64,000 nucleotides of DNA from Pseudomonas sp. HS6 (lineage in GTDB: Bacteria; Pseudomonadota; Gammaproteobacteria; Pseudomonadales; Pseudomonadaceae), in NCBI RefSeq assembly GCF_023375815.1, contig NZ_CP067412.1, forward strand, positions 4,588,001-4,652,000, given 5' to 3'. The position numbers and the translations under genes were made by a program. The notes below the pieces were generated by a model. That model had not been told where the DNA came from. It did no database searches and saw only the letters and a list, made by a program, of their open reading frames with translations. Of the stretch, positions 1 to 64,000 are shown one piece after another. The first letter of the stretch is position 1, and each line of letters begins with the position of its first letter.

Positions 1-2
1 GC

Positions 3-71
3 GAGCGGTTGCTGAGCAACCTCGGGGCCGAGCCAGCACCGTATCTCAAAGGCGTCCCTGTCCAAGGCTAA
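3..71 (+). CDS. Possible 3' end of a gene cut by the window edge
   Basis: One frame is open from the window edge to a TAA at 69-71 and would give a 22-residue C-terminus ending PYLKGVPVQG. Codon choice looks like the rest of the genome, and a REP sequence starts five bases after the stop, which is where REPs usually sit. The fragment is too short to identify a family, and chance openness over 69 bases is possible. Confidence 0.35.
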   Translation, partial: ERLLSNLGAEPAPYLKGVPVQG

Positions 72-75
72 AAGC

Positions 76-166
76 ATCGCTGGCAAGCCAGCTCCCACAG
101 TTTTTATGGTGCTCACAACATTCGTGTACACCGCCGAACCCTGTGGGAGCGGGCTTGCCCGCGATG
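76..166. repeat. REP pair (inverted)
   Basis: ATCGCTGGCAAGCCAGCTCC at 76-95 is followed about 45 bases later by the opposite-facing GTGGGAGCGGGCTTGCCCGC at 143-162. This is the classic head-to-tail REP doublet of fluorescent pseudomonads, lying between two 3' ends. Confidence 0.85.
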
Positions 167-186
167 GCGTCCTTACAGCCACCGCA

Positions 187-1431
187 TCATTGCGATGACC
201 ACCTCACCGATCCATCCTCCCCGATAAACTCCTCGAAAATCTCCTCCCCCACCAGCCTGATTCTCGCGTACCCGTTCAACACCCGCAGCGGATAATCCGG
301 ATCCTTCGCATCCTGCGTCTCCGAAAACAGCACCCGCGAATGCCCGTTCAGCTCGCTGGTGGTGCCATAGGGAATCGCCCCGTGCCCGGCGCAGCGCGCA
401 TGCAACCCGCCCTGGGTCGCGTAGACGATACCGTTGTGCAGGTGCCCCCAGTACCAGTAATCCGGCTCGCGCCCCAGTGCATCGCACACCGGTTGATAAA
501 GCGCGGTCTTGTTGTGCCCGGTGATGTCGAAGCCCTGATGGTGGCTGAGCACCATGAGTTTTTTTCGCTTGGGCAGACTTTTCATCCACTCGATCTGCGG
601 CTTGTTCAGGGTGCCGTCCATGTACAGGTTCATGACGTCGGAGGCATACGCCGTGTCCAGCCCGACAATCAGCCAGTCGTCGTTGATCAGGGCAAAGTAG
701 CTGGTGCCCTGCTGCCCCGGAAAACGCGCGGCCAGTTCCTTGAAATAACCGTGGGCGCCGCTGTACATCTCGTGGTTGGAATTGAGCGTGAACGAGCCGT
801 GGGTGCCCATCGGCCAGCCGGCCATGTCGGTGTCTTCCTGGGAGTGGCTGCCCGCGTAATAGACATCCCCCAAATGAATGGTGAAATCGGCATTGGCCAG
901 TTGCATCTGGTTGGCCACCGACACCGCCGGCGCATGGCTGTTGAACGGCCCGGTGCCCCAGTCGCCGGCAATCGCCAGCGTCACTTCGCGATCCATTTGC
1001 ACCAGCGCCGGATCGGTGCCGAAGGTCGCGTGATGACGCAGGTTTTCGATCCACTTGAGCAGCGCCTCGCTCCACAGCAGATCCAGCAGCTCCCACTTGC
1101 GACAACCCAGCAAAGTACCGTCCTTGAGCACCTTGGTTTGCAGTTGGTCAGGCGACTGCGGCAATGGCGTCGCGTTGCCGATACGAAGGATCGACAAACC
1201 GTGGGACAACTCCCACGGCACCGCCGGCTCGTCATCCGGCAGCTCGCCATGTTTGAGCACGTACTGCGCCTGATCGTGGCCGCGCTGGAGCAACTTGATG
1301 ATGGCCTGGAACTCCTCCGGCTCGATTTCACTGATGAGTTTCATCCAGGCCATTTCCACTCGCGTGAACAGCCCGTGCAGGCGCAGTTTGACCTTGTCGT
1401 ATTCATGCTTCAGATGACCGACTGCCGACAT
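187..1431 (-). CDS. Metallophosphoesterase (calcineurin-like)
   Basis: A 414-residue protein with the ordered metal-binding motifs of calcineurin-like phosphoesterases: AGDWGTG, then HLGDVYYAG, then SNHEMYSG, then LSHHQGFD and GHLHNG near the C-terminus. These supply the Asp, His and Asn ligands of a two-metal centre that hydrolyses phosphoesters. No signal peptide is visible, so it is probably cytoplasmic. The N-terminal 140 residues are helical and lack a recognisable domain. It is the last gene of a minus-strand trio after the GMC-hydrolase fusion and the di-heme cytochrome, with 25 bases to the cytochrome stop, so co-transcription is likely. Its substrate cannot be told from sequence; a lipid, nucleotide or protein phosphate are all possible. 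Confidence 0.85.
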   Translation of the reverse strand: MSAVGHLKHEYDKVKLRLHGLFTRVEMAWMKLISEIEPEEFQAIIKLLQRGHDQAQYVLKHGELPDDEPAVPWELSHGLSILRIGNATPLPQSPDQLQTKVLKDGTLLGCRKWELLDLLWSEALLKWIENLRHHATFGTDPALVQMDREVTLAIAGDWGTGPFNSHAPAVSVANQMQLANADFTIHLGDVYYAGSHSQEDTDMAGWPMGTHGSFTLNSNHEMYSGAHGYFKELAARFPGQQGTSYFALINDDWLIVGLDTAYASDVMNLYMDGTLNKPQIEWMKSLPKRKKLMVLSHHQGFDITGHNKTALYQPVCDALGREPDYWYWGHLHNGIVYATQGGLHARCAGHGAIPYGTTSELNGHSRVLFSETQDAKDPDYPLRVLNGYARIRLVGEEIFEEFIGEDGSVRWSSQ

Positions 1432-1456
1432 GACGTAATCCTCTCTCCGTAAGGGT

Positions 1457-3325
1457 TCACAGGGTTTTCATGAATTCGATCAGCGCGCGTTTGTCGTCGT
1501 CCGACAGCGTCGTGCCATACAGGTGACCGGTGTTGTGATTGCCCTCCAGGCGCGTGTCGTACTTGAAGTCCGCCGAGGCTTTCGCCTGTGCGCCGCTGGT
1601 CACGAAGCCGACGTTGACCGGGTCGTAGACATCGGAGCCGGTGACGAACACCTGCGGACGTTTTTCCGGCGGTTGCAGCAAGTCCCACAGGGTCGGCACC
1701 GAGCCGTTGTGCAGATACGGCGCGCGCAGCCAGATGCCGTCGGTGGGCGTGTTGCTGTAGCTCTGGGTCTTGCGGTAGGCGCCGAAATCGAACGGCGGTT
1801 TCTTGAAGGTGTGGAACGCCGCCACCAGCCCGACAGTGAACGAGTCCAGCCGATGCGGATCGGTACCGAGCTGATCGATGTTGGTGGTGACCTGCCCGGT
1901 GTCGGCGCGCCCGAAGTCGTGGCAACCGGCGCAATTGGTTTCCCAGACCGGTTTGCCCTGGGCGACCTTGGCCTGATCCAGCGCCCACGGCCAGGCAGGC
2001 GCCTTGTGCCCGAGCAGCCAGTTGGTGACCCGGTTGAAACTCGGTGGCAGCACCGACTCCGGCGTCGCGCCCACGGCCATCGCAGCAGCGTAGTTGCGCT
2101 CGTGGATCTTGTTGTTATTGCCGTCCCAGTGCAGGTACATCGATTCCCGGGGTTTCTGGTTCCAGACTTGCGGCAGGTCGACGGTGCCGATGGTCGAGTC
2201 ATCCGGGAAGCCGAATACCACCATTTTCGTCGGGTTGAAGGTGTCGGTACGCCCCGGCCCCTGTGGCGGCCGCAGCTTCTGCCAGGCATAGGCCTGCTTC
2301 TGCTTGAGCAGCGCAGTCTTGGCCATCGGGATAATCAAATAGCGGTTGTAGAGCCGCTCGAAGAAGCCGAGCTGGAACTTGCTGTTGATCGCCGCCATCA
2401 CCGCGTCGGTGGTGAATTTCGGATCGCTGGCGCAATCGTAGGCGAACCATTGGAAGGCTTGCAGCTGCAGGGTGTTGGCCGGCGCACTCGGCACATTCAC
2501 CGCAACGTCGCTGGCATTCGCCCGGTAGGAACCGGTGTGACACAAAGCGCAGTTCGGCTCGACGGTCGGGTAACCGATCTGCCGCTTGGCCATGCCGATG
2601 GGCAGGTCCTTGCCGTTCTCGAACAGGAAGCCAAAGACTTCCCAGCCGCCGGGTTTCGGCATTTTCTCCGGGCACATCTGCGGCAGCACGGAGAACAGGT
2701 AATACGGAATCCGCGCTTCGATGCCCAGGCCGATGGCGGCGTATTTGTAGTGATCTTCGTCGGAGGCATATTCCTGTTCCGGCACCACGCGCAGCATCTG
2801 ATACCAGGTCTCGTAGCCGATGAACCCGAGCAGCGCGACCACGACCAGCGTGCCGACCTTGAACGCGTGGCTCTGCCAATGCCGCGCCCATGCAGCCCGC
2901 CACTCGCGCCAGCCGTCACAGAGCAGGGCCAGCGGTCGATTTTCCGGGGTGGTGCCGAGGTACAGCAGGATGCCGAGGATCAGGAAAAAGCTCAGGTCGC
3001 CCATCAGCATCGGCACGAACACCGAGCCTTGGCTGCTGGTGTTGATCAGGTAGATCCAGAACGCCACGGCGATCAGCCGTGTCAGCACGCACAGCCAGGA
3101 ATGCACCACGTAGCGCGGCGCGTTGAAGCCCGACGGCATGTAGAACACGCTGATGCCCACCAGCAGCATCCCGGCGTTTTCCAGCCACGGGTCGGAGAGT
3201 TGCGGCGGCAGGCCAACCACCGATGTCAGCAACCCCGGCGCGAACAGCGCCGGGATCGCGAACACCATGTTCATCGCAATGCCGAGCCAGATGAAACGTT
3301 GAAACCAGCGGATGTAGCTGTCCAT
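1457..3325 (-). CDS. Membrane-anchored di-heme cytochrome c
   Basis: About 622 residues. The N-terminal 175 residues contain several hydrophobic membrane spans, followed by a further span near residue 160-175 and a large periplasmic part. Two CxxCH haem motifs are present, CALCH near residue 259 and CAGCH near residue 465, and the segment around PYLHNGSVPTLWDLL resembles the distal region of di-heme peroxidase/oxygenase-type cytochromes. The start was placed at the ATG at 3325, preceded by AAGGA at good spacing; the frame stays open upstream only through a REP sequence. It sits between a flavin oxidoreductase and a phosphoesterase, so it plausibly takes electrons from the GMC enzyme; that link is inference. 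Confidence 0.8.
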   Translation of the reverse strand: MDSYIRWFQRFIWLGIAMNMVFAIPALFAPGLLTSVVGLPPQLSDPWLENAGMLLVGISVFYMPSGFNAPRYVVHSWLCVLTRLIAVAFWIYLINTSSQGSVFVPMLMGDLSFFLILGILLYLGTTPENRPLALLCDGWREWRAAWARHWQSHAFKVGTLVVVALLGFIGYETWYQMLRVVPEQEYASDEDHYKYAAIGLGIEARIPYYLFSVLPQMCPEKMPKPGGWEVFGFLFENGKDLPIGMAKRQIGYPTVEPNCALCHTGSYRANASDVAVNVPSAPANTLQLQAFQWFAYDCASDPKFTTDAVMAAINSKFQLGFFERLYNRYLIIPMAKTALLKQKQAYAWQKLRPPQGPGRTDTFNPTKMVVFGFPDDSTIGTVDLPQVWNQKPRESMYLHWDGNNNKIHERNYAAAMAVGATPESVLPPSFNRVTNWLLGHKAPAWPWALDQAKVAQGKPVWETNCAGCHDFGRADTGQVTTNIDQLGTDPHRLDSFTVGLVAAFHTFKKPPFDFGAYRKTQSYSNTPTDGIWLRAPYLHNGSVPTLWDLLQPPEKRPQVFVTGSDVYDPVNVGFVTSGAQAKASADFKYDTRLEGNHNTGHLYGTTLSDDDKRALIEFMKTL

Positions 3326-3377
3326 GTCATCCATTTCCTTGTGCAGACCGGAGAGGTGTAGCGCCTGATACCCCGCC

Positions 3378-3467
3378 ATCGCTGGCAAGCCAGCTCCCAC
3401 AGGGTCAGAGGTGTTCACAGGATTTGTGCCTGGCACCATCCAATGTGGGAGCTGGCTTGCCAGCGAT
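3378..3467. repeat. REP pair (inverted)
   Basis: Two facing copies of the GCTGGCAAGCCAGCTCCCAC core with about 40 bases between them. They lie inside the presumed operon, between the fusion gene and the cytochrome gene, where a REP doublet may affect mRNA processing or stability. Confidence 0.85.
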
Positions 3468-3487
3468 GCAGTCGACTCGGTCTGAGA

Positions 3488-6400
3488 TCAGCCGAGGGCG
3501 GTTTTCTCCAGGTGTTCAAGGATGATCGGATACACATCGACCACCGCGTTCTTGCCGAACATGCAATCGATGTGACCGTAACCCGGCACCACATGCCGGC
3601 TATAACGCTCCGGCCCATGCTTCTCGCAAACTCGCTGATAGGTCTTGAGCGTGCTTTCCGGCAAGTAGCACTGGTTTTCGGCGCCGCTGATGAAGCAGAT
3701 CGGCATGGTCAACCGGTCGAAGTGCGGCATGTACACATCGTTGCCCTTGAAATCCACCAGATGCCCTTTGCGCACGATCAGCGCCAGGTGCTCGAAGGTC
3801 TCGATATTCGACTCGCCGAACAACTCGTGCAGGTTGTCGTGCAGGGTTTCGTTGAGGGTGTCGTGGCGGTACAGCGAGGCGTACATGAAGGTGATGCGGT
3901 GGCACACCGGATTGGTGCAGTAGCCCTGGGCTTCAATCCGCGCGTAGCCGTTGAGGGCCTTGTCGTAGAGCTTGTTGAACCAGTTCTCCTTGCTATCGGC
4001 GTAGGCGGTCATGGATTTGATGCCGATCGCATCGAGCACCCCCGGCAGGTGCAGACCAGCCTTCAGGCCCGTTGCGGTCGCGACCACCGTGTCGGCGGCA
4101 ATCTGCGAGCAGACCACCGAACGCACGCCCTGCAAACCGGCCAGCAACGACATGAAGAACGTGGTCGCACCGTAGCAATGCACTACACACTGCACGTCTT
4201 TCGCGCCGGTCTGCTGCTGGATCTGTGCGATGGCAGCCTTGAAGTCGTACTGGGCGATTTGATCGCCATTCCATTCCTTCTTGCTCGCCGGCAGCAGGAT
4301 GCTCACCCGGAAATCCAGTAGCCAAACGTCGTAGTCGTGCTTGCAGAGAAATTCGAGCAGATTGGTCTGGATGGTGTCGGTGGAAAAGATGTTCGAGCCC
4401 ACACCCAAGCCATGCACCAGCATCACCGGGCCTTTGCTGCCGGCCTGATAGCGGCTCAGGCGCAGTTCCACGCCATCCTCGGTGGGGAAGAAATGCACAT
4501 CCGGCGTCGGCGCATCCAGCGGCCGCTTCAAGCGTGGCGGTGCGTCGGGGTTGAAGTACTTATCACCAGCGAATACCCCGCCGTAGCTTTCCCAGAGAAT
4601 TCCGGCGAAGAACTTGCCGAACCGCGCCAGCCCTTCAATGCGCTCGCGCTCGTTGCGCGCATTGAGGACTTTCATGGTGGTCATCTGCTTGGCGAAATCG
4701 GCCGGTTTGATGTGCATCACCCCGGAACCGATCACCTCGCCGGTTTTGTCCGGTCCACGGTAGAGCGTCACGTAAAGGGTGCTGGTGTCGTGCCAGATAT
4801 TCAGCACGCCGTTGTCTTCCGGCACGGTTTTGAACGCACTGAAGAAATAGTCGTGGCCGTCCTCGGCGGTCAGCTTCATGTCGTATTTCATGTGACGAGT
4901 GTCGACCTGCTGCTCGAATTGCTCGAACAGGTTGAACACGCCGTTGCTGGCGGTCAGCGGTTCTGGCGACAGCGCCGGGGCGCTCACCGTACCGACGATG
5001 GTCGCCGCATGTTCCGGCTCCTTGATCATCCGGTTGAGGTCGTTGGCGGTGATGGTCAGGGTGAAGTCGATCGGCGAATTATCCGCCTCGCCACGTTTGG
5101 CCGCCGCTTCGTAGACCTTGAGGTCGGTGCTCTGCGCGGCGGTGAAAGCCCGGGAAAAATAGCCCTTCATGGTCTCGGTGAACTGCACGCCAAGCGTCGG
5201 CGGCGCGGTCTGTTTACGCGGTGCCGACGGCAGCGTGTAGTCGATCTTCCAGCCCCGGTCAGCGGCCAGCAGGCCCATGTTGCGTTCGCTCACGGCGGAG
5301 ATGGTCAGCAGCGGGTTGACCGCCAATGACGTCGGGATCACCGCGCCGTCAGTCACGTACAGGTTGGCGTAGACATCGGTGCCACTGGCACCACTGAACA
5401 CCTGGCCCTTGTGGTTGACCACGCCTTGCGCGGCGTCTTCGCCCATCACGCAACCGCCCAATGGATGCACCGAGACGATGCTGTGCTTGAGCAACTTGGT
5501 CCAGATCGGATTCTCGACCCAGATCCCGCCCAATGCCTGGGTGCTCTGGTGCAGGCGTTCGTTGCCGATCTTGAAGTTTTCCTGTTCGCCAACGCCCGGC
5601 CAGTCGATGCGCAGCTGATCCTTGTTATCGAGGACCATGCGCCCCTGACCGCTGTCGTGGCTCATGATCAAGTAGGTCTGCATGTTGTGCAGCGCGCCGT
5701 AGTACGGGCCGCGCAGGAAGCTTTCGGCCTCGCGCTCCTTGTACTTCACTTTGCCGCTGAAACTGTTGTCGGTGGCCACGCCGATCATCTCGGCGAACCC
5801 GGCCATTGCCGGCACCATCGGCCGGCCCAGAGCACCGGGAATCGAACCTTCCTCGATGACCATGCGGCTGCGCCAGTCGCCTTCGGTGCGCATATCGATG
5901 ATCGAGGTGATGCACGGGCCGACGGGTTTCATTTCCTTGGCCGAATGCGCGCCGAACCCGATGCCGTTGATGGTTTGTTCGCAGTTGTGGCCGAAACCAA
6001 GGATGTCACCGTTGCCGCTCATGTTCTCGCCGAGTTGGCCGGACATCGCCAGCCCCTTGTCCCGCGAGCGCAACAAAATCTCGGTGGAACCGAGGGTGCC
6101 GGCGGACACCACGACGATGTCGGCCTTCACGAACAGCGTCGGCGCGTCGAACTTCTCGCGACCGCTGTCCAGGTACTGAAAGTGCACGATCCAGCCATCG
6201 CCATCGCGCTCCAGATGCCGTACCTGGGCCTGGCAGATGATCTCGGCGCCATGGTTGCAGGCGTCCGGCAGGTAGTTCATCAGCGTGGTGTTCTTGGCCT
6301 TGTTGTTACAGCCCGAAACGCAGTCGCCGCAGTGATTGCACGGCAGTTGCTCGACACCGACGTGGTTAAGGTTGTTCGGCAGTTTGTCGAAGGTCACGTT

Positions 6401-6940
6401 GATCGGCGGCGTGTAGAAGTGCGCGCCTTGTTTGAGGAAATCCGCGGATTTTTTGTTGGCGTCGAGCTTGGGCAAATTCGGCGCGGTACTCGGGTAAGGA
6501 TTGGGTTTGAGCATTTCCCGGGCGCGGGCGTAACCCTCCTTGAGCAGGGTGTCGCGGTGTTCGCGCACTTCCTGCGGCCAGCGCGGGTCGTCGAAGACGC
6601 CGGGCTCGGGTTCCAGCGAAACGTTGGCATTGATCAGCGACGTGCCACCGAGGCCACAGCCAACCACCACGTTCTGCTGCGCGTTGACGTGCAGATCGAA
6701 CAACCCGGTACGCGAGCCGATGTGGCCGTCCGGGTCGTTTACCTGCAACTCCTCGGTCGCGGCGATCATGGTGTTGGGGTATTCGCCAGGCTGGATTTCC
6801 CGACCGCGCTCCAGCAAACACACCTTTTTACCGGCCCGGGACAGGCGCGACGCGGCAATGCCGCCGCCATACCCGGAGCCGATGACGATCACGTCGTAGT
6901 GTTCCTTGATGTCGCTGATGGGCGTTGCGATCCGTGTCAT
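3488..6940 (-). CDS. GMC oxidoreductase fused to alpha/beta-hydrolase
   Basis: A 1150-residue two-enzyme fusion. Residues 1-600 are a glucose-methanol-choline type flavoprotein: the FAD-binding GSGYGGG at 21-27, CGLGGTSLINANV near 95, and a C-terminal VSVHPLGGC with the usual active-site His. A four-cysteine cluster, CNHCGDCVSGC (Cys 201, 204, 207, 211), looks like an iron-sulfur ligand set. A linker of about 200 residues (600-800) is of the kind seen beside cholesterol-oxidase-like enzymes. Residues 838-1150 are an alpha/beta-hydrolase with LVHGLGVG as oxyanion loop, VVHCYGATT as nucleophile elbow (Cys 922 where most have Ser) and GYGHID carrying the catalytic His. It is the first gene of the trio. 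A sterol- or fatty-alcohol-like substrate is a guess. Confidence 0.85.
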   Translation of the reverse strand: MTRIATPISDIKEHYDVIVIGSGYGGGIAASRLSRAGKKVCLLERGREIQPGEYPNTMIAATEELQVNDPDGHIGSRTGLFDLHVNAQQNVVVGCGLGGTSLINANVSLEPEPGVFDDPRWPQEVREHRDTLLKEGYARAREMLKPNPYPSTAPNLPKLDANKKSADFLKQGAHFYTPPINVTFDKLPNNLNHVGVEQLPCNHCGDCVSGCNNKAKNTTLMNYLPDACNHGAEIICQAQVRHLERDGDGWIVHFQYLDSGREKFDAPTLFVKADIVVVSAGTLGSTEILLRSRDKGLAMSGQLGENMSGNGDILGFGHNCEQTINGIGFGAHSAKEMKPVGPCITSIIDMRTEGDWRSRMVIEEGSIPGALGRPMVPAMAGFAEMIGVATDNSFSGKVKYKEREAESFLRGPYYGALHNMQTYLIMSHDSGQGRMVLDNKDQLRIDWPGVGEQENFKIGNERLHQSTQALGGIWVENPIWTKLLKHSIVSVHPLGGCVMGEDAAQGVVNHKGQVFSGASGTDVYANLYVTDGAVIPTSLAVNPLLTISAVSERNMGLLAADRGWKIDYTLPSAPRKQTAPPTLGVQFTETMKGYFSRAFTAAQSTDLKVYEAAAKRGEADNSPIDFTLTITANDLNRMIKEPEHAATIVGTVSAPALSPEPLTASNGVFNLFEQFEQQVDTRHMKYDMKLTAEDGHDYFFSAFKTVPEDNGVLNIWHDTSTLYVTLYRGPDKTGEVIGSGVMHIKPADFAKQMTTMKVLNARNERERIEGLARFGKFFAGILWESYGGVFAGDKYFNPDAPPRLKRPLDAPTPDVHFFPTEDGVELRLSRYQAGSKGPVMLVHGLGVGSNIFSTDTIQTNLLEFLCKHDYDVWLLDFRVSILLPASKKEWNGDQIAQYDFKAAIAQIQQQTGAKDVQCVVHCYGATTFFMSLLAGLQGVRSVVCSQIAADTVVATATGLKAGLHLPGVLDAIGIKSMTAYADSKENWFNKLYDKALNGYARIEAQGYCTNPVCHRITFMYASLYRHDTLNETLHDNLHELFGESNIETFEHLALIVRKGHLVDFKGNDVYMPHFDRLTMPICFISGAENQCYLPESTLKTYQRVCEKHGPERYSRHVVPGYGHIDCMFGKNAVVDVYPIILEHLEKTALG

Positions 6941-7320
6941 GAGGTGGTTCCTCTCTCAGGCAGATGGGGCAACTCTGCGGTTGCCTGCTATCAATGGGCG
7001 AACGGGCACCTGGCCCCCGGTTTCGGCGGCAGTACAGCGGTGTGGGCGATATCGACTCGCTAAAGGCGGGCGTGCTGATTGGCGGTGCGACGCAAGGTGC
7101 GCTTGCGCGGTATCGGGGCTGAAAACGCGCGGAGCGTGCGGGGATTGAGGGGTGAGCGATGTGGCTGGGTATCCATCACGCGTTCTCCCTGAACCAGATG
7201 TGGATAAGTGACGGCGGTCCTTGTGCCATTGGAGTGAAGACAGCGGCCGGATTGAAGTCAAGGCAGCGCTTTAGAACTGTATGAAATCTGACCAATTGCC
7301 ATTTGGACTATAACCGGCGG
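6941..7320. other. Gene-free leader region of the GMC operon
   Basis: No credible gene lies here. It must hold the promoter of the GMC-hydrolase operon, but I cannot pick a convincing -35/-10 pair. A perfect inverse DnaA box TGTGGATAA sits at 7199-7207, just outside the repeat array. Confidence 0.5.
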
Positions 7321-7900
7321 GGCTTGCAGGGTTTGGCGAACAAGTTATCCACATAGCCACCCACAGCAAATGGGGACAACTGTGGATGACGTGGAAAAAT
7401 AGTCGGGGTTTTGTGAAGAAAAACCGTGACTTATCCAGAAGAAGGGTTTCTTGCGGCAATTGGCTGTTTTTTGATCACAACTCTGTAGATCACGTACGAC
7501 GTGGCTTGCAGAGGATGGCGAACACCTTATCCACAGAAGCGCCAACAGAGTTCGGGGGTAACTTGGCGGGTGCTGTGGAAAAGCGCTGGAGGCCTTGATA
7601 AATCTTGGTTTGCGGGGGAATCGGTATGTTAAAAGGCTGAAATGATCGTTTTTTGATCAAGTTCTCGTAAGCCATGTTTTATATGGCTTGTAGCGGATAG
7701 CGAACATCTTATCCACAGAAGCGCCAACAGAGATTGGGGGCAAGTTGGGGAGTTGTCCTGGGGAAAAACTCAGGAAAAACCGCGAGTTAGGCTGGTTGTT
7801 TTTTGATCTTAGGGCTGGAGGGCTTGACTGGCGTGGGGTTCAGGGATGGGCGAACACGTTATCCACAGATCCGCCAACAGGGATTGTGGGTAATTAACGA
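7321..7900. repeat. Tandem ~182-bp repeats with DnaA boxes
   Basis: Four related units begin with GGCTTG at 7321, 7503, 7685 and 7821. Each contains GCGAACANNTTATCCACA (perfect DnaA box TTATCCACA at 7345, 7527, 7709 and 7859), then in most units GCCAACAG and a G-run, later a GGAAAAA/GAAAAACCG block, and TGTTTTTTGATC or CGTTTTTTGATC near the end (about 7465, 7648 and 7797). The first two spacings are exactly 182 bases and the third is 150, through an internal deletion. Near matches (TTATCCAGA at 7431, TGTGGATGA at 7381) lie in unit 1. No reading frame is conserved across units, so it is non-coding. Confidence 0.8.
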
Positions 7901-7924
7901 ATTGGGAATGGCTAACGATCGCTG

Positions 7925-8167
7925 CCCTCACCCCAGCCCTCTCCCGGAGGGAGAGGGGGCCGATCGAGTTGCCTAACCAAGCTACATCGACCTGAACGAT
8001 CACAGTGACCTCTGATTTGATCAAACTACGGTAAGGCAAAGTGATTGATGCTTGGCGAACCAAGTTCACCGCTGAAGTCGCAGGTCGATGTAAACAGCCA
8101 GTTCAACTCGGTCAGTCCCCTCTCCCTTTGGGCGGTCCGACGTTTCGGGAGGGCTAGGGTGAGGGGG
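7925..8167. repeat. Terminal-inverted-repeat element (MITE-like), copy A
   Basis: CCCTCACCCCAGCCCTCTCC at the left end is mirrored by GGGAGGGCTAGGGTGAGGGG at the right. The core carries CATCGACCTGAA and AGGTCGATGTA, found again in the elements at 30388 and 48582. No transposase is encoded. It abuts the 3' end of etfB. Confidence 0.7.
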
Positions 8168-8176
8168 CTTTGGCTC

Positions 8177-8947
8177 TCAGCGGACAACGCCTTCTTCGAT
8201 CAGCAGCTTGAGAATGGCTTCAGCACCAGCCTGTGCAGTGACACCTTTAAGTACCTGCCCCCCACCCCCACTAGCCTTCGCCGTAGCCGCCTTCATCCGG
8301 TCCGCCCCGCTCTTGGCCTTGATCACCTTCAACCGTTTCGGCCGTGGCTTGGCTGGTTGCAAGGTCGACACCGCAAGCAATTCGTCATCCACCACTACCA
8401 CGTCTTCAGCCTGCAAAACCCCACGTCGCGCCGGGCCGTAAGCACTCTGCCGAGGCTTGGGCGCAGCGTTATCTACAGTTGCAAGAAACGGAAGGCGCAC
8501 CTTCAACCGACGGCGCTGCCCGCGAGGCAACGCTTGCAGCACCAGCGCCGAGCCGTCGCTGATCGATTCGACCTGGGCCAGACCCACCACCAGCGGCCAG
8601 CCCAGCCCTTCGGCCAGCAGGAACGGCAGCATCCCCGAGCCTTCGCCGGTTTCCGCCTGGCTGCCGGTCAACACGACTTGGGCGCCGGCATCACGCAGAT
8701 AGTCGGTCAACGCCGGCAACGCATCGGCACCGGCGGGTTGTTCCAGCACATGCATCTGTGTAAGCCCCATGCCCAGGTAGGCGCGCAGCGCCGGTTCGCC
8801 AATGTCGCCGGCATGCAGCACTTGCAGGTTATCCCCCGCCAGTTGCAGGCCCAGTTCGACAGCGCGTGCATCCTGTTCGGCGCGACGCGGCCGGCCCGAG
8901 GTCGGGTGGGCGCCGATTGAAACCAGACTGATGATCTTTGTGCTCAT
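8177..8947 (-). CDS. etfB: Electron transfer flavoprotein beta subunit (dimethylglycine cluster)
   Basis: A 256-residue ETF beta-type subunit, which with the alpha subunit next door would carry electrons from DgcAB towards ETF-quinone oxidoreductase. The region GSQAETGEGSGMLPFLLAEG is the counterpart of the beta-subunit signature that holds the AMP or FAD phosphate, and PRGQRRRLKVRLPFLATV matches the conserved domain III entry. It is the last gene of the minus-strand dgc operon, nine bases after etfA, at the place of PA5401 in P. aeruginosa. It is divergent from the housekeeping EtfB, suggesting a dedicated ETF. Confidence 0.85.
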   Translation of the reverse strand: MSTKIISLVSIGAHPTSGRPRRAEQDARAVELGLQLAGDNLQVLHAGDIGEPALRAYLGMGLTQMHVLEQPAGADALPALTDYLRDAGAQVVLTGSQAETGEGSGMLPFLLAEGLGWPLVVGLAQVESISDGSALVLQALPRGQRRRLKVRLPFLATVDNAAPKPRQSAYGPARRGVLQAEDVVVVDDELLAVSTLQPAKPRPKRLKVIKAKSGADRMKAATAKASGGGGQVLKGVTAQAGAEAILKLLIEEGVVR

Positions 8948-8956
8948 AACCGTTCC

Positions 8957-10177
8957 TTAAGCCGCATCGCGCTTGGCTTCGTTGCGGTAAGCCTCTACCG
9001 CCGCGATCAAGGCCTGAAGAATGTCCGCGCTTTCGCCAATCACCGACAGGTCGGCACGCTTGATCATGTCGCAGCCCGGATCGAGGTTGATCGCCACCAC
9101 CTTGTCGCAGGCACCAATGCCTTGCAGGTGCTGGATCGCCCCGGAAATCCCCACGGCCACGTAAACCCTCGCCGTGACCCAGGTGCCGGACGCGCCGACC
9201 TGACGGTCACGGGCCATGAAGCCATCGTCCACCGCCACCCGCGAAGCGCCTTCGGTGGCGCCGAGGGCGGCGGCGGTCCTGTGGAAAAGCTCCCAGTCCT
9301 TGACCCCATTGCCGCCGGAGAAAATGAACTCGGCTTCGGCCATCGGAATCGCCGACGGATCCACCGCTACGGCGCCCAGATCCTCGATCCTCGACAGGCT
9401 GCGCGCGACAGGTGTGGATAACTCCACCGGCAGTGCTTCGTGACGGGTTTCGCTGACCGGTTCGGCACATTCGGCCGAGGCCAGAATCAGGCGCGCGACC
9501 GGGCGGGCGAGATCCTGCAACCCGGCACCGGCGCGGCCGATGCACTCCTGATCTTTGACCTGCCACACCCGTGTCGCCGGGCGCTCGCCCAGTGCAGCGG
9601 CAAAGCGCCGACCGAGTTCGCCGCCACCGCTGCGGCTGTCCGGCAGCAGCCAGTGACGCGGGTTGAACTGGTTATCCACAGCCCGCAGGCCCTGGATCCG
9701 TTGTTCCGGTGCATAACCACTGAATTCTTCGCCTTCCAGCACCAGCAAGCGGTCAACGCCTGCCGTGGCGAAAGCGTTTTCCTTATGCTCGCCGAACACC
9801 ACCGCCAGCACGGCGCCGTCGCTGCCGGCCAGTTGATGGGCCAGGCCGAGCAAATCGCGGTCGTGGCTGCTCAAGCGGCCGCCGACCATGTCCGGGACCA
9901 CGCTGATGTAGAACGCCGGAGCCGGCACCTGATGCAACGGCAATTGCACTTCGACCGCTGCCGAACGTTTGACCGCCCCGCCCTGCTGGGCGCCGCTGCG
10001 GTCGATGCGCTTGATGCCGTTCGGCCCGATGAAGCCGATGCCGTGCAGGTTCTTGCGGATGATCCCGTTCGGGCCCATCCAGCTGTGTTGCGCCGGTTGC
10101 ATGGCCGCATGCAGCGGGTGCAGGCGGTTGCGTGCGATCCATTCGGCGCGTGGGTCGCGGCGGATAATGTCGCTCAT
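8957..10177 (-). CDS. etfA: Electron transfer flavoprotein alpha subunit (dimethylglycine cluster)
   Basis: A 406-residue ETF alpha subunit. The C-terminal FAD domain is clear: FSGGNGVKDWELFHRTAAAL, then RQVGASGTWVTARVYVAVGI and SGAIQHLQGI, closing with the NLDPGCDMIKRADLSVIG stretch. The N-terminal 75 residues form a basic extension not seen in housekeeping EtfA. Its ATG overlaps the dgcB stop by one base (TGATG), which indicates translational coupling. It corresponds to PA5400. Confidence 0.88.
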   Translation of the reverse strand: MSDIIRRDPRAEWIARNRLHPLHAAMQPAQHSWMGPNGIIRKNLHGIGFIGPNGIKRIDRSGAQQGGAVKRSAAVEVQLPLHQVPAPAFYISVVPDMVGGRLSSHDRDLLGLAHQLAGSDGAVLAVVFGEHKENAFATAGVDRLLVLEGEEFSGYAPEQRIQGLRAVDNQFNPRHWLLPDSRSGGGELGRRFAAALGERPATRVWQVKDQECIGRAGAGLQDLARPVARLILASAECAEPVSETRHEALPVELSTPVARSLSRIEDLGAVAVDPSAIPMAEAEFIFSGGNGVKDWELFHRTAAALGATEGASRVAVDDGFMARDRQVGASGTWVTARVYVAVGISGAIQHLQGIGACDKVVAINLDPGCDMIKRADLSVIGESADILQALIAAVEAYRNEAKRDAA

Positions 10178-12126
10178 CAGTGGGCCTCCGCTGGTTCACG
10201 TTTGGCCGGGGTGGCAGGCTTGTTCGGCGCGGCGTCTTCGAGCAGCGCGTCGGCCACCAGTTCGGCGATGTCCTTGATCAGCGGACGCGGTTCGACCACG
10301 CCTTCGAGCATCGCCGTGCATTGTGGACAACCCACCGCCACCAGTTCGGCGCCGGTCTCGCGGATGTCTTCCATGCGCATGTCGGGGATCCGTTGCTTGC
10401 CCGGAATGTCGGTGATCGGTGCCCCGCCACCACCGCCGCAGCAGCGCGAGCGGAAGCCGGAACGTTGCATCTCTTTCACTTCGATACCGAGGGCGCGCAG
10501 CACTTCGCGCGGCGCCTCGTACTCGCCGTTGTAGCGGCCGAGGTAGCACGGATCGTGATAGGTCACGCTGTTGCCTTTGTGCTGACCGAGGTTCAGCGCG
10601 CCGGCCTGGATGATTTCCGCCAGGTAGGTGCTGTGGTGCTGCACGAGATAATTGCCGTCGAACGCGCCGTACTCGTTTTTCAGCACGTGGAAACTGTGCG
10701 GATCGCAGGTGACGATACGGTTGAAGCTGTATTTGGCCAGGGTCTGGATGTTGCGTTTGGCGAGCAACTGGAACGTCGCTTCGTCGCCAAGACGTCGGGC
10801 CACGTCGCCGCTATCACGCTCCTCCAACCCGAGCACCGCGAAGTCGACTTTGGCCGCTTTCAGCACCTTGACGAAGGCGCGCAAGGTGCGCTGATTGCGC
10901 ATGTCGAAGGCGCCGTCGCCGACCCAGAACAGCACGTCGGTGGACTTCTTCTCGCTGAGCAGATTGAGGTTCAGGTCCGCCGCCCAGTTCATCCGCCCGC
11001 CCGGGGCGAAACCGCCGGGGTTGTCGGTGGCGATCAGGTTTTCCAGGACTTCGGCGCCCTTGTTCGGGGTCGCGCCTTTTTCCAGGGTCAGGTGACGGCG
11101 CATGTCGACGATGGCATCGACGTGCTCGATCATCATCGGGCACTCCTCGACGCAGGCGCGGCAGGTGGTGCACGACCACAGGGTTTCGGCATCGACCAGA
11201 CCGTTGACGATCGGTTGATGCGGATTGCCGCTGTGTTCGCCCACCGGTTTGCCGGGATAAGGGCTGCCGGCGAATTTGGCATCGGTGCCGCCGGCGAGGC
11301 CGATGACCATGTCCTGAATCAGCTTTTTCGGGTTCAGCGGCTGGCCGGCGGCGAACGCCGGGCACGCGGCTTCGCACTTGCCGCACTGCACGCAGGCGTC
11401 GAAGCCGAGCAACTGGTTCCAGGTGAAATCCTTGGGTTTCTCCACGCCCAGCGGCGCGGTCGGATCATTCAGGTCCAGCGGTTTCAAACCGGTGGAACGG
11501 CCGCCACCAAAACGTTCGGCGCGACGGTGCCAGGCCAGGTGCAATGCACCGGCGAAGGCATGCTTCATCGGGCCGCCCCAGGTCATGCCGAAGAACAGTT
11601 CCGACACGCCCCACAACACACCGATGCCGAGAATCGCTGCCAGCACCCAGCCGCCGAAGTTCTCCGGCAGGATCCCGGCAACCGGCAAGGTCACCAGAAA
11701 GAACGACGCCGAGAACGCCAGCAGGCTTTTCGGCAGGCGCATCCACGGGCCTTTCGACAGCCGCGACGGCGGGTTGAGCCGACGCCGATAAACGAAGATC
11801 GCCCCGACGAACATCACCGCCGTCATCAGCAGCAAGGCGTAACCGAGGATGCGGTTATGCAAACCGAATCCGTGTACCAGAATCGCCAGTACGATCGACG
11901 CCACCGCGCCGCCCGCCGTGGCGACGTGGGTGTTAGCGATGTATTTGTCCCGCGCCACTACGTGGTGCAGATCGACCATGTAACGCTTGGGCATGGCGAA
12001 CAGGCCGCCGATCAGGTCGACCTTCGAGGCCCGGCCCCGACGCCACATGGCCACCCGCCGCAACGCACCCAGCACCGCGAGGGCCAGGGCTGCGAACAAC
12101 AGGATTGGAAGAAGGGTGTTCAACAT
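10177..12126 (-). CDS. dgcB: Dimethylglycine demethylase Fe-S subunit DgcB
   Basis: About 649 residues. Five or six hydrophobic spans occupy the first 210 residues, then two ferredoxin-like 4Fe-4S motifs, CVQCGKCEAACP and CTTCRACVEECP, and a C-terminal cysteine-rich pair of the CCG type (DPCYLGRYNGEYE and SRCCGGGGG). This is the layout of membrane heterodisulfide-reductase-like electron carriers. In P. aeruginosa dgcB (PA5399) is needed with dgcA to demethylate dimethylglycine to sarcosine. The ATG at 12126 is chosen because GGGAG sits eight bases upstream; an ATG five codons earlier lacks this. Confidence 0.92.
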   Translation of the reverse strand: MLNTLLPILLFAALALAVLGALRRVAMWRRGRASKVDLIGGLFAMPKRYMVDLHHVVARDKYIANTHVATAGGAVASIVLAILVHGFGLHNRILGYALLLMTAVMFVGAIFVYRRRLNPPSRLSKGPWMRLPKSLLAFSASFFLVTLPVAGILPENFGGWVLAAILGIGVLWGVSELFFGMTWGGPMKHAFAGALHLAWHRRAERFGGGRSTGLKPLDLNDPTAPLGVEKPKDFTWNQLLGFDACVQCGKCEAACPAFAAGQPLNPKKLIQDMVIGLAGGTDAKFAGSPYPGKPVGEHSGNPHQPIVNGLVDAETLWSCTTCRACVEECPMMIEHVDAIVDMRRHLTLEKGATPNKGAEVLENLIATDNPGGFAPGGRMNWAADLNLNLLSEKKSTDVLFWVGDGAFDMRNQRTLRAFVKVLKAAKVDFAVLGLEERDSGDVARRLGDEATFQLLAKRNIQTLAKYSFNRIVTCDPHSFHVLKNEYGAFDGNYLVQHHSTYLAEIIQAGALNLGQHKGNSVTYHDPCYLGRYNGEYEAPREVLRALGIEVKEMQRSGFRSRCCGGGGGAPITDIPGKQRIPDMRMEDIRETGAELVAVGCPQCTAMLEGVVEPRPLIKDIAELVADALLEDAAPNKPATPAKREPAEAH

Positions 12127-12181
12127 AGGTGTTGCTCCCAAAGACCTCGGGTCTTGCAGGTCGAGATGCCTTACTCGGTCA

Positions 12182-12287
12182 CTGTGGGGGCGGCGGTGCG
12201 ACGATTCGCCTTGCCCGCGAATGCATTCTGTCAGTCACATATTCATCGACTGACCCACCGCTATCGCGGGCAAGCCCGCTCCCACAG
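12182..12287. repeat. REP pair between dgcA and dgcB
   Basis: The left copy is the long form with the extra GCGGTGCGACGATTCG segment; the right copy is the short form, GCGGGCAAGCCCGCTCCCAC. It lies inside the operon, in the 177-base gap between dgcA and dgcB. Confidence 0.85.
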
Positions 12288-12303
12288 GATCTTGTGCAAG
12301 CTT

Positions 12304-14364
12304 TTAGAAATCCTTGCAGAGCCGCAGGGCGTCATAGATCGCAGCATGGGTATTACGCTGCGCCACGCAGTCGCCGATGCGGAACAGCAGGTAACCGTCG
12401 CCATTGCTGCTCAACGAAGGTTGCGGCTGGATCGCGAACAGCGCCTCGACATCGATCTGGCCCTTGTTGCGCGAGCCGTCCTTGAGCGCGTAGTAGATTT
12501 CTTCATCCGGGCGCACGCCGTTCTCGACGACCACCTGATCCACCACCCGCTCCTCTTTGGCGCCGGTGTACTCGTTCTCCAGCACCGCGACCAGCTTGTC
12601 GCCTTCGCGGTAGACCTTCTCCAGCATCATGTCGCCGGTCATGATCACTTCTTTCGGGTACATGCTGCGGTAGTAGGTCGGGAACGACGTACCGCCGATG
12701 GCCACACCCGGTTTGATGTCGTCGGTGACGATTTCGACCTGGCTGCCCTTGTCGGCCAGGAAGTCGGCCACCGACATCCCGGTGAACTCGCAAATGGTGT
12801 CGTAGACCAGCACGTTCTTGCCCGGCGCGACCTTGCCGTCGAGCACGTCCCAGCTGCTGACGACCAACCCTTCGGCGGCGCCCCAGTGTTCGTTCTGCTC
12901 CAGATACGGATGACCGCCAACGGCCAGCACCACGATGTCCGGACGCAGGTCCATGATGGTGTCGGCGTCCGCCGCCACGCCCAGGCGCAGATCGACTTTC
13001 AGGCGCGCCAGTTCCAGCTGGAACCAGCGAGTGATACCGGCGATCTGGTCACGCTGCGGCGCTTTCGAAGCCGTGGTGATCTGGCCGCCGATGAATTCTT
13101 TCTTCTCGAACAGGGTTACGTCATGGCCACGTTCCGCCGCCACACGGGCAGCTTCCATCCCCGCCGGGCCGGCACCGACGATCACTACCTTGCGTTTCGG
13201 CCCGGTGGATTTCTCGATGATGTGCGGCACGCCCATGTATTCACGGGAAGTCGCGGCGTTCTGGATGCACAGCACGTCCAGACCTTGATACTGACGGTCG
13301 ATGCAGTAGTTGGCGCCGACGCACTGTTTGATCTGGTCGATCTGACCCATCTTGATCTTGGCGATCAGGTGCGGGTCGGCGATGTGGGCGCGGGTCATGC
13401 CGACCATGTCGACGTAGCCGCCCTCGAGAATCCGCGTGGCCTGGTTCGGGTCCTTGATGTTCTGCGCGTGCAGCACCGGAACCTTGACCACTTCCTTGAT
13501 CCCGGCCGCCAAGTGCAGGAACGGCTCCGGCGGGTAACTCATGTTCGGGATCACGTTGGCCAGGGTGTTGTGGGTGTCGCAGCCCGAACCGACGACGCCG
13601 ATGAAATCGAGCATGCCGGTGTCGTCGTAATACTTGGCGATCTGCTTCATGTCTTCGTGGGACAGACCGTCCGGGTGGAACTCGTCACCGCAGATACGCA
13701 TGCCGACACAGAAGTCGTCACCGACCTCGGCGCGCACGGCTTTCAGCACTTCCAGACCGAACTTCATCCGGCCTTCAAAGGTGCCGCCCCATTCGTCAGT
13801 ACGCTTGTTGACCCGTGGGCTCCAGAACTGATCGATCATGTGCTGGTGCACCGCCGACAGTTCGACGCCGTCCAGACCACCGGCCTTGGCGCGGCGCGCG
13901 GCTTGCGCGTAGTTGCCGATCACCCGCCAGATCTCTTCCGGTTCGATGGTCTTGCAGGTGGCGCGGTGCACCGGTTCACGGATGCCCGACGGCGACATCA
14001 GGGTCGGCCAGTGAAAACCGTCCCAACGGGAGCGACGGCCCATGTGGGTAATCTGGATCATGATCTTGGCGCCATGCTTGTGCATGGCGTCGGCGAGGTT
14101 CTGGAAGTGCGGGATGATCCGGTCGGTAGACAGGTTCACCGAACTCCACCATTGCTGCGGGCTGTCGATCGCCACCACGGACGAACCGCCACAGATCGCC
14201 AGGCCGATGCCGCCCTTGGCTTTCTCTTCGTAATACTTGACGTACCGTTCGGTGGTCATGCCGCCGTCGGTCGCGTAGACCTCGGCGTGCGCGGTGCTGA
14301 GCACGCGGTTGCGGATGGTCAGTTTGCCGATCTGGATCGGCTGGAACATTGCTTCGAAAGCCAT
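12304..14364 (-). CDS. dgcA: Dimethylglycine demethylase flavoprotein DgcA
   Basis: A 686-residue member of the old-yellow-enzyme/trimethylamine-dehydrogenase family. Residues 1-340 form the FMN barrel (IQITHMGRRSRWDG near 105, AVHQHMIDQFWSPRVNKRTD near 171). Residues 392-400 (KVVIVGAGP) begin the ADP-binding domain. Between them lies the iron-sulfur region, with Cys 348, Cys 354 and Cys 366; the position of the usual second cysteine is Ala 351. With DgcB and the ETF it removes one methyl of dimethylglycine. It corresponds to PA5398, and is followed downstream by dgcB. The upstream neighbour ends 15 bases before its start. Confidence 0.93.
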   Translation of the reverse strand: MAFEAMFQPIQIGKLTIRNRVLSTAHAEVYATDGGMTTERYVKYYEEKAKGGIGLAICGGSSVVAIDSPQQWWSSVNLSTDRIIPHFQNLADAMHKHGAKIMIQITHMGRRSRWDGFHWPTLMSPSGIREPVHRATCKTIEPEEIWRVIGNYAQAARRAKAGGLDGVELSAVHQHMIDQFWSPRVNKRTDEWGGTFEGRMKFGLEVLKAVRAEVGDDFCVGMRICGDEFHPDGLSHEDMKQIAKYYDDTGMLDFIGVVGSGCDTHNTLANVIPNMSYPPEPFLHLAAGIKEVVKVPVLHAQNIKDPNQATRILEGGYVDMVGMTRAHIADPHLIAKIKMGQIDQIKQCVGANYCIDRQYQGLDVLCIQNAATSREYMGVPHIIEKSTGPKRKVVIVGAGPAGMEAARVAAERGHDVTLFEKKEFIGGQITTASKAPQRDQIAGITRWFQLELARLKVDLRLGVAADADTIMDLRPDIVVLAVGGHPYLEQNEHWGAAEGLVVSSWDVLDGKVAPGKNVLVYDTICEFTGMSVADFLADKGSQVEIVTDDIKPGVAIGGTSFPTYYRSMYPKEVIMTGDMMLEKVYREGDKLVAVLENEYTGAKEERVVDQVVVENGVRPDEEIYYALKDGSRNKGQIDVEALFAIQPQPSLSSNGDGYLLFRIGDCVAQRNTHAAIYDALRLCKDF

Positions 14365-14379
14365 GGCGGGTTCCTCGAC

Positions 14380-14910
14380 TTACAACGGCTTGACGGTGAA
14401 CAGGCCGTCGTCGTGGCCTTCTTCGGAGCCACCGTAGACTTGTTCGGCCACGGTGCGGATCTTGCTGCCGCGTGCTTGCAGAATCTGATCCATGGCACCG
14501 GCAAACCAGCCAGTGAACATGTAGTCGACCTTGCGCCCGACCTTGCCGTAGACGTAGACGAACGCCGAGTGTTCGAGCTTGACGCTGGCGGTGCCTTTGT
14601 CGAGGTCGATGTCCTGGATCTTGAACAGGCCCCAGCCGCGCTGCGACAGGCGCTTCATGTAGTGCTCGAACACCGCGACGCCTTCCAGACCATGGCACTC
14701 GGCTTCTTTTTCACACCAGTGCCAGGCGGATTTGTAGCCGGCTTTGTAGAGGATCTCGGCATAGGCGTCGGCGCCCAGCACTTCCTCGATGCCCATGTGG
14801 TTGTTGACGAAGAAGTGGCGCGGCACGTACAGCATCGGCAGGGCGTCGGAGGTCCAGACACCGGTCTCGCTGTCGACTTCGATTGGCAATTGCGGGGCGA
14901 TCTTGGCCAT
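14380..14910 (-). CDS. DUF5943 protein of the dgc operon
   Basis: A 176-residue protein matching PA5397 by place and size. It has a 4-vinyl-reductase-like look (HFFVNNHMGIEEVLGADAYA; KSAWHWCEKEAECHGLEGV), a ligand-binding fold also seen in carbon-compound degradation clusters. No catalytic residues can be named. It sits between the dipeptidase and dgcA in one transcription unit, so it probably assists dimethylglycine catabolism, in a way not shown by sequence. Confidence 0.75.
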   Translation of the reverse strand: MAKIAPQLPIEVDSETGVWTSDALPMLYVPRHFFVNNHMGIEEVLGADAYAEILYKAGYKSAWHWCEKEAECHGLEGVAVFEHYMKRLSQRGWGLFKIQDIDLDKGTASVKLEHSAFVYVYGKVGRKVDYMFTGWFAGAMDQILQARGSKIRTVAEQVYGGSEEGHDDGLFTVKPL

Positions 14911-14987
14911 GGAAACTTAACTCCAGAAAAATTTGGGTGTTGCCCCCGGCGCGGACGGCCGGGGGAAAGTATTCGGGAAGCGGCGGC

Positions 14988-15965
14988 TTATTCGCCCCAG
15001 ACGTCTTTCAAGACGTTGACCCAGTTTTCGCCCATGATCTTGCGCACGACTCGCTCGGAGTGGCCGCGCTTGAGCAGGGTTTCGGTCAGGTTCGGGAACT
15101 CGCCGACGGTGCGGATGCCCAGCGGGTTGATGATCTTGCCGAAGTTGGTCAGACGGCGGGCGTAGCCCTTGTCGTGGGTCAGATATTCGAAGAAGTCCTG
15201 ACCGTGACCCTGGGTGAAGTCGGTGCCGATGCCGATGGCGTCTTCGCCGACGATGTTCATGGTGTATTCGATGGCTTCGGCGTAGTCGTCGATGGTCGAA
15301 TCGATACCTTTGGCGAGGAACGGCGCGAACATGGTCACGCCGACGAAACCGCCGTGGTCAGCGATGAACTTCAGTTCTTCATCGGACTTGTTGCGCGGGT
15401 GCTCTTTCAGCCCCGACGGCAAGCAGTGGGAATAGCAGACCGGTTTTTTCGATTCGAGGATGACTTCCTCGGAAGTCTTGGAACCGACGTGGGACAGGTC
15501 GCACATGACGCCGACACGGTTCATCTCGGCGACGATTTCGCGACCGAAGCCCGACAGGCCGCCGTCACGCTCGTAGCAACCGGTGCCCACCAGGTTCTGG
15601 GTGTTGTAGCACATCTGCACGATGCCGACGCCGAGCTGCTTGAACACCTCGACGTAGCCGATCTGGTCTTCAAACGCATGGGCGTTCTGGAAGCCGAAGA
15701 GGATGCCGGTCTTGCCCTGCTCCTTGGCCTTGCGGATGTCGGCGGTGGTGCGGACGGGGATCACCAGGTCGCTGTTTTCGCGAATCAGTTTTTGGCTGGC
15801 GGCGATGTTGTTGACCGTAGCCTGAAAGCCCTCCCACACCGACACGGTGCAGTTGGCCGCCGTCAGACCGCCCTTGCGCATGTCTTCGAACAGCTCGCGG
15901 TTCCATTTGGCAATGATCAGACCGTCGATAACGATGCTGTCGGCGTGTAATTCGGCTGGGCTCAT
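14988..15965 (-). CDS. Membrane dipeptidase-like zinc peptidase, first gene of the dgc operon
   Basis: A 325-residue renal-dipeptidase (M19) family protein. Visible motifs include DGLIIAKWN at the N-terminus, DLSHVGSKTSEEVI, CYSHCLPSGLKEHPRNKSDE and GIGTDFTQGHG. The canonical first metal pair HxD is replaced by DGLIIAKW, as in related proteins of glycine-betaine clusters, so it may not be a true dipeptidase. The start at 15965 has AAGGGGA six bases upstream; the frame extends further upstream without a ribosome site. It is the equivalent of PA5396. Its promoter should be GbdR-dependent, judged from P. aeruginosa. Confidence 0.85.
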   Translation of the reverse strand: MSPAELHADSIVIDGLIIAKWNRELFEDMRKGGLTAANCTVSVWEGFQATVNNIAASQKLIRENSDLVIPVRTTADIRKAKEQGKTGILFGFQNAHAFEDQIGYVEVFKQLGVGIVQMCYNTQNLVGTGCYERDGGLSGFGREIVAEMNRVGVMCDLSHVGSKTSEEVILESKKPVCYSHCLPSGLKEHPRNKSDEELKFIADHGGFVGVTMFAPFLAKGIDSTIDDYAEAIEYTMNIVGEDAIGIGTDFTQGHGQDFFEYLTHDKGYARRLTNFGKIINPLGIRTVGEFPNLTETLLKRGHSERVVRKIMGENWVNVLKDVWGE

Positions 15966-16199
15966 CAGGCGTCCCCTTATTGGCGATTCATGCGCCGAAT
16001 CGTCTGCCGGCGCTTTGGGGCCAGCATATGCCTCGGTGCGCGACCAGCCGGGTGCAAAAACGACAGGGGAATTGCCGAAAGCGTCAATCCGCGACAAAGG
16101 GTCGCCAACCGGTCCGACCAGCCACCTGTTCAAGCCCGCAAGCTTGAGCCAGAATCTGCCGCATCTCGGAAACACCACTGGATTAGAGCGGCGACATCA

Positions 16200-16601
16200 A
16201 TGAAATCGATCTTCCTGGCCCTGGCCCTGATTGCGACCGGCGTACACGCCGCCGAAGAGTCCGACAACAACCCGTGCGACGCGGTGGAAAACGACGTCCA
16301 GACCCTGGAATGCTCGACCTACAGCCGTACCACCGCCGAAGACCTGCTCCAGGACAACTTCAAAAGCCTGAACGAGCGCATGCAGTCGACCTACGGCAAG
16401 AACCCGGCGCAACTGGCCGACATCACCGCCAAACTCAAGACCGCCCAGCAACAATGGCTGAAAACCCGCGACGCCGACTGCGCCGTCGAAGCCTTCCCGG
16501 CGACGGACGGCAGCAAGGCGTTCAAGATTGCGCAGAATGATTGCGTGGCGCGGATGAGCGATGAGCGGTCGGAGTTTTTGGAGTCGATTGGGCAGGAGTG
16601 A
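16200..16601 (+). CDS. Secreted LprI-like (DUF1311) protein
   Basis: 133 residues with a clear signal peptide (MKSIFLALALIATGVHA, cleavage before AEES). The mature part has the DUF1311/LprI pattern: four cysteines (CDAVE, LECSTYS, DADCAVEAF, NDCVARMS) and helical LNERMQSTYG and AQQQWLKTRD segments. Family members are periplasmic and some inhibit lysozyme. The start at 16200 is chosen because it begins the signal peptide. It is divergent from the dgc operon. Confidence 0.8.
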   Translation: MKSIFLALALIATGVHAAEESDNNPCDAVENDVQTLECSTYSRTTAEDLLQDNFKSLNERMQSTYGKNPAQLADITAKLKTAQQQWLKTRDADCAVEAFPATDGSKAFKIAQNDCVARMSDERSEFLESIGQE

Positions 16602-16648
16602 GGGCTTGAGCTGTAAGCTGCACCTCTTCAGCCAATCAAGGGATTCAC

Positions 16649-17065
16649 ATGAATATCTGCGGTATCGAAATCAAAGGCAGTGAAGCGATCATCGCCGTGG
16701 CGTCCCTCGACGGTTCGGTGCTGAGCCATATCGCTCTGAGCACCAAGAAAATCGCCCTGGACGATGACGACGAGGCGGCCAACGTCAAAGTATTTGCTGC
16801 GCAGGTGGCGTCGTTCGTGCGCGAGAACTCGATCGATCGCATCGCGATCAAAAAGCGCAGCAAGAAGGGTGAGTTTGCCGGTGGGCCGACCACGTTCAAG
16901 ATCGAGGGCGTTTTTCAGTTGCTGGACGCTTGCGAGGTGACGCTGCTGTCGCCGCAGACCATCAATGCCCAGGCCAAGAAGCACAATTTCGAGCTGCCGG
17001 GGACGCTGAACAAGTATCAGCATGAGGCGTACAAAGCGGCCTGCTCGGCTTTGATGAAGAAGTAA
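16649..17065 (+). CDS. DUF3010 family protein
   Basis: A 138-residue small cytosolic protein matching the DUF3010 family: MNICGIEIKGSEAIIAVASL at the N-terminus, IDRIAIKKRSKKGEFAGGP in the middle and YQHEAYKAACSAL at the end. The fold resembles an RNase H/RuvC-like domain, with an acidic residue at Glu 7 and further conserved acids, but activity is not established. It converges on cdhR, one base apart from its stop. Confidence 0.8.
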   Translation: MNICGIEIKGSEAIIAVASLDGSVLSHIALSTKKIALDDDDEAANVKVFAAQVASFVRENSIDRIAIKKRSKKGEFAGGPTTFKIEGVFQLLDACEVTLLSPQTINAQAKKHNFELPGTLNKYQHEAYKAACSALMKK

Positions 17066-17066
17066 C

Positions 17067-18011
17067 TCAGGCCTGAGCAGTACGCCGATCCTCGCGCGGA
17101 CACCGGGCAAACTTCGCCCGGTAACTGCGGGTGAAATACGACGGTGATTCAAACCCGCAGGCAATGCTGACTTCCAGCACGCTCATGTCAGTCTGGCGCA
17201 ACAGCTGCCGGGCCTTTTCCAGTCTTAAGCGCAGATAGAAATTGCTCGGCGTGTCGTTCAGGTGCAGGCGGAACAAGCGCTCCAGTTGCCGCCGCGTCAC
17301 CTTGATCGATTCCGCCAGTTCCAGGGTCGTCAGCGGCGGTTCGCTGTGTTGTTCCATTTCGCCAATCACATGCACCAGCTTCTTGTTGCTGATGCCGTAG
17401 CGCGTGGCGACTTCCATGCGCTGGTGGTCCTTGCGCGGACGAATCCTTCCCAATACAAACTGCTCGCTGACCTGGATCGCCAGTTGCGGGCCGTGGGCCT
17501 GGGCGATCAGGTCGAGCATCAGGTCGATGGACGCGGTGCCGCCAGCGGAGGTGATGCGCCGACGGTCGATCTCGAACAGTTCCTGGGTGACGCTGAGCTG
17601 TGGATAAGATTCCTTGAAGGCGTCGATGGCCTCCCAGTGCAGGGTAAGGCGATGGCCATCAAGTAGACCCGCCTCGGCGAGGACGAAACTGCCAGTGTCG
17701 ATGGCGCCGAGGGTCACGCCTTCGTTGTCCAGCCGGCGCAGCCAGTGCTCCAGCGCAGGGGTGGCGAATTTCAGTGGTTCGAAACCGGCGACCACCAGCA
17801 ACGTCGCCCCTTTCTTCAGCGGCTCCAGCGCCGCGTCGGCGTTGACCGACATCCCGTTGCTCGCCAGCACCGCCCCGCCATCGGCGCTCAACACGTGCCA
17901 GCGGTACAGCTCGCCGCGAAAGCGGTTGGCCACCCGCAGCGGTTCGATCGCAGAGATGAAACCGATGGCGGAAAAACCCGGCATCAACAGAAAGTAGAAA
18001 TCCTGGGACAT
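17067..18011 (-). CDS. cdhR: Carnitine catabolism regulator CdhR
   Basis: A 314-residue GlxA-type AraC regulator. Residues 1-185 form a DJ-1/PfpI-like ligand domain (FYFLLMPGFSAIGFISAIEP at the start), residues 215-310 a two-helix-turn-helix AraC domain (RRQLERLFRLHLNDTPSNFY; ACGFESPSYFTRSYRAKF). In P. aeruginosa the protein at this position (PA5389) activates caiX-cdhCBA in response to carnitine. Here it is divergent from caiX with a 192-base gap that holds a matching direct repeat at 18081-18115. The ATG at 18011 gives the family N-terminus, three codons below the longest start. Confidence 0.9.
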   Translation of the reverse strand: MSQDFYFLLMPGFSAIGFISAIEPLRVANRFRGELYRWHVLSADGGAVLASNGMSVNADAALEPLKKGATLLVVAGFEPLKFATPALEHWLRRLDNEGVTLGAIDTGSFVLAEAGLLDGHRLTLHWEAIDAFKESYPQLSVTQELFEIDRRRITSAGGTASIDLMLDLIAQAHGPQLAIQVSEQFVLGRIRPRKDHQRMEVATRYGISNKKLVHVIGEMEQHSEPPLTTLELAESIKVTRRQLERLFRLHLNDTPSNFYLRLRLEKARQLLRQTDMSVLEVSIACGFESPSYFTRSYRAKFARCPREDRRTAQA

Positions 18012-18080
18012 GGCGCGCACTCGGTCAGCGGGTAGCGTGCAACGTTGATACGCCAGTTGTCGGCGGCATTCAAGAGCACA

Positions 18081-18115
18081 GGTCGCTGCAGTGCAAGAGC
18101 TGGTCGCCGCAGTGC
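18081..18115. promoter_or_regulatory. Candidate CdhR operator (21-bp-spaced direct repeat)
   Basis: GGTCGCTGCAGTGC at 18081-18094 and GGTCGCCGCAGTGC at 18102-18115 are 13/14 identical and start 21 bases apart, two helical turns, as AraC-family dimers bind. It lies between the divergent cdhR and caiX, about 90 bases from the caiX start. Confidence 0.65.
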
Positions 18116-18203
18116 GTTTTCAGCGGTGCGCAGCTGCGTAACTTGGCATCACCGGCGCATCAGACACCGGAACCCACAATAACGACCTGCCGAGGAACCC
18201 GAC

Positions 18204-19148
18204 ATGAAACGACTGATCAGCAGCTGTGTTCTCGCACTCAGCGGTACCGCGTTTTTAAGCGCCAGTGTCATGGCGGCCGAACCTGCCGCGTGCCAGAACG
18301 TGCGCATGGGCGTCGTGAACTGGACCGACGTGATCGCCACCAGCGCCATGACCCAGGTTCTGCTCGACGGCCTCGGCTACAGCACCAAACAGACCAGCGC
18401 ATCTCAGCAAATCATCTTCGCCGGGATCCGCGACCAGCGTCTGGATCTGTTCCTCGGCTACTGGAACCCGCTGATGACCCAGACCATCACCCCGTTCGTC
18501 GATGCCAATCAAGTCAAAGTCCTTCAAGCCCCGAGCCTCAAGGACGCCCGCGCCACCCTCGCCGTACCGACGTATCTGGCGGACAAGGGGCTGAAAACCT
18601 TCGCCGACATCGCCAAGTTCGAGAAAGAACTGGGCGGCAAGATCTACGGCATCGAGCCAGGCTCGGGCGCCAACACCCAGATCAAGGCGATGATCGCCAA
18701 GAACCAGTTCGGCCTCGGCAAATTCCAGCTCGTGGAATCCAGCGAGGCCGGCATGCTCGCCGCCGTCGACCGCGCCGTGCGCCGCAAGGAAGCCGTGGTG
18801 TTCTTCGGCTGGGCGCCGCACCCGATGAACGTCAATGTGAAGATGACTTATCTGACCGGCAGCGACGACGCCCTCGGCCCGAACGAAGGCATGGCCACCG
18901 TGTGGACCGTCACCGCGCCAAAATACGCCGATCAGTGCCCTAACGTCGGTCGCCTGCTGAGCAACCTGACGTTCACCGCCGAAGACGAGAGCCGGATGAT
19001 GCAGCCGCTGCTCGATCACAAAGACGCTTTCGAATCGGCCAAACAGTGGCTCAAGGATCACCCGCAGGACAAACAGCGCTGGCTCGAAGGCGTCACCACC
19101 TTCGATGGCAAACCGGCGGCTGAAAACCTCCAGCTCACCAGCAAATAA
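18204..19148 (+). CDS. caiX: Carnitine-binding protein of an ABC transporter, CaiX
   Basis: A 314-residue periplasmic binding protein with signal peptide (MKRLISSCVLALSGTAFLSA onward, cleaved before AEPAACQN). It belongs to the ProX/OpuAC-like family, with aromatic ligand-box positions in VVNWTDVIATS, LFLGYWNPLM and VVFFGWAPHPMN. In P. aeruginosa CaiX binds carnitine and shares the CbcWV core transporter encoded downstream. It closely resembles CbcX at 27292, including the FGWAPHPMN/LGWAPHPMN segment. Confidence 0.9.
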   Translation: MKRLISSCVLALSGTAFLSASVMAAEPAACQNVRMGVVNWTDVIATSAMTQVLLDGLGYSTKQTSASQQIIFAGIRDQRLDLFLGYWNPLMTQTITPFVDANQVKVLQAPSLKDARATLAVPTYLADKGLKTFADIAKFEKELGGKIYGIEPGSGANTQIKAMIAKNQFGLGKFQLVESSEAGMLAAVDRAVRRKEAVVFFGWAPHPMNVNVKMTYLTGSDDALGPNEGMATVWTVTAPKYADQCPNVGRLLSNLTFTAEDESRMMQPLLDHKDAFESAKQWLKDHPQDKQRWLEGVTTFDGKPAAENLQLTSK

Positions 19149-19223
19149 ACCGCAACGAACGAACTACTTCGCAGCCCGCCACGGGCTGCGAACAGACCCA
19201 TCACGCCTGAAGGAAATCGCACC

Positions 19224-20111
19224 ATGAACCACGACGTCATCATCACCTGCGCACTCACCGGTGCTGGCGACACGACCGCCAAGAGCCCTCACGTGCCGGT
19301 CACTCCAAAGCAAATCGCCGCAGCCGCGGTGGAAGCGGCCAAGGCCGGCGCCACGGTCGTGCACTGCCACGTCCGTGACCCGCAGACCGGCAAGTTCAGC
19401 CGTGACGTGGCGCTGTACCGCGAAGTCATGGAGCGTATCCGCGAAGCCGACGTCGACATCATCGTCAACCTCACCGCCGGCATGGGTGGCGACCTGGAAA
19501 TCGGCCCGGGCGAGAGTCCAATGGAGTTCGGCCCGAACACCGATCTGGTCGGCCCGCTGACCCGCCTGGCCCACGTCGAAGCACTGCTGCCGGAAATCTG
19601 CACGCTGGATTGCGGCACCCTGAACTTCGGCGACGGCGACACCATTTACGTCTCCACCCCGGCGCAACTGCGCGCCGGCGCCAAGCGCATCACCGAGCTG
19701 GGCGTGAAAGCCGAGTTGGAGATTTTCGACACCGGCCACCTGTGGTTCGCCAAACAGATGATCAAGGAAGGCCTGCTCGACAACCCGCTGTTCCAGCTGT
19801 GCCTGGGCATCCCGTGGGGCGCGCCGGCCGACACCACCACCATGAAAGCCATGGTCGACAACCTGCCCGCCGACGCGGTGTGGGCCGGCTTCGGCATCGG
19901 CCGGATGCAAATGCCGATGGCGGCGCAAGCGGTGCTGCTCGGCGGCAACGTGCGGGTCGGTCTGGAAGACAACCTGTGGCTGGACAAAGGCGTGCTCGCG
20001 ACCAACGGCCAACTGGTCGAACGCGCCAGCGAAATCCTCAGCCGTCTCGGCGCTCGCGTGCTGACTCCGGCTGAAGGTCGCAAGAAAATGGGCCTGACCC
20101 AGCGCGGCTAA
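19224..20111 (+). CDS. cdhC: 3-dehydrocarnitine cleavage enzyme CdhC (BKACE family)
   Basis: A 295-residue DUF849/BKACE protein. It condenses 3-dehydrocarnitine with acetyl-CoA to acetoacetate and betainyl-CoA. Metal-binding [11 protein letters not shown] and the active-site region LTAGMGGD, together with [11 protein letters not shown] and [10 protein letters not shown], are all present. It is the second gene of the carnitine operon, with a good GAAGGAA ribosome site before the ATG. Confidence 0.92.
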
Positions 20112-20130
20112 TTCGAATTCACCTCTGACC

Positions 20131-20239
20131 CTGTGGGAGCGGGCTTGCCCGCGAAGGCGGTGGCACTGCCCATGAAGATTCGTCGGATGTGCCGACCTCT
20201 TCGTCGGATCGCCGCCCGGACCAAGCTCGCTCCCACAGG
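20131..20239. repeat. REP pair between cdhC and cdhA
   Basis: CTGTGGGAGCGGGCTTGCCC at 20131 onward and the degenerate mate ending GCTCGCTCCCACAGGG near 20239. It fills the intergenic gap within the carnitine operon. Confidence 0.75.
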
Positions 20240-20268
20240 GAATCACCGAATTTTCCTAGGAAATCACC

Positions 20269-21234
20269 ATGAGCTTTATCACCGAAATCAAAACCTTCGC
20301 AGCACTGGGCAGCGGCGTCATCGGCAGCGGCTGGGTCGCCCGCGCCCTCGCCCATGGCCTCGACGTGGTGGCCTGGGACCCGGCGCCGGGTGCCGAAGCG
20401 GCGCTGCGCAAACGCGTGGCCAACGCCTGGGGCGCGCTGGAGAAAAACGGTCTGGCGCCGGATGCTTCGCAGGATCGTTTGCGGTTTGTCGCGACCATTG
20501 AGGAGTGCGTGCGCGATGCGGATTTCATCCAGGAAAGCGCCCCGGAACGCCTCGAACTGAAACTGGAGCTGCACAGTAAGATCAGCGCGGCGGCCAAGCC
20601 GAATGCCCTGATCGGTTCCAGCACTTCCGGCCTGTTGCCGAGCGAGTTCTACGAGAGTTCGACCCACCCGGAACGTTGCGTGGTCGGTCACCCGTTCAAC
20701 CCGGTCTACCTGTTGCCATTGGTGGAAGTGGTCGGCGGCAAGAACACCGCGCCGGAAGCGGTTCAAGCGGCGATGAAAGTCTACGAATCCCTCGGCATGC
20801 GCCCGCTGCATGTGCGCAAGGAAGTGCCGGGCTTCATCGCCGACCGCCTGCTCGAAGCGTTGTGGCGAGAGGCGCTGCATCTGGTCAACGACGGGGTGGC
20901 GACTACCGGTGAGATTGACGATGCGATCCGCTTTGGCGCCGGTCTGCGCTGGTCGTTCATGGGTACGTTCTTGACTTACACCCTGGCCGGTGGCGATGCA
21001 GGCATGCGCCACTTCATGTCGCAGTTCGGCCCGGCGTTGCAGTTGCCGTGGACGTACCTGCCGGCACCTGAACTGACGGACAAGTTGATTGACGATGTGG
21101 TGGATGGCACCAGCGATCAACTGGGCCGGCACAGTATTTCGGCGCTGGAGCGCTATCGTGATGATTGTTTGCTGGCGGTGCTTGAGGCGGTGAAGACCAC
21201 CAAGCAAAAGCATGGCATGGCGTTCAGTGAGTAA
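20269..21234 (+). CDS. cdhA: L-carnitine dehydrogenase CdhA
   Basis: A 321-residue 3-hydroxyacyl-CoA-dehydrogenase-like enzyme that oxidises L-carnitine to 3-dehydrocarnitine with NAD. The Rossmann signature is [17 protein letters not shown] at 16-32 with acidic Asp near 40, and the catalytic His lies in [18 protein letters not shown]. Length and C-terminal domain match the PA5386-type enzymes. It is the third gene of the operon. The 328 bases to cdhB contain a repeat element. Confidence 0.93.
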
Positions 21235-21256
21235 TGTGATCGACGTGGGATTGCTG

Positions 21257-21519
21257 CCCTCACCCTAACCCTCTCCCGGGGGGAGAGGGGACTGACCGTG
21301 TTGTTCTTTCGAGTTACGCCGACCTGAAACACCGAGCCGAACTCAGGCTTTGAAAAGCCCCCTATCTGCTCCCTTTCCCCCATAGGGAGAGGGGACTGAC
21401 CGCGGTGTTCTTTCGAGTTACGCCGACGTGCTGTACCGAGCCGAACACAGGCCTTGAAAAGCCCCCGATCTGCTCCCTTTCCCCCTCTCCCCTCTGGGGA
21501 GAGGGCTGGGGTGAGGGGT
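21257..21519. repeat. Terminal-inverted-repeat element, copy B, with internal tandem duplication
   Basis: The outer ends CCCTCACCCTAACCCTCTCC and GGGGAGAGGGCTGGGGTGAG are inverted. Inside, a 104-base unit starting GGGAGAGGGGACTGACCG occurs twice, at 21281 and 21385, with few differences. It lies between cdhA and cdhB, inside a single operon. Confidence 0.75.
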
Positions 21520-21562
21520 GGCTTTTGATCTTGATGACCATTCAACTGCCGGAACCAACATC

Positions 21563-22039
21563 ATGCCCACCCTCACCACCTACCAAACCAAAATCATCCC
21601 CGACTGGGTCGACTACAACGGCCACCTGCGCGACGCCTTCTACCTGCTGATCTTCAGCTACGCCACCGACGCCCTGATGGATCGCCTCGGCATGGACAGC
21701 AACAATCGCGAAGCCAGCGGTAACTCGCTGTTCACCCTCGAACTGCACCTCAACTACCTTCACGAAGTGAAGCTCGACGCCGAGGTTGAAGTGCGCACGC
21801 AGATCATCGGCCACGACCAGAAACGCCTGCACCTCTATCACAGCCTGCACCTGGCCGGCGGTGACAAGGAACTGGCCGGCAACGAACAGATGCTGCTGCA
21901 CGTCGACCTCGCCGGGCCGCGTTCCGCACCGTTTACCCCGGACACCCTGAGCCGCCTGCAAGCCATCGTCGCCGAGCAGGCCAATCTGCCCGCCCCTGCT
22001 TACATCAGCCGCGTCATCGCTCTGCCCCCAGCCCGGTAA
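21563..22039 (+). CDS. cdhB: Betainyl-CoA thioesterase CdhB
   Basis: A 158-residue hot-dog thioesterase that releases glycine betaine from betainyl-CoA. The motif VDYNGHLRDAFYLLIFS matches the D-x-x-G-H active-site pattern of 4HBT-type enzymes, with QKRLHLYHSL and the ELAGNEQMLLHVDL strands following. The start at 21563 fits the family; an in-frame start 45 bases upstream would add a repeat-derived tail. It is the fourth carnitine gene. Confidence 0.88.
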   Translation: MPTLTTYQTKIIPDWVDYNGHLRDAFYLLIFSYATDALMDRLGMDSNNREASGNSLFTLELHLNYLHEVKLDAEVEVRTQIIGHDQKRLHLYHSLHLAGGDKELAGNEQMLLHVDLAGPRSAPFTPDTLSRLQAIVAEQANLPAPAYISRVIALPPAR

Positions 22040-22063
22040 ATCCATCCATCGCAAGGAGCCGCC

Positions 22064-23224
22064 ATGCAAACCGCCGCTGTTGCCGATTTCCGTACTTATC
22101 CGTTGATCAGCGCGCTGAACGGCGTGCAGAACCTGGTGGATCGGGTCCTGATCGAATGGGCCGACGGGCGCGTCAGCCCGTTTCACCACGTATGGCTGCG
22201 GGACAACTGCCCGTGTCCGCACTGTGTCTACAGCATCACCCGCGAGCAGGTGTTCGAGATCGTCGATGCGGCGCAGGATCTGTCGCCCTCCGCCGCGCAT
22301 ATCGACACCGATGGCTGCCTGCGCGTCGACTGGCAGGACGGTCACCTCAGCCGCTTCGATGCAGGCTGGCTTCGCGCCCACGCCTATGACGACGAGTCCC
22401 GCGCCGAACGCCTGGCCGCCAAACCGAAAGCCTTTCTGTGGCGCAGCGACTTGCAGCTGCCGGTGTTCGACTATGCAGCGCTGATGAACGATAACGCCGC
22501 GCTGCTGCAATGGTTGCTGGCCGTGCGCGACATCGGCCTGACCCAGGTGCGCGGCGTGCCCACCGAACCCGGTTCGCTGAAGCTGATCGCCCAGCGCATT
22601 TCGTTTATCCGCGAGAGCAATTTCGGCGTGCTGTTCAACGTGCAATCCAAGGCCGACGCCGACAGCAATGCCTACACCGCATTCAACCTGCCATTGCACA
22701 CGGATCTGCCGACCCGCGAGCTGCAACCGGGGCTGCAGTTTCTGCATTGTCTGGTGAACGACGCCGAGGGTGGCGAAAGCATTTTCGTCGACGGCTTTGC
22801 GATTGCCGAAGCGTTGCGTCAGGAGGATCCCGCGTCGTTCAAGGCGCTTTGCGAGATCCCGGTGGAGTTTCGCAACAAGGACCGCCACAGCGACTATCGC
22901 TGCCTCGCCCCGATCATCGCCCTGGATGCCTTGAGCCGGGTTGCAGAAATCCGCATGGCCAACTTCCTGCGCGGCGCGTTCGACACGTCCGTGGAGCAAA
23001 TGCCCCTGCTGTATCGCGCGTATCGACGCTTCATCGCCATGACCCGCGAGCCACGCTTCCGGCTGATGCAGCGGCTCAATCCGGGCGAGTTGTGGTGCTT
23101 CGACAACCGTCGCACCCTGCACGCGCGCAATGCGTTCGACCCGACCACCGGGGCCCGGCACTTCCAGGGCTGCTACATCGATCGGGATGAGTTGCTGTCG
23201 CGGATTCTAGTGTTGCAGCGCTAG
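22064..23224 (+). CDS. Gamma-butyrobetaine dioxygenase
   Basis: A 386-residue Fe(II)/2-oxoglutarate oxygenase that would hydroxylate gamma-butyrobetaine to L-carnitine. The N-terminal zinc domain has CPCPHC (Cys 49, 51, 54); the facial triad is His 212 and Asp 214 (PLHTDLPTREL) with a distal His in LHARNAFDPTTGARHFQG. It is 25 bases after cdhB with an AAGGAG site and so belongs to the carnitine operon. In P. aeruginosa a hydrolase gene (hocS) takes this place, so the operon here starts one step further up. Confidence 0.9.
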   Translation: MQTAAVADFRTYPLISALNGVQNLVDRVLIEWADGRVSPFHHVWLRDNCPCPHCVYSITREQVFEIVDAAQDLSPSAAHIDTDGCLRVDWQDGHLSRFDAGWLRAHAYDDESRAERLAAKPKAFLWRSDLQLPVFDYAALMNDNAALLQWLLAVRDIGLTQVRGVPTEPGSLKLIAQRISFIRESNFGVLFNVQSKADADSNAYTAFNLPLHTDLPTRELQPGLQFLHCLVNDAEGGESIFVDGFAIAEALRQEDPASFKALCEIPVEFRNKDRHSDYRCLAPIIALDALSRVAEIRMANFLRGAFDTSVEQMPLLYRAYRRFIAMTREPRFRLMQRLNPGELWCFDNRRTLHARNAFDPTTGARHFQGCYIDRDELLSRILVLQR

Positions 23225-23248
23225 ACCGCGTCATCGTTATTCGCAAAC

Positions 23249-23286
23249 AAAAAAAGCCCCGATACAAGCCGTGACAGGATCGGGGC
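23249..23286 (-). terminator. Minus-strand intrinsic terminator
   Basis: Read on the minus strand, GCCCCGAT and ATCGGGGC form an 8-base stem with a 15-base loop, followed by seven T. The T-run is on the wrong side to end the carnitine operon, so it would stop antisense transcription instead. Confidence 0.6.
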
Positions 23287-23497
23287 GAGGGTACTGTTGA
23301 GGAGCTGCCATACCGAGGGTGACCAAACCTTCGTGAAGCGAGCTGAGGCCAGTGTGCCCACTCCCCTTCACCGCGAGTTAGCCGAAAACGACCTGTTCAT
23401 AGTCGTCGCGGCCACTGCGACAAATCGCCCTTGCCGTGCCTGTGCGGGCCTACCAGAATCGAGTCACGACCTCCGTTGCCGAAGAAGGATTCGCGTC

Positions 23498-23758
23498 ATG
23501 ATGTATGCCGATTTGATCGATCAGGAAGACCTGTTGGGCCAACTCAAGTCGTTGGGATTCGAAGTACCGTCGGGTTCGTCTGCGCAGCAGGCCTGCGAGT
23601 GCGCGGTGCGGGGTCTGGACGATGTGCGGGCCAATACGCTGCGCACCATGGTCAAGCAGATGTACACCAGCAGCGCGAGCATTCAGCCGACCGTGCGCGA
23701 GGCCATCGACAAGCAGTTGCTGCCGGCTCTGGCGCAGTACCAGCAGACCCGCGCCTGA
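23498..23758 (+). CDS. Small conserved protein next to gbdR
   Basis: An 86-residue protein (MMYADLIDQEDLLGQLKSLG...) with no signal peptide or metal motif, mostly helical. Place and size match PA5381. AAGGA lies eight bases before the ATG at 23498; a second ATG follows at once. No function can be inferred beyond its constant position near gbdR, towards which it converges. Confidence 0.8.
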   Translation: MMYADLIDQEDLLGQLKSLGFEVPSGSSAQQACECAVRGLDDVRANTLRTMVKQMYTSSASIQPTVREAIDKQLLPALAQYQQTRA

Positions 23759-23772
23759 TATCTGACCGAAGA

Positions 23773-23835
23773 AAAAGATCGCAGCCTGCGACAGTGCCTT
23801 TCCTGAAGGCGCTGTCGCAAGCTGCGATTTTTCGT
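23773..23835. terminator. Bidirectional terminator
   Basis: A long stem: TCGCAGC-C-TGCGACAG pairs with CTGTCGCA-A-GCTGCGA around a 17-base loop, with A-run before and T-run after. It serves the small gene on the plus strand and gbdR on the minus strand. Its outer arms also resemble the GATCGCAGCCTGCG REP of pseudomonads. Confidence 0.85.
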
Positions 23836-23836
23836 T

Positions 23837-24940
23837 TTAGAGACGCACGCTGGCGAAAGTCGACTCGTTGCGCGCCTGGCTCAGCGCCGACATCGGCCCG
23901 GACAGCGGCGACATCACGATGGCCTGCGGCAGCGGCAGCATCGCCACTTGCTGGGTGGTGTTGGAACCGACGCGCTCGTCACGCGGCGGAATGCCGAAGT
24001 ATTCGCGGTAGCACTTGGAGAAGTGCGGCGTCGACACGAACCCGCAGACCGACGCCACTTCGATGATCGACATCGGCGTCTGTTTGAGCAGTTGCCGGGC
24101 ACGGATCAGGCGCAGCTTGAGGTAGTAGCGCGACGGCGAGCAGTGCAGGTATTTCTGGAACAGGCGCTCGAGCTGGCGACGGGACACGGCGACGTACACC
24201 GCCAGTTCGTCGAGGTCGATCGGTTCTTCCAGGTTGGCTTCCATCAGCGCAACGATTTCCTGCAACTTCGGCTGGTTGGTGCCGAGCATGTGCTTGAGCG
24301 GCACGCGCTGGTGATCCTGTTCGTTGCGGATACGCTCGTAGACGAACATCTCGGAGATAGCGGCGGACAGTTCACGGCCGTGATCGCGGCTGATCAGGTG
24401 CAGCATCATGTCCAGCGGCGCGGTGCCGCCGGAGCTGGTGAAACGGTTGCGGTCGAGGGTGAACAGACGGGTGCTCATCGCGACGCGGGGGAAAGCTTCC
24501 TGCATCGCCGCCAGACATTCCCAGTGCACGCTGCAATCGAAGCCGTCGAGCAGACCGGCGCACGCCAGGGCCCAGCTGCCGGTGCACACGGCACCGAGGC
24601 GACGGGACTGGCGCGCCTGGCTTTGCAGCCACGAAACGTGTTCACGGGTAACGGTGCGTTGAATGCCGATCCCGCCGCACACGATGATGGTGTCGAGGGC
24701 CGGGGCTTTGTGCATGGAGGCGTCGGGAGTGATCTGCAGACCGTCACTGGCCCAGACCTGGCCTCCGTCGACGGTGAGGGTGGTCCAGCGATACAGCTCG
24801 CGACCGGACAACTGGTTGGCCATGCGCAGTGGTTCGACTGCGGAAGCCAGGGAAATCAGCGTGAAATTGTCCAGCAGCAGAAAGCCGATGGATTGAGGCG
24901 CACGGTTCTGGGGTTGAGCCCCGGAGTTGAACGACGTCAT
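23837..24940 (-). CDS. gbdR: Glycine betaine/dimethylglycine-responsive activator GbdR
   Basis: A 367-residue GlxA-type AraC activator. The ligand domain spans about 15-195 (IGFLLLDNFTLISLASAVEP; SSGGTAPLDMMLHLISRDHG), the AraC DNA-binding domain about 225-325 (VAVSRRQLERLFQKYLHCSP; CGFVSTPHFSKCYREYFGIP). In P. aeruginosa it activates gbc, dgc, choline-transport and phospholipase genes. It is a paralog of CdhR in this window. Upstream, an inverted pair TGTCACC/GGTGACA at 25227-25249 may contribute to its control. Confidence 0.92.
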   Translation of the reverse strand: MTSFNSGAQPQNRAPQSIGFLLLDNFTLISLASAVEPLRMANQLSGRELYRWTTLTVDGGQVWASDGLQITPDASMHKAPALDTIIVCGGIGIQRTVTREHVSWLQSQARQSRRLGAVCTGSWALACAGLLDGFDCSVHWECLAAMQEAFPRVAMSTRLFTLDRNRFTSSGGTAPLDMMLHLISRDHGRELSAAISEMFVYERIRNEQDHQRVPLKHMLGTNQPKLQEIVALMEANLEEPIDLDELAVYVAVSRRQLERLFQKYLHCSPSRYYLKLRLIRARQLLKQTPMSIIEVASVCGFVSTPHFSKCYREYFGIPPRDERVGSNTTQQVAMLPLPQAIVMSPLSGPMSALSQARNESTFASVRL

Positions 24941-25306
24941 CGCGGTATCTCCTCACACAAAGCGGGTGATGGCCTCAGGCGGAGGCTCTTGTTATTGCCA
25001 TCGTTCTCTTGCGTGAGACGGGCTTTGTTATGACAGAGCAATTGCCATGCCTAAATTTGAATGGCCGTTCAATAACTCCTGAAAACGACGTCGCGACGCG
25101 TCTATACAAGCCGTCCGACGAAAGGTAGTTCGAAGTGCCATCAGCGGCGGTGAAAGCCCTGCCCCGAAGCGCGTGAGCAAATCGGTAGCACTTGTGGGAA
25201 CAGGGCTGGGCGCGATTGTCGGACAGTGTCACCGCAGGCACGGGTGACAGACGGTCGCCAGCATCAATCACGCGATGGAGGTGGGAAAGACTCTTATCTG
25301 ATTGCG

Positions 25307-25330
25307 ACGCGCCAAAAGGTGGCGCGTTTT
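25307..25330 (+). terminator. Orphan intrinsic terminator
   Basis: ACGCGCCA and TGGCGCGT form a perfect 8-base stem with a five-base loop AAAGG, followed by TTT. No plus-strand protein gene precedes it, so it could close a short non-coding transcript divergent from gbdR. Confidence 0.6.
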
Positions 25331-25375
25331 GATTCCGGTGTGCACTTAACGCGCAGTTTTGACTGGTCTGGCCCC

Positions 25376-25468
25376 AATCGCTGGCAAGCCAGCTCCCACA
25401 GTTTGTTTGGTGTTGCTGCTATTTTGGTAACACCTCAAACCCTGTGGGAGCTGGCTTGCCAGCGATTG
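25376..25468. repeat. REP pair downstream of the serine deaminase gene
   Basis: Two facing short-form copies, ATCGCTGGCAAGCCAGCTCC and GTGGGAGCTGGCTTGCCAGC, about 40 bases apart. Confidence 0.85.
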
Positions 25469-25481
25469 GGTCGACTCGGTA

Positions 25482-26858
25482 TCAGCACTCCACCGCGCTG
25501 ACCGCCAACCCGCCCCGCGAAGTCTCTTTATATTTGTCATGCATGTCGGCACCGGTATCGCGCATGGTGCGGATCACCCGGTCCAGCGAAATGAAGTGCT
25601 GACCGTCGCCGCGCAAGGCCATCTGCGCCGCGTTGATCGCTTTCACCGCTGCAATCGCATTGCGCTCGATACACGGCACCTGGACCAGACCGCCCACCGG
25701 GTCGCACGTCAGGCCGAGGTTGTGCTCCAGGCCGATTTCCGCCGCGTTGCACAATTGCTCCGGGCTTGCGCCGAGGATTTCCGCCAGCCCCGCCGCCGCC
25801 ATTGCGCAGGCCGAACCGACCTCACCCTGACAGCCGACTTCGGCGCCGGAGATCGAAGCGTTCTTCTTGCACAAAATCCCTACTGCCGCCGCCCCAAGGA
25901 AATAGTCGACCACGTTGGCGTCAGTCACCGCTTCGCTGAATTTCATGAAGTAGTGCAGCACCGCCGGAATGATCCCGGCCGCACCGTTGGTCGGCGCCGT
26001 GACCATGCGCCCGCCGGCCGCGTTCTCTTCGTTCACCGCCAGGGCGAACAGGTTGACCCACTCCATGGCGCTGAGGGTCGAGCCGATCACGTTGGGCTTG
26101 TTCAATTCCTGAAGACTGCGGTGCAGTTTCGCCGCGCGCCGACGCACATTGAGCCCGCCAGGCAGGATGCCTTCGTGCTTGAGCCCCTGCTCGACGCAAT
26201 CCTGCATCGCCCGCCAGAGCTTCATCAGCCCGGCGCGGATTTCCTCTTCGCTGCGCCAGACTTTCTCGTTGGCCATCATCAATTCGGCGACGCGCAGGTT
26301 GTTCTGCTTGCACAACTCCAACAGTTCGACGGCGCTGGAGAAGTCATACGGCAATTCGGTGCGATCCAGATCCACCACACCGCTGGACGCCTGGGCCTCA
26401 TCGACCACGAAACCGCCGCCGACCGAATAGTAGGTGTCGCGATGAATCTCGCCGTGATCGCCTTCGGCAACCAGGGTCATGGCGTTGGGGTGGAACGGCA
26501 GGTTCTCGTCGATCAGACGCATGTCGCGGGCCCATATAAAAGGCACCGACAAACGACCGTCCAGTAAAAGGGTGTGGGTTTCGCGCAGGGCCTGGATCCG
26601 CGGGCCGATCTGCGACGGGTCGATCGCGTCCGGCCACTCGCCCATCAGGCCCATGATCACGGCGTTGTCGCTGCCGTGACCGACACCGGTGGCCGACAGC
26701 GAACCGAACAGCTGCACCTCGACTCGACGCACTTGCTCCAGCAGGTGTTTGTCGCGCAGAGACTCGACGAACAGCGCCGCGGCGCGCATCGGCCCGACGG
26801 TGTGGGAACTGGACGGGCCGATGCCGATTTTGAACAGGTCGAAAACGCTGATAGCCAT
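25482..26858 (-). CDS. sdaB: L-serine ammonia-lyase
   Basis: A 458-residue single-chain iron-sulfur L-serine deaminase that turns serine into pyruvate and ammonia, the last step of carbon flow from choline and betaine. [20 protein letters not shown] begins the first domain; the cluster ligands lie in [20 protein letters not shown] and [12 protein letters not shown]. Length is usual for the single-chain form. The gene matches PA5379 by context; the paralog name sdaA or sdaB is not settled by sequence. It is divergent from cbcX. Confidence 0.9.
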
Positions 26859-27100
26859 TGATGCAGAGCTCCTGAGAGTGCCGTCCGGGGCGTGAAGCGC
26901 CCGCTGGCGGAGCTGCTACGCTCAAGCTGCGATCCGCCGGAATGCCCGCATCATCAGGCTTTTCCCGGGTCGCTCGGCGTCTGACACCGACGCACTCATG
27001 CCCACTAACGCCGTGCCGGTTTTCGCCCGTGTTTTCGCCGTTTTTATGCGGTTCAGATGGCCAAACAGGGCTGAAAAAAGCTGTAAACGACGTCACCGAC

Positions 27101-27142
27101 ACTGGATGCGACCATCCCTGTACTGGATACGACGCACCCTGT
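27101..27142. promoter_or_regulatory. Candidate GbdR operator: two adjacent 21-bp repeats
   Basis: Two directly adjoining 21-base repeats, 27101-27121 and 27122-27142, each read ACTGGATRCGAC, three variable bases, then CCCTGT (18 of 21 identical). They lie about 150 bases upstream of cbcX and 243 bases upstream of the serine deaminase start. AraC-type proteins bind such 21-base direct repeats; the opposite strand contains GGTCGCATCCAGT or its variant, like the GGTCGC core of the CdhR repeat. The 433-base gap 26859-27291 shows no gene. Confidence 0.7.
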
Positions 27143-27291
27143 AGGCGTCAGATTTTCACTGGTACATGATCGTATCGACTCGATTGCAAGGCGCCGTGGT
27201 AGAGCTGTCTCCAGAACGCCATCCAACCGCAACCTATAAGTGCGGTGGTCCAGTCGGAACACTGCCAAAAAAAACACCAAGGAGTCCATCC

Positions 27292-28239
27292 ATGAAAGGT
27301 TCCCCGTCGTTGTTGTTGGCCGCCATGCTGAGTCTGCCGTTACTGGCTCAAGCCGCAGAACCGGCGCAGTGCAGTACCGTTAACTTCTCCGATGTCGGCT
27401 GGACCGACATCACCGCAACAACCGCGACCACCAGCGTGGTGCTCGACGCCCTCGGCTACAAGACCAAGACCACCATGATCTCCGTGCCCGTGACCTACAA
27501 GTCCCTGGCCGACGGCAAGAACATGGACGTGTTCCTCGGCAACTGGATGCCGACCATGGAAAACGACATCAAGGCCTACCGTGACGCCGGCACCGTGGAA
27601 GTCGTACGCACCAACCTCAAGGGCGCCAAATACACCCTCGCCGTACCGCAGGCGCTGTACGACAAGGGTCTGCATGACTTCGCCGACATCGCCAAATTCA
27701 AGAAAGAGCTCGACGACAAGATCTACGGCATCGAGCCTGGCAACGACGGCAACCGCCTGATCCAGAGCATGATCGACAAGGATGCCTTCGGCCTGAAAGC
27801 CGCCGGTTTCAAAGTCGTCGAGTCGTCCGAAGCGGGCATGCTCTCGCAGGTCGACCGTGCGCAGAAACGCGACACCGCCGTGGTCTTCCTCGGCTGGGCG
27901 CCGCACCCGATGAACAAGCGCTTCAAGATTCAATACCTGACCGGCGGCGACGACTTCTTCGGCCCGGATTTCGGCGCGGCCACCGTCGCGACCAACACCC
28001 GCAAGGGCTACGTCGAAGAATGCAGCAACGTCGGTCAGTTGCTGAAGAATCTGGAGTTCACCGTCGACATGGAAAGCACCCTGATGGGCAACATCCTCGA
28101 CGACAAGATGAAGCCTGACGCGGCCGCCAAGGCCTGGCTGAAAAAGAATCCACAGGTGCTCGATACCTGGCTCGCTGGCGTGACCACCATTGACGGTAAA
28201 CCTGGCCTGGAGGCCGTGAAAGCCAAGTTGAATCAGTAA
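27292..28239 (+). CDS. cbcX: Choline ABC transporter binding protein CbcX
   Basis: A 315-residue periplasmic protein with signal peptide (MKGSPSLLLAAMLSLPLLAQ, cut before AEPAQCST). It is a ProX-type protein with aromatic positions in DVGWTDITATT, VFLGNWMPTM and FLGWAPHPMN. It binds choline in P. aeruginosa and works with CbcW and CbcV encoded next. The ATG at 27292 has AAGGAG seven bases upstream; longer in-frame starts lie in the operator region. Confidence 0.93.
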   Translation: MKGSPSLLLAAMLSLPLLAQAAEPAQCSTVNFSDVGWTDITATTATTSVVLDALGYKTKTTMISVPVTYKSLADGKNMDVFLGNWMPTMENDIKAYRDAGTVEVVRTNLKGAKYTLAVPQALYDKGLHDFADIAKFKKELDDKIYGIEPGNDGNRLIQSMIDKDAFGLKAAGFKVVESSEAGMLSQVDRAQKRDTAVVFLGWAPHPMNKRFKIQYLTGGDDFFGPDFGAATVATNTRKGYVEECSNVGQLLKNLEFTVDMESTLMGNILDDKMKPDAAAKAWLKKNPQVLDTWLAGVTTIDGKPGLEAVKAKLNQ

Positions 28240-28305
28240 TCGCTTATGCCGGGCGGGCCAGTCCCGCCCGGGCTGTTATTTCCTTGCATGCGGACGTTCA
28301 CTACC

Positions 28306-29151
28306 ATGCTGATTGATCAGAAAATCCCTTTAGGCCAGTACATCGCGGGCTTCGTTGAATGGTTGACGCAACACGGCGCCAGCACCTTCGACGCAATCGC
28401 CGTGACCCTGGAAACGATGATCCACGGCGTGACGTTTGCGCTGACCTGGTTCAACCCGCTGGTGTTGATCGGCCTCATCGCTCTGCTCGCGCATTTCATT
28501 CAACGCAAATGGGGCCTCACCGCCTTCGTGATCGCCTCCTTTCTGCTGATCCTCAACCTGGGGTACTGGCAGGAAACCATGGAAACCCTAGCCCAGGTCA
28601 TGTTCGCGACCCTGGTCTGCGTGGTCATCGGCGTGCCGCTGGGCATCGTCGCCGCGCACAAACCGATGTTCTACACTTTGATGAGGCCGGTGCTCGATCT
28701 GATGCAGACCGTACCGACCTTCGTTTACCTCATTCCTACCCTGACCCTCTTCGGGTTGGGCGTGGTTCCGGGCCTGATCTCCACAGTGGTGTTCGCCATC
28801 GCTGCGCCGATCCGCCTGACCTACCTGGGCATCCGCGATGTCCCGGAAGAACTGATGGACGCCGGCAAGGCCTTCGGCTGCTCGCGTCGCCAACTGCTTT
28901 CACGGATCGAACTGCCCCACGCCATGCCAAGCATCGCGGCCGGCATCACCCAGTGCATCATGCTGTCGTTGTCGATGGTGGTGATCGCGGCACTGGTGGG
29001 CGCCGACGGACTCGGCAAACCGGTGGTCAACGCACTGAACACTGCTGATATCGCCCTGGGCTTCGAAGCGGGCCTGGCGATCGTACTGCTGGCGATCATG
29101 CTCGACCGTATCTGCAAACAACCCGACGCAAAAGTAGGGGGTGACGCATGA
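28306..29151 (+). CDS. cbcW: Choline ABC transporter permease CbcW
   Basis: A 281-residue inner-membrane permease with about six spans and the ABC EAA-loop pattern (EELMDAGKAFGCSRRQLLSR IE region, near residue 185). It matches ProW-type permeases; in Pseudomonas it serves CbcX, CaiX and BetX as shared core. The start at 28306 gives the family N-terminus MLIDQKIPLGQYIAGFVEWL; upstream in-frame starts lack a ribosome site. Its stop overlaps the cbcV start (ATGA). Confidence 0.92.
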   Translation: MLIDQKIPLGQYIAGFVEWLTQHGASTFDAIAVTLETMIHGVTFALTWFNPLVLIGLIALLAHFIQRKWGLTAFVIASFLLILNLGYWQETMETLAQVMFATLVCVVIGVPLGIVAAHKPMFYTLMRPVLDLMQTVPTFVYLIPTLTLFGLGVVPGLISTVVFAIAAPIRLTYLGIRDVPEELMDAGKAFGCSRRQLLSRIELPHAMPSIAAGITQCIMLSLSMVVIAALVGADGLGKPVVNALNTADIALGFEAGLAIVLLAIMLDRICKQPDAKVGGDA

Positions 29152-30326
29152 GCATAATTCGCTTCGAAAACGTTGACGTTATCTTCGCCAAGGATCCACG
29201 CGAGGCGCTCAAGCTGCTGGATCAGGGCATGACCCGTAACGAAATCCTGAAAAAGACCGGGCAGATTGTCGGCGTTGAAAAAGCCAGCCTGGACATCGAG
29301 AAAGGCGAAATCTGTGTACTGATGGGCTTGTCCGGCTCCGGCAAATCCAGCCTGTTGCGCTGCATCAACGGCCTCAACACCGTGAGCCGCGGCAAGCTGT
29401 TCGTCGAGCACGAAGGCAAGCAGATCGACATCGCCTCCTGCACCCCGGCCGAACTGAAAATGATGCGTACCAAGCGCATCGCGATGGTGTTCCAGAAGTT
29501 CGCCCTGATGCCTTGGCTGACGGTGCGCGAGAACATCAGCTTCGGTCTGGAAATGCAGGGTCGTCCCGAGAAAGAACGCCGCAAACTGGTCGATGACAAG
29601 CTTGAGCTGGTGGGCCTGACCCAGTGGCGCAACAAGAAACCCAACGAGCTGTCCGGCGGCATGCAGCAGCGTGTAGGCCTGGCCCGCGCGCTGGCAATGG
29701 ACGCCGACATTCTGCTGATGGACGAACCGTTCTCGGCCCTCGACCCACTGATCCGTCAGGGTCTGCAGGATGAATTGCTGGAACTGCAACGCAAGCTGAG
29801 CAAGACCATCGTGTTCGTGAGCCACGACCTCGACGAGGCGCTGAAACTGGGTAGCCGCATCGCGATCATGAAAGACGGCCGGATCATCCAGTACAGCGTG
29901 CCGGAAGAAATCGTGCTCAATCCTGCGGACGATTACGTGCGCACCTTCGTTGCCCACACCAATCCGCTGAACGTGCTCTGCGGTCGCAGCCTGATGCGCA
30001 CCCTGGACAACTGCAAACGCATCAACGGTTCGGTGTGCCTCGATCCGGGCGGCGATTCGTGGCTGGACCTGGCCGAAGGCAACACCATCAAGGGTGCACG
30101 CAAGAACGGTTCGGTACTCGACCTACAGAACTGGGTGCCGGGGCAAGCGGTCGAAGGCCTCGATCGTCGTCCGACGCTGGTGGACTCGAACATCGGCATG
30201 CGTGACGCACTGCAGATTCGTTACCAGACCGGCAACAAACTGGTGCTGCACGACAACAACCATGTGGTGGGGATTCTTGGGGACAGCGAGCTGTATCACG
30301 CGCTGCTCGGGAAGAACCTGGGGTAA
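29148..30326 (+). CDS. cbcV: Choline ABC transporter ATPase CbcV
   Basis: A 392-residue ProV-type ATPase: Walker A GLSGSGKSSLLR at about 59-70, signature LSGGMQQRVGLARALAMD, Walker B ILLMDEPFSALDP and switch His in FVSHDLDEA. Residues 280-392 form a C-terminal domain in the place of the CBS pair of ProV/OpuAA. It overlaps cbcW by four bases and is followed by a strong terminator. Confidence 0.94.
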   Translation: MSIIRFENVDVIFAKDPREALKLLDQGMTRNEILKKTGQIVGVEKASLDIEKGEICVLMGLSGSGKSSLLRCINGLNTVSRGKLFVEHEGKQIDIASCTPAELKMMRTKRIAMVFQKFALMPWLTVRENISFGLEMQGRPEKERRKLVDDKLELVGLTQWRNKKPNELSGGMQQRVGLARALAMDADILLMDEPFSALDPLIRQGLQDELLELQRKLSKTIVFVSHDLDEALKLGSRIAIMKDGRIIQYSVPEEIVLNPADDYVRTFVAHTNPLNVLCGRSLMRTLDNCKRINGSVCLDPGGDSWLDLAEGNTIKGARKNGSVLDLQNWVPGQAVEGLDRRPTLVDSNIGMRDALQIRYQTGNKLVLHDNNHVVGILGDSELYHALLGKNLG

Positions 30327-30336
30327 GGCGGGATGA

Positions 30337-30369
30337 AAAAAAGGGATCGCGGTGAGCGATCCCTTTTTT
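30337..30369 (+). terminator. Rho-independent terminator of cbcXWV
   Basis: GGGATCGC and GCGATCCC pair around a five-base loop GGTGA, flanked by A-run and T-run, just 10 bases after the cbcV stop. Confidence 0.93.
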
Positions 30370-30387
30370 ATTGGGTCAGGGAAAAGA

Positions 30388-30597
30388 GCCCCTCATCGGA
30401 GCGCCGCCCGCCTAGCCCTCCCGAAACGTCGGACCGCCCAGAGGGAGAGGGGACCTACCGAGTTGTCTTTCGCTATACATCGACCTGAAAGTCAGAGTCG
30501 ATTATGGATTCAACAACGTTCTTTCAGGTCGGCGGATTTCTGCAGCATCCCCAATCAGTCCCCTCTCCCTAAGGGAGAGGGCTAGGGTGAGGGGGAG
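30388..30597. repeat. Terminal-inverted-repeat element, copy C
   Basis: Left end CCCCTC...TAGCCCTCCC and right end GGGAGAGGGCTAGGGTGAGG are inverted. The core contains ACATCGACCTGAAAG and TCGATTATGGATTCAAC, which reappears inverted in copy D at 48582. It fills the gap between the 3' ends of cbcV and betT. Confidence 0.75.
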
Positions 30598-30606
30598 CTT
30601 TTGATC

Positions 30607-32604
30607 TTAGCTGTACACCCGGCCAAGGAGCTGCCGATGGCTTTCAAACTGATCGAGCACATCGCGAGTGATCTGATCCTGCGTGAAGCCCATCAGGTCG
30701 TAATCCTGGCTGCCGTTGTGCAGGTACACCTCGGCGCGGTAGTAACGCTGGCGCGCTTCATCGGACTGGGCCGATTCGGTCGGGGTCGCCAGATAGCCGT
30801 CCAGGCTCACTTCGTAGACGAAAGGGTTGCCCTCTTCCATCTCGACTCGCACGCCCATGCAACGCTTGGATTTACCCAGCAGCGTTTGCACTTCCAGACC
30901 CTGTGCACGCATTTGCGCAGTCGCATCTTCCAGCGCCGGGCTGACCTGCTTGTCCATGAAGCGTTGCACCACCGATTGGCTCGGTTGCAGGTCCAGTTGA
31001 GTCAGGCGCTCGCTGAAACCACGACGACCGCGCTCAGCCAGTTGCGCTTGCTCCTGTTCGATCTGCACGTCCTGGCGCATGGCCTTGTGCAAGCCGAACA
31101 TGAAGAATACCAGTACCACCGAGAACGGCAGACCGGCCAGCACCACCATGGTCTGCATGGCTTCGAAGTTACCGGCGAACAGCAGGCCGATGGTCACCAG
31201 CGTAATCACGGCCGACCAGAAGATCCGCAGCCAGTGCGGCGCGTCTTCGTCGACGGTGCCGCCCTTGCAGGAAAGGTTGGCCATCATTACCGCGCCAGAG
31301 TCGGCCGGGGTCAGGAACAGCACGAAGCCAACAAAGATCGACACACCGATGACGACTTTCGACGCCGGGTAATGCTCAAGCAACTGGTAGATCGCCATCG
31401 ACGGCTGTTCCAGCGCCGTCTTGCCGAGTTCTACCGCCCCATGGTTCATCACCAGGTCCAGTGCCGAGTTACCGAAGATCGACAGCCACGCCAGGGTGAA
31501 ACCCAGCGGAATCAGCAGCACGCCGGCCACCAGTTCACGCACGGTACGACCACGGGAAATCCGCGCGATGAACATGCCTACGAATGGGGCCCAGGAAATC
31601 CACCATGCCCAGTAGAACAGAGTCCACAGGCCCAGCCAGCGGTCGGACTTGGCACTGTCGCCTTCATAGACGTACAGGTCGAAAGTCTTCAGCACCACGC
31701 CGTTGAGGTAGTCGCCGATGTTCTGCACGAAGCCGTTGAGCAGGTGCAGGGTCGGGCCGAACAGCAGCACGAAAATCAGCAGGCCGCTGAACAGAATGAT
31801 GTTGAGGTTGGACAGACGACGGATGCCGTTTTCCACGCCGGACACGGCAGCGATGGTCGCCACGGTGCTCATCACGATAATCACGATCAGCAGGTTGGTG
31901 TTGCTGTGCTCCATGCCGAACAGGTTTTCCAGGCCCGAAGACACTTGCAGCGAGCCGATCCCCAGGTTGGTCACCAGACCCAGCAGGGTCACGAACATGC
32001 CGAAGCCGTCTACCGCATGACCGGCAGCGCCCTTGACCCAACGCTCGCCCACCAGCGGGTACAGCGCCGAACGCAGTGCCAGCGGCTGGTTATGACGGTA
32101 AGCGAAATAGGCAACGGCCAGACCGACCAGTGCGTAGATCGCCCAGCCGTGCAGGCCCCAGTGCAGGAAAGTCAGCTGCACAGCCTGACGCGCCGCCATG
32201 TTGGTGGCGGACGCACCTTCCGGTGGGTTGAAGTAGTGATCCAGCGGCTCGGAGGCGCCGAAGTACAGCAGCGAAATACCGATACCCGACGAGAACAGCA
32301 TCCCCGCCCAGGCGCCGTAGCTGAAATCCGGGGTGTCGTCCTTGCTACCCAGTTTGAGTTTGCCGTAGGAAGAAAACGCCAGGCCCACCACAAACACCAG
32401 GTAAGCGGCGATCACCACCATGTAGTACCAGCCGAAGCTGCGGGACAACCAGGCCTGAGCCACTCCCAGCATTCTGCCGGCCTCTTGCGGGGCGATGATC
32501 AGAATGGCGGTCAACAACAGAATCAACGCGGTAGAGGTGTAGAACACCCAACCGTTGACCGTCACCTTCTCGGGCGGGGTCTTTATAAGCGAGGCAGAAC
32601 TCAT
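30607..32604 (-). CDS. betT: BCCT choline transporter BetT
   Basis: A 665-residue BCCT-family carrier with twelve membrane spans over residues 15-510. Signatures are SSGIGISLLYFGASEPLDHY, HWGLHGWAIYALVGLA and the tryptophan-rich WTLFYWAWWISWAPFVGMF. The remaining 150 residues form a long cytoplasmic tail, as in BetT proteins that sense osmolarity. It is divergent from betI, which it matches as PA5375. The ATG at 32604 with GGAG upstream is preferred to a start 12 codons earlier. Confidence 0.92.
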   Translation of the reverse strand: MSSASLIKTPPEKVTVNGWVFYTSTALILLLTAILIIAPQEAGRMLGVAQAWLSRSFGWYYMVVIAAYLVFVVGLAFSSYGKLKLGSKDDTPDFSYGAWAGMLFSSGIGISLLYFGASEPLDHYFNPPEGASATNMAARQAVQLTFLHWGLHGWAIYALVGLAVAYFAYRHNQPLALRSALYPLVGERWVKGAAGHAVDGFGMFVTLLGLVTNLGIGSLQVSSGLENLFGMEHSNTNLLIVIIVMSTVATIAAVSGVENGIRRLSNLNIILFSGLLIFVLLFGPTLHLLNGFVQNIGDYLNGVVLKTFDLYVYEGDSAKSDRWLGLWTLFYWAWWISWAPFVGMFIARISRGRTVRELVAGVLLIPLGFTLAWLSIFGNSALDLVMNHGAVELGKTALEQPSMAIYQLLEHYPASKVVIGVSIFVGFVLFLTPADSGAVMMANLSCKGGTVDEDAPHWLRIFWSAVITLVTIGLLFAGNFEAMQTMVVLAGLPFSVVLVFFMFGLHKAMRQDVQIEQEQAQLAERGRRGFSERLTQLDLQPSQSVVQRFMDKQVSPALEDATAQMRAQGLEVQTLLGKSKRCMGVRVEMEEGNPFVYEVSLDGYLATPTESAQSDEARQRYYRAEVYLHNGSQDYDLMGFTQDQITRDVLDQFESHRQLLGRVYS

Positions 32605-32939
32605 GGCACAAATGCTCCAGGCAGTGCGAGAGAAGAACACAAGGCAACACGGAACCCGACCAATCGGTTAGTTGGCAGCCGACCGGCGGGTGATATAAAG
32701 ACACCCCGAAAAAAGCCCGAACCTGCAGAGATGGCACCGCGAATCGCCGTCGTGGCCGAGGTCTGGACGTTCATCCGAAACCTGGCCGCAAGCGTCTTGC
32801 CCATTCAACACGTCCATCGAACGTCGAACCGCGCCTTGCCCCGCGCAGGTTTCGAGCATTTTCGGATGTCGGTTTATCGCCACTTACACGTAGGAAAAAG
32901 CTGTAGGCAGCGACGATTTGTCGCAGATCTTATTCTTTG

Positions 32940-32959
32940 TTGATTGAACGTTCAATCAA
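32940..32959. promoter_or_regulatory. BetI operator
   Basis: TTGATTGAACGTTCAATCAA is a perfect 20-base palindrome, 70 bases before betI, in the 425-base betT-betI gap. TetR repressors bind such sites, and BetI is known to repress bet genes in absence of choline. The rest of the gap shows no gene. Confidence 0.85.
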
Positions 32960-33029
32960 AACAAAATAGACTGGCCCTCAATCCGATAGGCGTTTATCGC
33001 CCGTTGGAAGGCCTAAGGAGATGTGCAAG

Positions 33030-33623
33030 ATGCCCAAGGTCGGTATGCAACCCATCCGCCGCCAACAACTGATCGAAGCCACTTTGCAGGCCGTCGATCA
33101 GGTCGGAATGGGGGACGCCAGCATTGCGCTGATCGCCCGTTTGGCCGGTGTCTCGAATGGCATCATCAGTCACTATTTTCAGGACAAGAACGGCCTGATT
33201 GCCGCCACGATGCGGTATCTGATGAGCGTCCTCAGCGAGAACGTCACCGCGCGCCGTCAGGCGCTGGCAGACAGCAGCCCCCGGGCGCATCTGCAGGTGA
33301 TCATCGAAGGCAACTTCGACGCCAGCCAGGTCAATGGCCCGGCAATGAAAACCTGGCTGGCCTTCTGGGCCACCAGCATGCACCAGCCGTCTTTGCACAG
33401 GTTGCAGCGGATCAACGATCACCGTCTGTATTCCAACCTGTGCTGCGAGTTCCGCCGTGTGTTGCCGCTCGAAGATGCGCGCACCGCCGCCCGTGGACTG
33501 GCAGCTCTGATTGACGGTTTGTGGTTGCGCGGCGCGCTGTCGGGAGACGCTTTCGACACCGCGCAGGCGCAACAGATCGCTTACGAATACATGGATTTCC
33601 AATTGGCCAAGCAGGTGAGCTAG
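33030..33623 (+). CDS. betI: Choline-responsive repressor BetI
   Basis: A 197-residue TetR-family regulator. The helix-turn-helix lies at about 25-48 ([20 protein letters not shown]) and the C-terminal two thirds is the choline-binding domain. The ATG at 33030 is chosen over the one at 33021, because TAAGGAG directly abuts the earlier one and is nine bases from this one. It is the first gene of betIBA. Confidence 0.95.
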
Positions 33624-33711
33624 AGCACAGAGAAAACGCTCGGCCCCTGAACGCCACCGCAGCCTGATCGCGGTGGCCAACGCCAACCACTTATGCACTT
33701 GCGAGGACACT

Positions 33712-35184
33712 ATGGCCCGTTTCGAACTGCAAAAACTCTACATCGATGGCGCGTACTCCGACGCCGGCAGCGATGCCACCTTCGAAGCCATCAACCCGGC
33801 TAACGGTGAAGTCCTCGCACAAGTGCAACGTGCGACCAAGGAAGACGTCGAGCGCGCAGTCGTCAGCGCCGAAAAGGGCCAGAAAATCTGGGCCGCGATG
33901 ACCGCCATGGAGCGTTCGCGCATCCTGCGTCGCGCCGTCGACATCCTGCGCGAGCGCAACGATGAACTGGCTGCTCTGGAAACCCTGGACACCGGTAAAG
34001 CGTTCTCCGAAACCAAATACGTCGACATCGTTACCGGCGCCGACGTGCTGGAATACTACGCAGGCCTGGTACCCGCCATCGAAGGCGAGCAGATCCCGCT
34101 GCGTGACACCGCATTCGTCTACACCCGTCGCGAGCCGCTGGGCGTGGTTGCCGGTATCGGCGCGTGGAACTACCCGATCCAGATCGCCCTGTGGAAATCC
34201 GCACCAGCCCTGGCGGCCGGTAACGCGATGATCTTCAAGCCAAGCGAAGTCACCTCTCTGACCACTCTGAAACTGGCCGAGATCTACACCGCAGCCGGCG
34301 TTCCGGACGGCGTGTTCAACGTCCTGACCGGCAGCGGCCGTGAAGTCGGCACCTGGCTGACCGAACACCCGCGCATCGAGAAGATCTCCTTCACCGGCGG
34401 CACCGACACCGGCAAGAAGGTCATGGCCAGCGCTTCGGCGTCGTCGCTGAAAGACGTGACCATGGAACTGGGCGGCAAGTCCCCGCTGATCATCTGCGAC
34501 GACGCCGACCTGGATCGCGCCGCCGACACCGCCATGATGGCCAACTTCTACAGCTCCGGTCAGGTCTGCACCAACGGCACTCGCGTATTCGTGCCGGCGC
34601 ACCTGAAAGCCGCTTTCGAAGCCAAGATCGTCGAGCGCGTTGCCCGCATCCGCGTTGGCAACCCGGAAGACGAAAACACCAACTTCGGCCCGCTGGTCAG
34701 CTTCGCGCACATGGAAAACGTGCTGGGCTACATCGCCAAGGGTAAAGAAGAAGGCGCTCGCGTCCTGTGCGGCGGCGACCGTCTGACCGACGGCGAATTC
34801 GCCAAAGGCGCGTTCGTGGCACCGACCGTGTTCACCGACTGCACCGACGACATGACCATCGTCCGTGAAGAAATCTTCGGCCCGGTGATGGCGATCCTGA
34901 CCTACGAAACCGAAGAAGAAGTGATCCGCCGCGCCAACGACACCGACTTCGGCCTGGCCGCCGGTATCGTCACCCGCGACCTGAACCGCGCCCACCGCGT
35001 GATTCATCAACTGGAAGCCGGTATCTGCTGGATCAACGCCTGGGGCGAGTCCGACGCAAAAATGCCGGTTGGCGGTTACAAGCAGTCGGGCGTTGGTCGT
35101 GAGAACGGCATCAGCTCGCTGAACAACTTCACTCGCATCAAATCGGTACAGGTTGAGCTGGGCGATTACGTCTCGGTGTTCTAA
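33712..35184 (+). CDS. betB: Betaine aldehyde dehydrogenase
   Basis: A 490-residue aldehyde dehydrogenase making glycine betaine from betaine aldehyde. Catalytic Glu 252 is in [11 protein letters not shown] and catalytic Cys 286 in [13 protein letters not shown], at the same numbers as the characterised P. aeruginosa enzyme. The NAD-binding [12 protein letters not shown] is also present. It follows betI by 88 bases. Confidence 0.96.
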
Positions 35185-35216
35185 GACCCGAGCGCTCTAT
35201 CGCCTGCGAGGCCGCC

Positions 35217-35306
35217 TTCGCTGGCAAGCCAGCTCCCACAGGTTGGATGTCGTCCACCCAATCTGTGGCAGCCCCGATCCCTGTGGGAGCGGGCTTGCCC
35301 GCGAAT
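35217..35306. repeat. REP pair between betB and betA
   Basis: CGCTGGCAAGCCAGCTCCCA faces GTGGGAGCGGGCTTGCCCGC across about 40 bases, inside the bet operon. Confidence 0.85.
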
Positions 35307-35363
35307 CGAGTGCAAAGCACTCGCCAGGCCTGACCTGACCAACTTTCAAAGAGGGTGCATTCA

Positions 35364-37067
35364 ATGTCCCAAGAATTCGATTACATCATCGTGGGTGCCG
35401 GCTCTGCCGGTAACACCCTGGCGACCCGTCTGACTGAAGACGAAGGCGTCACCGTCCTGCTGCTCGAAGCAGGCGGCCCGGACTACCGCATGGACTTCCG
35501 CACGCAGATGCCGGCCGCACTGGCATTCCCGCTGCAAGGCCGTCGCTATAACTGGGCGTACGAAACCGACGCCGAACCACACATGGACGGTCGCCGGATG
35601 GAATGCGGTCGCGGCAAGGGCCTCGGCGGCTCCTCGCTGATCAACGGCATGTGCTACATCCGCGGCAACGCGATGGACTACGACGGCTGGGCGAAACTGC
35701 CAGGCCTGGAAGACTGGACCTACCTCGACTGCCTGCCGTACTTCCGCAAAGCGGAAACCCGCGACATCGGCCCGAACGACTACCACGGTGGCGAAGGCCC
35801 GGTCAGCGTGACCACGCCGAAGGCTGGCAACAACCCGTTGTTCCACGCCATGGTTGAAGCTGGCGTACAGGCCGGTTACCCGCGCACCGAAGACTTGAAC
35901 GGCTACCAGCAGGAAGGCTTCGGCCCGATGGACCGCACCGTGACGCCGAAAGGCCGCCGTGCTTCCACCGCCCGTGGTTATCTGGACGTGGCCAAGAAGC
36001 GTTCGACCCTGACCATCGTCACTCACGCCCTGACTGACAAGGTTCTGTTCGACGGCAAGCGTGCCGTTGGCGTGCGTTACCTGGTCGGCGCTGCCGAAGA
36101 GCGCGTTGAAGCCCGCGCCCGCAAAGAAGTCATCGTCTGCTCCGGCGCGATCGCTTCGCCGCAACTGCTGCAACGCTCCGGCGTAGGCCCGGCGAAACTG
36201 CTGGAAAGCCTCGACATCCCGGTCGTTCACGATCTGCCGGGCGTCGGCGAAAACCTGCAGGATCACCTCGAACTGTACCTGCAATTCGCCTGCACCCAAC
36301 CGGTTTCGCTGTACCCGTCGCTGCTCTGGTACAACCAGCCAGCCATCGGTGCCGAGTGGCTGTTCAACGGCACCGGCATCGGCGCCAGCAACCAGTTCGA
36401 AGCCGGCGGTTTCATCCGGACTCGCGAAGAGTTCGAATGGCCGAACATCCAATACCACTTCCTGCCGGTGGCGATTAACTACAACGGCAGCAACGGTGTT
36501 AAAGAACACGGCTTCCAGGCGCACATGGGTTCCATGCGTTCGCCGAGCCGTGGTCGCATCCAGGTCAAGTCGAAAGACCCGCGCCAGCACCCGAGCATCC
36601 TGTTCAACTACATGGCGACCGAGCAAGACTGGCAGGAATTCCGCGACGGCATCCGCCTGACCCGTGAAATCATGCAACAGCCTGCACTGGACGCTTTCCG
36701 TGGCCGTGAAATCAGCCCGGGCATCGACGTGCAAACCGATGAGCAGCTGGACAAGTTCATCCGCGAGCACGCCGAAACCGCGTTCCACCCGTCCTGCTCG
36801 TGCAAGATGGGCACCGACGACATGGCCGTAGTCGATGGCGAAGGCCGCGTGCATGGCATGCAAGGTCTGCGTGTGGTCGATGCCTCGATCATGCCGATCA
36901 TCACCACCGGCAACCTGAACGCCCCGACGATCATGATGGCCGAGAAAATCGCCGACAAGATCCGTGGCCGTCAGCCACTGCCGCGCAGCAAGGCGTCGTA
37001 CTACGTCGCTGGCGATGCGCCGGTGAAAGGCAAGGCGCTGCGTGATGTGAGTGCTGTTGCTCAGTAA
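35364..37067 (+). CDS. betA: Choline dehydrogenase
   Basis: A 567-residue GMC flavoprotein that oxidises choline to betaine aldehyde at the membrane. FAD-binding [17 protein letters not shown] is near residue 8, [20 protein letters not shown] is the GMC signature 1, and the active-site His lies in [12 protein letters not shown]. The ATG at 35364 has GAGGG upstream. A REP pair separates it from betB. Confidence 0.95.
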
Positions 37068-37091
37068 TTCAGCTACACCGCATCAAGGCTA

Positions 37092-37183
37092 ATCGCTGGC
37101 AAGCCAGCTCCCACAGGGTTTTGCGTCGTTCACAAACATTGTGTTCAACAGAAAACCTGTGGGAGCCTGGCTTGCCAGCGATG
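37092..37183. repeat. REP pair downstream of betA
   Basis: Two facing copies, ATCGCTGGCAAGCCAGCTCC and GTGGGAGCCTGGCTTGCCAG (the latter with one extra base), about 40 bases apart. The rest of the 283-base gap shows nothing but the leader of the next gene. Confidence 0.85.
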
Positions 37184-37350
37184 AGGCCCTATCATTCAGT
37201 ACAAATCCCCCGCTACACAGTAAATCCCCCTACACCCCCTCTTCACTTGATCCTACCCCCACGCAGGCCTACTCTAGTCCTCGCGCAATCGTTTCACCCC
37301 TCCCCGCCGAATCCGCTTCGCCGCTTCTCCCATGACAAGGAGGTTCCCTG

Positions 37351-38793
37351 ATGTTCGATTTCCACCCCCAGCTCAAGCAGCGCTTCGCTGCCTTGCGCAC
37401 GGGCGCCGAGTTTTTTTCCTTGCGGTATGTACGTGAGTCCGGCCAGTACCTGTCGGTGCGCAAGAACGTCGCCGAACCGCCGAGCCTGAGCCGCGACGAA
37501 GGCGCGATGCTCACCGTTCGCGTCAACGGCGTCGAAGCCTACGCCGCAACCAATGACCTGTCGCAACAAGGCCTGCAAGCCGCCCTCGAGCGTGCCGAGC
37601 AGCAGGCCCGCCGGATCAAGCCCCACGCCCTGCTCGACCTTAGCCAGCAGCCGGTGTCCAGCGACCGTGCCGACTACTTTTCACCCAATCTCGAACAACC
37701 CTTCCCGTCCCTGAGCGAATGCTTCGAGCTGCTCGGCGCGGAATCCGCCTCGGTGCCAAAGGATGAGCGCCTGGTGAATTGGGAAGTGAGCATCGGCATC
37801 ACCCACGTCGAACAGATCTACCTGAGCAGCGCCGGGGCCGAATTGCGCCAGGCCCAGCGCTTCGTTTATCCAGGCCTGGACGTCACGGCCTACGACGGCA
37901 ACGACAGCCAGACCCGCAGCCTCGGCCGCGAAAACTTCGGCCAGCAGGGCGGTGCCGACGTGATCAGTCGCTGCGGCTTGATCGGTGCCGGCCCGCAAGT
38001 CGCCGATCAGGCGCTGCAACTGCTGCTCGCGCCGAACACCCCGCAAGGCCCCCGCGACCTGCTGCTGATGCCTGACCAGATGATGTTGCAGATCCACGAA
38101 TCCATCGGCCACCCGCTGGAACTCGACCGGATCCTCGGCGACGAGCGCAATTACGCCGGCACCAGTTTTGTCAAAGCCTCGGATTTCGGCAGCCTGCAAT
38201 ACGGCTCGAAACTGCTCAACGTGACGTTCGATCCGGGCATCCCGGAAGAACTCGCCAGCTACGGCCATGACGACGACGGCACAGCCGCCAGCAAGCAATT
38301 CCTGATTCGCGAAGGTCTGCTGGTGCGGCCGCTGGGTGGAGCACTGTCGCAATTCCGCGCGGGTATGGACGGCGTCGCCAACAGTCGCGCCTGCGGCTGG
38401 AACCGCCCGCCGATCGACCGCATGGCCAACCTCAACATCGAGCCGGGTGACCAATCGCTGCAGCAACTGATCGGCAGCATCGAAAACGGCATCCTGATGA
38501 GCACCAACCGTTCGTGGTCGATCGACGATGCACGCAACAAATTCCAGTTCGGCTGCGAATGGGGTCAGTTGATTGAAAACGGCGAACTCAAAGGCGTGGT
38601 AAAAAACCCGAACTACCGGGGCATTTCCGCGCACTTCTGGAAGAGCCTGCGCGCCGTCGGCAACGCCGGCACCACCCAGGTGCTGGGCACGCCGAACTGC
38701 GGCAAGGGCGAACCGAACCAGGTGATCCGCGTCGGCCACGCTTCGCCGGCCTGCGTGTTCAGCAATGTTGATGTGTTTGGGGGAGACGCCTGA
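37351..38793 (+). CDS. TldD-like zinc metalloprotease
   Basis: A 480-residue member of the TldD/PmbA family. The zinc-binding HExxxH motif is intact: His 249, Glu 250, His 254 in MLQIHESIGHPLELDR. The C-terminus has the usual ASPACVFSNVD-type strands. TldD acts as a heterodimer with TldE and unfolds or trims peptides, e.g. in microcin B17 maturation. The N-terminus differs from housekeeping TldD, so this is likely a paralog. It overlaps the partner by one base. Confidence 0.85.
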   Translation: MFDFHPQLKQRFAALRTGAEFFSLRYVRESGQYLSVRKNVAEPPSLSRDEGAMLTVRVNGVEAYAATNDLSQQGLQAALERAEQQARRIKPHALLDLSQQPVSSDRADYFSPNLEQPFPSLSECFELLGAESASVPKDERLVNWEVSIGITHVEQIYLSSAGAELRQAQRFVYPGLDVTAYDGNDSQTRSLGRENFGQQGGADVISRCGLIGAGPQVADQALQLLLAPNTPQGPRDLLLMPDQMMLQIHESIGHPLELDRILGDERNYAGTSFVKASDFGSLQYGSKLLNVTFDPGIPEELASYGHDDDGTAASKQFLIREGLLVRPLGGALSQFRAGMDGVANSRACGWNRPPIDRMANLNIEPGDQSLQQLIGSIENGILMSTNRSWSIDDARNKFQFGCEWGQLIENGELKGVVKNPNYRGISAHFWKSLRAVGNAGTTQVLGTPNCGKGEPNQVIRVGHASPACVFSNVDVFGGDA

Positions 38794-40130
38794 TGAGTAT
38801 TTCCAAGAACCCGTCCGAGGCGTTCAAGGTGCTGGTCAACTGGCTGCGCGATGCCGTGCGCGAGCCGGAACAGTTCACCCTGAGTTACGACGCCGAATCG
38901 TCGGCCTTCGTGCGCTTCAACCACGCCAAGGTGCGTCAGGCCGGGCAAGTGCAGCAAGCCGGTATCGGTCTGAAACTGATCGACGACGGCCGCCATGCCG
39001 ACCTGCACATCACCCTGTCCGGCGAGCAGGCCACCGACCTGCAACGCCTCGCCGAAGGCTTGCAACAATTGCGCGAAACCCTGCCGCTGCTGCCACAGGA
39101 TCCTTACCTGCTGCTCAACCACAACGGCTGGCAGAGCAAGAACGTGCAGGAACATCCGCTGCCGGACACCGAGCAGGTGGTGGCAGAAATCGCCGAGGCT
39201 GCGGCCGGCCTGGATCTGGTCGGCTTCTACGCCGCCGGCCCAATCAGCCGTGGCTTCGCCAGCTCTTCCGGCGCGTTCGGCTGGCATCAGGCCAACAGCT
39301 TCAACTTCGACTTCAGCCTGTTCCACGAGAACGGCGAAGCAGTGAAGGCCAGCTACGCCGGACATGACTGGAACAGCGAAGACTTCGCCAAACGCATCCA
39401 GCAGGCCCGCGAGCAACTCGAGTTTCTCGGTCGCCCCCTGCGCACCTTGCCGCCCGGCCAATACCGCGCCTATCTGGCGCCGGCGGCGCTGGAAGAAATC
39501 ATGGGCATGCTGTGCTGGGGCGGTTTCTCGGCGCAGTCGATTGCCAGCAAGAGCAGCCCGTTGCAGAAACTGTATGCCGGCGATCAGGCGCTCAGTCCCT
39601 TGGTGTCCCTCGACGAGAAAGTCAGCGACTCGCTGAGCCCGGCGTTCTCCGGCGAAGGTTATCCGCGCAGTGATCTGCGGTTGATCATTGAGGGCAAGGC
39701 CGGCGAGCAACTGGTCGGTTCACGCAGTGCTGCCGAATACGGTCTGACAGCCAACGGTGCCGGCGGTGGCGAATCGCCAAGCGCACTGAACATGGGTGCG
39801 GGTGATCTGCCGCAGGCCGAAATCCTCAAGCAGTTGGGCACCGGGTTGTATATCAGCAACCTGTGGTACTTGAACTTCTCCGATCAACCGGCGGCGCGCC
39901 TGACCGGCATGACCCGGTTTGCCACGTTCTGGGTCGAGAATGGCGAGATTCAGGCGCCGGTCAGCACCATGCGTTTCGACGACAGTGCCTACAGTCTGCT
40001 GGGTTCGCAGCTGGAAGCGTTGACCGCCGAGCGTGAGTTGCTGCTGTCGGCGAGTACCTACAGCCAGCGCAATACGTCGTCGGCGTTGCTGCCGGGGGCG
40101 CTGGTGAGTCGATTGACCTTGACCTTGTAA
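38793..40130 (+). CDS. TldE/PmbA-like partner subunit
   Basis: A 445-residue PmbA/TldE-family protein with no HExxxH motif, as expected for the non-catalytic subunit. The family's C-terminal glycine-rich segment (GAGDLPQAEILKQLGTGLYI) is present. It starts within the TGATG overlap with the upstream TldD-like gene, so the two are translationally coupled and surely form a complex. Confidence 0.85.
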   Translation: MSISKNPSEAFKVLVNWLRDAVREPEQFTLSYDAESSAFVRFNHAKVRQAGQVQQAGIGLKLIDDGRHADLHITLSGEQATDLQRLAEGLQQLRETLPLLPQDPYLLLNHNGWQSKNVQEHPLPDTEQVVAEIAEAAAGLDLVGFYAAGPISRGFASSSGAFGWHQANSFNFDFSLFHENGEAVKASYAGHDWNSEDFAKRIQQAREQLEFLGRPLRTLPPGQYRAYLAPAALEEIMGMLCWGGFSAQSIASKSSPLQKLYAGDQALSPLVSLDEKVSDSLSPAFSGEGYPRSDLRLIIEGKAGEQLVGSRSAAEYGLTANGAGGGESPSALNMGAGDLPQAEILKQLGTGLYISNLWYLNFSDQPAARLTGMTRFATFWVENGEIQAPVSTMRFDDSAYSLLGSQLEALTAERELLLSASTYSQRNTSSALLPGALVSRLTLTL

Positions 40131-40149
40131 CACCGCGACACCGCAAAAC

Positions 40150-40257
40150 CTGTGGGAGCTGGCTTGCCAGCGATAGGGCCCTTGAATTCAATACAAGTAT
40201 TGCCTGAGAGTCCGCCATCGCTGGCAAGTCGAATCATCGCACCGCAGCCCCCACAGG
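40150..40257. repeat. REP pair upstream of the MFS gene
   Basis: The left copy is short form; the right copy is the long form, with TCGAATCATCGCACCGCAGC inserted. Confidence 0.8.
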
Positions 40258-40287
40258 GTCCGGTTACCTGCCACTAACAGAGGTTCC

Positions 40288-41715
40288 ATGCCCAACCGCC
40301 CGCCTCTCGACGCCATCACCGCCCGCTGGTTGCCGTGGGTCGTCGCCATCGCTTTCTTCATGCAGTCCCTCGACGGGACCATCCTCAACACTGCCCTGCC
40401 AGCCATGGCCCGGGATCTGGCCGAAGACCCGTTGCGCATGCAGGGCGTGATCATCGCCTACATGCTCACCGTGGCGTTGCTGATTCCGGCCTCGGGCTGG
40501 ATCGCCGACCGCTTCGGGACCAAGAAAATCTTCTTCGGCGCGATCTTGCTGTTCAGCATTGGCTCGCTGCTCTGCGCCTTGTCGAGCAGCCTGAGCATGC
40601 TGATCGGTGCCCGGGTGATTCAGGGCCTCGGCGGCGCACTGATGCTGCCGGTCGGACGGCTGGTGGTGCTGCGCGCTTATCCGCGTTCGGAACTGGTACG
40701 GATCATGGGTTTCATCACCATTCCCGGCCTGCTCGGCCCGCTGATCGGCCCGACCATGGGCGGCTGGATGGTGGAATACCTGACGTGGCACTGGATCTTC
40801 CTGATCAACCTGCCGGTCGGCGTCATCGGTTGCTACGCGGTGTGGAAGTTCATCCCCGACCTGCGCGGCACCGAGCGTACGCGTTTCGATAGCCTGGGCT
40901 TCCTGCTGTTCGGCGCAGCGATGGTGCTGATCACCATCGCCATGGAAGGCCTCGGCGAACTGCACCTGCCGCACTTGCGGGTGATGCTGTTGCTGTTCGG
41001 CGGTATGGCGTGTCTGGCGGCGTACTGGTTGCGCGCCGGGCACATTGAAAACCCGCTGTTCGCGCCGTCGCTGTTCAAGACCCGCACCTTCGCGGTCGGC
41101 ATTCTCGGCAACCTGTTTGCCCGATTGGGCAGCGGCGCTCTGCCGTTTCTGGTGCCGTTGCTGCTGCAAGTCGCGCTGGGTTATTCGCCGTCCCAGGCCG
41201 GGATGAGCATGTTGCCGCTGGCCGCTGCGGCGATGGTCGCCAAGTGGGGCGCGCGGCCGCTGATCGAACGCCTCGGCTATCGCATCGTGCTGACCGGCAA
41301 CACGCTGTTTCTGGGGATCATGCTGGCAAGCATGGGCCTGGTCAGCGAGCAGACGCCGTACTGGCTGCTGCTGTGCCTGCTGGCGATTCTCGGAGCGATC
41401 AACTCGCTGCAATTTACTGCGATGAACACCGTGACCCTGATCGACCTCGACGACGCCAGCGCCAGCAGCGGCAACAGCCTGCTGTCAGTGGTGGCGCAAT
41501 TGTCACTGAGCCTCGGTGTGGCGTGCGCGGGTGCGCTGCTCGGCGGCTTCACGGCGGAGATCGGCAACGACGGCGTTGAGACCGTGTTGGGCGCATTTCA
41601 ACTCACATTCGTGACCGTTGGGATCATGGCGATGCTGGCGGCGACGATCTTTTCGCAACTCTCCAAGGAAGACGGACGGCGTGTCAGGCGTCCGGAAGAG
41701 CACATCGAGTCTTAG
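40288..41715 (+). CDS. mdtD: MFS multidrug transporter, DHA2 family (MdtD-like)
   Basis: A 475-residue inner-membrane protein with about 14 spans. Motifs are LDGTILNTALPAMARDL (motif D1-like), GWIADRFGTKKIF (motif A), RVIQGLGGALMLPVGRL (motif B) and PGLLGPLIGPTMGGWM (motif C), typical of 14-TMS proton antiporters. Length and sequence pattern fit MdtD. Substrates cannot be told from sequence. No regulator is adjacent. Confidence 0.85.
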   Translation: MPNRPPLDAITARWLPWVVAIAFFMQSLDGTILNTALPAMARDLAEDPLRMQGVIIAYMLTVALLIPASGWIADRFGTKKIFFGAILLFSIGSLLCALSSSLSMLIGARVIQGLGGALMLPVGRLVVLRAYPRSELVRIMGFITIPGLLGPLIGPTMGGWMVEYLTWHWIFLINLPVGVIGCYAVWKFIPDLRGTERTRFDSLGFLLFGAAMVLITIAMEGLGELHLPHLRVMLLLFGGMACLAAYWLRAGHIENPLFAPSLFKTRTFAVGILGNLFARLGSGALPFLVPLLLQVALGYSPSQAGMSMLPLAAAAMVAKWGARPLIERLGYRIVLTGNTLFLGIMLASMGLVSEQTPYWLLLCLLAILGAINSLQFTAMNTVTLIDLDDASASSGNSLLSVVAQLSLSLGVACAGALLGGFTAEIGNDGVETVLGAFQLTFVTVGIMAMLAATIFSQLSKEDGRRVRRPEEHIES

Positions 41716-41772
41716 GGCTATTGGCCATCGGGCTGGTACACTGCGCGACATTTTGTTTTGCAGGCCAGTCCC

Positions 41773-43158
<1,386 letters not shown>

Positions 43159-43183
43159 ACGATCTACCATCCAAAGTAGATCC

Positions 43184-43289
43184 TTGTGGGAGCGGCGGTG
43201 CGACGGTTCGACTTGCCCGCGATGACGGACTGACAAACAACATCCATGTTGAATGTTCTGGCCTCATCGCGGGCAAGCCCGCTCCCACA
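43184..43289. repeat. REP pair downstream of dbpA
   Basis: The left copy is the long form (GGCGGTGCGACGGTTCGAC inside the REP); the right one, ATCGCGGGCAAGCCCGCTCC, is short. Confidence 0.85.
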
Positions 43290-43331
43290 TTGGTCTTCGG
43301 TGAATTTTGAATACTTTGTGAGGACACCGTT

Positions 43332-44510
43332 TTGCGCTCTACCGAAGTCGTGATCATTGGCGCTGGCGCCGCAGGGTTGATGTGTGCACTGACCGCCGCC
43401 GGGCGTGGCCGTCAGGTGATGCTGCTCGACCACGCGAACAAGGCCGGCAAGAAAATCCTGATGTCCGGTGGTGGGCGCTGCAACTTCACCAACATGTACA
43501 CCGAGCCGAGCAATTTCCTTTCGCAGAATTCGCATTTCTGCAAATCCGCGCTGGCCCGCTACACCCAGTGGGACTTCATCGGCATGGTCGCCAAACACGG
43601 CGTGCCGTATCACGAAAAAAAACTCGGTCAGTTGTTCTGCGATAACAAATCCAGCGACATCCTCGGCATGCTGCTGGACGAGTGCGATCAGGTCGGCGTC
43701 AACCTGCACCTCGATACCTCGATCCAGACCATCGAGAAGGTCGAGGGCGGTTACCTGCTCGACACTACTCTCGGGCAGATCCAGTGCCAGTCGCTGGTGA
43801 TTGCCACTGGCGGTCTGTCGATCCCGACGTTGGGTGCCACCGGTTTCGGTTATCAGGTCGCCAAGCAATTTGGTCACGACCTGCTGCCGACCCGCGCCGG
43901 GCTGGTGCCATTCACCATCACCGATCAGCTCAAGGATCTGTGCACCGAACTGTCCGGCACCTCGGTGGATTGCCTGGTCAGCTGCAATGACCAGAGCTTT
44001 CGCGAGAACATACTGTTCACTCACCGCGGCCTCAGCGGCCCGGCGATTCTGCAGATTTCTTCGTTCTGGGAATCCGGTGACACGGTCGAAATCAACCTGC
44101 TGCCCGATCACGACGCCGCGAGCTGGCTGCAACAGCAAACCGCCGAACGTCCGAACAGCGAACTGAAAACCCTGCTCGGCGAAATCTTCACCAAGAAGAT
44201 GGCCAACCTGCTGGCGGACAACTGGTTCGTCTCCAAACCGATGAAGCAGTACACCCACGCCGAACTGGCGGAGATCGCCGAGAAGCTCGGCAGCTGGAAA
44301 GTCGTCCCGGCCGGCACCGAAGGCTACCGCACCGCCGAAGTCACCCTCGGTGGCGTCGACACCCGCGAAGTGTCGTCCAAGACCATGGAATCGCTGAAAA
44401 GCCCGGGCCTCTATTTTGTTGGCGAAGTGCTGGATGTCACCGGGCATCTGGGCGGATTCAACTTCCAGTGGGCCTGGGCGTCTGGCTACGCTGCCGCGCA
44501 GTACGTCTGA
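43332..44510 (+). CDS. FAD-dependent oxidoreductase, HI0933 (YhiN) family
   Basis: A 392-residue flavoprotein: VVIIGAGAAGLMCALTAAGR at the N-terminus, then the family hallmark SGGGRCNFTNM at about 47-57, LVIATGGLSIPTLGATGFGY and the terminal GEVLDVTGHLGGFNFQWAWA. Members may act on tRNA or as BaiN-like reductases, but no reaction is certain. It starts at a TTG with GAGGACA seven bases before. Confidence 0.88.
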   Translation: MRSTEVVIIGAGAAGLMCALTAAGRGRQVMLLDHANKAGKKILMSGGGRCNFTNMYTEPSNFLSQNSHFCKSALARYTQWDFIGMVAKHGVPYHEKKLGQLFCDNKSSDILGMLLDECDQVGVNLHLDTSIQTIEKVEGGYLLDTTLGQIQCQSLVIATGGLSIPTLGATGFGYQVAKQFGHDLLPTRAGLVPFTITDQLKDLCTELSGTSVDCLVSCNDQSFRENILFTHRGLSGPAILQISSFWESGDTVEINLLPDHDAASWLQQQTAERPNSELKTLLGEIFTKKMANLLADNWFVSKPMKQYTHAELAEIAEKLGSWKVVPAGTEGYRTAEVTLGGVDTREVSSKTMESLKSPGLYFVGEVLDVTGHLGGFNFQWAWASGYAAAQYV

Positions 44511-44540
44511 CCCAGGCTTCTTGGATTTGAAATGCAATCC

Positions 44541-44647
44541 CTGTGGGAGCTGCGGTGCGACGATTCGACTTGCCAGCGATGGCGGCCTGACAGTCAGCAA
44601 TGATGTTGGGTGTACTGGCCTCATCGCTGGCAAGCCAGCTCCCACAG
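44541..44647. repeat. REP pair upstream of yccS
   Basis: Long-form copy (TGCGGTGCGACGATTCGACT inserted) facing a short-form copy, GCTGGCAAGCCAGCTCCCAC. Confidence 0.85.
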
Positions 44648-44789
44648 GTTTGTGTGCAAGATTCAAAATTTGAAGTCGGCGCAAGAACCCAAAGGAACAC
44701 TTTTTGCTGTCAGATGTGATCGGCGCCATTGCGTCGGCGTCATTACTGGCTCAATTTAGCGGCATCGCCTCGGAAGGCCTTCGCACTTC

Positions 44790-46973
44790 ATGTCCTCGAC
44801 CTCGTTTCGTCAGTCTTTGCGGCGCCTGTGGGCGCTGGATAAATTCAGCTACAGCGTGCGGGTGTTCATCGCCCTGACCGGCAGCATGGCGCTGTGCTGG
44901 TATCAGGATGAAATGGGGCTGCTGATCCCGCTGTTCCTGGGGATCATCGCCAGTGCCCTGGCCGAGACCGACGACAGTTGGCAGGGCCGCCTCAACGCAC
45001 TGGCGGTGACGCTGGTGTGTTTCAGCGTCGCGGCGCTGTCGGTGGAATTGCTGTTCCCCTACCCCATCGTGTTCGTCATCGCTTTGGCGCTGGCCAGTTT
45101 CGGCCTGACCATGCTCGGTGCGCTCGGCGAGCGTTATGGCGCGATCGCCTCGGCGACCCTGATTCTTTCCGTCTACACCATGATCGGCGTCGACCAACGT
45201 GGCGGCGCGGTCACGGATTTTTGGCATGAGCCGATGCTGCTGGTGGCCGGCGCCGCGTGGTACGGCCTGCTGTCGGTGCTGTGGCAGGCGATGTTTTCCA
45301 ATCAGCCGGTTCAGCAGAGTCTGGCGCGGTTGTTCCGCGAACTCGGCTATTACCTGAAGCTGAAAGCCTCGCTGTTCGAGCCGATCCGTCAGATGGACGT
45401 CGAAGCGCGGCGGCTGGAACTGGCTCAACAAAACGGCCGTGTCGTTGCGGCGCTGAACAGCGCCAAGGAAATCATTCTGCATCGGGTCGGCAACGGTCGC
45501 CCCGGCTCGAAAGTCAGCCGTTACCTGAAGCTGTACTTCCTTGCCCAGGACATTCACGAACGCGCCAGTTCTTCGCACTACCCCTACAACGCGCTGGCCG
45601 AAGCGTTTTTCCACAGCGACGTGCTGTTCCGCTGCCAGCGCCTGCTGCGTCAGCAAGGCAAGGCCTGCCGGGCGCTGGCCGAATCGATCCAGATGCGCCA
45701 GCCGTTCATCTACGATGCGACTTTTGCCGAAGCCCTGAGCGACCTGCACGCCTCCCTCGAACACCTGCGCATCCAGAGCAACCCGGCCTGGCGTGGACTG
45801 TTGCGTTCGTTGCGGGCACTGGCGGCCAACCTCGGCACCCTCGACCGTTTGCTCAGCGATGCGAGCAACCCTGATGCCTTGGCCGATGCCACCGACAGCA
45901 GCCTGCTCGACCGCTCGCCGCGCAATTTCAAGGACGTATTGGTTCGCCTGCGCACCCAACTGACGCCGACGTCACTGTTGTTCCGCCACGCCCTGCGCCT
46001 GCCGCTGGCGTTGAGCATCGGCTACGGCATGGTGCATCTGATTCACCCGTCGCAAGGCTATTGGATCATCCTCACCACGCTGTTCGTCTGCCAGCCGAAC
46101 TACGGCGCCACCCGGCGCAAACTCGGCCAGCGAATTCTCGGCACCGCCATCGGCCTGACCATCGCCTGGGCGCTTTTCGATCTGTTCCCGAGCCCGCTGG
46201 TGCAGTCGTGTTTCGCCATCGCTGCCGGCGTGGTGTTCTTTACCAACCGCACCACCCGCTACACCGTGGCGACCGCCGCGATCACGATCATGGTGCTGTT
46301 CTGCTTCAACCAGGTCGGTGACGGCTACGGGCTGTTTGTGCCGCGCCTGTTCGATACCCTGCTCGGCAGCCTGATCGCCGGTCTCACGGTGATCCTGTTC
46401 CTGCCGGACTGGCAGGGTCGGCGCCTGAACAAGGTGCTGGCCAACACCCTGACCTGCAACAGCATCTACCTGCGCCAGATCATGCAGCAATACGCCGCCG
46501 GCAAGAGCGACGACCTCGCCTATCGACTCGCCCGCCGCAACGCGCACAACGCCGACGCGGCGCTGTCGACCACGCTGGCAAACATGCTGATGGAGCCGGG
46601 GCACTTCCGGAAAGAGGCCGACGTCGGCTTCCGTTTCCTGGTGCTGTCGCACACGCTGCTCAGCTATCTCTCAGGCCTAGGTGCGCACCGGGAAACCCAG
46701 CTGCCGGCGGAGGTGCGTGAGCATCTGATCGATGGCGCCGGGGTGAAACTCGCCACCAGCATCGACGAAATTGCTCAGGGGTTGTCGAGCAAACAGCCGA
46801 TTGCGATTCAAAGCGATGAGGAAGAGGCGCTGGCCAATGAGCTTGAGCAGATGGCGGACGAGATCGACGAAGGCCAGCGACTGGTACAGACGCAACTGGC
46901 GTTGATCTGCCGCCAGCTCGGTCCGTTGCGGACGCTGGCGGCGCACTTGATCAAAGACACGGCCGAGGATTGA
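44790..46973 (+). CDS. yccS: YccS/FUSC-family inner-membrane transporter
   Basis: 727 residues. Two blocks of hydrophobic spans (about 20-165 and 400-525) flank a cytoplasmic helical domain, the layout of the FUSC/YccS family related to aromatic acid exporters. The motif LFVCQPNYGATRRKLGQRIL GT region marks the second block. The C-terminal 170 residues are cytosolic and helical. Substrate unknown. Confidence 0.87.
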   Translation: MSSTSFRQSLRRLWALDKFSYSVRVFIALTGSMALCWYQDEMGLLIPLFLGIIASALAETDDSWQGRLNALAVTLVCFSVAALSVELLFPYPIVFVIALALASFGLTMLGALGERYGAIASATLILSVYTMIGVDQRGGAVTDFWHEPMLLVAGAAWYGLLSVLWQAMFSNQPVQQSLARLFRELGYYLKLKASLFEPIRQMDVEARRLELAQQNGRVVAALNSAKEIILHRVGNGRPGSKVSRYLKLYFLAQDIHERASSSHYPYNALAEAFFHSDVLFRCQRLLRQQGKACRALAESIQMRQPFIYDATFAEALSDLHASLEHLRIQSNPAWRGLLRSLRALAANLGTLDRLLSDASNPDALADATDSSLLDRSPRNFKDVLVRLRTQLTPTSLLFRHALRLPLALSIGYGMVHLIHPSQGYWIILTTLFVCQPNYGATRRKLGQRILGTAIGLTIAWALFDLFPSPLVQSCFAIAAGVVFFTNRTTRYTVATAAITIMVLFCFNQVGDGYGLFVPRLFDTLLGSLIAGLTVILFLPDWQGRRLNKVLANTLTCNSIYLRQIMQQYAAGKSDDLAYRLARRNAHNADAALSTTLANMLMEPGHFRKEADVGFRFLVLSHTLLSYLSGLGAHRETQLPAEVREHLIDGAGVKLATSIDEIAQGLSSKQPIAIQSDEEEALANELEQMADEIDEGQRLVQTQLALICRQLGPLRTLAAHLIKDTAED

Positions 46974-46991
46974 GTTGGCCAAGCAGGCCTC

Positions 46992-47081
46992 TTCGCGGGC
47001 AAGCCCGCTCCCACAAGTTGTCTGGTGTATTCAAATTGTTGTTTCACACCGGACACTGTGGGAGCGGGCTTGCCCGCGAAA
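46992..47081. repeat. REP pair between convergent genes
   Basis: GCGGGCAAGCCCGCTCCCAC faces GTGGGAGCGGGCTTGCCCGC across about 40 bases, between the stops of yccS and the binding-protein gene. Confidence 0.88.
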
Positions 47082-47112
47082 TCGCCAGTTCGTGCACTAA
47101 AAATCCTTCAGG

Positions 47113-47850
47113 CTACATGCCGTGCTGCCTGAGCAGCTTGTCATAGCTGCCATCGGCTTTCATCGACGCAATCGCTTTGTCGAACCCGGCCACGATCTGT
47201 TCGTGCTCCGGGTTCTTCAGGCTGACCAGAATGTGCAGGCTGTTCTCGCTCAGCGGCTTGGGCAGGAACTCCACGGCGTTGCGCACTTTTGGTGATTCAC
47301 GGGCGAGGTAATAGCGGGCGACGTATTCATCTTCAAGGGTCAGCTTGACCCGATCTGCCGCCAGCATACGCACCGCCATGGCGAAGTTATGCACAGGGAC
47401 CTTCTGCAACGCCGTGTCGGCATCGAACGGCGCCGAATAGGCGTAGCCGCGAACCACCGCAATCGGATAGGTGTGCAGTTCCTGCAGGTTGTTGTATTCG
47501 ATGGGCGTGTCTTTGCGCTTGAGGAAACGCACGCGGTTGAGCAAATACTCGTCGGAAAACTGCCCCAGCTTCGTGCGATCGTCGTTGTACCAGGCGTTGA
47601 CCAGCACGTCGTAACGCCCCTCGCCAACCCCGAGCAGGGCCCGCGCCCACGGCACTTGTTCGTAATCGCTGGCATAGCCGGCCCGGGCCAGGGCCGTGCT
47701 GACAATGTCCGTGGCCAATCCACCGTTGACCAGCGTGTCATCGGTAAACGGCGGCCAGACGTCGAAGACCAGACGCAACTTCTCCGCTGCAGCGCTTTGA
47801 CCCAGCAACAGCAATCCGATCAAAGCCAACGCTCGATGCAATCGCGGCAT
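47113..47850 (-). CDS. Periplasmic amino-acid-type binding protein
   Basis: A 245-residue family-3 solute-binding protein with signal peptide (MPRLHRALALIGLLLLGQSA, cut before AEKLRL). RLVFDVWPPFTDDTLVNGGL and the DVLVNAWYNDDRT strand match the two-lobe fold. No permease or ATPase gene is adjacent, so it is an orphan, which may act as a sensor partner or use another permease. Ligand unknown. Confidence 0.85.
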   Translation of the reverse strand: MPRLHRALALIGLLLLGQSAAAEKLRLVFDVWPPFTDDTLVNGGLATDIVSTALARAGYASDYEQVPWARALLGVGEGRYDVLVNAWYNDDRTKLGQFSDEYLLNRVRFLKRKDTPIEYNNLQELHTYPIAVVRGYAYSAPFDADTALQKVPVHNFAMAVRMLAADRVKLTLEDEYVARYYLARESPKVRNAVEFLPKPLSENSLHILVSLKNPEHEQIVAGFDKAIASMKADGSYDKLLRQHGM

Positions 47851-48106
47851 GCTTGAAAATCCTTAGCGGGCGGGCCGCCCGGCGTGTTTTCAGTCAAAAC
47901 CCCAAGGCCCCGTACCGGCGAATCCCAGGCCCTAACATTAGCTCATTGAAGCCATTGCACAGCGCTTCCCTGCAGATTACACAAAGAAGTCAGCAGCGCG
48001 AGAAAGGAATGATGGCATTTTGGCCTTCGTCACAGATTATTGCGCCATACAGACATATTTCGACGGGACGCTTAGTATCGGACGACGTTGTTCAAGGAAT
48101 CGGAAG

Positions 48107-48559
48107 ATGACAATCGAGTGGCTCTGCAAACATCACAGCGATCTGGGACTGGAGCAGCTGTACGCCATTTTGAAATTGCGCGGGGAGGTGTTCGTGGTCG
48201 AACAGCGCTGCGCGTACCTGGACCCGGACGGTCAGGATCTGGATAGCGATACCTGCCACCTGATGGGCTGGGACGGCGATCAACTGGTGGCGTACCTGCG
48301 CCTGCTGGACCCGGAATCCCAGGGCGGCGATGTGGTGATCGGCCGCGTACTGACGGCGCCTGCCGGGCGTGGCAAAGGGCTGGGGCATGAAATGATGGAG
48401 CAGGCGCTGAAACAGGCCGAGAAGCGCTGGCCTGAGGTGCCGATCTATCTCTCGGCCCAAGCGCATTTGCAGGGGTATTACGGGCGGTACGGGTTTGTCG
48501 TGGCGGGTGAGGAATATCTGGAGGATGACATTCCGCATATTGGTATGCGGCGGTCTTGA
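48107..48559 (+). CDS. elaA: GNAT acetyltransferase, ElaA-like
   Basis: A 150-residue N-acetyltransferase. ElaA features are RGEVFVVEQRCAYLDPDGQD near 25 and the acetyl-CoA loop RVLTAPAGRGKGLGHEMM, then YYGRYGFVVAGEEYLEDDIP. The ATG at 48107 follows GGAAG; it begins the family N-terminus. Substrate unknown. Confidence 0.88.
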   Translation: MTIEWLCKHHSDLGLEQLYAILKLRGEVFVVEQRCAYLDPDGQDLDSDTCHLMGWDGDQLVAYLRLLDPESQGGDVVIGRVLTAPAGRGKGLGHEMMEQALKQAEKRWPEVPIYLSAQAHLQGYYGRYGFVVAGEEYLEDDIPHIGMRRS

Positions 48560-48581
48560 GCTATCGCTAGGCTGAAGATCG

Positions 48582-48758
48582 CCCCCTCACCCTAACCCTC
48601 TCCCAAAGGGAGAGGGGACTGATTGGGGAATATTCAGAAGATTCGCCGACGTGAGCGATCGCGGTTGAATCCATAATCGACTCGGTTTTTCAGGTCGATG
48701 TATAACGCCAGACACCTTAGTCGGCCCCTCTCCCTCCGGGAGAGGGCTGGGGTGAGGG
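48582..48758. repeat. Terminal-inverted-repeat element, copy D
   Basis: CCCCCTCACCCTAACCCTCT and GGGAGAGGGCTGGGGTGAGG are inverted ends. The core GTTGAATCCATAATCGACTC and CAGGTCGATGTA is the inverse of copy C's core. It lies between the convergent elaA and winged-helix genes. Confidence 0.78.
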
Positions 48759-48784
48759 CAACGATCTAAAGGTGAACACCCAAC

Positions 48785-49081
48785 TTAGGGATATTCCAGA
48801 ACAGCCTTGATCTGCCGCAAATTCCGTTCAATCCACCCCCGATCAATCGCCCCCCACTCGCGAATCCGGTAGCGCCCCGCATGGTTGCGCGCGCCCTCTT
48901 CCTGCTCGAACTCGCAAACAATATCCAGATCCGCCAGCGCCGCAATCGTGTCCTGCGCCGTGCGCCGGGGCATACCGGTGACTTCGGTCAGCGCCGGCAC
49001 GCTGCTGGCCAGGCCACTGTCGATCAGGTATGCCACGTACAAGCGCCGGTAGAAACTGCTCTTGGTCTTGCTCACGTCCAT
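48785..49081 (-). CDS. Small winged-helix DNA-binding protein
   Basis: 98 residues. A helix-turn-helix is clear at about 28-50 (ALTEVTGMPRRTAQDTIAAL), followed by a wing (VCEFEQEEGARNHAGRYRIR). No ligand domain is present. GGAG lies seven bases before the start. It follows the YgjP-like gene by 24 bases and may be co-transcribed with it. Target genes are not evident. Confidence 0.8.
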   Translation of the reverse strand: MDVSKTKSSFYRRLYVAYLIDSGLASSVPALTEVTGMPRRTAQDTIAALADLDIVCEFEQEEGARNHAGRYRIREWGAIDRGWIERNLRQIKAVLEYP

Positions 49082-49105
49082 GCATGCACTCCGCTGTTTG
49101 ATTTT

Positions 49106-49597
49106 TTATTGCATGTCTCGCCAGGTCAGATACACCCGCAGGTCGAACTCGATCTGGTGATAGCCCGGCAGCATGTGATCACACAATTTGTAGAACGCCT
49201 TGTTGTGATCCGATTCCTTGAAGTGCGCCAGTTCGTGCACGACGATCATCTTCAGAAACTCAGGCGCGGCCTCCTTGAACAGCGAGGCGATGCGAATCTC
49301 TTTCTTGGCCTTGAGCTTGCCGCCCTGTACCCGCGACACCGTGGTGTGCAGACCGAGGGCGCGGTGGGTCAGGTCTAGACGGTTATCGAACAAAACCTTG
49401 TCGATGGCCGGGGCATTGCGCAGGTATTCCTGCTTCAAGTCGAGCGCGTAACCGTACAACGCCTTGTCGCTCTGCACATCGTGGCGGCCCGGATAGCGTT
49501 GGCTCAGGTAATCACCGAGGCGATTTTCGGCGATCAATTGGCGCACCTGATCCTGCAGATTCGCGGGATAGGCCTGGAGGTATTTCAACGCAGTCAT
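49106..49597 (-). CDS. YgjP-like metal-dependent hydrolase (DUF45/SprT-type)
   Basis: A 163-residue zinc peptidase-like protein. The site is VVHELAHFKESDHNKAFYKL: HExxH plus a third His nine residues later. This is the YgjP (M48-related) signature. The start at 49597 gives the family N-terminus (MTALKYLQAYPANLQDQV); a longer in-frame start would overlap the GGDEF-EAL gene by more than 150 bases. Function in the cell is not known. Confidence 0.85.
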   Translation of the reverse strand: MTALKYLQAYPANLQDQVRQLIAENRLGDYLSQRYPGRHDVQSDKALYGYALDLKQEYLRNAPAIDKVLFDNRLDLTHRALGLHTTVSRVQGGKLKAKKEIRIASLFKEAAPEFLKMIVVHELAHFKESDHNKAFYKLCDHMLPGYHQIEFDLRVYLTWRDMQ

Positions 49598-49638
49598 GGG
49601 GCGGCACGGGTCATGAAAAGGTCGCCAGTGTAGCGAAT

Positions 49639-51762
49639 TCAACCAGCCAACGCGCTCCAGTCGAACGGCTCGGCGAAGCGCGTGGCGTCCTCGGCGACCA
49701 ACGGCCGCGCCACGAGGAAGCCTTGCACGTACTCGCAACCATGGGCTTGCAGCCATTGGTATTGCTCGACGGTTTCCACGCCTTCGGCAATCACCAGCAA
49801 ACCGTATTCCTTGCACAGCTCGATGACGCTGCGCACCAGCGAGGCGTCCCGGGACGAGTCCGGGAGTCGGGCAATCAGGTGCCGATCGAGCTTCAGCGTA
49901 TCCAGCTCCAGATCACGCAAATGCGACAGCGAGCAAGATCCGGAACCGAAATCATCCAGCGCCACCCGCACCCCGAGATTGCGCAGCAACCGCAATTGTT
50001 TGCGCGTCTCGTCGGGATTGACCGTCAGCGCCTCCTCGGTCACTTCCACTTCCATCTGATGCGGCTGCAAGCCATGGCGCTCCAGCACCTGGCGCAGCTC
50101 GGTCACCAGATTCGGCAAACCAAACTGGGTATTGCTCAGGCTCACCCCAAGCACCAGATCCTTGGAAAACTCGGACTCCCACGCCTTACGCTGCCCGGCG
50201 CTGCGATGATAGATCCAGCTGCCGAGCCGACTGATCAGCGTCGCCTCTTCCAGCAACGGCAGGAACAGCCCCGGCGGCACGTCGCCGACGCTCGGATGCT
50301 GCCAGCGCAGCAACGCCTCGAAACCGCGAATCCTGCCGTCACCGATCGCCACCTGCGGCTGATACACCAGATTGAAATCACGGTTCTCGATGGCGTTGCG
50401 CACGCTCTCTTCCAGCATCAGTCGTGAGCGCGCGCGACCGTTCATTTCGTGATCGTAGAAACGATATTGCTGACGCCCCGCGCGCTTGGCTTCGTACATG
50501 GCGATGTCCGAGGCGCGCATCAAACCGTCGAGGTTGCTGCCGCAATCCGGGTATGTGGCGATGCCGATACTGGCGCCGAGGGCGATGTCCATGCCTTCGA
50601 TCTGCTGACAGATCGACACTCGCTCGATGAGCTTTTCGGCGATCTTCGCCGCTTGTTCGGGGAATTCCAGATCCAGCAGCGCGGTGAACTCGTCGCCGCC
50701 CATCCGCGCCAGAATGTCGAACGGACGCAGACAGGCCTTCAACTGCTCGGAAACCCAACGCAATACCCGGTCTCCGGCGTCATGACCGAGGGAATCGTTG
50801 ACCCGTTTGAAACCGTCGAGATCGAGGTACATCAGCACCCAGCTGCTGTCCGTGCGCTCGCCGCGCAGCAGCAGGTTTTCCACAGTCTGGTAGAAACCTC
50901 TGCGGTTGAGCAGCCCGGTCAACGGATCGGTGACGGCTTGAAACTCCAACTGCTGATGCAGATGGCGGACCACCGACATGTCCAGCACCGTCACCACCAT
51001 CGCGTGCTGTTCACTCGGCAACGGCGCGCAGGAGAGTGCCACCGGCACCTGCTGACCCGGCGCAGTACGCAGCAACGCGTCGTGTAAACGTAGCGTCTCC
51101 CCTCGTTTGTAACTGGCATAAAACTCGGAATCGGCCCACAGCGGAATGTGCGGTTTCTGCAAGTAATCGAGAAACTCCTGCCCCTCCAACTCCTTCACCG
51201 GCGCATTGAGCAACCGCGAGATCGCCGGGTTGGCGAAGCGGATCAAACCATCCTCGGCCAGTACCAGGATCCCCTCAGCCGCGTTATCCAGCACCGACGC
51301 ATTGAAGGCCCGCGCCGACTCCAGATCCTGACTCAAGCGCTGCAAGGCCCGGCGATTGCGCTGGTGCTCCAGCAACGCCTGAACTTTTGGTTTGAGAATC
51401 TGTGGGTCGAAAGGTTTGAACAGGTAATCCACCGCACCGCTGGCATAGCCCTTGATCACGGCGTCCTGGGATTGTTCATTGGCGGTGAGGAATATGATCG
51501 GCGTCAGCCGCGTTCGCTGGCTGCCGCGCATCAGGCGTGCCACTTCATAGCCGTCCATTCCCGGCATCTGCACATCCAGCAGTACCAGGTCGACTTCGTG
51601 TTCAAGCAACAGACTGAGGGCTTCGAAACCGGATGCAGCGGTCATCACCTGCCAGTCCTGGCGCTGCAGCAACGCGCGCATGCTGATCAGATTTTCAGGG
51701 TAGTCATCAACGATCAAAAGGACTGAGCTGCCTTCACCTGGCGTGGGTTGCGCGCATTCCAT
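49639..51762 (-). CDS. Response regulator with PAS, GGDEF and EAL domains
   Basis: A 707-residue cyclic-di-GMP signalling protein. Receiver domain 13-130 has Asp 19/20 and phospho-acceptor Asp 63 (LLLDVQMPG) and Lys 116; PAS about 150-265; GGDEF 275-440 with the intact ARMGGDEF at 353-359; EAL 450-700 with intact FEALLRW at 481. In the EAL domain the loop-6 motif reads DDFGSGSCSLSHL instead of DDFGTGYSSL, and TEEALTV replaces TES. Both activities are possible. No histidine kinase is adjacent, so its partner is unknown. Confidence 0.9.
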   Translation of the reverse strand: MECAQPTPGEGSSVLLIVDDYPENLISMRALLQRQDWQVMTAASGFEALSLLLEHEVDLVLLDVQMPGMDGYEVARLMRGSQRTRLTPIIFLTANEQSQDAVIKGYASGAVDYLFKPFDPQILKPKVQALLEHQRNRRALQRLSQDLESARAFNASVLDNAAEGILVLAEDGLIRFANPAISRLLNAPVKELEGQEFLDYLQKPHIPLWADSEFYASYKRGETLRLHDALLRTAPGQQVPVALSCAPLPSEQHAMVVTVLDMSVVRHLHQQLEFQAVTDPLTGLLNRRGFYQTVENLLLRGERTDSSWVLMYLDLDGFKRVNDSLGHDAGDRVLRWVSEQLKACLRPFDILARMGGDEFTALLDLEFPEQAAKIAEKLIERVSICQQIEGMDIALGASIGIATYPDCGSNLDGLMRASDIAMYEAKRAGRQQYRFYDHEMNGRARSRLMLEESVRNAIENRDFNLVYQPQVAIGDGRIRGFEALLRWQHPSVGDVPPGLFLPLLEEATLISRLGSWIYHRSAGQRKAWESEFSKDLVLGVSLSNTQFGLPNLVTELRQVLERHGLQPHQMEVEVTEEALTVNPDETRKQLRLLRNLGVRVALDDFGSGSCSLSHLRDLELDTLKLDRHLIARLPDSSRDASLVRSVIELCKEYGLLVIAEGVETVEQYQWLQAHGCEYVQGFLVARPLVAEDATRFAEPFDWSALAG

Positions 51763-52095
51763 GCTGCTTCTCTTGTCGGGACATCCAATCGGGACGCGGC
51801 CGGTTTCTCGTGAAAACCGTACAGTTACTGAGCCTTCACTCTAGTCCGGGATCTGAAAAAGCAGTAGCTGTCATCAGGCCATCATTTAACCAAACCGGTA
51901 ACAAGCCGACTAACGGTCACCGCTGGAGGCCCCGAAAACCGGGAAAGATGGCATTTCGACAGGATGTTGACGCCAATCATCCGCCAGACGGCCGTTAACA
52001 AAAAATCCCTCTACGCTTATAAAGGCCGCCCCCAAGAACCGCGAGCTAGAGCTTCTGGCACGTGCGTGCAGCAAAAAGAGAGTGGAAGAACCGAC
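51763..52095 (+). promoter_or_regulatory. Upstream region of the alginate lyase gene with candidate promoter
   Basis: A 333-base gap with divergent starts. TTAACA at 51995-52000 and TATAAA at 52018-52023 are 17 bases apart, a good sigma-70 match 73 bases before the lyase start. Nothing else is recognised. Confidence 0.5.
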
Positions 52096-52764
52096 ATGAT
52101 CGACCTCGCAACCTGGAACCTCAGCGTTCCCGTTGGCAGCCCGCCCTACACCGTCGAAACCTCCAAACTGGTGAACGGCTTCAAGGATCAGTACTTCCAT
52201 TCCGACACCGGCACCCTGTTCTTCTGGTCCCCGGTGACCGGCTCGAAAACCGAAAACGCCATCTACCCGCGCACCGAACTGCGCGAAACCTACAGCAACG
52301 GAACATTGCGCAACTGGTACTACCCGGACGCCGACAACCTGCTGCGCGCGACCCTTTCGGTCAACAAGGTGCCCAGCTCCGGCAAGATCGTCATCGGCCA
52401 GATCCATGCGTATGAAAGCCAGAAGCCGATGCTCAAGCTTGAATACCAATACAAAGACAAAACCGAGACCGGCAACCTGGTGATCAAACTGCGCACCCAT
52501 CCGGATCAGGACGAAAGCCGCGTCATCACCCTCGCCACCGGGATCAAACTCAATCGCGAATTCAACTACCTCATTCACCTGAGCCCCGGCGGCGCGCTGG
52601 GCGTGAGTGCGGCCGGGTATCAGTGGGATTCGCAGATCAGCGCGACTTGGCGTAACAAACCGCTGTATTTCAAGGCGGGCGTGTATGTGCAGGACAACAC
52701 CGGGTACACCAGCGAAGGTGGGCAGGTGACGTTCTCAAAACTGGACATTGACCACGACAAATAA
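52096..52764 (+). CDS. Polysaccharide lyase family 7 (alginate lyase)
   Basis: 222 residues, a single PL7 beta-jelly-roll. All three family motifs are present: RTELRE near 60, GQIHA near 105 and YFKAGVYVQ near 195, which carry the catalytic Arg, His and Tyr. The length is that of the small PL7 enzymes. No signal peptide is present, so export is not evident. GGAAG lies seven bases before the ATG. It would cleave alginate by beta-elimination. Confidence 0.88.
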   Translation: MIDLATWNLSVPVGSPPYTVETSKLVNGFKDQYFHSDTGTLFFWSPVTGSKTENAIYPRTELRETYSNGTLRNWYYPDADNLLRATLSVNKVPSSGKIVIGQIHAYESQKPMLKLEYQYKDKTETGNLVIKLRTHPDQDESRVITLATGIKLNREFNYLIHLSPGGALGVSAAGYQWDSQISATWRNKPLYFKAGVYVQDNTGYTSEGGQVTFSKLDIDHDK

Positions 52765-52766
52765 CC

Positions 52767-52806
52767 TGTGGGAGCTGCGGTGCGACGATTCGACTTGCCA
52801 GCGAAG
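52767..52806. repeat. Single REP (long form)
   Basis: CTGTGGGAGCTGCGGTGCGA followed by CGATTCGACTTGCCAGCG, with no inverted mate nearby. Confidence 0.75.
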
Positions 52807-53184
52807 GCGCCAGTAGCAGCACCTGAATTAAACGGTCATGTTTAAACCCGGTCGGCGCAACTTCCCGAAGCCTACAACGGCTTGCGTCGCTGCCTACCGG
52901 TACGCCAGAATCCGCCGGCTTGTGCGCCTGGAGGGCCATCGGTAACTTGATTCGGGTCACTGATTCGCAGTGATCGGGTTTAGTAGCCCGCGTCATCTTT
53001 CCAAATGGCTGCACGAGCGTCATCCAGTCAGGCCAACGCCTGTACTCGATGGTGGCTGTGCGCATGGCGCCCTCGGGTGCGCCGGATTTGGATTGGTGTC
53101 CGGTCTACTAACTTGCGCACAGCTGCCACCCTTCCGTTTAGTAGCGAGATTGGTTGCGGCTCTACATAGAGGCATACCATTCCA
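52807..53184 (+). ncRNA. Candidate structured leader upstream of the DUF6124-type gene
   Basis: This gene-free stretch has internal pairing potential: TCACTG (52957) with CAGTGA (52968), and CTACTAA at 53105-53111, which can pair with TTAGTAG either in TTTAGTAGC at 52979-52987 or TTTAGTAGC at 53137-53145. Two exclusive hairpins could thus form, as in an attenuator. No convincing reading frame occurs. It ends directly at the gene start. Confidence 0.45.
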
Positions 53185-53547
53185 ATGTTCAAACCGACTC
53201 CAAATCCGCCGGAAACAGATCCGGTCTCACCCTACGAATCTCCCGATTCGAAAAAACTCAACGAAGCCGCCGAACGCGCCCTCGACCACTACCTCTGCCC
53301 CGGCGCCCGCATCATGGCCACGGTCAACGAACCCGACCCCATGTACTTCGCCAACCCCGCCTACAACACCGAATCCCTGCTGGCCAACGCCAGCGAAACC
53401 CTCGGCTCCGCCAGCGAAATGCTCAACAACTTCGCCGCCTCCCTAACCCCCGCCGACCGCAAAACCGCGATAGGCATTGCGCAGTTGGTAATGCTTGGAG
53501 AACTGGCGGTGAATCAGGCGCTGGATCACGTCGAAATAGCTAAATAA
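53185..53547 (+). CDS. DUF6124/DUF3077-type small protein
   Basis: A 120-residue protein (MFKPTPNPPETDPVSPYESP...) of a family common and often multicopy in fluorescent pseudomonads. It is soluble; the N-terminal 25 residues are proline-rich and the rest helical (RALDHYLCPGARIM; TLGSASEMLNNFAASLTPAD). No catalytic motif is visible. The family name rests on my recognition of the N-terminus. Confidence 0.75.
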   Translation: MFKPTPNPPETDPVSPYESPDSKKLNEAAERALDHYLCPGARIMATVNEPDPMYFANPAYNTESLLANASETLGSASEMLNNFAASLTPADRKTAIGIAQLVMLGELAVNQALDHVEIAK

Positions 53548-53570
53548 GGAGATTCTTAGGGTGAAAAACG

Positions 53571-53594
53571 GCAGTCAAATTCAGATTTGACTGC
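53571..53594 (+). terminator. Perfect hairpin after the DUF6124-type gene
   Basis: GCAGTCAAAT and ATTTGACTGC pair fully around TCAG. The tail TGCTTTGTCC is weak in T, so termination is likely but not certain. Confidence 0.6.
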
Positions 53595-53881
53595 TGCTTT
53601 GTCCTAAAAATGACGGAGGTCCGTTAGAGACACTCACAGCCTTTTCAGGAAATTTGAATTTGTGGTGAAACACGCTGTATTTTCTTCGAGAAAACGCAAC
53701 CTCAATCTAACCAGCTGATTTACATGGAAAAAACCTCATTTTTTTTTATGTAGCCATCAAACAATTAGCAAAGACAAGAAACGCCTTGAATTTTCTGAAA
53801 AAGGCTGTTAAATCACCTACTCGGGCGATTTTTGACGAAAAAATCCAAAAAACCCACCAGTACACGATAGAGAAATGAAAA
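53595..53881. other. AT-rich gap at the left edge of the defence pair
   Basis: The base composition falls sharply here (runs such as AACCTCATTTTTTTTTATG). No protein gene is visible; it presumably holds the promoter of the ATPase gene. I see no direct repeats that would mark an insertion. Confidence 0.5.
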
Positions 53882-55216
53882 GTGATCATAGACCTTACCA
53901 TCAAGAATTTTAGGTCATTCAAGGACGAACAGCTTTTCAGCATGAATGTTGAAAATCCGAAATCTCATCTTTTGCAGAATATCGCAACAACTGAAAGTGA
54001 GCGCGTAAACATTCTAAAAACAGTTGGAATTTACGGCGCAAATGCATCAGGAAAGTCGAACTTATTACTAGCTTTTCTTGCTCTGCAATGGATAACGGAT
54101 GACTCAGGGAGTTTAAAAGAGGGCGAGTCTATTCCGTGTTACGAACCGTATCTACTTTCAGACGAAGCAAAATCATCTCCAGTTTGCTTTGAGATTGAGT
54201 TCATTAACCATGATGATATTCGATATATATATTCCGTAACATATAACCGAACAGAAGTGCTAAGCGAAAGCTTAGATTTCTTCCCATCTAGGCAAAAAGC
54301 AAATATCTTCAAAAGAGCACTAGGTGATACTTGGGAAACAATCTCCTTTGGCAGCCACTATAAAGGTGGACAGAAGAGGATGCCATTCTTCAAGAATAAT
54401 AGTTATCTTGCAAAAGCTGGGAACAACGCAGCCGCCTCAGAATTGATTCGATCGGTATACAACTACCTCCGATCGATATTTTATATGGGATTTTCCCAAA
54501 AACTGAATGTATCAACACTTTACGACGAGCCAGAAACACTTAATAAAGTATCCAAGCTTCTTTCGTGCCTAGATACCGGCATCACAGGTATTACACGCAA
54601 AGAAAACAATGTCAATGAGCTATTAAGTAAAGTCCCAAGTGAAATACCAAATGAAATACGCGAAAATATAATCAAAAGACACAAATACAACTTTAAGTTT
54701 TCACATGCGAAAGAAGATAGCGGAGTTGCTATACTCGACATGAGTGATGAGTCTGACGGAACTCAGAAACTTTTTGAGTTCTTACCTTTGCTCCTTACGG
54801 TATTCGAGATAGGCTCAGTATTAATAATGGATGAACTTGACAATAGTTTTCATCCACACATAGGCGAGCTTATAATAAAGCTGTTTAATGACCCGGAGGT
54901 TAATAGACACAACGCCCAACTAATATTCACTACACACGACATTAACCTAATGTCCCCGCAGTTAATGAGGCGGGACCAGATTTGGTTTACCGAAAAAACG
55001 AGCGGCGCATCAACACTATATTCTTTAGACGAATTTGACAAATCATCAGTAAAATCCAGCAGTCCGTACGGCCACTGGTATGATGAAGGCCGGTTCGGAG
55101 CATTACCAAACATAAGCTATTCAAATATCTCAAGGATTTTTACCGGAAAGAAAAAATCTGTTTCCCAACGTAAAAACAAGAACAAGGAAACCGTGGAGAT
55201 AAGCAAGGATGCCTAA
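53882..55216 (+). CDS. AAA ATPase, RloA/AbiL-like defence component
   Basis: A 444-residue SMC/OLD-like ATPase: IKNFRSFKDEQLFSM at the N-terminus, Walker A GIYGANASGKSNLLLAF near 46-62, signature-like LDMSDESDGTQKLFEFLPLL and Walker B SVLIMDELDNSFHP with the following TTHD. No TOPRIM is fused. The start is a GTG. It overlaps the RloB-like gene by eight bases. Base composition is strikingly AT-rich for this genome, showing recent transfer. With RloB it matches abortive-infection AbiL systems. Confidence 0.88.
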   Translation: MIIDLTIKNFRSFKDEQLFSMNVENPKSHLLQNIATTESERVNILKTVGIYGANASGKSNLLLAFLALQWITDDSGSLKEGESIPCYEPYLLSDEAKSSPVCFEIEFINHDDIRYIYSVTYNRTEVLSESLDFFPSRQKANIFKRALGDTWETISFGSHYKGGQKRMPFFKNNSYLAKAGNNAAASELIRSVYNYLRSIFYMGFSQKLNVSTLYDEPETLNKVSKLLSCLDTGITGITRKENNVNELLSKVPSEIPNEIRENIIKRHKYNFKFSHAKEDSGVAILDMSDESDGTQKLFEFLPLLLTVFEIGSVLIMDELDNSFHPHIGELIIKLFNDPEVNRHNAQLIFTTHDINLMSPQLMRRDQIWFTEKTSGASTLYSLDEFDKSSVKSSSPYGHWYDEGRFGALPNISYSNISRIFTGKKKSVSQRKNKNKETVEISKDA

Positions 55217-55856
55217 AGCTCGCAATTCATCCTCTCGAGCCCTTCCCAAAAAAATGCATATTTATTGCGAGGGAGAAAAAACGGAGCCTAACTATTTAAA
55301 TGGTTACATCTCCGACATCGACGACAGAGCGTTACGACATGTCATCATTGTGGAAAAAACAAGAAAAAACACTCCAGTAGAACTTGTAAACGTCGCAATT
55401 GAACATAAAAAAAGCAACACCAGCGCAAAAGGAGATGAGTTTTGGGTTGTATATGATCGGGAGTCTGTTGCCAAGTATACTGACACCCTTCATGACAAAG
55501 CTTATAAAAGGGCAAAAGATAATGGAATCAACATAGCTCTTTCCAACGTTTGCTTTGAGCATTGGCTACTGCTACATATAACAAACAGCTCTGCCCCCTA
55601 TACATGCTATGGCGATTTAATCAATAGGAGCTGTTTGAAAGAAGAATTTCGAAAGAAACTCGGTAAAGACTACGACAAAGCAGGAACCGAGATCTACGAA
55701 TTCCTATCAAAAAATATAAATAAAGCAAGAAGAGCAGCTCAAAAACTGAATCTCGCAGCTATTCAGACCGCTCAGCCGGGAAGGGACAAACCTCACCACC
55801 TCAATCCATACACAGATATTCCAAAACTATTAAATGCTATAGATTTATTCTGCTAG
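55209..55856 (+). CDS. RloB-like protein
   Basis: 215 residues. The N-terminal MHIYCEGEKTEPNYLNGYIS and the central FWVVYDRESVAKYTD are the RloB hallmarks, the latter with the acidic pair of a TOPRIM-like fold; NVCFEHWLLLHI follows. It is translated in overlap with the upstream ATPase and is just as AT-rich. The pair is probably a phage-defence toxin/sensor unit; which phage step it senses is unknown. Confidence 0.87.
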   Translation: MPKARNSSSRALPKKMHIYCEGEKTEPNYLNGYISDIDDRALRHVIIVEKTRKNTPVELVNVAIEHKKSNTSAKGDEFWVVYDRESVAKYTDTLHDKAYKRAKDNGINIALSNVCFEHWLLLHITNSSAPYTCYGDLINRSCLKEEFRKKLGKDYDKAGTEIYEFLSKNINKARRAAQKLNLAAIQTAQPGRDKPHHLNPYTDIPKLLNAIDLFC

Positions 55857-55875
55857 ATGTCTTCAGCTGTATAGA

Positions 55876-55897
55876 AAACCCGCCTCACGGCGGGTTT
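55876..55897. terminator. Terminator between rloB-like gene and fba
   Basis: AAACCCGCC and GGCGGGTTT pair around TCAC, with T-run on the plus strand. It lies 19 bases after the RloB-like stop and 26 bases from the fba stop, and can serve both directions. Confidence 0.88.
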
Positions 55898-55923
55898 CTT
55901 TCAAATCAGTTCAACACCCAGTC

Positions 55924-56988
55924 TCAATTGACCTTGGCGTTCAACTCACCCTTCAGGTAACGCTGATACATGCTTTCCAGCGAGATCGGCTTGATCTTCG
56001 AAGCGTTGCCGGCAGTACCGAAAGCTTCGTAACGAGCGATACATACATCGCGCATCGCCTTCACGGTTTCGCCGAAGAATTTACGTGGGTCGAATTCGCT
56101 CGGGTTGGTGGCCATCAGGCGACGCATGGCGCCGGTGGATGCCAGACGCAGGTCGGTGTCGATGTTGACCTTGCGCACGCCGTGCTTGATGCCTTCGACG
56201 ATTTCTTCAACCGGTACGCCGTAGGTTTCTTTGATGTCGCCGCCGTACTGGTTGATGATCGCCAGCCACTCTTGTGGAACCGACGAGGAACCGTGCATCA
56301 CCAGGTGGGTGTTCGGGATGCGTTTGTGGATTTCCTTGATGCGGTCGATGGCCAGCACGTCGCCGGTAGGCGGCTTGGTGAACTTGTAGGCGCCGTGGCT
56401 GGTGCCGATGGCGATGGCCAGGGCATCAACTTGAGTCTTCTTGACGAAGTCAGCGGCTTCTTCCGGGTCGGTCAGCATCTGGCTGTGATCCAGAACGCCT
56501 TCGGCACCAATGCCATCTTCTTCACCGGCCATGCCGGTTTCCAGCGACCCCAGGCAACCCAGCTCGCCTTCAACCGAAACGCCGCAGGCGTGAGCCATGG
56601 CGACGGTTTGTTGAGTTACGCGGACGTTGTATTCGTAGTCGGTCGGAGTCTTGCCGTCTTCGCCGAGGGAACCGTCCATCATCACCGAGCTGAAGCCCAG
56701 TTGGATCGAGCGCTGGCAGACGTCAGGGCTGGTGCCGTGGTCTTGGTGCATGCACACCGGGATGTGCGGGAATTCTTCGATCGCGGCCAGGATCAGGTGA
56801 CGCAGGAACGGTGCGCCGGCGTATTTGCGAGCGCCGGCCGAAGCCTGAACGATCACCGGGGAGTCAGTCTTGTCAGCGGCTTCCATGATGGCGCGCATCT
56901 GCTCAAGGTTGTTGACGTTGAAGGCTGGAACGCCGTAGCCGAACTCGGCTGCGTGGTCCAGCATCTGGCGCATGCTGATAAGTGCCAT
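55924..56988 (-). CDS. fba: Fructose-bisphosphate aldolase, class II
   Basis: A 354-residue zinc aldolase of the Calvin-cycle-like subtype, used in gluconeogenesis in Pseudomonas. Zinc-site residues appear in [13 protein letters not shown] and [20 protein letters not shown]; the phosphate-binding [14 protein letters not shown] is also present. It matches PA0555. The start at 56988 is preceded by a GGGAGAG. Confidence 0.94.
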
Positions 56989-57113
56989 TGTGTGTGTCTC
57001 TCCCGGTTTGGGTCGTTAATCGTGCCAGCCTGCCGGAGCGGCGGCGGCTATTCAAGTGATTGCAGATCGGGGGTTGAGGCCCGGCCTGGTGATTCGATAA
57101 AGCAGATTCTGTT

Positions 57114-57446
57114 TTATTCGGCTTTGCAGCCCCGGCCGATCAGATCATTGGTAGCGACCCAGTAGACCAGGCCTTCATTACCTTTGATGTGAAACGCCAG
57201 CATGTCGTCGCTGTACAGCGCGCCCGAGGCGCCCGGCTCTTCTTTCAGGCGATAGACCTGATCGCCGCCGCCCAGTCGCACATCGACTGCCTTCTGGCCG
57301 GCATCGGTGAAGCGCCACAGCACTTTGGCCTGGCTGTCGCAGGTCCAGGTGGTCCAGTTATCCACAGGGGCGGATGACTGAAACGGGTTCCACTGCGCAC
57401 AACCACCCAACAATCCCAATGCCGCAACGGCGATCAAGCCTTTCAT
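57114..57446 (-). CDS. MliC-like lysozyme inhibitor lipoprotein
   Basis: A 110-residue lipoprotein: the signal MKGLIAVAALGLLGGC ends in a lipobox Cys 16. The mature part fits the MliC/PliC fold, with WTCDSQAKVLWRF and VYRLKEEPGASGALYSDD strands and a C-terminal Cys pairing (IGRGCKAE). Such proteins sit in the outer membrane and block c-type lysozyme. It lies between the pgk cluster and fba. Confidence 0.75.
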   Translation of the reverse strand: MKGLIAVAALGLLGGCAQWNPFQSSAPVDNWTTWTCDSQAKVLWRFTDAGQKAVDVRLGGGDQVYRLKEEPGASGALYSDDMLAFHIKGNEGLVYWVATNDLIGRGCKAE

Positions 57447-57503
57447 CCGTGTTCCTCGACCGGCGGCGCACGCCGCCGGCCCTGAGTTAAAGAGTCAGAC
57501 CGG

Positions 57504-57725
57504 TCAAGGACAACCATGTTCCTTGGCCGGGGTTTGCGTCTCGTATTTGTCCAGGCCTTCCGGTCCCGAGCGCTTGTTCAGCACCGGGTTGGTTTCGGCC
57601 TGCCAGTCGGCCTGGTAGCAGCCTTTCTGTGCCTCGCCGGGTGCCGGCTCCGGCGCAACCTTCGGGTTACTCCCGCAGGCTGCCAATGTACCGGTCAGCA
57701 ACAACAGCGCTAACGACTTGACCAT
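57504..57725 (-). CDS. Small lipoprotein of unknown function
   Basis: 73 residues with a lipobox (MVKSLALLLLTGTLAAC, Cys 17) and a short polar tail ending KEHGCP; a PQ-rich linker PKVAPEPAPGEAQ follows the Cys. AGGAG lies seven bases before the ATG at 57725. It is conserved at this place (PA0553-like) but has no recognised domain. Confidence 0.78.
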   Translation of the reverse strand: MVKSLALLLLTGTLAACGSNPKVAPEPAPGEAQKGCYQADWQAETNPVLNKRSGPEGLDKYETQTPAKEHGCP

Positions 57726-57759
57726 CTGAACACTCCTTTGCCTGGCCAAACGGGCGGCC

Positions 57760-58923
57760 TCAGGCCTTGGCCCGGCTTTCCAGGACTTCAACGGCCGGCA
57801 GCACTTTGCCTTCGACGAATTCGAGGAACGCGCCGCCGCCGGTGGAAATGTAGGAGATCTTTTCCGCCACGCCATATTTATCGATGGCCGCCAGGGTGTC
57901 GCCACCGCCGGCAATCGAGAACGCCGCGCTGTCGGCGATGGCCTGGGCCAGCACTTTGGTGCCGTTCCCGAACTGGTCGAATTCGAACACGCCGACCGGG
58001 CCGTTCCACAGGATGGTTTTCGACGACTTCAGCAGTTCGGCGAAGTTGGCGGCGGTTTGCGGGCCGATGTCGAGGATCATGTCGTCGGCAGCAACGTCAG
58101 CGATCAGCTTCACGGTCGCTTCAGCGCTTTCAGCGAATTCCTTGGCAACGACCACGTCGACCGGCAGCGGCACGCTGACCTTGGCGGCGATGGCGCGAGC
58201 AGTGTCCAGCAGGTCCGGCTCGTACAGCGACTTGCCGACCGGGTGACCGGCCGCAGCCAGGAAGGTGTTGGCGATGCCGCCGCCGACGATCAGTTGATCG
58301 CAGATCTGGCTCAGGCTGTTCAGCACGTCGAGTTTGGTCGAGACCTTGGAACCGGCAACGATGGCAGCCATCGGCTTGGCCGGTGCGCCCAGGGCTTTGC
58401 CCAGTGCGTCGAGTTCAGCGGCCAGCAGCGGGCCGGCAGCGGCGACTTTGGCGAACTTGGCTACGCCGTGGGTCGAGCCTTCGGCGCGGTGAGCGGTGCC
58501 GAAAGCGTCCATCACGAACACGTCGCACAGGGTGGCGTATTGCTGGGCCAGTTCGTCGGCGTTCTTTTTCTCGCCCTTGTTGAAGCGCACGTTTTCGAAC
58601 AGCACGATGTCGCCGGCCTTGACGTCAACGCCGCCCAGGTAATCGGCCACCAGCGGCACTTCGCGGCCCAGGGCCTTGCTCAGGTAGTCGGCGACTGGTT
58701 TGAGGCTGTTCTCGGCGGAAAATTCGCCTTCGGTCGGACGACCCAGGTGCGAGCAGACCATCACGGCCGCGCCTTTTTCCAGGGCCAGCTTGATGGTCGG
58801 CAGCGAAGCCAGGATACGCGCATCGCTGGTGACAACACCGTCCTTGACTGGGACGTTGAGGTCTTCGCGGATCAATACGCGCTTACCTTGCAGATCGAGG
58901 TCGGACATCTTCAACACGGTCAT
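57760..58923 (-). CDS. pgk: Phosphoglycerate kinase
   Basis: A 387-residue glycolytic/gluconeogenic kinase. [20 protein letters not shown] marks the substrate site, [13 protein letters not shown] the phosphate-binding loop, [13 protein letters not shown] the hinge and [13 protein letters not shown] the ATP end. The start at 58923 is preceded by GGAAG. It follows epd by 12 bases. Confidence 0.96.
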
Positions 58924-58935
58924 GGGTCGCACTTC

Positions 58936-59988
58936 CTACGGTTTTTTTGAAGTTGCTGTTTGCAGATAGTGTTCTGCAACATCCAGCATTCGGTTGGCAA
59001 AACCCCATTCGTTGTCGAACCAGGCCAGGATGTTCACCAGCCGAGGGCCGGAAACGCGGGTCTGACTGGCATCGACGATGGCCGAATGTGGGTCATGATT
59101 AAAATCACAGCTAGCATGGGGAAGCTCGGTGTAGGCCAACAGACCTTTGAGCGGGCCGCTGGTGGCAGCGTCGCGCAGGATCCGGTTGACCTCGCCGGCG
59201 TCGGTGTCGCTGGCGGTCTGCATCGTGATGTCGAGGCAGGACACGTTGACCGTCGGCACGCGTACGGCTTTGGCCTGGATTCGCCCGGCAAGTTCCGGCA
59301 GCAGACGCTCGATACCTCGCGCCAGACCGGTGGACACCGGGATCACCGACTGGAACGCCGAACGGGTGCGGCGCAGGTCTTCGTGGTGATAGGCGTCGAT
59401 CACCGGCTGATCGTTCATCGCCGAGTGAATCGTGGTGATCGACACGTAATCCAGGCCGACTGCCTGATCCAGCAGACGCAACAGCGGCACGCCGCAGTTG
59501 GTGGTGCAGGACGCGTTGGACACCAGCAGTTCGTCACCGGTCAGGCAATCCTGATTGACGCCGTAGACGATGGTGGCGTCGACATCCGCCTCGCTGGCCA
59601 TCGGCTGCGAAAACAGCACCCGTGGCGCGCCGGCGTCGAGGAAACGCTGGCCGTCTGCACGGGTGTGGTAGGCGCCAGAGCATTCGAGCACCAGATCGAC
59701 GCCAAGCGACGCCCAATCGATGCCTTCGGGGGTGGCACTGCGCAGGACCTTCACGCAGTTGCCATTAATATGCAGACAATCGCCGTCGACCTTCACCTCG
59801 CCGGGGAACCGGCCGTGGGTGGAGTCGAAGCGTGTCAGGTATTCGATGCTGGCCATGTCGGCCAGATCGTTGATCGCGACAATTTCAAACCCTGCCGTCG
59901 AGCCTCGTTCAAACAACGCACGCAAGACGCAACGACCAATCCGGCCGTAGCCGTTGAGTGCAACTTTGTAGGGACGCGGTTGAGGCAT
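58936..59988 (-). CDS. epd: Erythrose-4-phosphate dehydrogenase
   Basis: A 350-residue GAPDH-family enzyme. VALNGYGRIGRCVLRALFER binds NAD and the catalytic Cys lies in SNASCTTNCGVPLL. Its place between tkt and pgk, as in P. aeruginosa PA0551, points to Epd of pyridoxal phosphate synthesis; it could also work as glyceraldehyde-3-phosphate dehydrogenase. Confidence 0.9.
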   Translation of the reverse strand: MPQPRPYKVALNGYGRIGRCVLRALFERGSTAGFEIVAINDLADMASIEYLTRFDSTHGRFPGEVKVDGDCLHINGNCVKVLRSATPEGIDWASLGVDLVLECSGAYHTRADGQRFLDAGAPRVLFSQPMASEADVDATIVYGVNQDCLTGDELLVSNASCTTNCGVPLLRLLDQAVGLDYVSITTIHSAMNDQPVIDAYHHEDLRRTRSAFQSVIPVSTGLARGIERLLPELAGRIQAKAVRVPTVNVSCLDITMQTASDTDAGEVNRILRDAATSGPLKGLLAYTELPHASCDFNHDPHSAIVDASQTRVSGPRLVNILAWFDNEWGFANRMLDVAEHYLQTATSKKP

Positions 59989-60042
59989 GGGGTTCTCGAT
60001 TACCGTGGTGAATCAGGCAGTGCAATGTTGCCTGAACCACCG

Positions 60043-60150
60043 CTTTCGCGGGCAAGCCCGCTCCCACAGGTCCTTTGGTGTACACAAAATGTGTGATCAA
60101 CCTAAAACACTGTGGGAGCGGCGGTGCGACGATTCGACTTGCTCGCGAAT
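60043..60150. repeat. REP pair between tktA and epd
   Basis: TCGCGGGCAAGCCCGCTCCC faces a long-form copy GTGGGAGCGGCGGTGCGACG followed by ATTCGACTTGCTCGCGAA. Confidence 0.85.
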
Positions 60151-60179
60151 ACGTCAGTTCAGGCGACACCTTTTCTGGA

Positions 60180-62177
60180 TCAGTCTTCCAGCAGCTCTTC
60201 AGCCTGACCCAGGATGTTTTCCAGAGTGAAGCCGAACTCTTCGAACAATGCCGGAGCCGGAGCCGATTCGCCGTAGGTAGTCATGCCGATCACGCGACCT
60301 TCCAGACCCACGTACTTGAACCAGAAGTCGGCGTGAGCCGCTTCGATCGCGATACGCGCGCCAACCTGCAACGGCAGAACCGATTGCTTGTAGCCCGCGT
60401 CCTGAGCATCGAACGCGCTGGTGCAAGGCATCGAAACAACACGCACCTTGCGGCCCTGCTCGGTCAGTTTGTCGTAGGCCTGAACGGCCAGACCGACTTC
60501 CGAACCGGTGGCGATCAGGATCAGCTCAGGCTCGCCTGCGCAGTCTTTCAGCACGTAGCCACCACGGCTGATGTCGGCGATCTGGCCGGCATCACGGGTT
60601 TGATGCTGCAGGTTCTGACGCGAGAAGATCAGAGCGGACGGGCCATCCTTGCGCTCCAGCGCGTTTTTCCAGGCCACGGCCGATTCAACGGCATCGGCTG
60701 GACGCCAGGTGTCGAGGTTCGGCGTGGTGCGCAGGCTGGTCAGTTGCTCGATCGGCTGGTGCGTCGGGCCGTCTTCGCCCAGACCGATGGAGTCGTGGGT
60801 GTAGACGTGGATCACACGCTGTTTCATCAGTGCGGACATGCGTACGGCGTTGCGGGCGTATTCCATGAACATCAGGAAGGTCGCGCCGTAAGGCACCAGG
60901 CCGCCGTGCAGGGTCACGCCGTTCATGATGGCAGTCATGCCGAACTCGCGTACGCCGTAGTACATGTAGTTACCGTTGGCGTCTTCGGCGCTGACGCCTT
61001 TGCAACCTTTCCACAGGGTCAGGTTGGAACCGGCCAGGTCAGCCGAACCACCGAGCAGTTCCGGCAGCAGCGGGCCGAACGCGTTCAGAGTGTTCTGGCT
61101 GGCTTTACGGCTGGCGATGGTTTCGCCCTTGGCCGCGACTTCGGCGATGTAGGCCGAGGCCTTCTCGGAGAAATCGGCCGGCAGCTCGCCGCTCAGGCGA
61201 CGGATCAGTTCGTTGGCTTCGGTCGGGAACGCGGCGGAGTAGGCAGCGAAACGCTGGTCCCACTCGGACTCGACGGCGCGGCCCTTTTCCTTGGCATCCC
61301 ATTCGGCGTAGATGTCGGCCGGGATTTCGAACGGGCCGTGGTTCCAGTTCAGCGCCTTGCGGGTCAGGGCGATTTCCGCGTCACCCAGTGGGGCGCCGTG
61401 GCAATCTTCCTTGCCTTGCTTGTTCGGCGAACCGAAACCGATAGTGGTTTTGCAGCAGATCAGGGTCGGCAGCGGGCTCTTGCGCGCGGTGTCGATGGCC
61501 GTCTTGATCTCTTCCGGATCATGACCGTCGACGTTGCGGATGACCTGCCAGTTGTAGGCTTCGAAACGCTTCGGCGTGTCGTCGGTAAACCAGCCTTCGA
61601 CTTCGCCGTCGATGGAGATGCCGTTGTCATCGTAGAAGGCGATCAGTTTGCCCAGGCCCAGAGTGCCGGCCAGGGAAGCGACTTCGTGGGAAATGCCTTC
61701 CATCATGCAGCCATCACCCAGGAACACGTAGGTGTGGTGGTCGACAATGTTGTGGCCAGGACGGTTGAACTGCGCGCCCAGGACTTTTTCTGCCAGGGCG
61801 AAGCCCACGGCGTTGGCCAGACCCTGACCCAGCGGGCCGGTGGTGGTTTCAACGCCCGGGGTGTAACCGAATTCCGGGTGGCCCGGGGTGCGGCTGTGCA
61901 GTTGACGGAACTGTTTCAGGTCGTCGATCGACAGGTCGTAACCGGTCAGGTGCAGCAGCGAGTAGATCAACATCGAGCCGTGGCCGTTCGACAGCACGAA
62001 GCGGTCACGGTCGGCGAACGATGGATTGCTCGGGTTGTGCTTGAGGTAGTCGCGCCAAAGTACTTCGGCGATATCTGCCATACCCATAGGGGCACCGGGA
62101 TGGCCGCTGTTGGCTTTTTGCACGGCATCCATGCTGAGGGCACGAATGGCGTTGGCACGCTCACGACGGCTAGGCAT
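60180..62177 (-). CDS. tktA: Transketolase
   Basis: A 665-residue thiamine-diphosphate enzyme. [20 protein letters not shown] is at the N-terminus, [20 protein letters not shown] binds the cofactor, [20 protein letters not shown] is the transketolase signature 2, and the C-terminal regulatory domain is complete. The start at 62177 has AGGAG seven bases upstream. Confidence 0.96.
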
Positions 62178-62384
62178 CGCTGATCTCCTGGGGTTTGAAT
62201 AGATTGAAACGGAAAAAAGGAGGGCATTTTCCCTCACCCGAGCGCCTCGGGGCAATGACAGATAGTCATCCGGAGGCGTTTTTCCCATGGATAACATCGG
62301 TTTCGGCTGGTGAAACCTTTCCGCTGTTCGTTTGTAGAGTTAACCGGTCAGTGAGAAGTGCAATAAAAAGCGCCACCCATCGAG

Positions 62385-62408
62385 CAATATCAAAACTTTT
62401 TGATATTG
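62385..62408. promoter_or_regulatory. Perfect palindrome, probable ArsR operator
   Basis: CAATATCAAAA at 62385-62395 and its exact inverse TTTTGATATTG at 62398-62408 are separated by CT. It lies 42 bases before the ArsR-methyltransferase gene and 208 bases before tktA, which is divergent. ArsR repressors bind AT-rich palindromes of this type. Confidence 0.75.
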
Positions 62409-62449
62409 ACCTTGCGGTGTTTTCCGGCCGTCTCTAGACTGCTGGCCCT

Positions 62450-63445
62450 ATGAACTTACGCGTGCCTTCCATTCGCCACGACGATTGCGACGAGCTGGCG
62501 GCCCTCTGCAAGGCCGGCGGCGATCCGTTGCGGCTGAATGTATTGCGCGCCCTGGCCAACGATTCGTTCGGCGTACTGGAACTGGCGCAGATTTTCGATA
62601 TCGGCCAATCCGGCATGAGCCATCACCTTAAAGTGTTGGCACAAGCTGATCTGGTAGCGACTCGCCGCGAAGGCAATGCGGTTTTCTATCGCCGCGCTCT
62701 GCCCCACACCGAGCTGCTGGGCGGCAAGTTGCACGCGGCGTTGTTAGAAGAAGTCGACAATCTGGCGCTGCCGGCCGATGTAGAAACGCGGATCGCACAG
62801 GTTCACGGGCAGCGCGCTGCCAACAGCCAGGATTTTTTCGCACGGGTCGCAGAGAAATTCCGCGCCCAGCAAGATTTGATTGCCGGCCTGCCGCAGTACC
62901 GTGAAAGCGTGCTGGCCCTGCTCGACAAACTGAATTTCGATGGTGCAGCCTCGGCCATCGAAGTCGGCCCCGGCGATGGTGCTTTCCTGCCGGAACTGGC
63001 CCGTCGTTTCGGCACCGTAACCGCACTGGACAACAGCGCGGCGATGCTCGAACTGGCCCGCCAGGTATGTGAACGTGAAAAGCTGGCTAACGTCAGCCTG
63101 CAATTGGCCGATGCATTGAATGGCGTAAGTCTTCAGGCCGATTGCGTAGTGTTGAACATGGTGTTGCACCATTTCGCCGCGCCGGCCGAAGCGCTCAAGC
63201 ACATGGCCAGCCTGCTGCAACCGGGCGGTAGCCTGCTCGTGACAGAGTTATGTAGCCACAACCAGAGTTGGGCCAGGGAGGCCTGCGGTGATGTGTGGTT
63301 GGGGTTTGAACAGGACGATCTGGCCCGTTGGGCCACCGCTGCGGGACTCGTTCCCGGGGACAGCCTCTATGTAGGCTTACGTAATGGTTTCCAGATTCAG
63401 GTCCGCCATTTTCAGCGACCGACTGGCGACACTCACCATCGGTAA
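62450..63445 (+). CDS. ArsR-family regulator fused to a SAM methyltransferase
   Basis: A 331-residue fusion. Residues 15-85 are an ArsR winged helix (LELAQIFDIGQSGMSHHLKV); the arsenic-type metal cysteines are absent. Residues 145-310 are a class I methyltransferase with motif I EVGPGDG at 171-177 and LLQPGGSLLVTEL. It is the PA0547-type gene. It ends 18 bases before metK, so both are one transcript, and its own palindrome lies upstream. It likely senses SAM or SAH; that is inference. Confidence 0.85.
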   Translation: MNLRVPSIRHDDCDELAALCKAGGDPLRLNVLRALANDSFGVLELAQIFDIGQSGMSHHLKVLAQADLVATRREGNAVFYRRALPHTELLGGKLHAALLEEVDNLALPADVETRIAQVHGQRAANSQDFFARVAEKFRAQQDLIAGLPQYRESVLALLDKLNFDGAASAIEVGPGDGAFLPELARRFGTVTALDNSAAMLELARQVCEREKLANVSLQLADALNGVSLQADCVVLNMVLHHFAAPAEALKHMASLLQPGGSLLVTELCSHNQSWAREACGDVWLGFEQDDLARWATAAGLVPGDSLYVGLRNGFQIQVRHFQRPTGDTHHR

Positions 63446-63463
63446 ATTCAGGAAAACATCGAG

Positions 63464-64000
63464 ATGAGCGAATATTCCCTCTTCACCTCCGAGTCCGTGT
63501 CTGAAGGACATCCGGACAAAATCGCCGACCAGATTTCCGATGCGGTGCTGGACGCCATCATCACCCAGGACAAACACGCACGCGTTGCGGTGGAAACCCT
63601 GGTCAAGACTGGCGTGGCCATCGTTGCCGGTGAAGTGACTACCAGTGCCTGGGTCGATCTGGAAGAGATCGTGCGTAACGTGATTCTCGACATCGGCTAC
63701 AACAGCTCCGACGTCGGCTTCGACGGCGCGACCTGCGGCGTGATGAACATCATCGGCAAGCAGTCCCCTGACATCAACCAGGGTGTCGACCGTGCCAAGC
63801 CTGAAGATCAGGGCGCCGGTGACCAGGGCCTGATGTTCGGCTACGCCAGCAACGAAACCGACGTGCTGATGCCAGCACCGATCACCTTCTCGCACCAGTT
63901 GGTGCAACGTCAGGCCGAAGCCCGCAAATCGGGTCTGCTGCCTTGGCTGCGCCCGGACGCCAAGTCGCAAGTGACTTGCCGTTACGAAGGCGGCAAGGTT
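63464..64000 (+). CDS. metK: S-adenosylmethionine synthetase (5' part, cut by the window end)
   Basis: The first 179 residues of MetK are seen. [20 protein letters not shown] starts the protein, and [20 protein letters not shown] with the [14 protein letters not shown] loop are diagnostic. It converts methionine and ATP to SAM. It is the second gene behind the ArsR-methyltransferase, with AGGA before its ATG. Confidence 0.97.

Follow-up and report, generated by a model that had tools for sequence, protein, structure and literature searches.

What is a tandem array of DnaA boxes doing in the chromosome of Pseudomonas sp. HS6, with no replication gene at its side? The control of DnaA outside oriC has been worked out mainly in E. 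coli. The window analysed here is a stretch of 64,000 bp, positions 4,588,001-4,652,000 of a single-contig genome of 6,547,752 bp (G000). A window scan places exact TTATCCACA boxes at 7345, 7527, 7709 and 7859 on the plus strand, 182, 182 and 150 bp apart, and at 7199 on the minus strand. This is what an earlier, sequence-only reading of the window had reported, and that reading took the array to be possibly a functional DnaA locus of the datA or DARS kind. The array is intergenic, lying between etfB (8177-8947, minus strand) and a GMC-type oxidoreductase gene (3488-6940, minus strand), both names being readings of the translations. The reading was also correct about the surroundings: there is no replication gene among the neighbours whose translations were read.

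The array is not a product of chance, and it is conserved in Pseudomonas. When one mismatch is allowed, TTATCCACA occurs 23 times in the window, as opposed to 6.1 +/- 2.8 times (maximum 16) in 100 dinucleotide shuffles. Nine of the 23 near-matches fall within 7199-7893. Across the whole genome, the array is the 1-kb segment with the highest density of exact boxes (five). The runner-up places have four, and one of them adjoins dnaA. A repeat search recovers a 67-nt unit in four copies, three of which are 66-72% identical to the reference copy. When the 601-bp array was used as the query in a DNA-level search of its own genome, only 11 short, weak matches were returned and no second copy of the array was found.

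Conservation was followed from etfB, which was found in 32 of 57 sampled genomes with the own genome counted. At 24 of the 32 loci, array boxes are located on the downstream side of etfB. Among the others, the array of G017 sits 11-12 kb from etfB, the contigs of G034 and G004 end before the array position, and G026, G022, G003, G012 and G008 have no array near etfB, G003 and G012 being single-contig genomes. Box order, orientation and spacing are largely kept, while the distance to etfB varies by kilobases. The divergent members G001, G024 and G025 have just two exact boxes left in the array. Since so many relatives keep it, the array is probably a replication-timing control element.

What kind of element might it be? 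One clue is the geometry of the units. An offset scan was run on 89 exact array boxes from 24 genomes, selected by TTATCCACA and place alone. The 24 loci were hand-picked from the 32, the eight exceptions above being left out, and each has two to five exact plus-strand boxes. The best second box is the one on the opposite strand at +26 (z -5.9). The same offset, +26(-), ranks first in a hand-picked set of 12 divergent genomes with 42 boxes, where +12(+) ranks eighth of 526. An ACA 3' end occurs at -11(+) in 85 of the 89 boxes, at +12(+) in 84 and at +26(-) in 42; the next offset has 20. When the unit is read on the minus strand, this becomes box I at 0(+), box II at 14(-) and box III at 26(-), plus a fourth site, IV. 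Two segments that the earlier reading had listed as common to the units can be placed in this scheme: GCCAACAG coincides with the weak second DnaA site, and TTTTTTGATC is part of the Fis-like 15-mer described below. A further shared segment on that list, GAAAAACC, also falls on the unit.

In the window, the four minus-strand cores lie at 7334..7379 (IV 7334-7342, the strong box III 7345-7353, II 7357-7365, I 7371-7379), 7516..7561 (IV 7516-7524, III 7527-7535, II 7539-7547, I 7553-7561), 7698..7743 (IV 7698-7706, III 7709-7717, II 7721-7729, I 7735-7743) and 7848..7893 (IV 7848-7856, III 7859-7867, II 7871-7879, I 7885-7893, with the sequence TTACCCACA). Boxes III, II and IV are read on the plus strand and box I on the minus strand. 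The exact minus-strand TTATCCACA at 7199..7207 stands outside unit 1, 146 bp away. A reverse box 146 bp before a plus-strand box is also found in six relatives (G016, G019, G035, G005, G010 and G011), and in G011 this pair sits 1.5 kb from the other units.

The geometry has a counterpart in E. coli. With at most one mismatch allowed, the bioD-uvrB gap of MG1655 has boxes at 1208+, 1222- and 1234- of L215, and the rppH-mutH gap has boxes at 1636+, 1650- and 1662- of L216. Both triplets, chosen by hand out of 6 and 10 matches, have the arrangement 0/+14/+26. Their assignment as DARS cores I-III is our own and agrees with the head-to-head I-II boxes that a review describes as characteristic of DARSs and functionally essential (PMC10380432). 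Both DARS spacings, 14 (head-to-head, I-II) and 12 (head-to-tail, II-III), recur in the array cores, and the loci are non-coding in both organisms. However, the resemblance is not complete. The Pseudomonas locus has four cores in a phased tandem array. Its strong box is III and its box II is weak, often GCGCCAACA or CCACCCACA (at sister locus B, NNTTCCACA or similar), whereas box II is the perfect one in E. coli DARS1. The units also have the extra site at -11 (IV), for which E. coli DARS1 and DARS2 showed no counterpart. The pair found for E. coli datA, 1407+ and 1419- of L217, has an offset of 12.

Another clue is a 15-mer that accompanies every core of the arrays examined. Two proteins, Fis and IHF, were tested by consensus against the unit. 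The degenerate Fis consensus used was GNNYRNNWNNYRNNC. It matches beside all 91 array cores of the 24 loci, the offset being -65 for 72 cores and -66 for 19, against a background of 0.00234 per position in the same loci. In the window the Fis-like 15-mers are GTATGAAATCTGACC at 7279..7293 (unit 1, offset -66 from the strong box), GGCTGTTTTTTGATC at 7462..7476 (unit 2), GATCGTTTTTTGATC at 7644..7658 (unit 3) and GGTTGTTTTTTGATC at 7794..7808 (unit 4), the last three at -65. There are 55 distinct 15-mers among the 72 sites at -65; variation between them spares the outer G and C, the YR steps and the A/T centre. A partly overlapping set of at least 120 stretches from named genomes was also examined, and of the 330 cores counted there 260 match the Fis consensus at -65 and a further 55 do so at -66; with different margins the count was 325 cores, 255 of them with the match at -65. 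By its consensus, the 15-mer is a probable Fis site. A stricter form of the consensus is quoted in PMC10380432, and according to the same review E. coli DARS2 requires Fis. However, neither E. coli DARS1 nor DARS2 showed a Fis-like site at -65.

The IHF consensus gave a different result. At any one offset, WATCARNNNNTTR occurs beside at most two of the 91 array cores and two of 31 others. IHF is used by E. coli DARS2; its sites are listed for DARS2 and not for DARS1 in passages of PMC10380432 and PMC4585315. Relatives also keep a GAAAAACCGYGASTTA element, found in the window at 7418-7433 and 7774-7789, whose end lies 28 bp from the Fis-like site in unit 2 and 4 bp from it in unit 4, on the outer side both times. 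An FNR/Anr-type palindrome was considered for TTTTTTGATC and dropped: the consensus is TTGAT-N4-ATCAA, and GGTTG or GGCTG left halves in a 5-7-5 geometry do not fit it.

The spacing of the units suggests that they work together. A lattice of 10.77 bp accommodates 301 of 309 unit spacings to within 1.5 bp, where 28% would be expected, and eight are off by more. Each of the three gaps occupies several rungs (R=0.96), and 38 distinct spacing triples occur. The spacings cluster at 128-129, 138-139, 149-150, 159-162, 170-173, 181-184 and 192-194 bp, and the first-to-last spans are stepped too, the commonest being 514, 525, 515, 461, 548 and 536 bp. These figures come from 110 arrays with at least three cores, drawn from relatives and named genomes under looser core rules and with some species present twice. 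The lattice is itself a fit to these spacings, in period as well as in phase; a preset period of 10.5 bp gives R=0.91. As a control, the distance from the last core to the etfB stop gives R=0.41 (n=23; about 0.18 is expected at random), which is above random and indicates that relatedness inflates R values of this sort. Because spacings in different species are offset from each other by whole helical turns, the array as a whole behaves like a single phased structure. In our reading, the ladder reflects selection to hold the units on one face of the helix, which would imply cooperation between units across 130-190 bp. In three genomes from other genera of the family, paired cores lie 113 bp apart, off the ladder.

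How far does the core extend? A strict core pattern is found in 267 of 298 Pseudomonas genomes and its reversed control in none. The earlier reading had proposed a search of other Pseudomonas for the unit, and the unit is not scattered there without TTATCCACA. In a sample of the order, nine of 244 genomes have the strict pattern: three of six in the same genus, all four from other genera of the family and two of 234 outside the family. The strict pattern misses weaker cores, as G020 and G023 carry arrays with no strict match. In the other genera of the family, seven of ten cores have the Fis consensus at -65. At least one core is present in 92 of the 120 stretches analysed from named genomes. 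Among the 80 matches listed, the 57 from Pseudomonas, including P. syringae, P. putida, P. fluorescens and P. viridiflava, all have a core, whereas 22 of the 23 from elsewhere have none. L160 (Thiohalocapsa halophila), outside Pseudomonas, has a single core-like triplet with no Fis consensus. Sites like TTATCCCAG-N5-CTGTGGAG-N5-CTGTGGATAA in G062, G095, G113 and G129 (3.5-5.0 Mb; 4 of 149 genomes) are possibly another DnaA-box arrangement.

The array is not the only place in the genome with such cores. A strict core search of 15 genomes, all but one of them relatives, finds the pattern in 12, and the reversed control again gives 0. Three loci are present in nine of the 15: locus A is the array, locus B a lone core and locus C a further core. 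In the own genome, locus B is L084 537-638 (G000 4,933,036-4,933,137), with box I TTACCCACA, box II CGTTCCACA, box III TTATCCACA and a Fis-like site. Locus C is L076 3405-3890 (G000 3,464,404-3,464,889), a pair of cores at a distance of 375 bp that enclose a further TTATCCACA and have Fis-like sites. In eight of nine genomes looked at, locus C is a core pair 365 or 375-376 bp apart, two distances that differ by one turn. The extra cores of G015 and G018 were called B or C by place. In B and C the boxes are there by construction, as these loci were found by the DnaA pattern alone, and just the Fis-like site is independent; at the sister and related loci the Fis consensus stands at -65 in 30 of 31 cores, L218 being the exception.

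The loci keep their distance from dnaA. In 11 genomes, the array lies 5.9-9.2% of the chromosome from dnaA in ten and 17.0% in the own genome. Locus B lies at 11.9-15.6% in nine of nine, and locus C at 9.3-11.5% in nine of ten and at 34.3% in the own genome. A large rearrangement in the own genome is therefore likely. The multi-contig genomes G011 and G023 were left out of this comparison; on one contig each, their arrays are about 556 and 402 kb from dnaA. Three of the 11 (G015, G018 and G020) carry the array on the opposite arm with respect to dnaA. For comparison, map positions put E. coli datA 10 min, DARS2 20.6 min and DARS1 32.9 min from oriC, and the relative distance of the DARSs to oriC is conserved in E. 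coli (PMC4585315). Thus the array is nearer the origin than E. coli DARS1 and DARS2, and a datA-type position, about 10% of the chromosome from the origin, is found in 10 of the 11 genomes. Here the sequence-only reading had the right direction, in that the locus is non-coding, away from dnaA and of the datA or DARS family; the type was beyond its view. The geometry is DARS-type and the position datA-like.

What if the array works like datA? In this scenario DnaA would assemble on the phased cores, with the DNA bent by Fis instead of IHF, and would promote hydrolysis of the ATP bound to DnaA soon after the locus is replicated, so that re-initiation is prevented. The early-replicated position and the cluster of high-affinity boxes are both shared with E. 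coli datA, and phasing would suit a looped complex. However, datA requires IHF (PMC10380432), whose site there has essential boxes on both sides and whose consensus has no fixed place in the array, and the datA pair has a different geometry, whereas both DARS spacings, 14 and 26 from box I, are present here. We consider a datA-like function unlikely, if worth keeping in mind. A simpler idea is that the boxes just hold DnaA, as part of an origin-biased set. The bias itself is extreme. The whole genome has 154 exact TTATCCACA boxes and 19 of the reversed pattern; 49 boxes lie in the half-chromosome eighth that adjoins dnaA and 0 in the last eighth, and none lies between 779,590 and 2,899,858, a stretch of 2.12 Mb opposite dnaA. 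Olivi et al. (2025, PMC12371093) describe a similar accumulation of E. coli boxes towards oriC, and one of their section headings credits DARS1, DARS2 and datA with a large fraction of the titration power. Their main text covers E. coli and Salmonella and does not mention Pseudomonas, which adds the 2.12-Mb empty stretch and the phased multi-core loci. There are also boxes in genes near the array. TTATCTACA inside etfB (8469..8477, plus strand), at a place where 16 of the 32 loci have an exact TTATCCACA, is a possible outlying site of the cluster. Inside etfA, TTATCCACA occurs at 9413..9421 (minus strand) and 9672..9680 (plus strand), exact in 24 and 28 of the 32 loci. The first is encoded with a TTA leucine codon, which is used in 25 of 32 loci. 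TTA is rare: seven genes of the window use it for two of their 378 leucines. A codon-conservation test of the etfA and etfB boxes gave percentiles of 0.43-1.00, a moderate result; given their exactness and the retained TTA, the etfA boxes may be selected as DNA. Plain titration accounts for the number and bias of the boxes. However, it needs neither a fixed head-to-head geometry nor a Fis-like site at 91 of 91 cores nor helical phasing, and it accounts for none of these, so we think it quite improbable as the whole explanation.

Could the array serve its neighbours instead? It does lie between etfB and the oxidoreductase gene, and a promoter or terminator under DnaA/Fis control, or a non-coding RNA, might be imagined there. 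However, the oxidoreductase gene was found in eight of the 32 stretches and the array in 24, which also disposes of the array as a promoter of that gene. As the neighbours change and the array stays, and as G017 has its array so far from etfB, this is no promoter element of a single gene. There is no Rfam match at gathering score in 6900-8300, and the module recurs beside other genes. We give a cis-regulatory or RNA role very little credence. An accessory replication origin or helicase-loading site would be consistent with DnaA sites at -11, 0 and +12, as the DnaA-oligomerising arrays of oriC have a similar head-to-tail spacing of 11-12 bp. However, no replication gene was recognised among the neighbours, and several loci per genome would amount to multiple origins; this idea seems hardly credible. 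As for a plasmid iteron or the origin of a mobile element, the array has no match among 72,556 plasmid records. The DnaA-box clusters of Bacillus subtilis and Streptomyces coelicolor are close systems too, but unlike Pseudomonas their hosts are Gram-positive.

This leaves the DARS-like reading, which was chosen because the geometry and Fis favour DARS, although the position favours datA. We put at about an even chance the proposal that the array is a chromosomal DnaA-regulating locus of a Fis-dependent, multi-core, DARS-like kind, in which reactivation of DnaA is what we infer. Its observed basis is the box geometry, the spacing of the Fis consensus, the helical ladder, conservation and position. 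DnaA would occupy all four sites of each core, box I in head-to-head orientation, and Fis would bind and bend the DNA between cores. Four DARS-type cores in helical register, each paired with a Fis-like site, could in this way form one nucleoprotein structure. The head-to-head contact would make DnaA release ADP, a DARS-like reactivation, and the array and its two sister loci would together raise ATP-DnaA in a growth-dependent manner via Fis. Counted against this are the datA-like position, the poor box II, the ACA end of box I in just 42 of 89 units, the Fis-like -65 site and site IV that E. coli DARSs do not show, the want of an IHF consensus at a fixed offset, and the change of arm in three of the 11 genomes.

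Have such loci been described before? Judged by titles and abstract openings, no description for Pseudomonas is found among the literature matches listed. The review PMC10380432 states, citing its reference 91 (probably Fujimitsu 2009), that DARS1/DARS2-like sequences are conserved in many proteobacterial species, so that source may already include single cores of the DARS type from Pseudomonas. A broader and more tentative idea, which we see as possible though on the doubtful side, is that Pseudomonas replication is timed by an undescribed multi-locus system of DnaA-Fis modules. Its main part would be a multi-core machine, in helical register genus-wide, that reactivates DnaA cooperatively and ties initiation to Fis, hence to the rate of growth, and, on both arms, to early gene dosage. 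Whichever way this turns out, Pseudomonas offers a candidate that is conserved, compact and can be deleted, and whose helical-phase rule is open to experiment. With it, how DARS/datA-type control evolved and is coupled to Fis could be tested directly in a further major group of bacteria.
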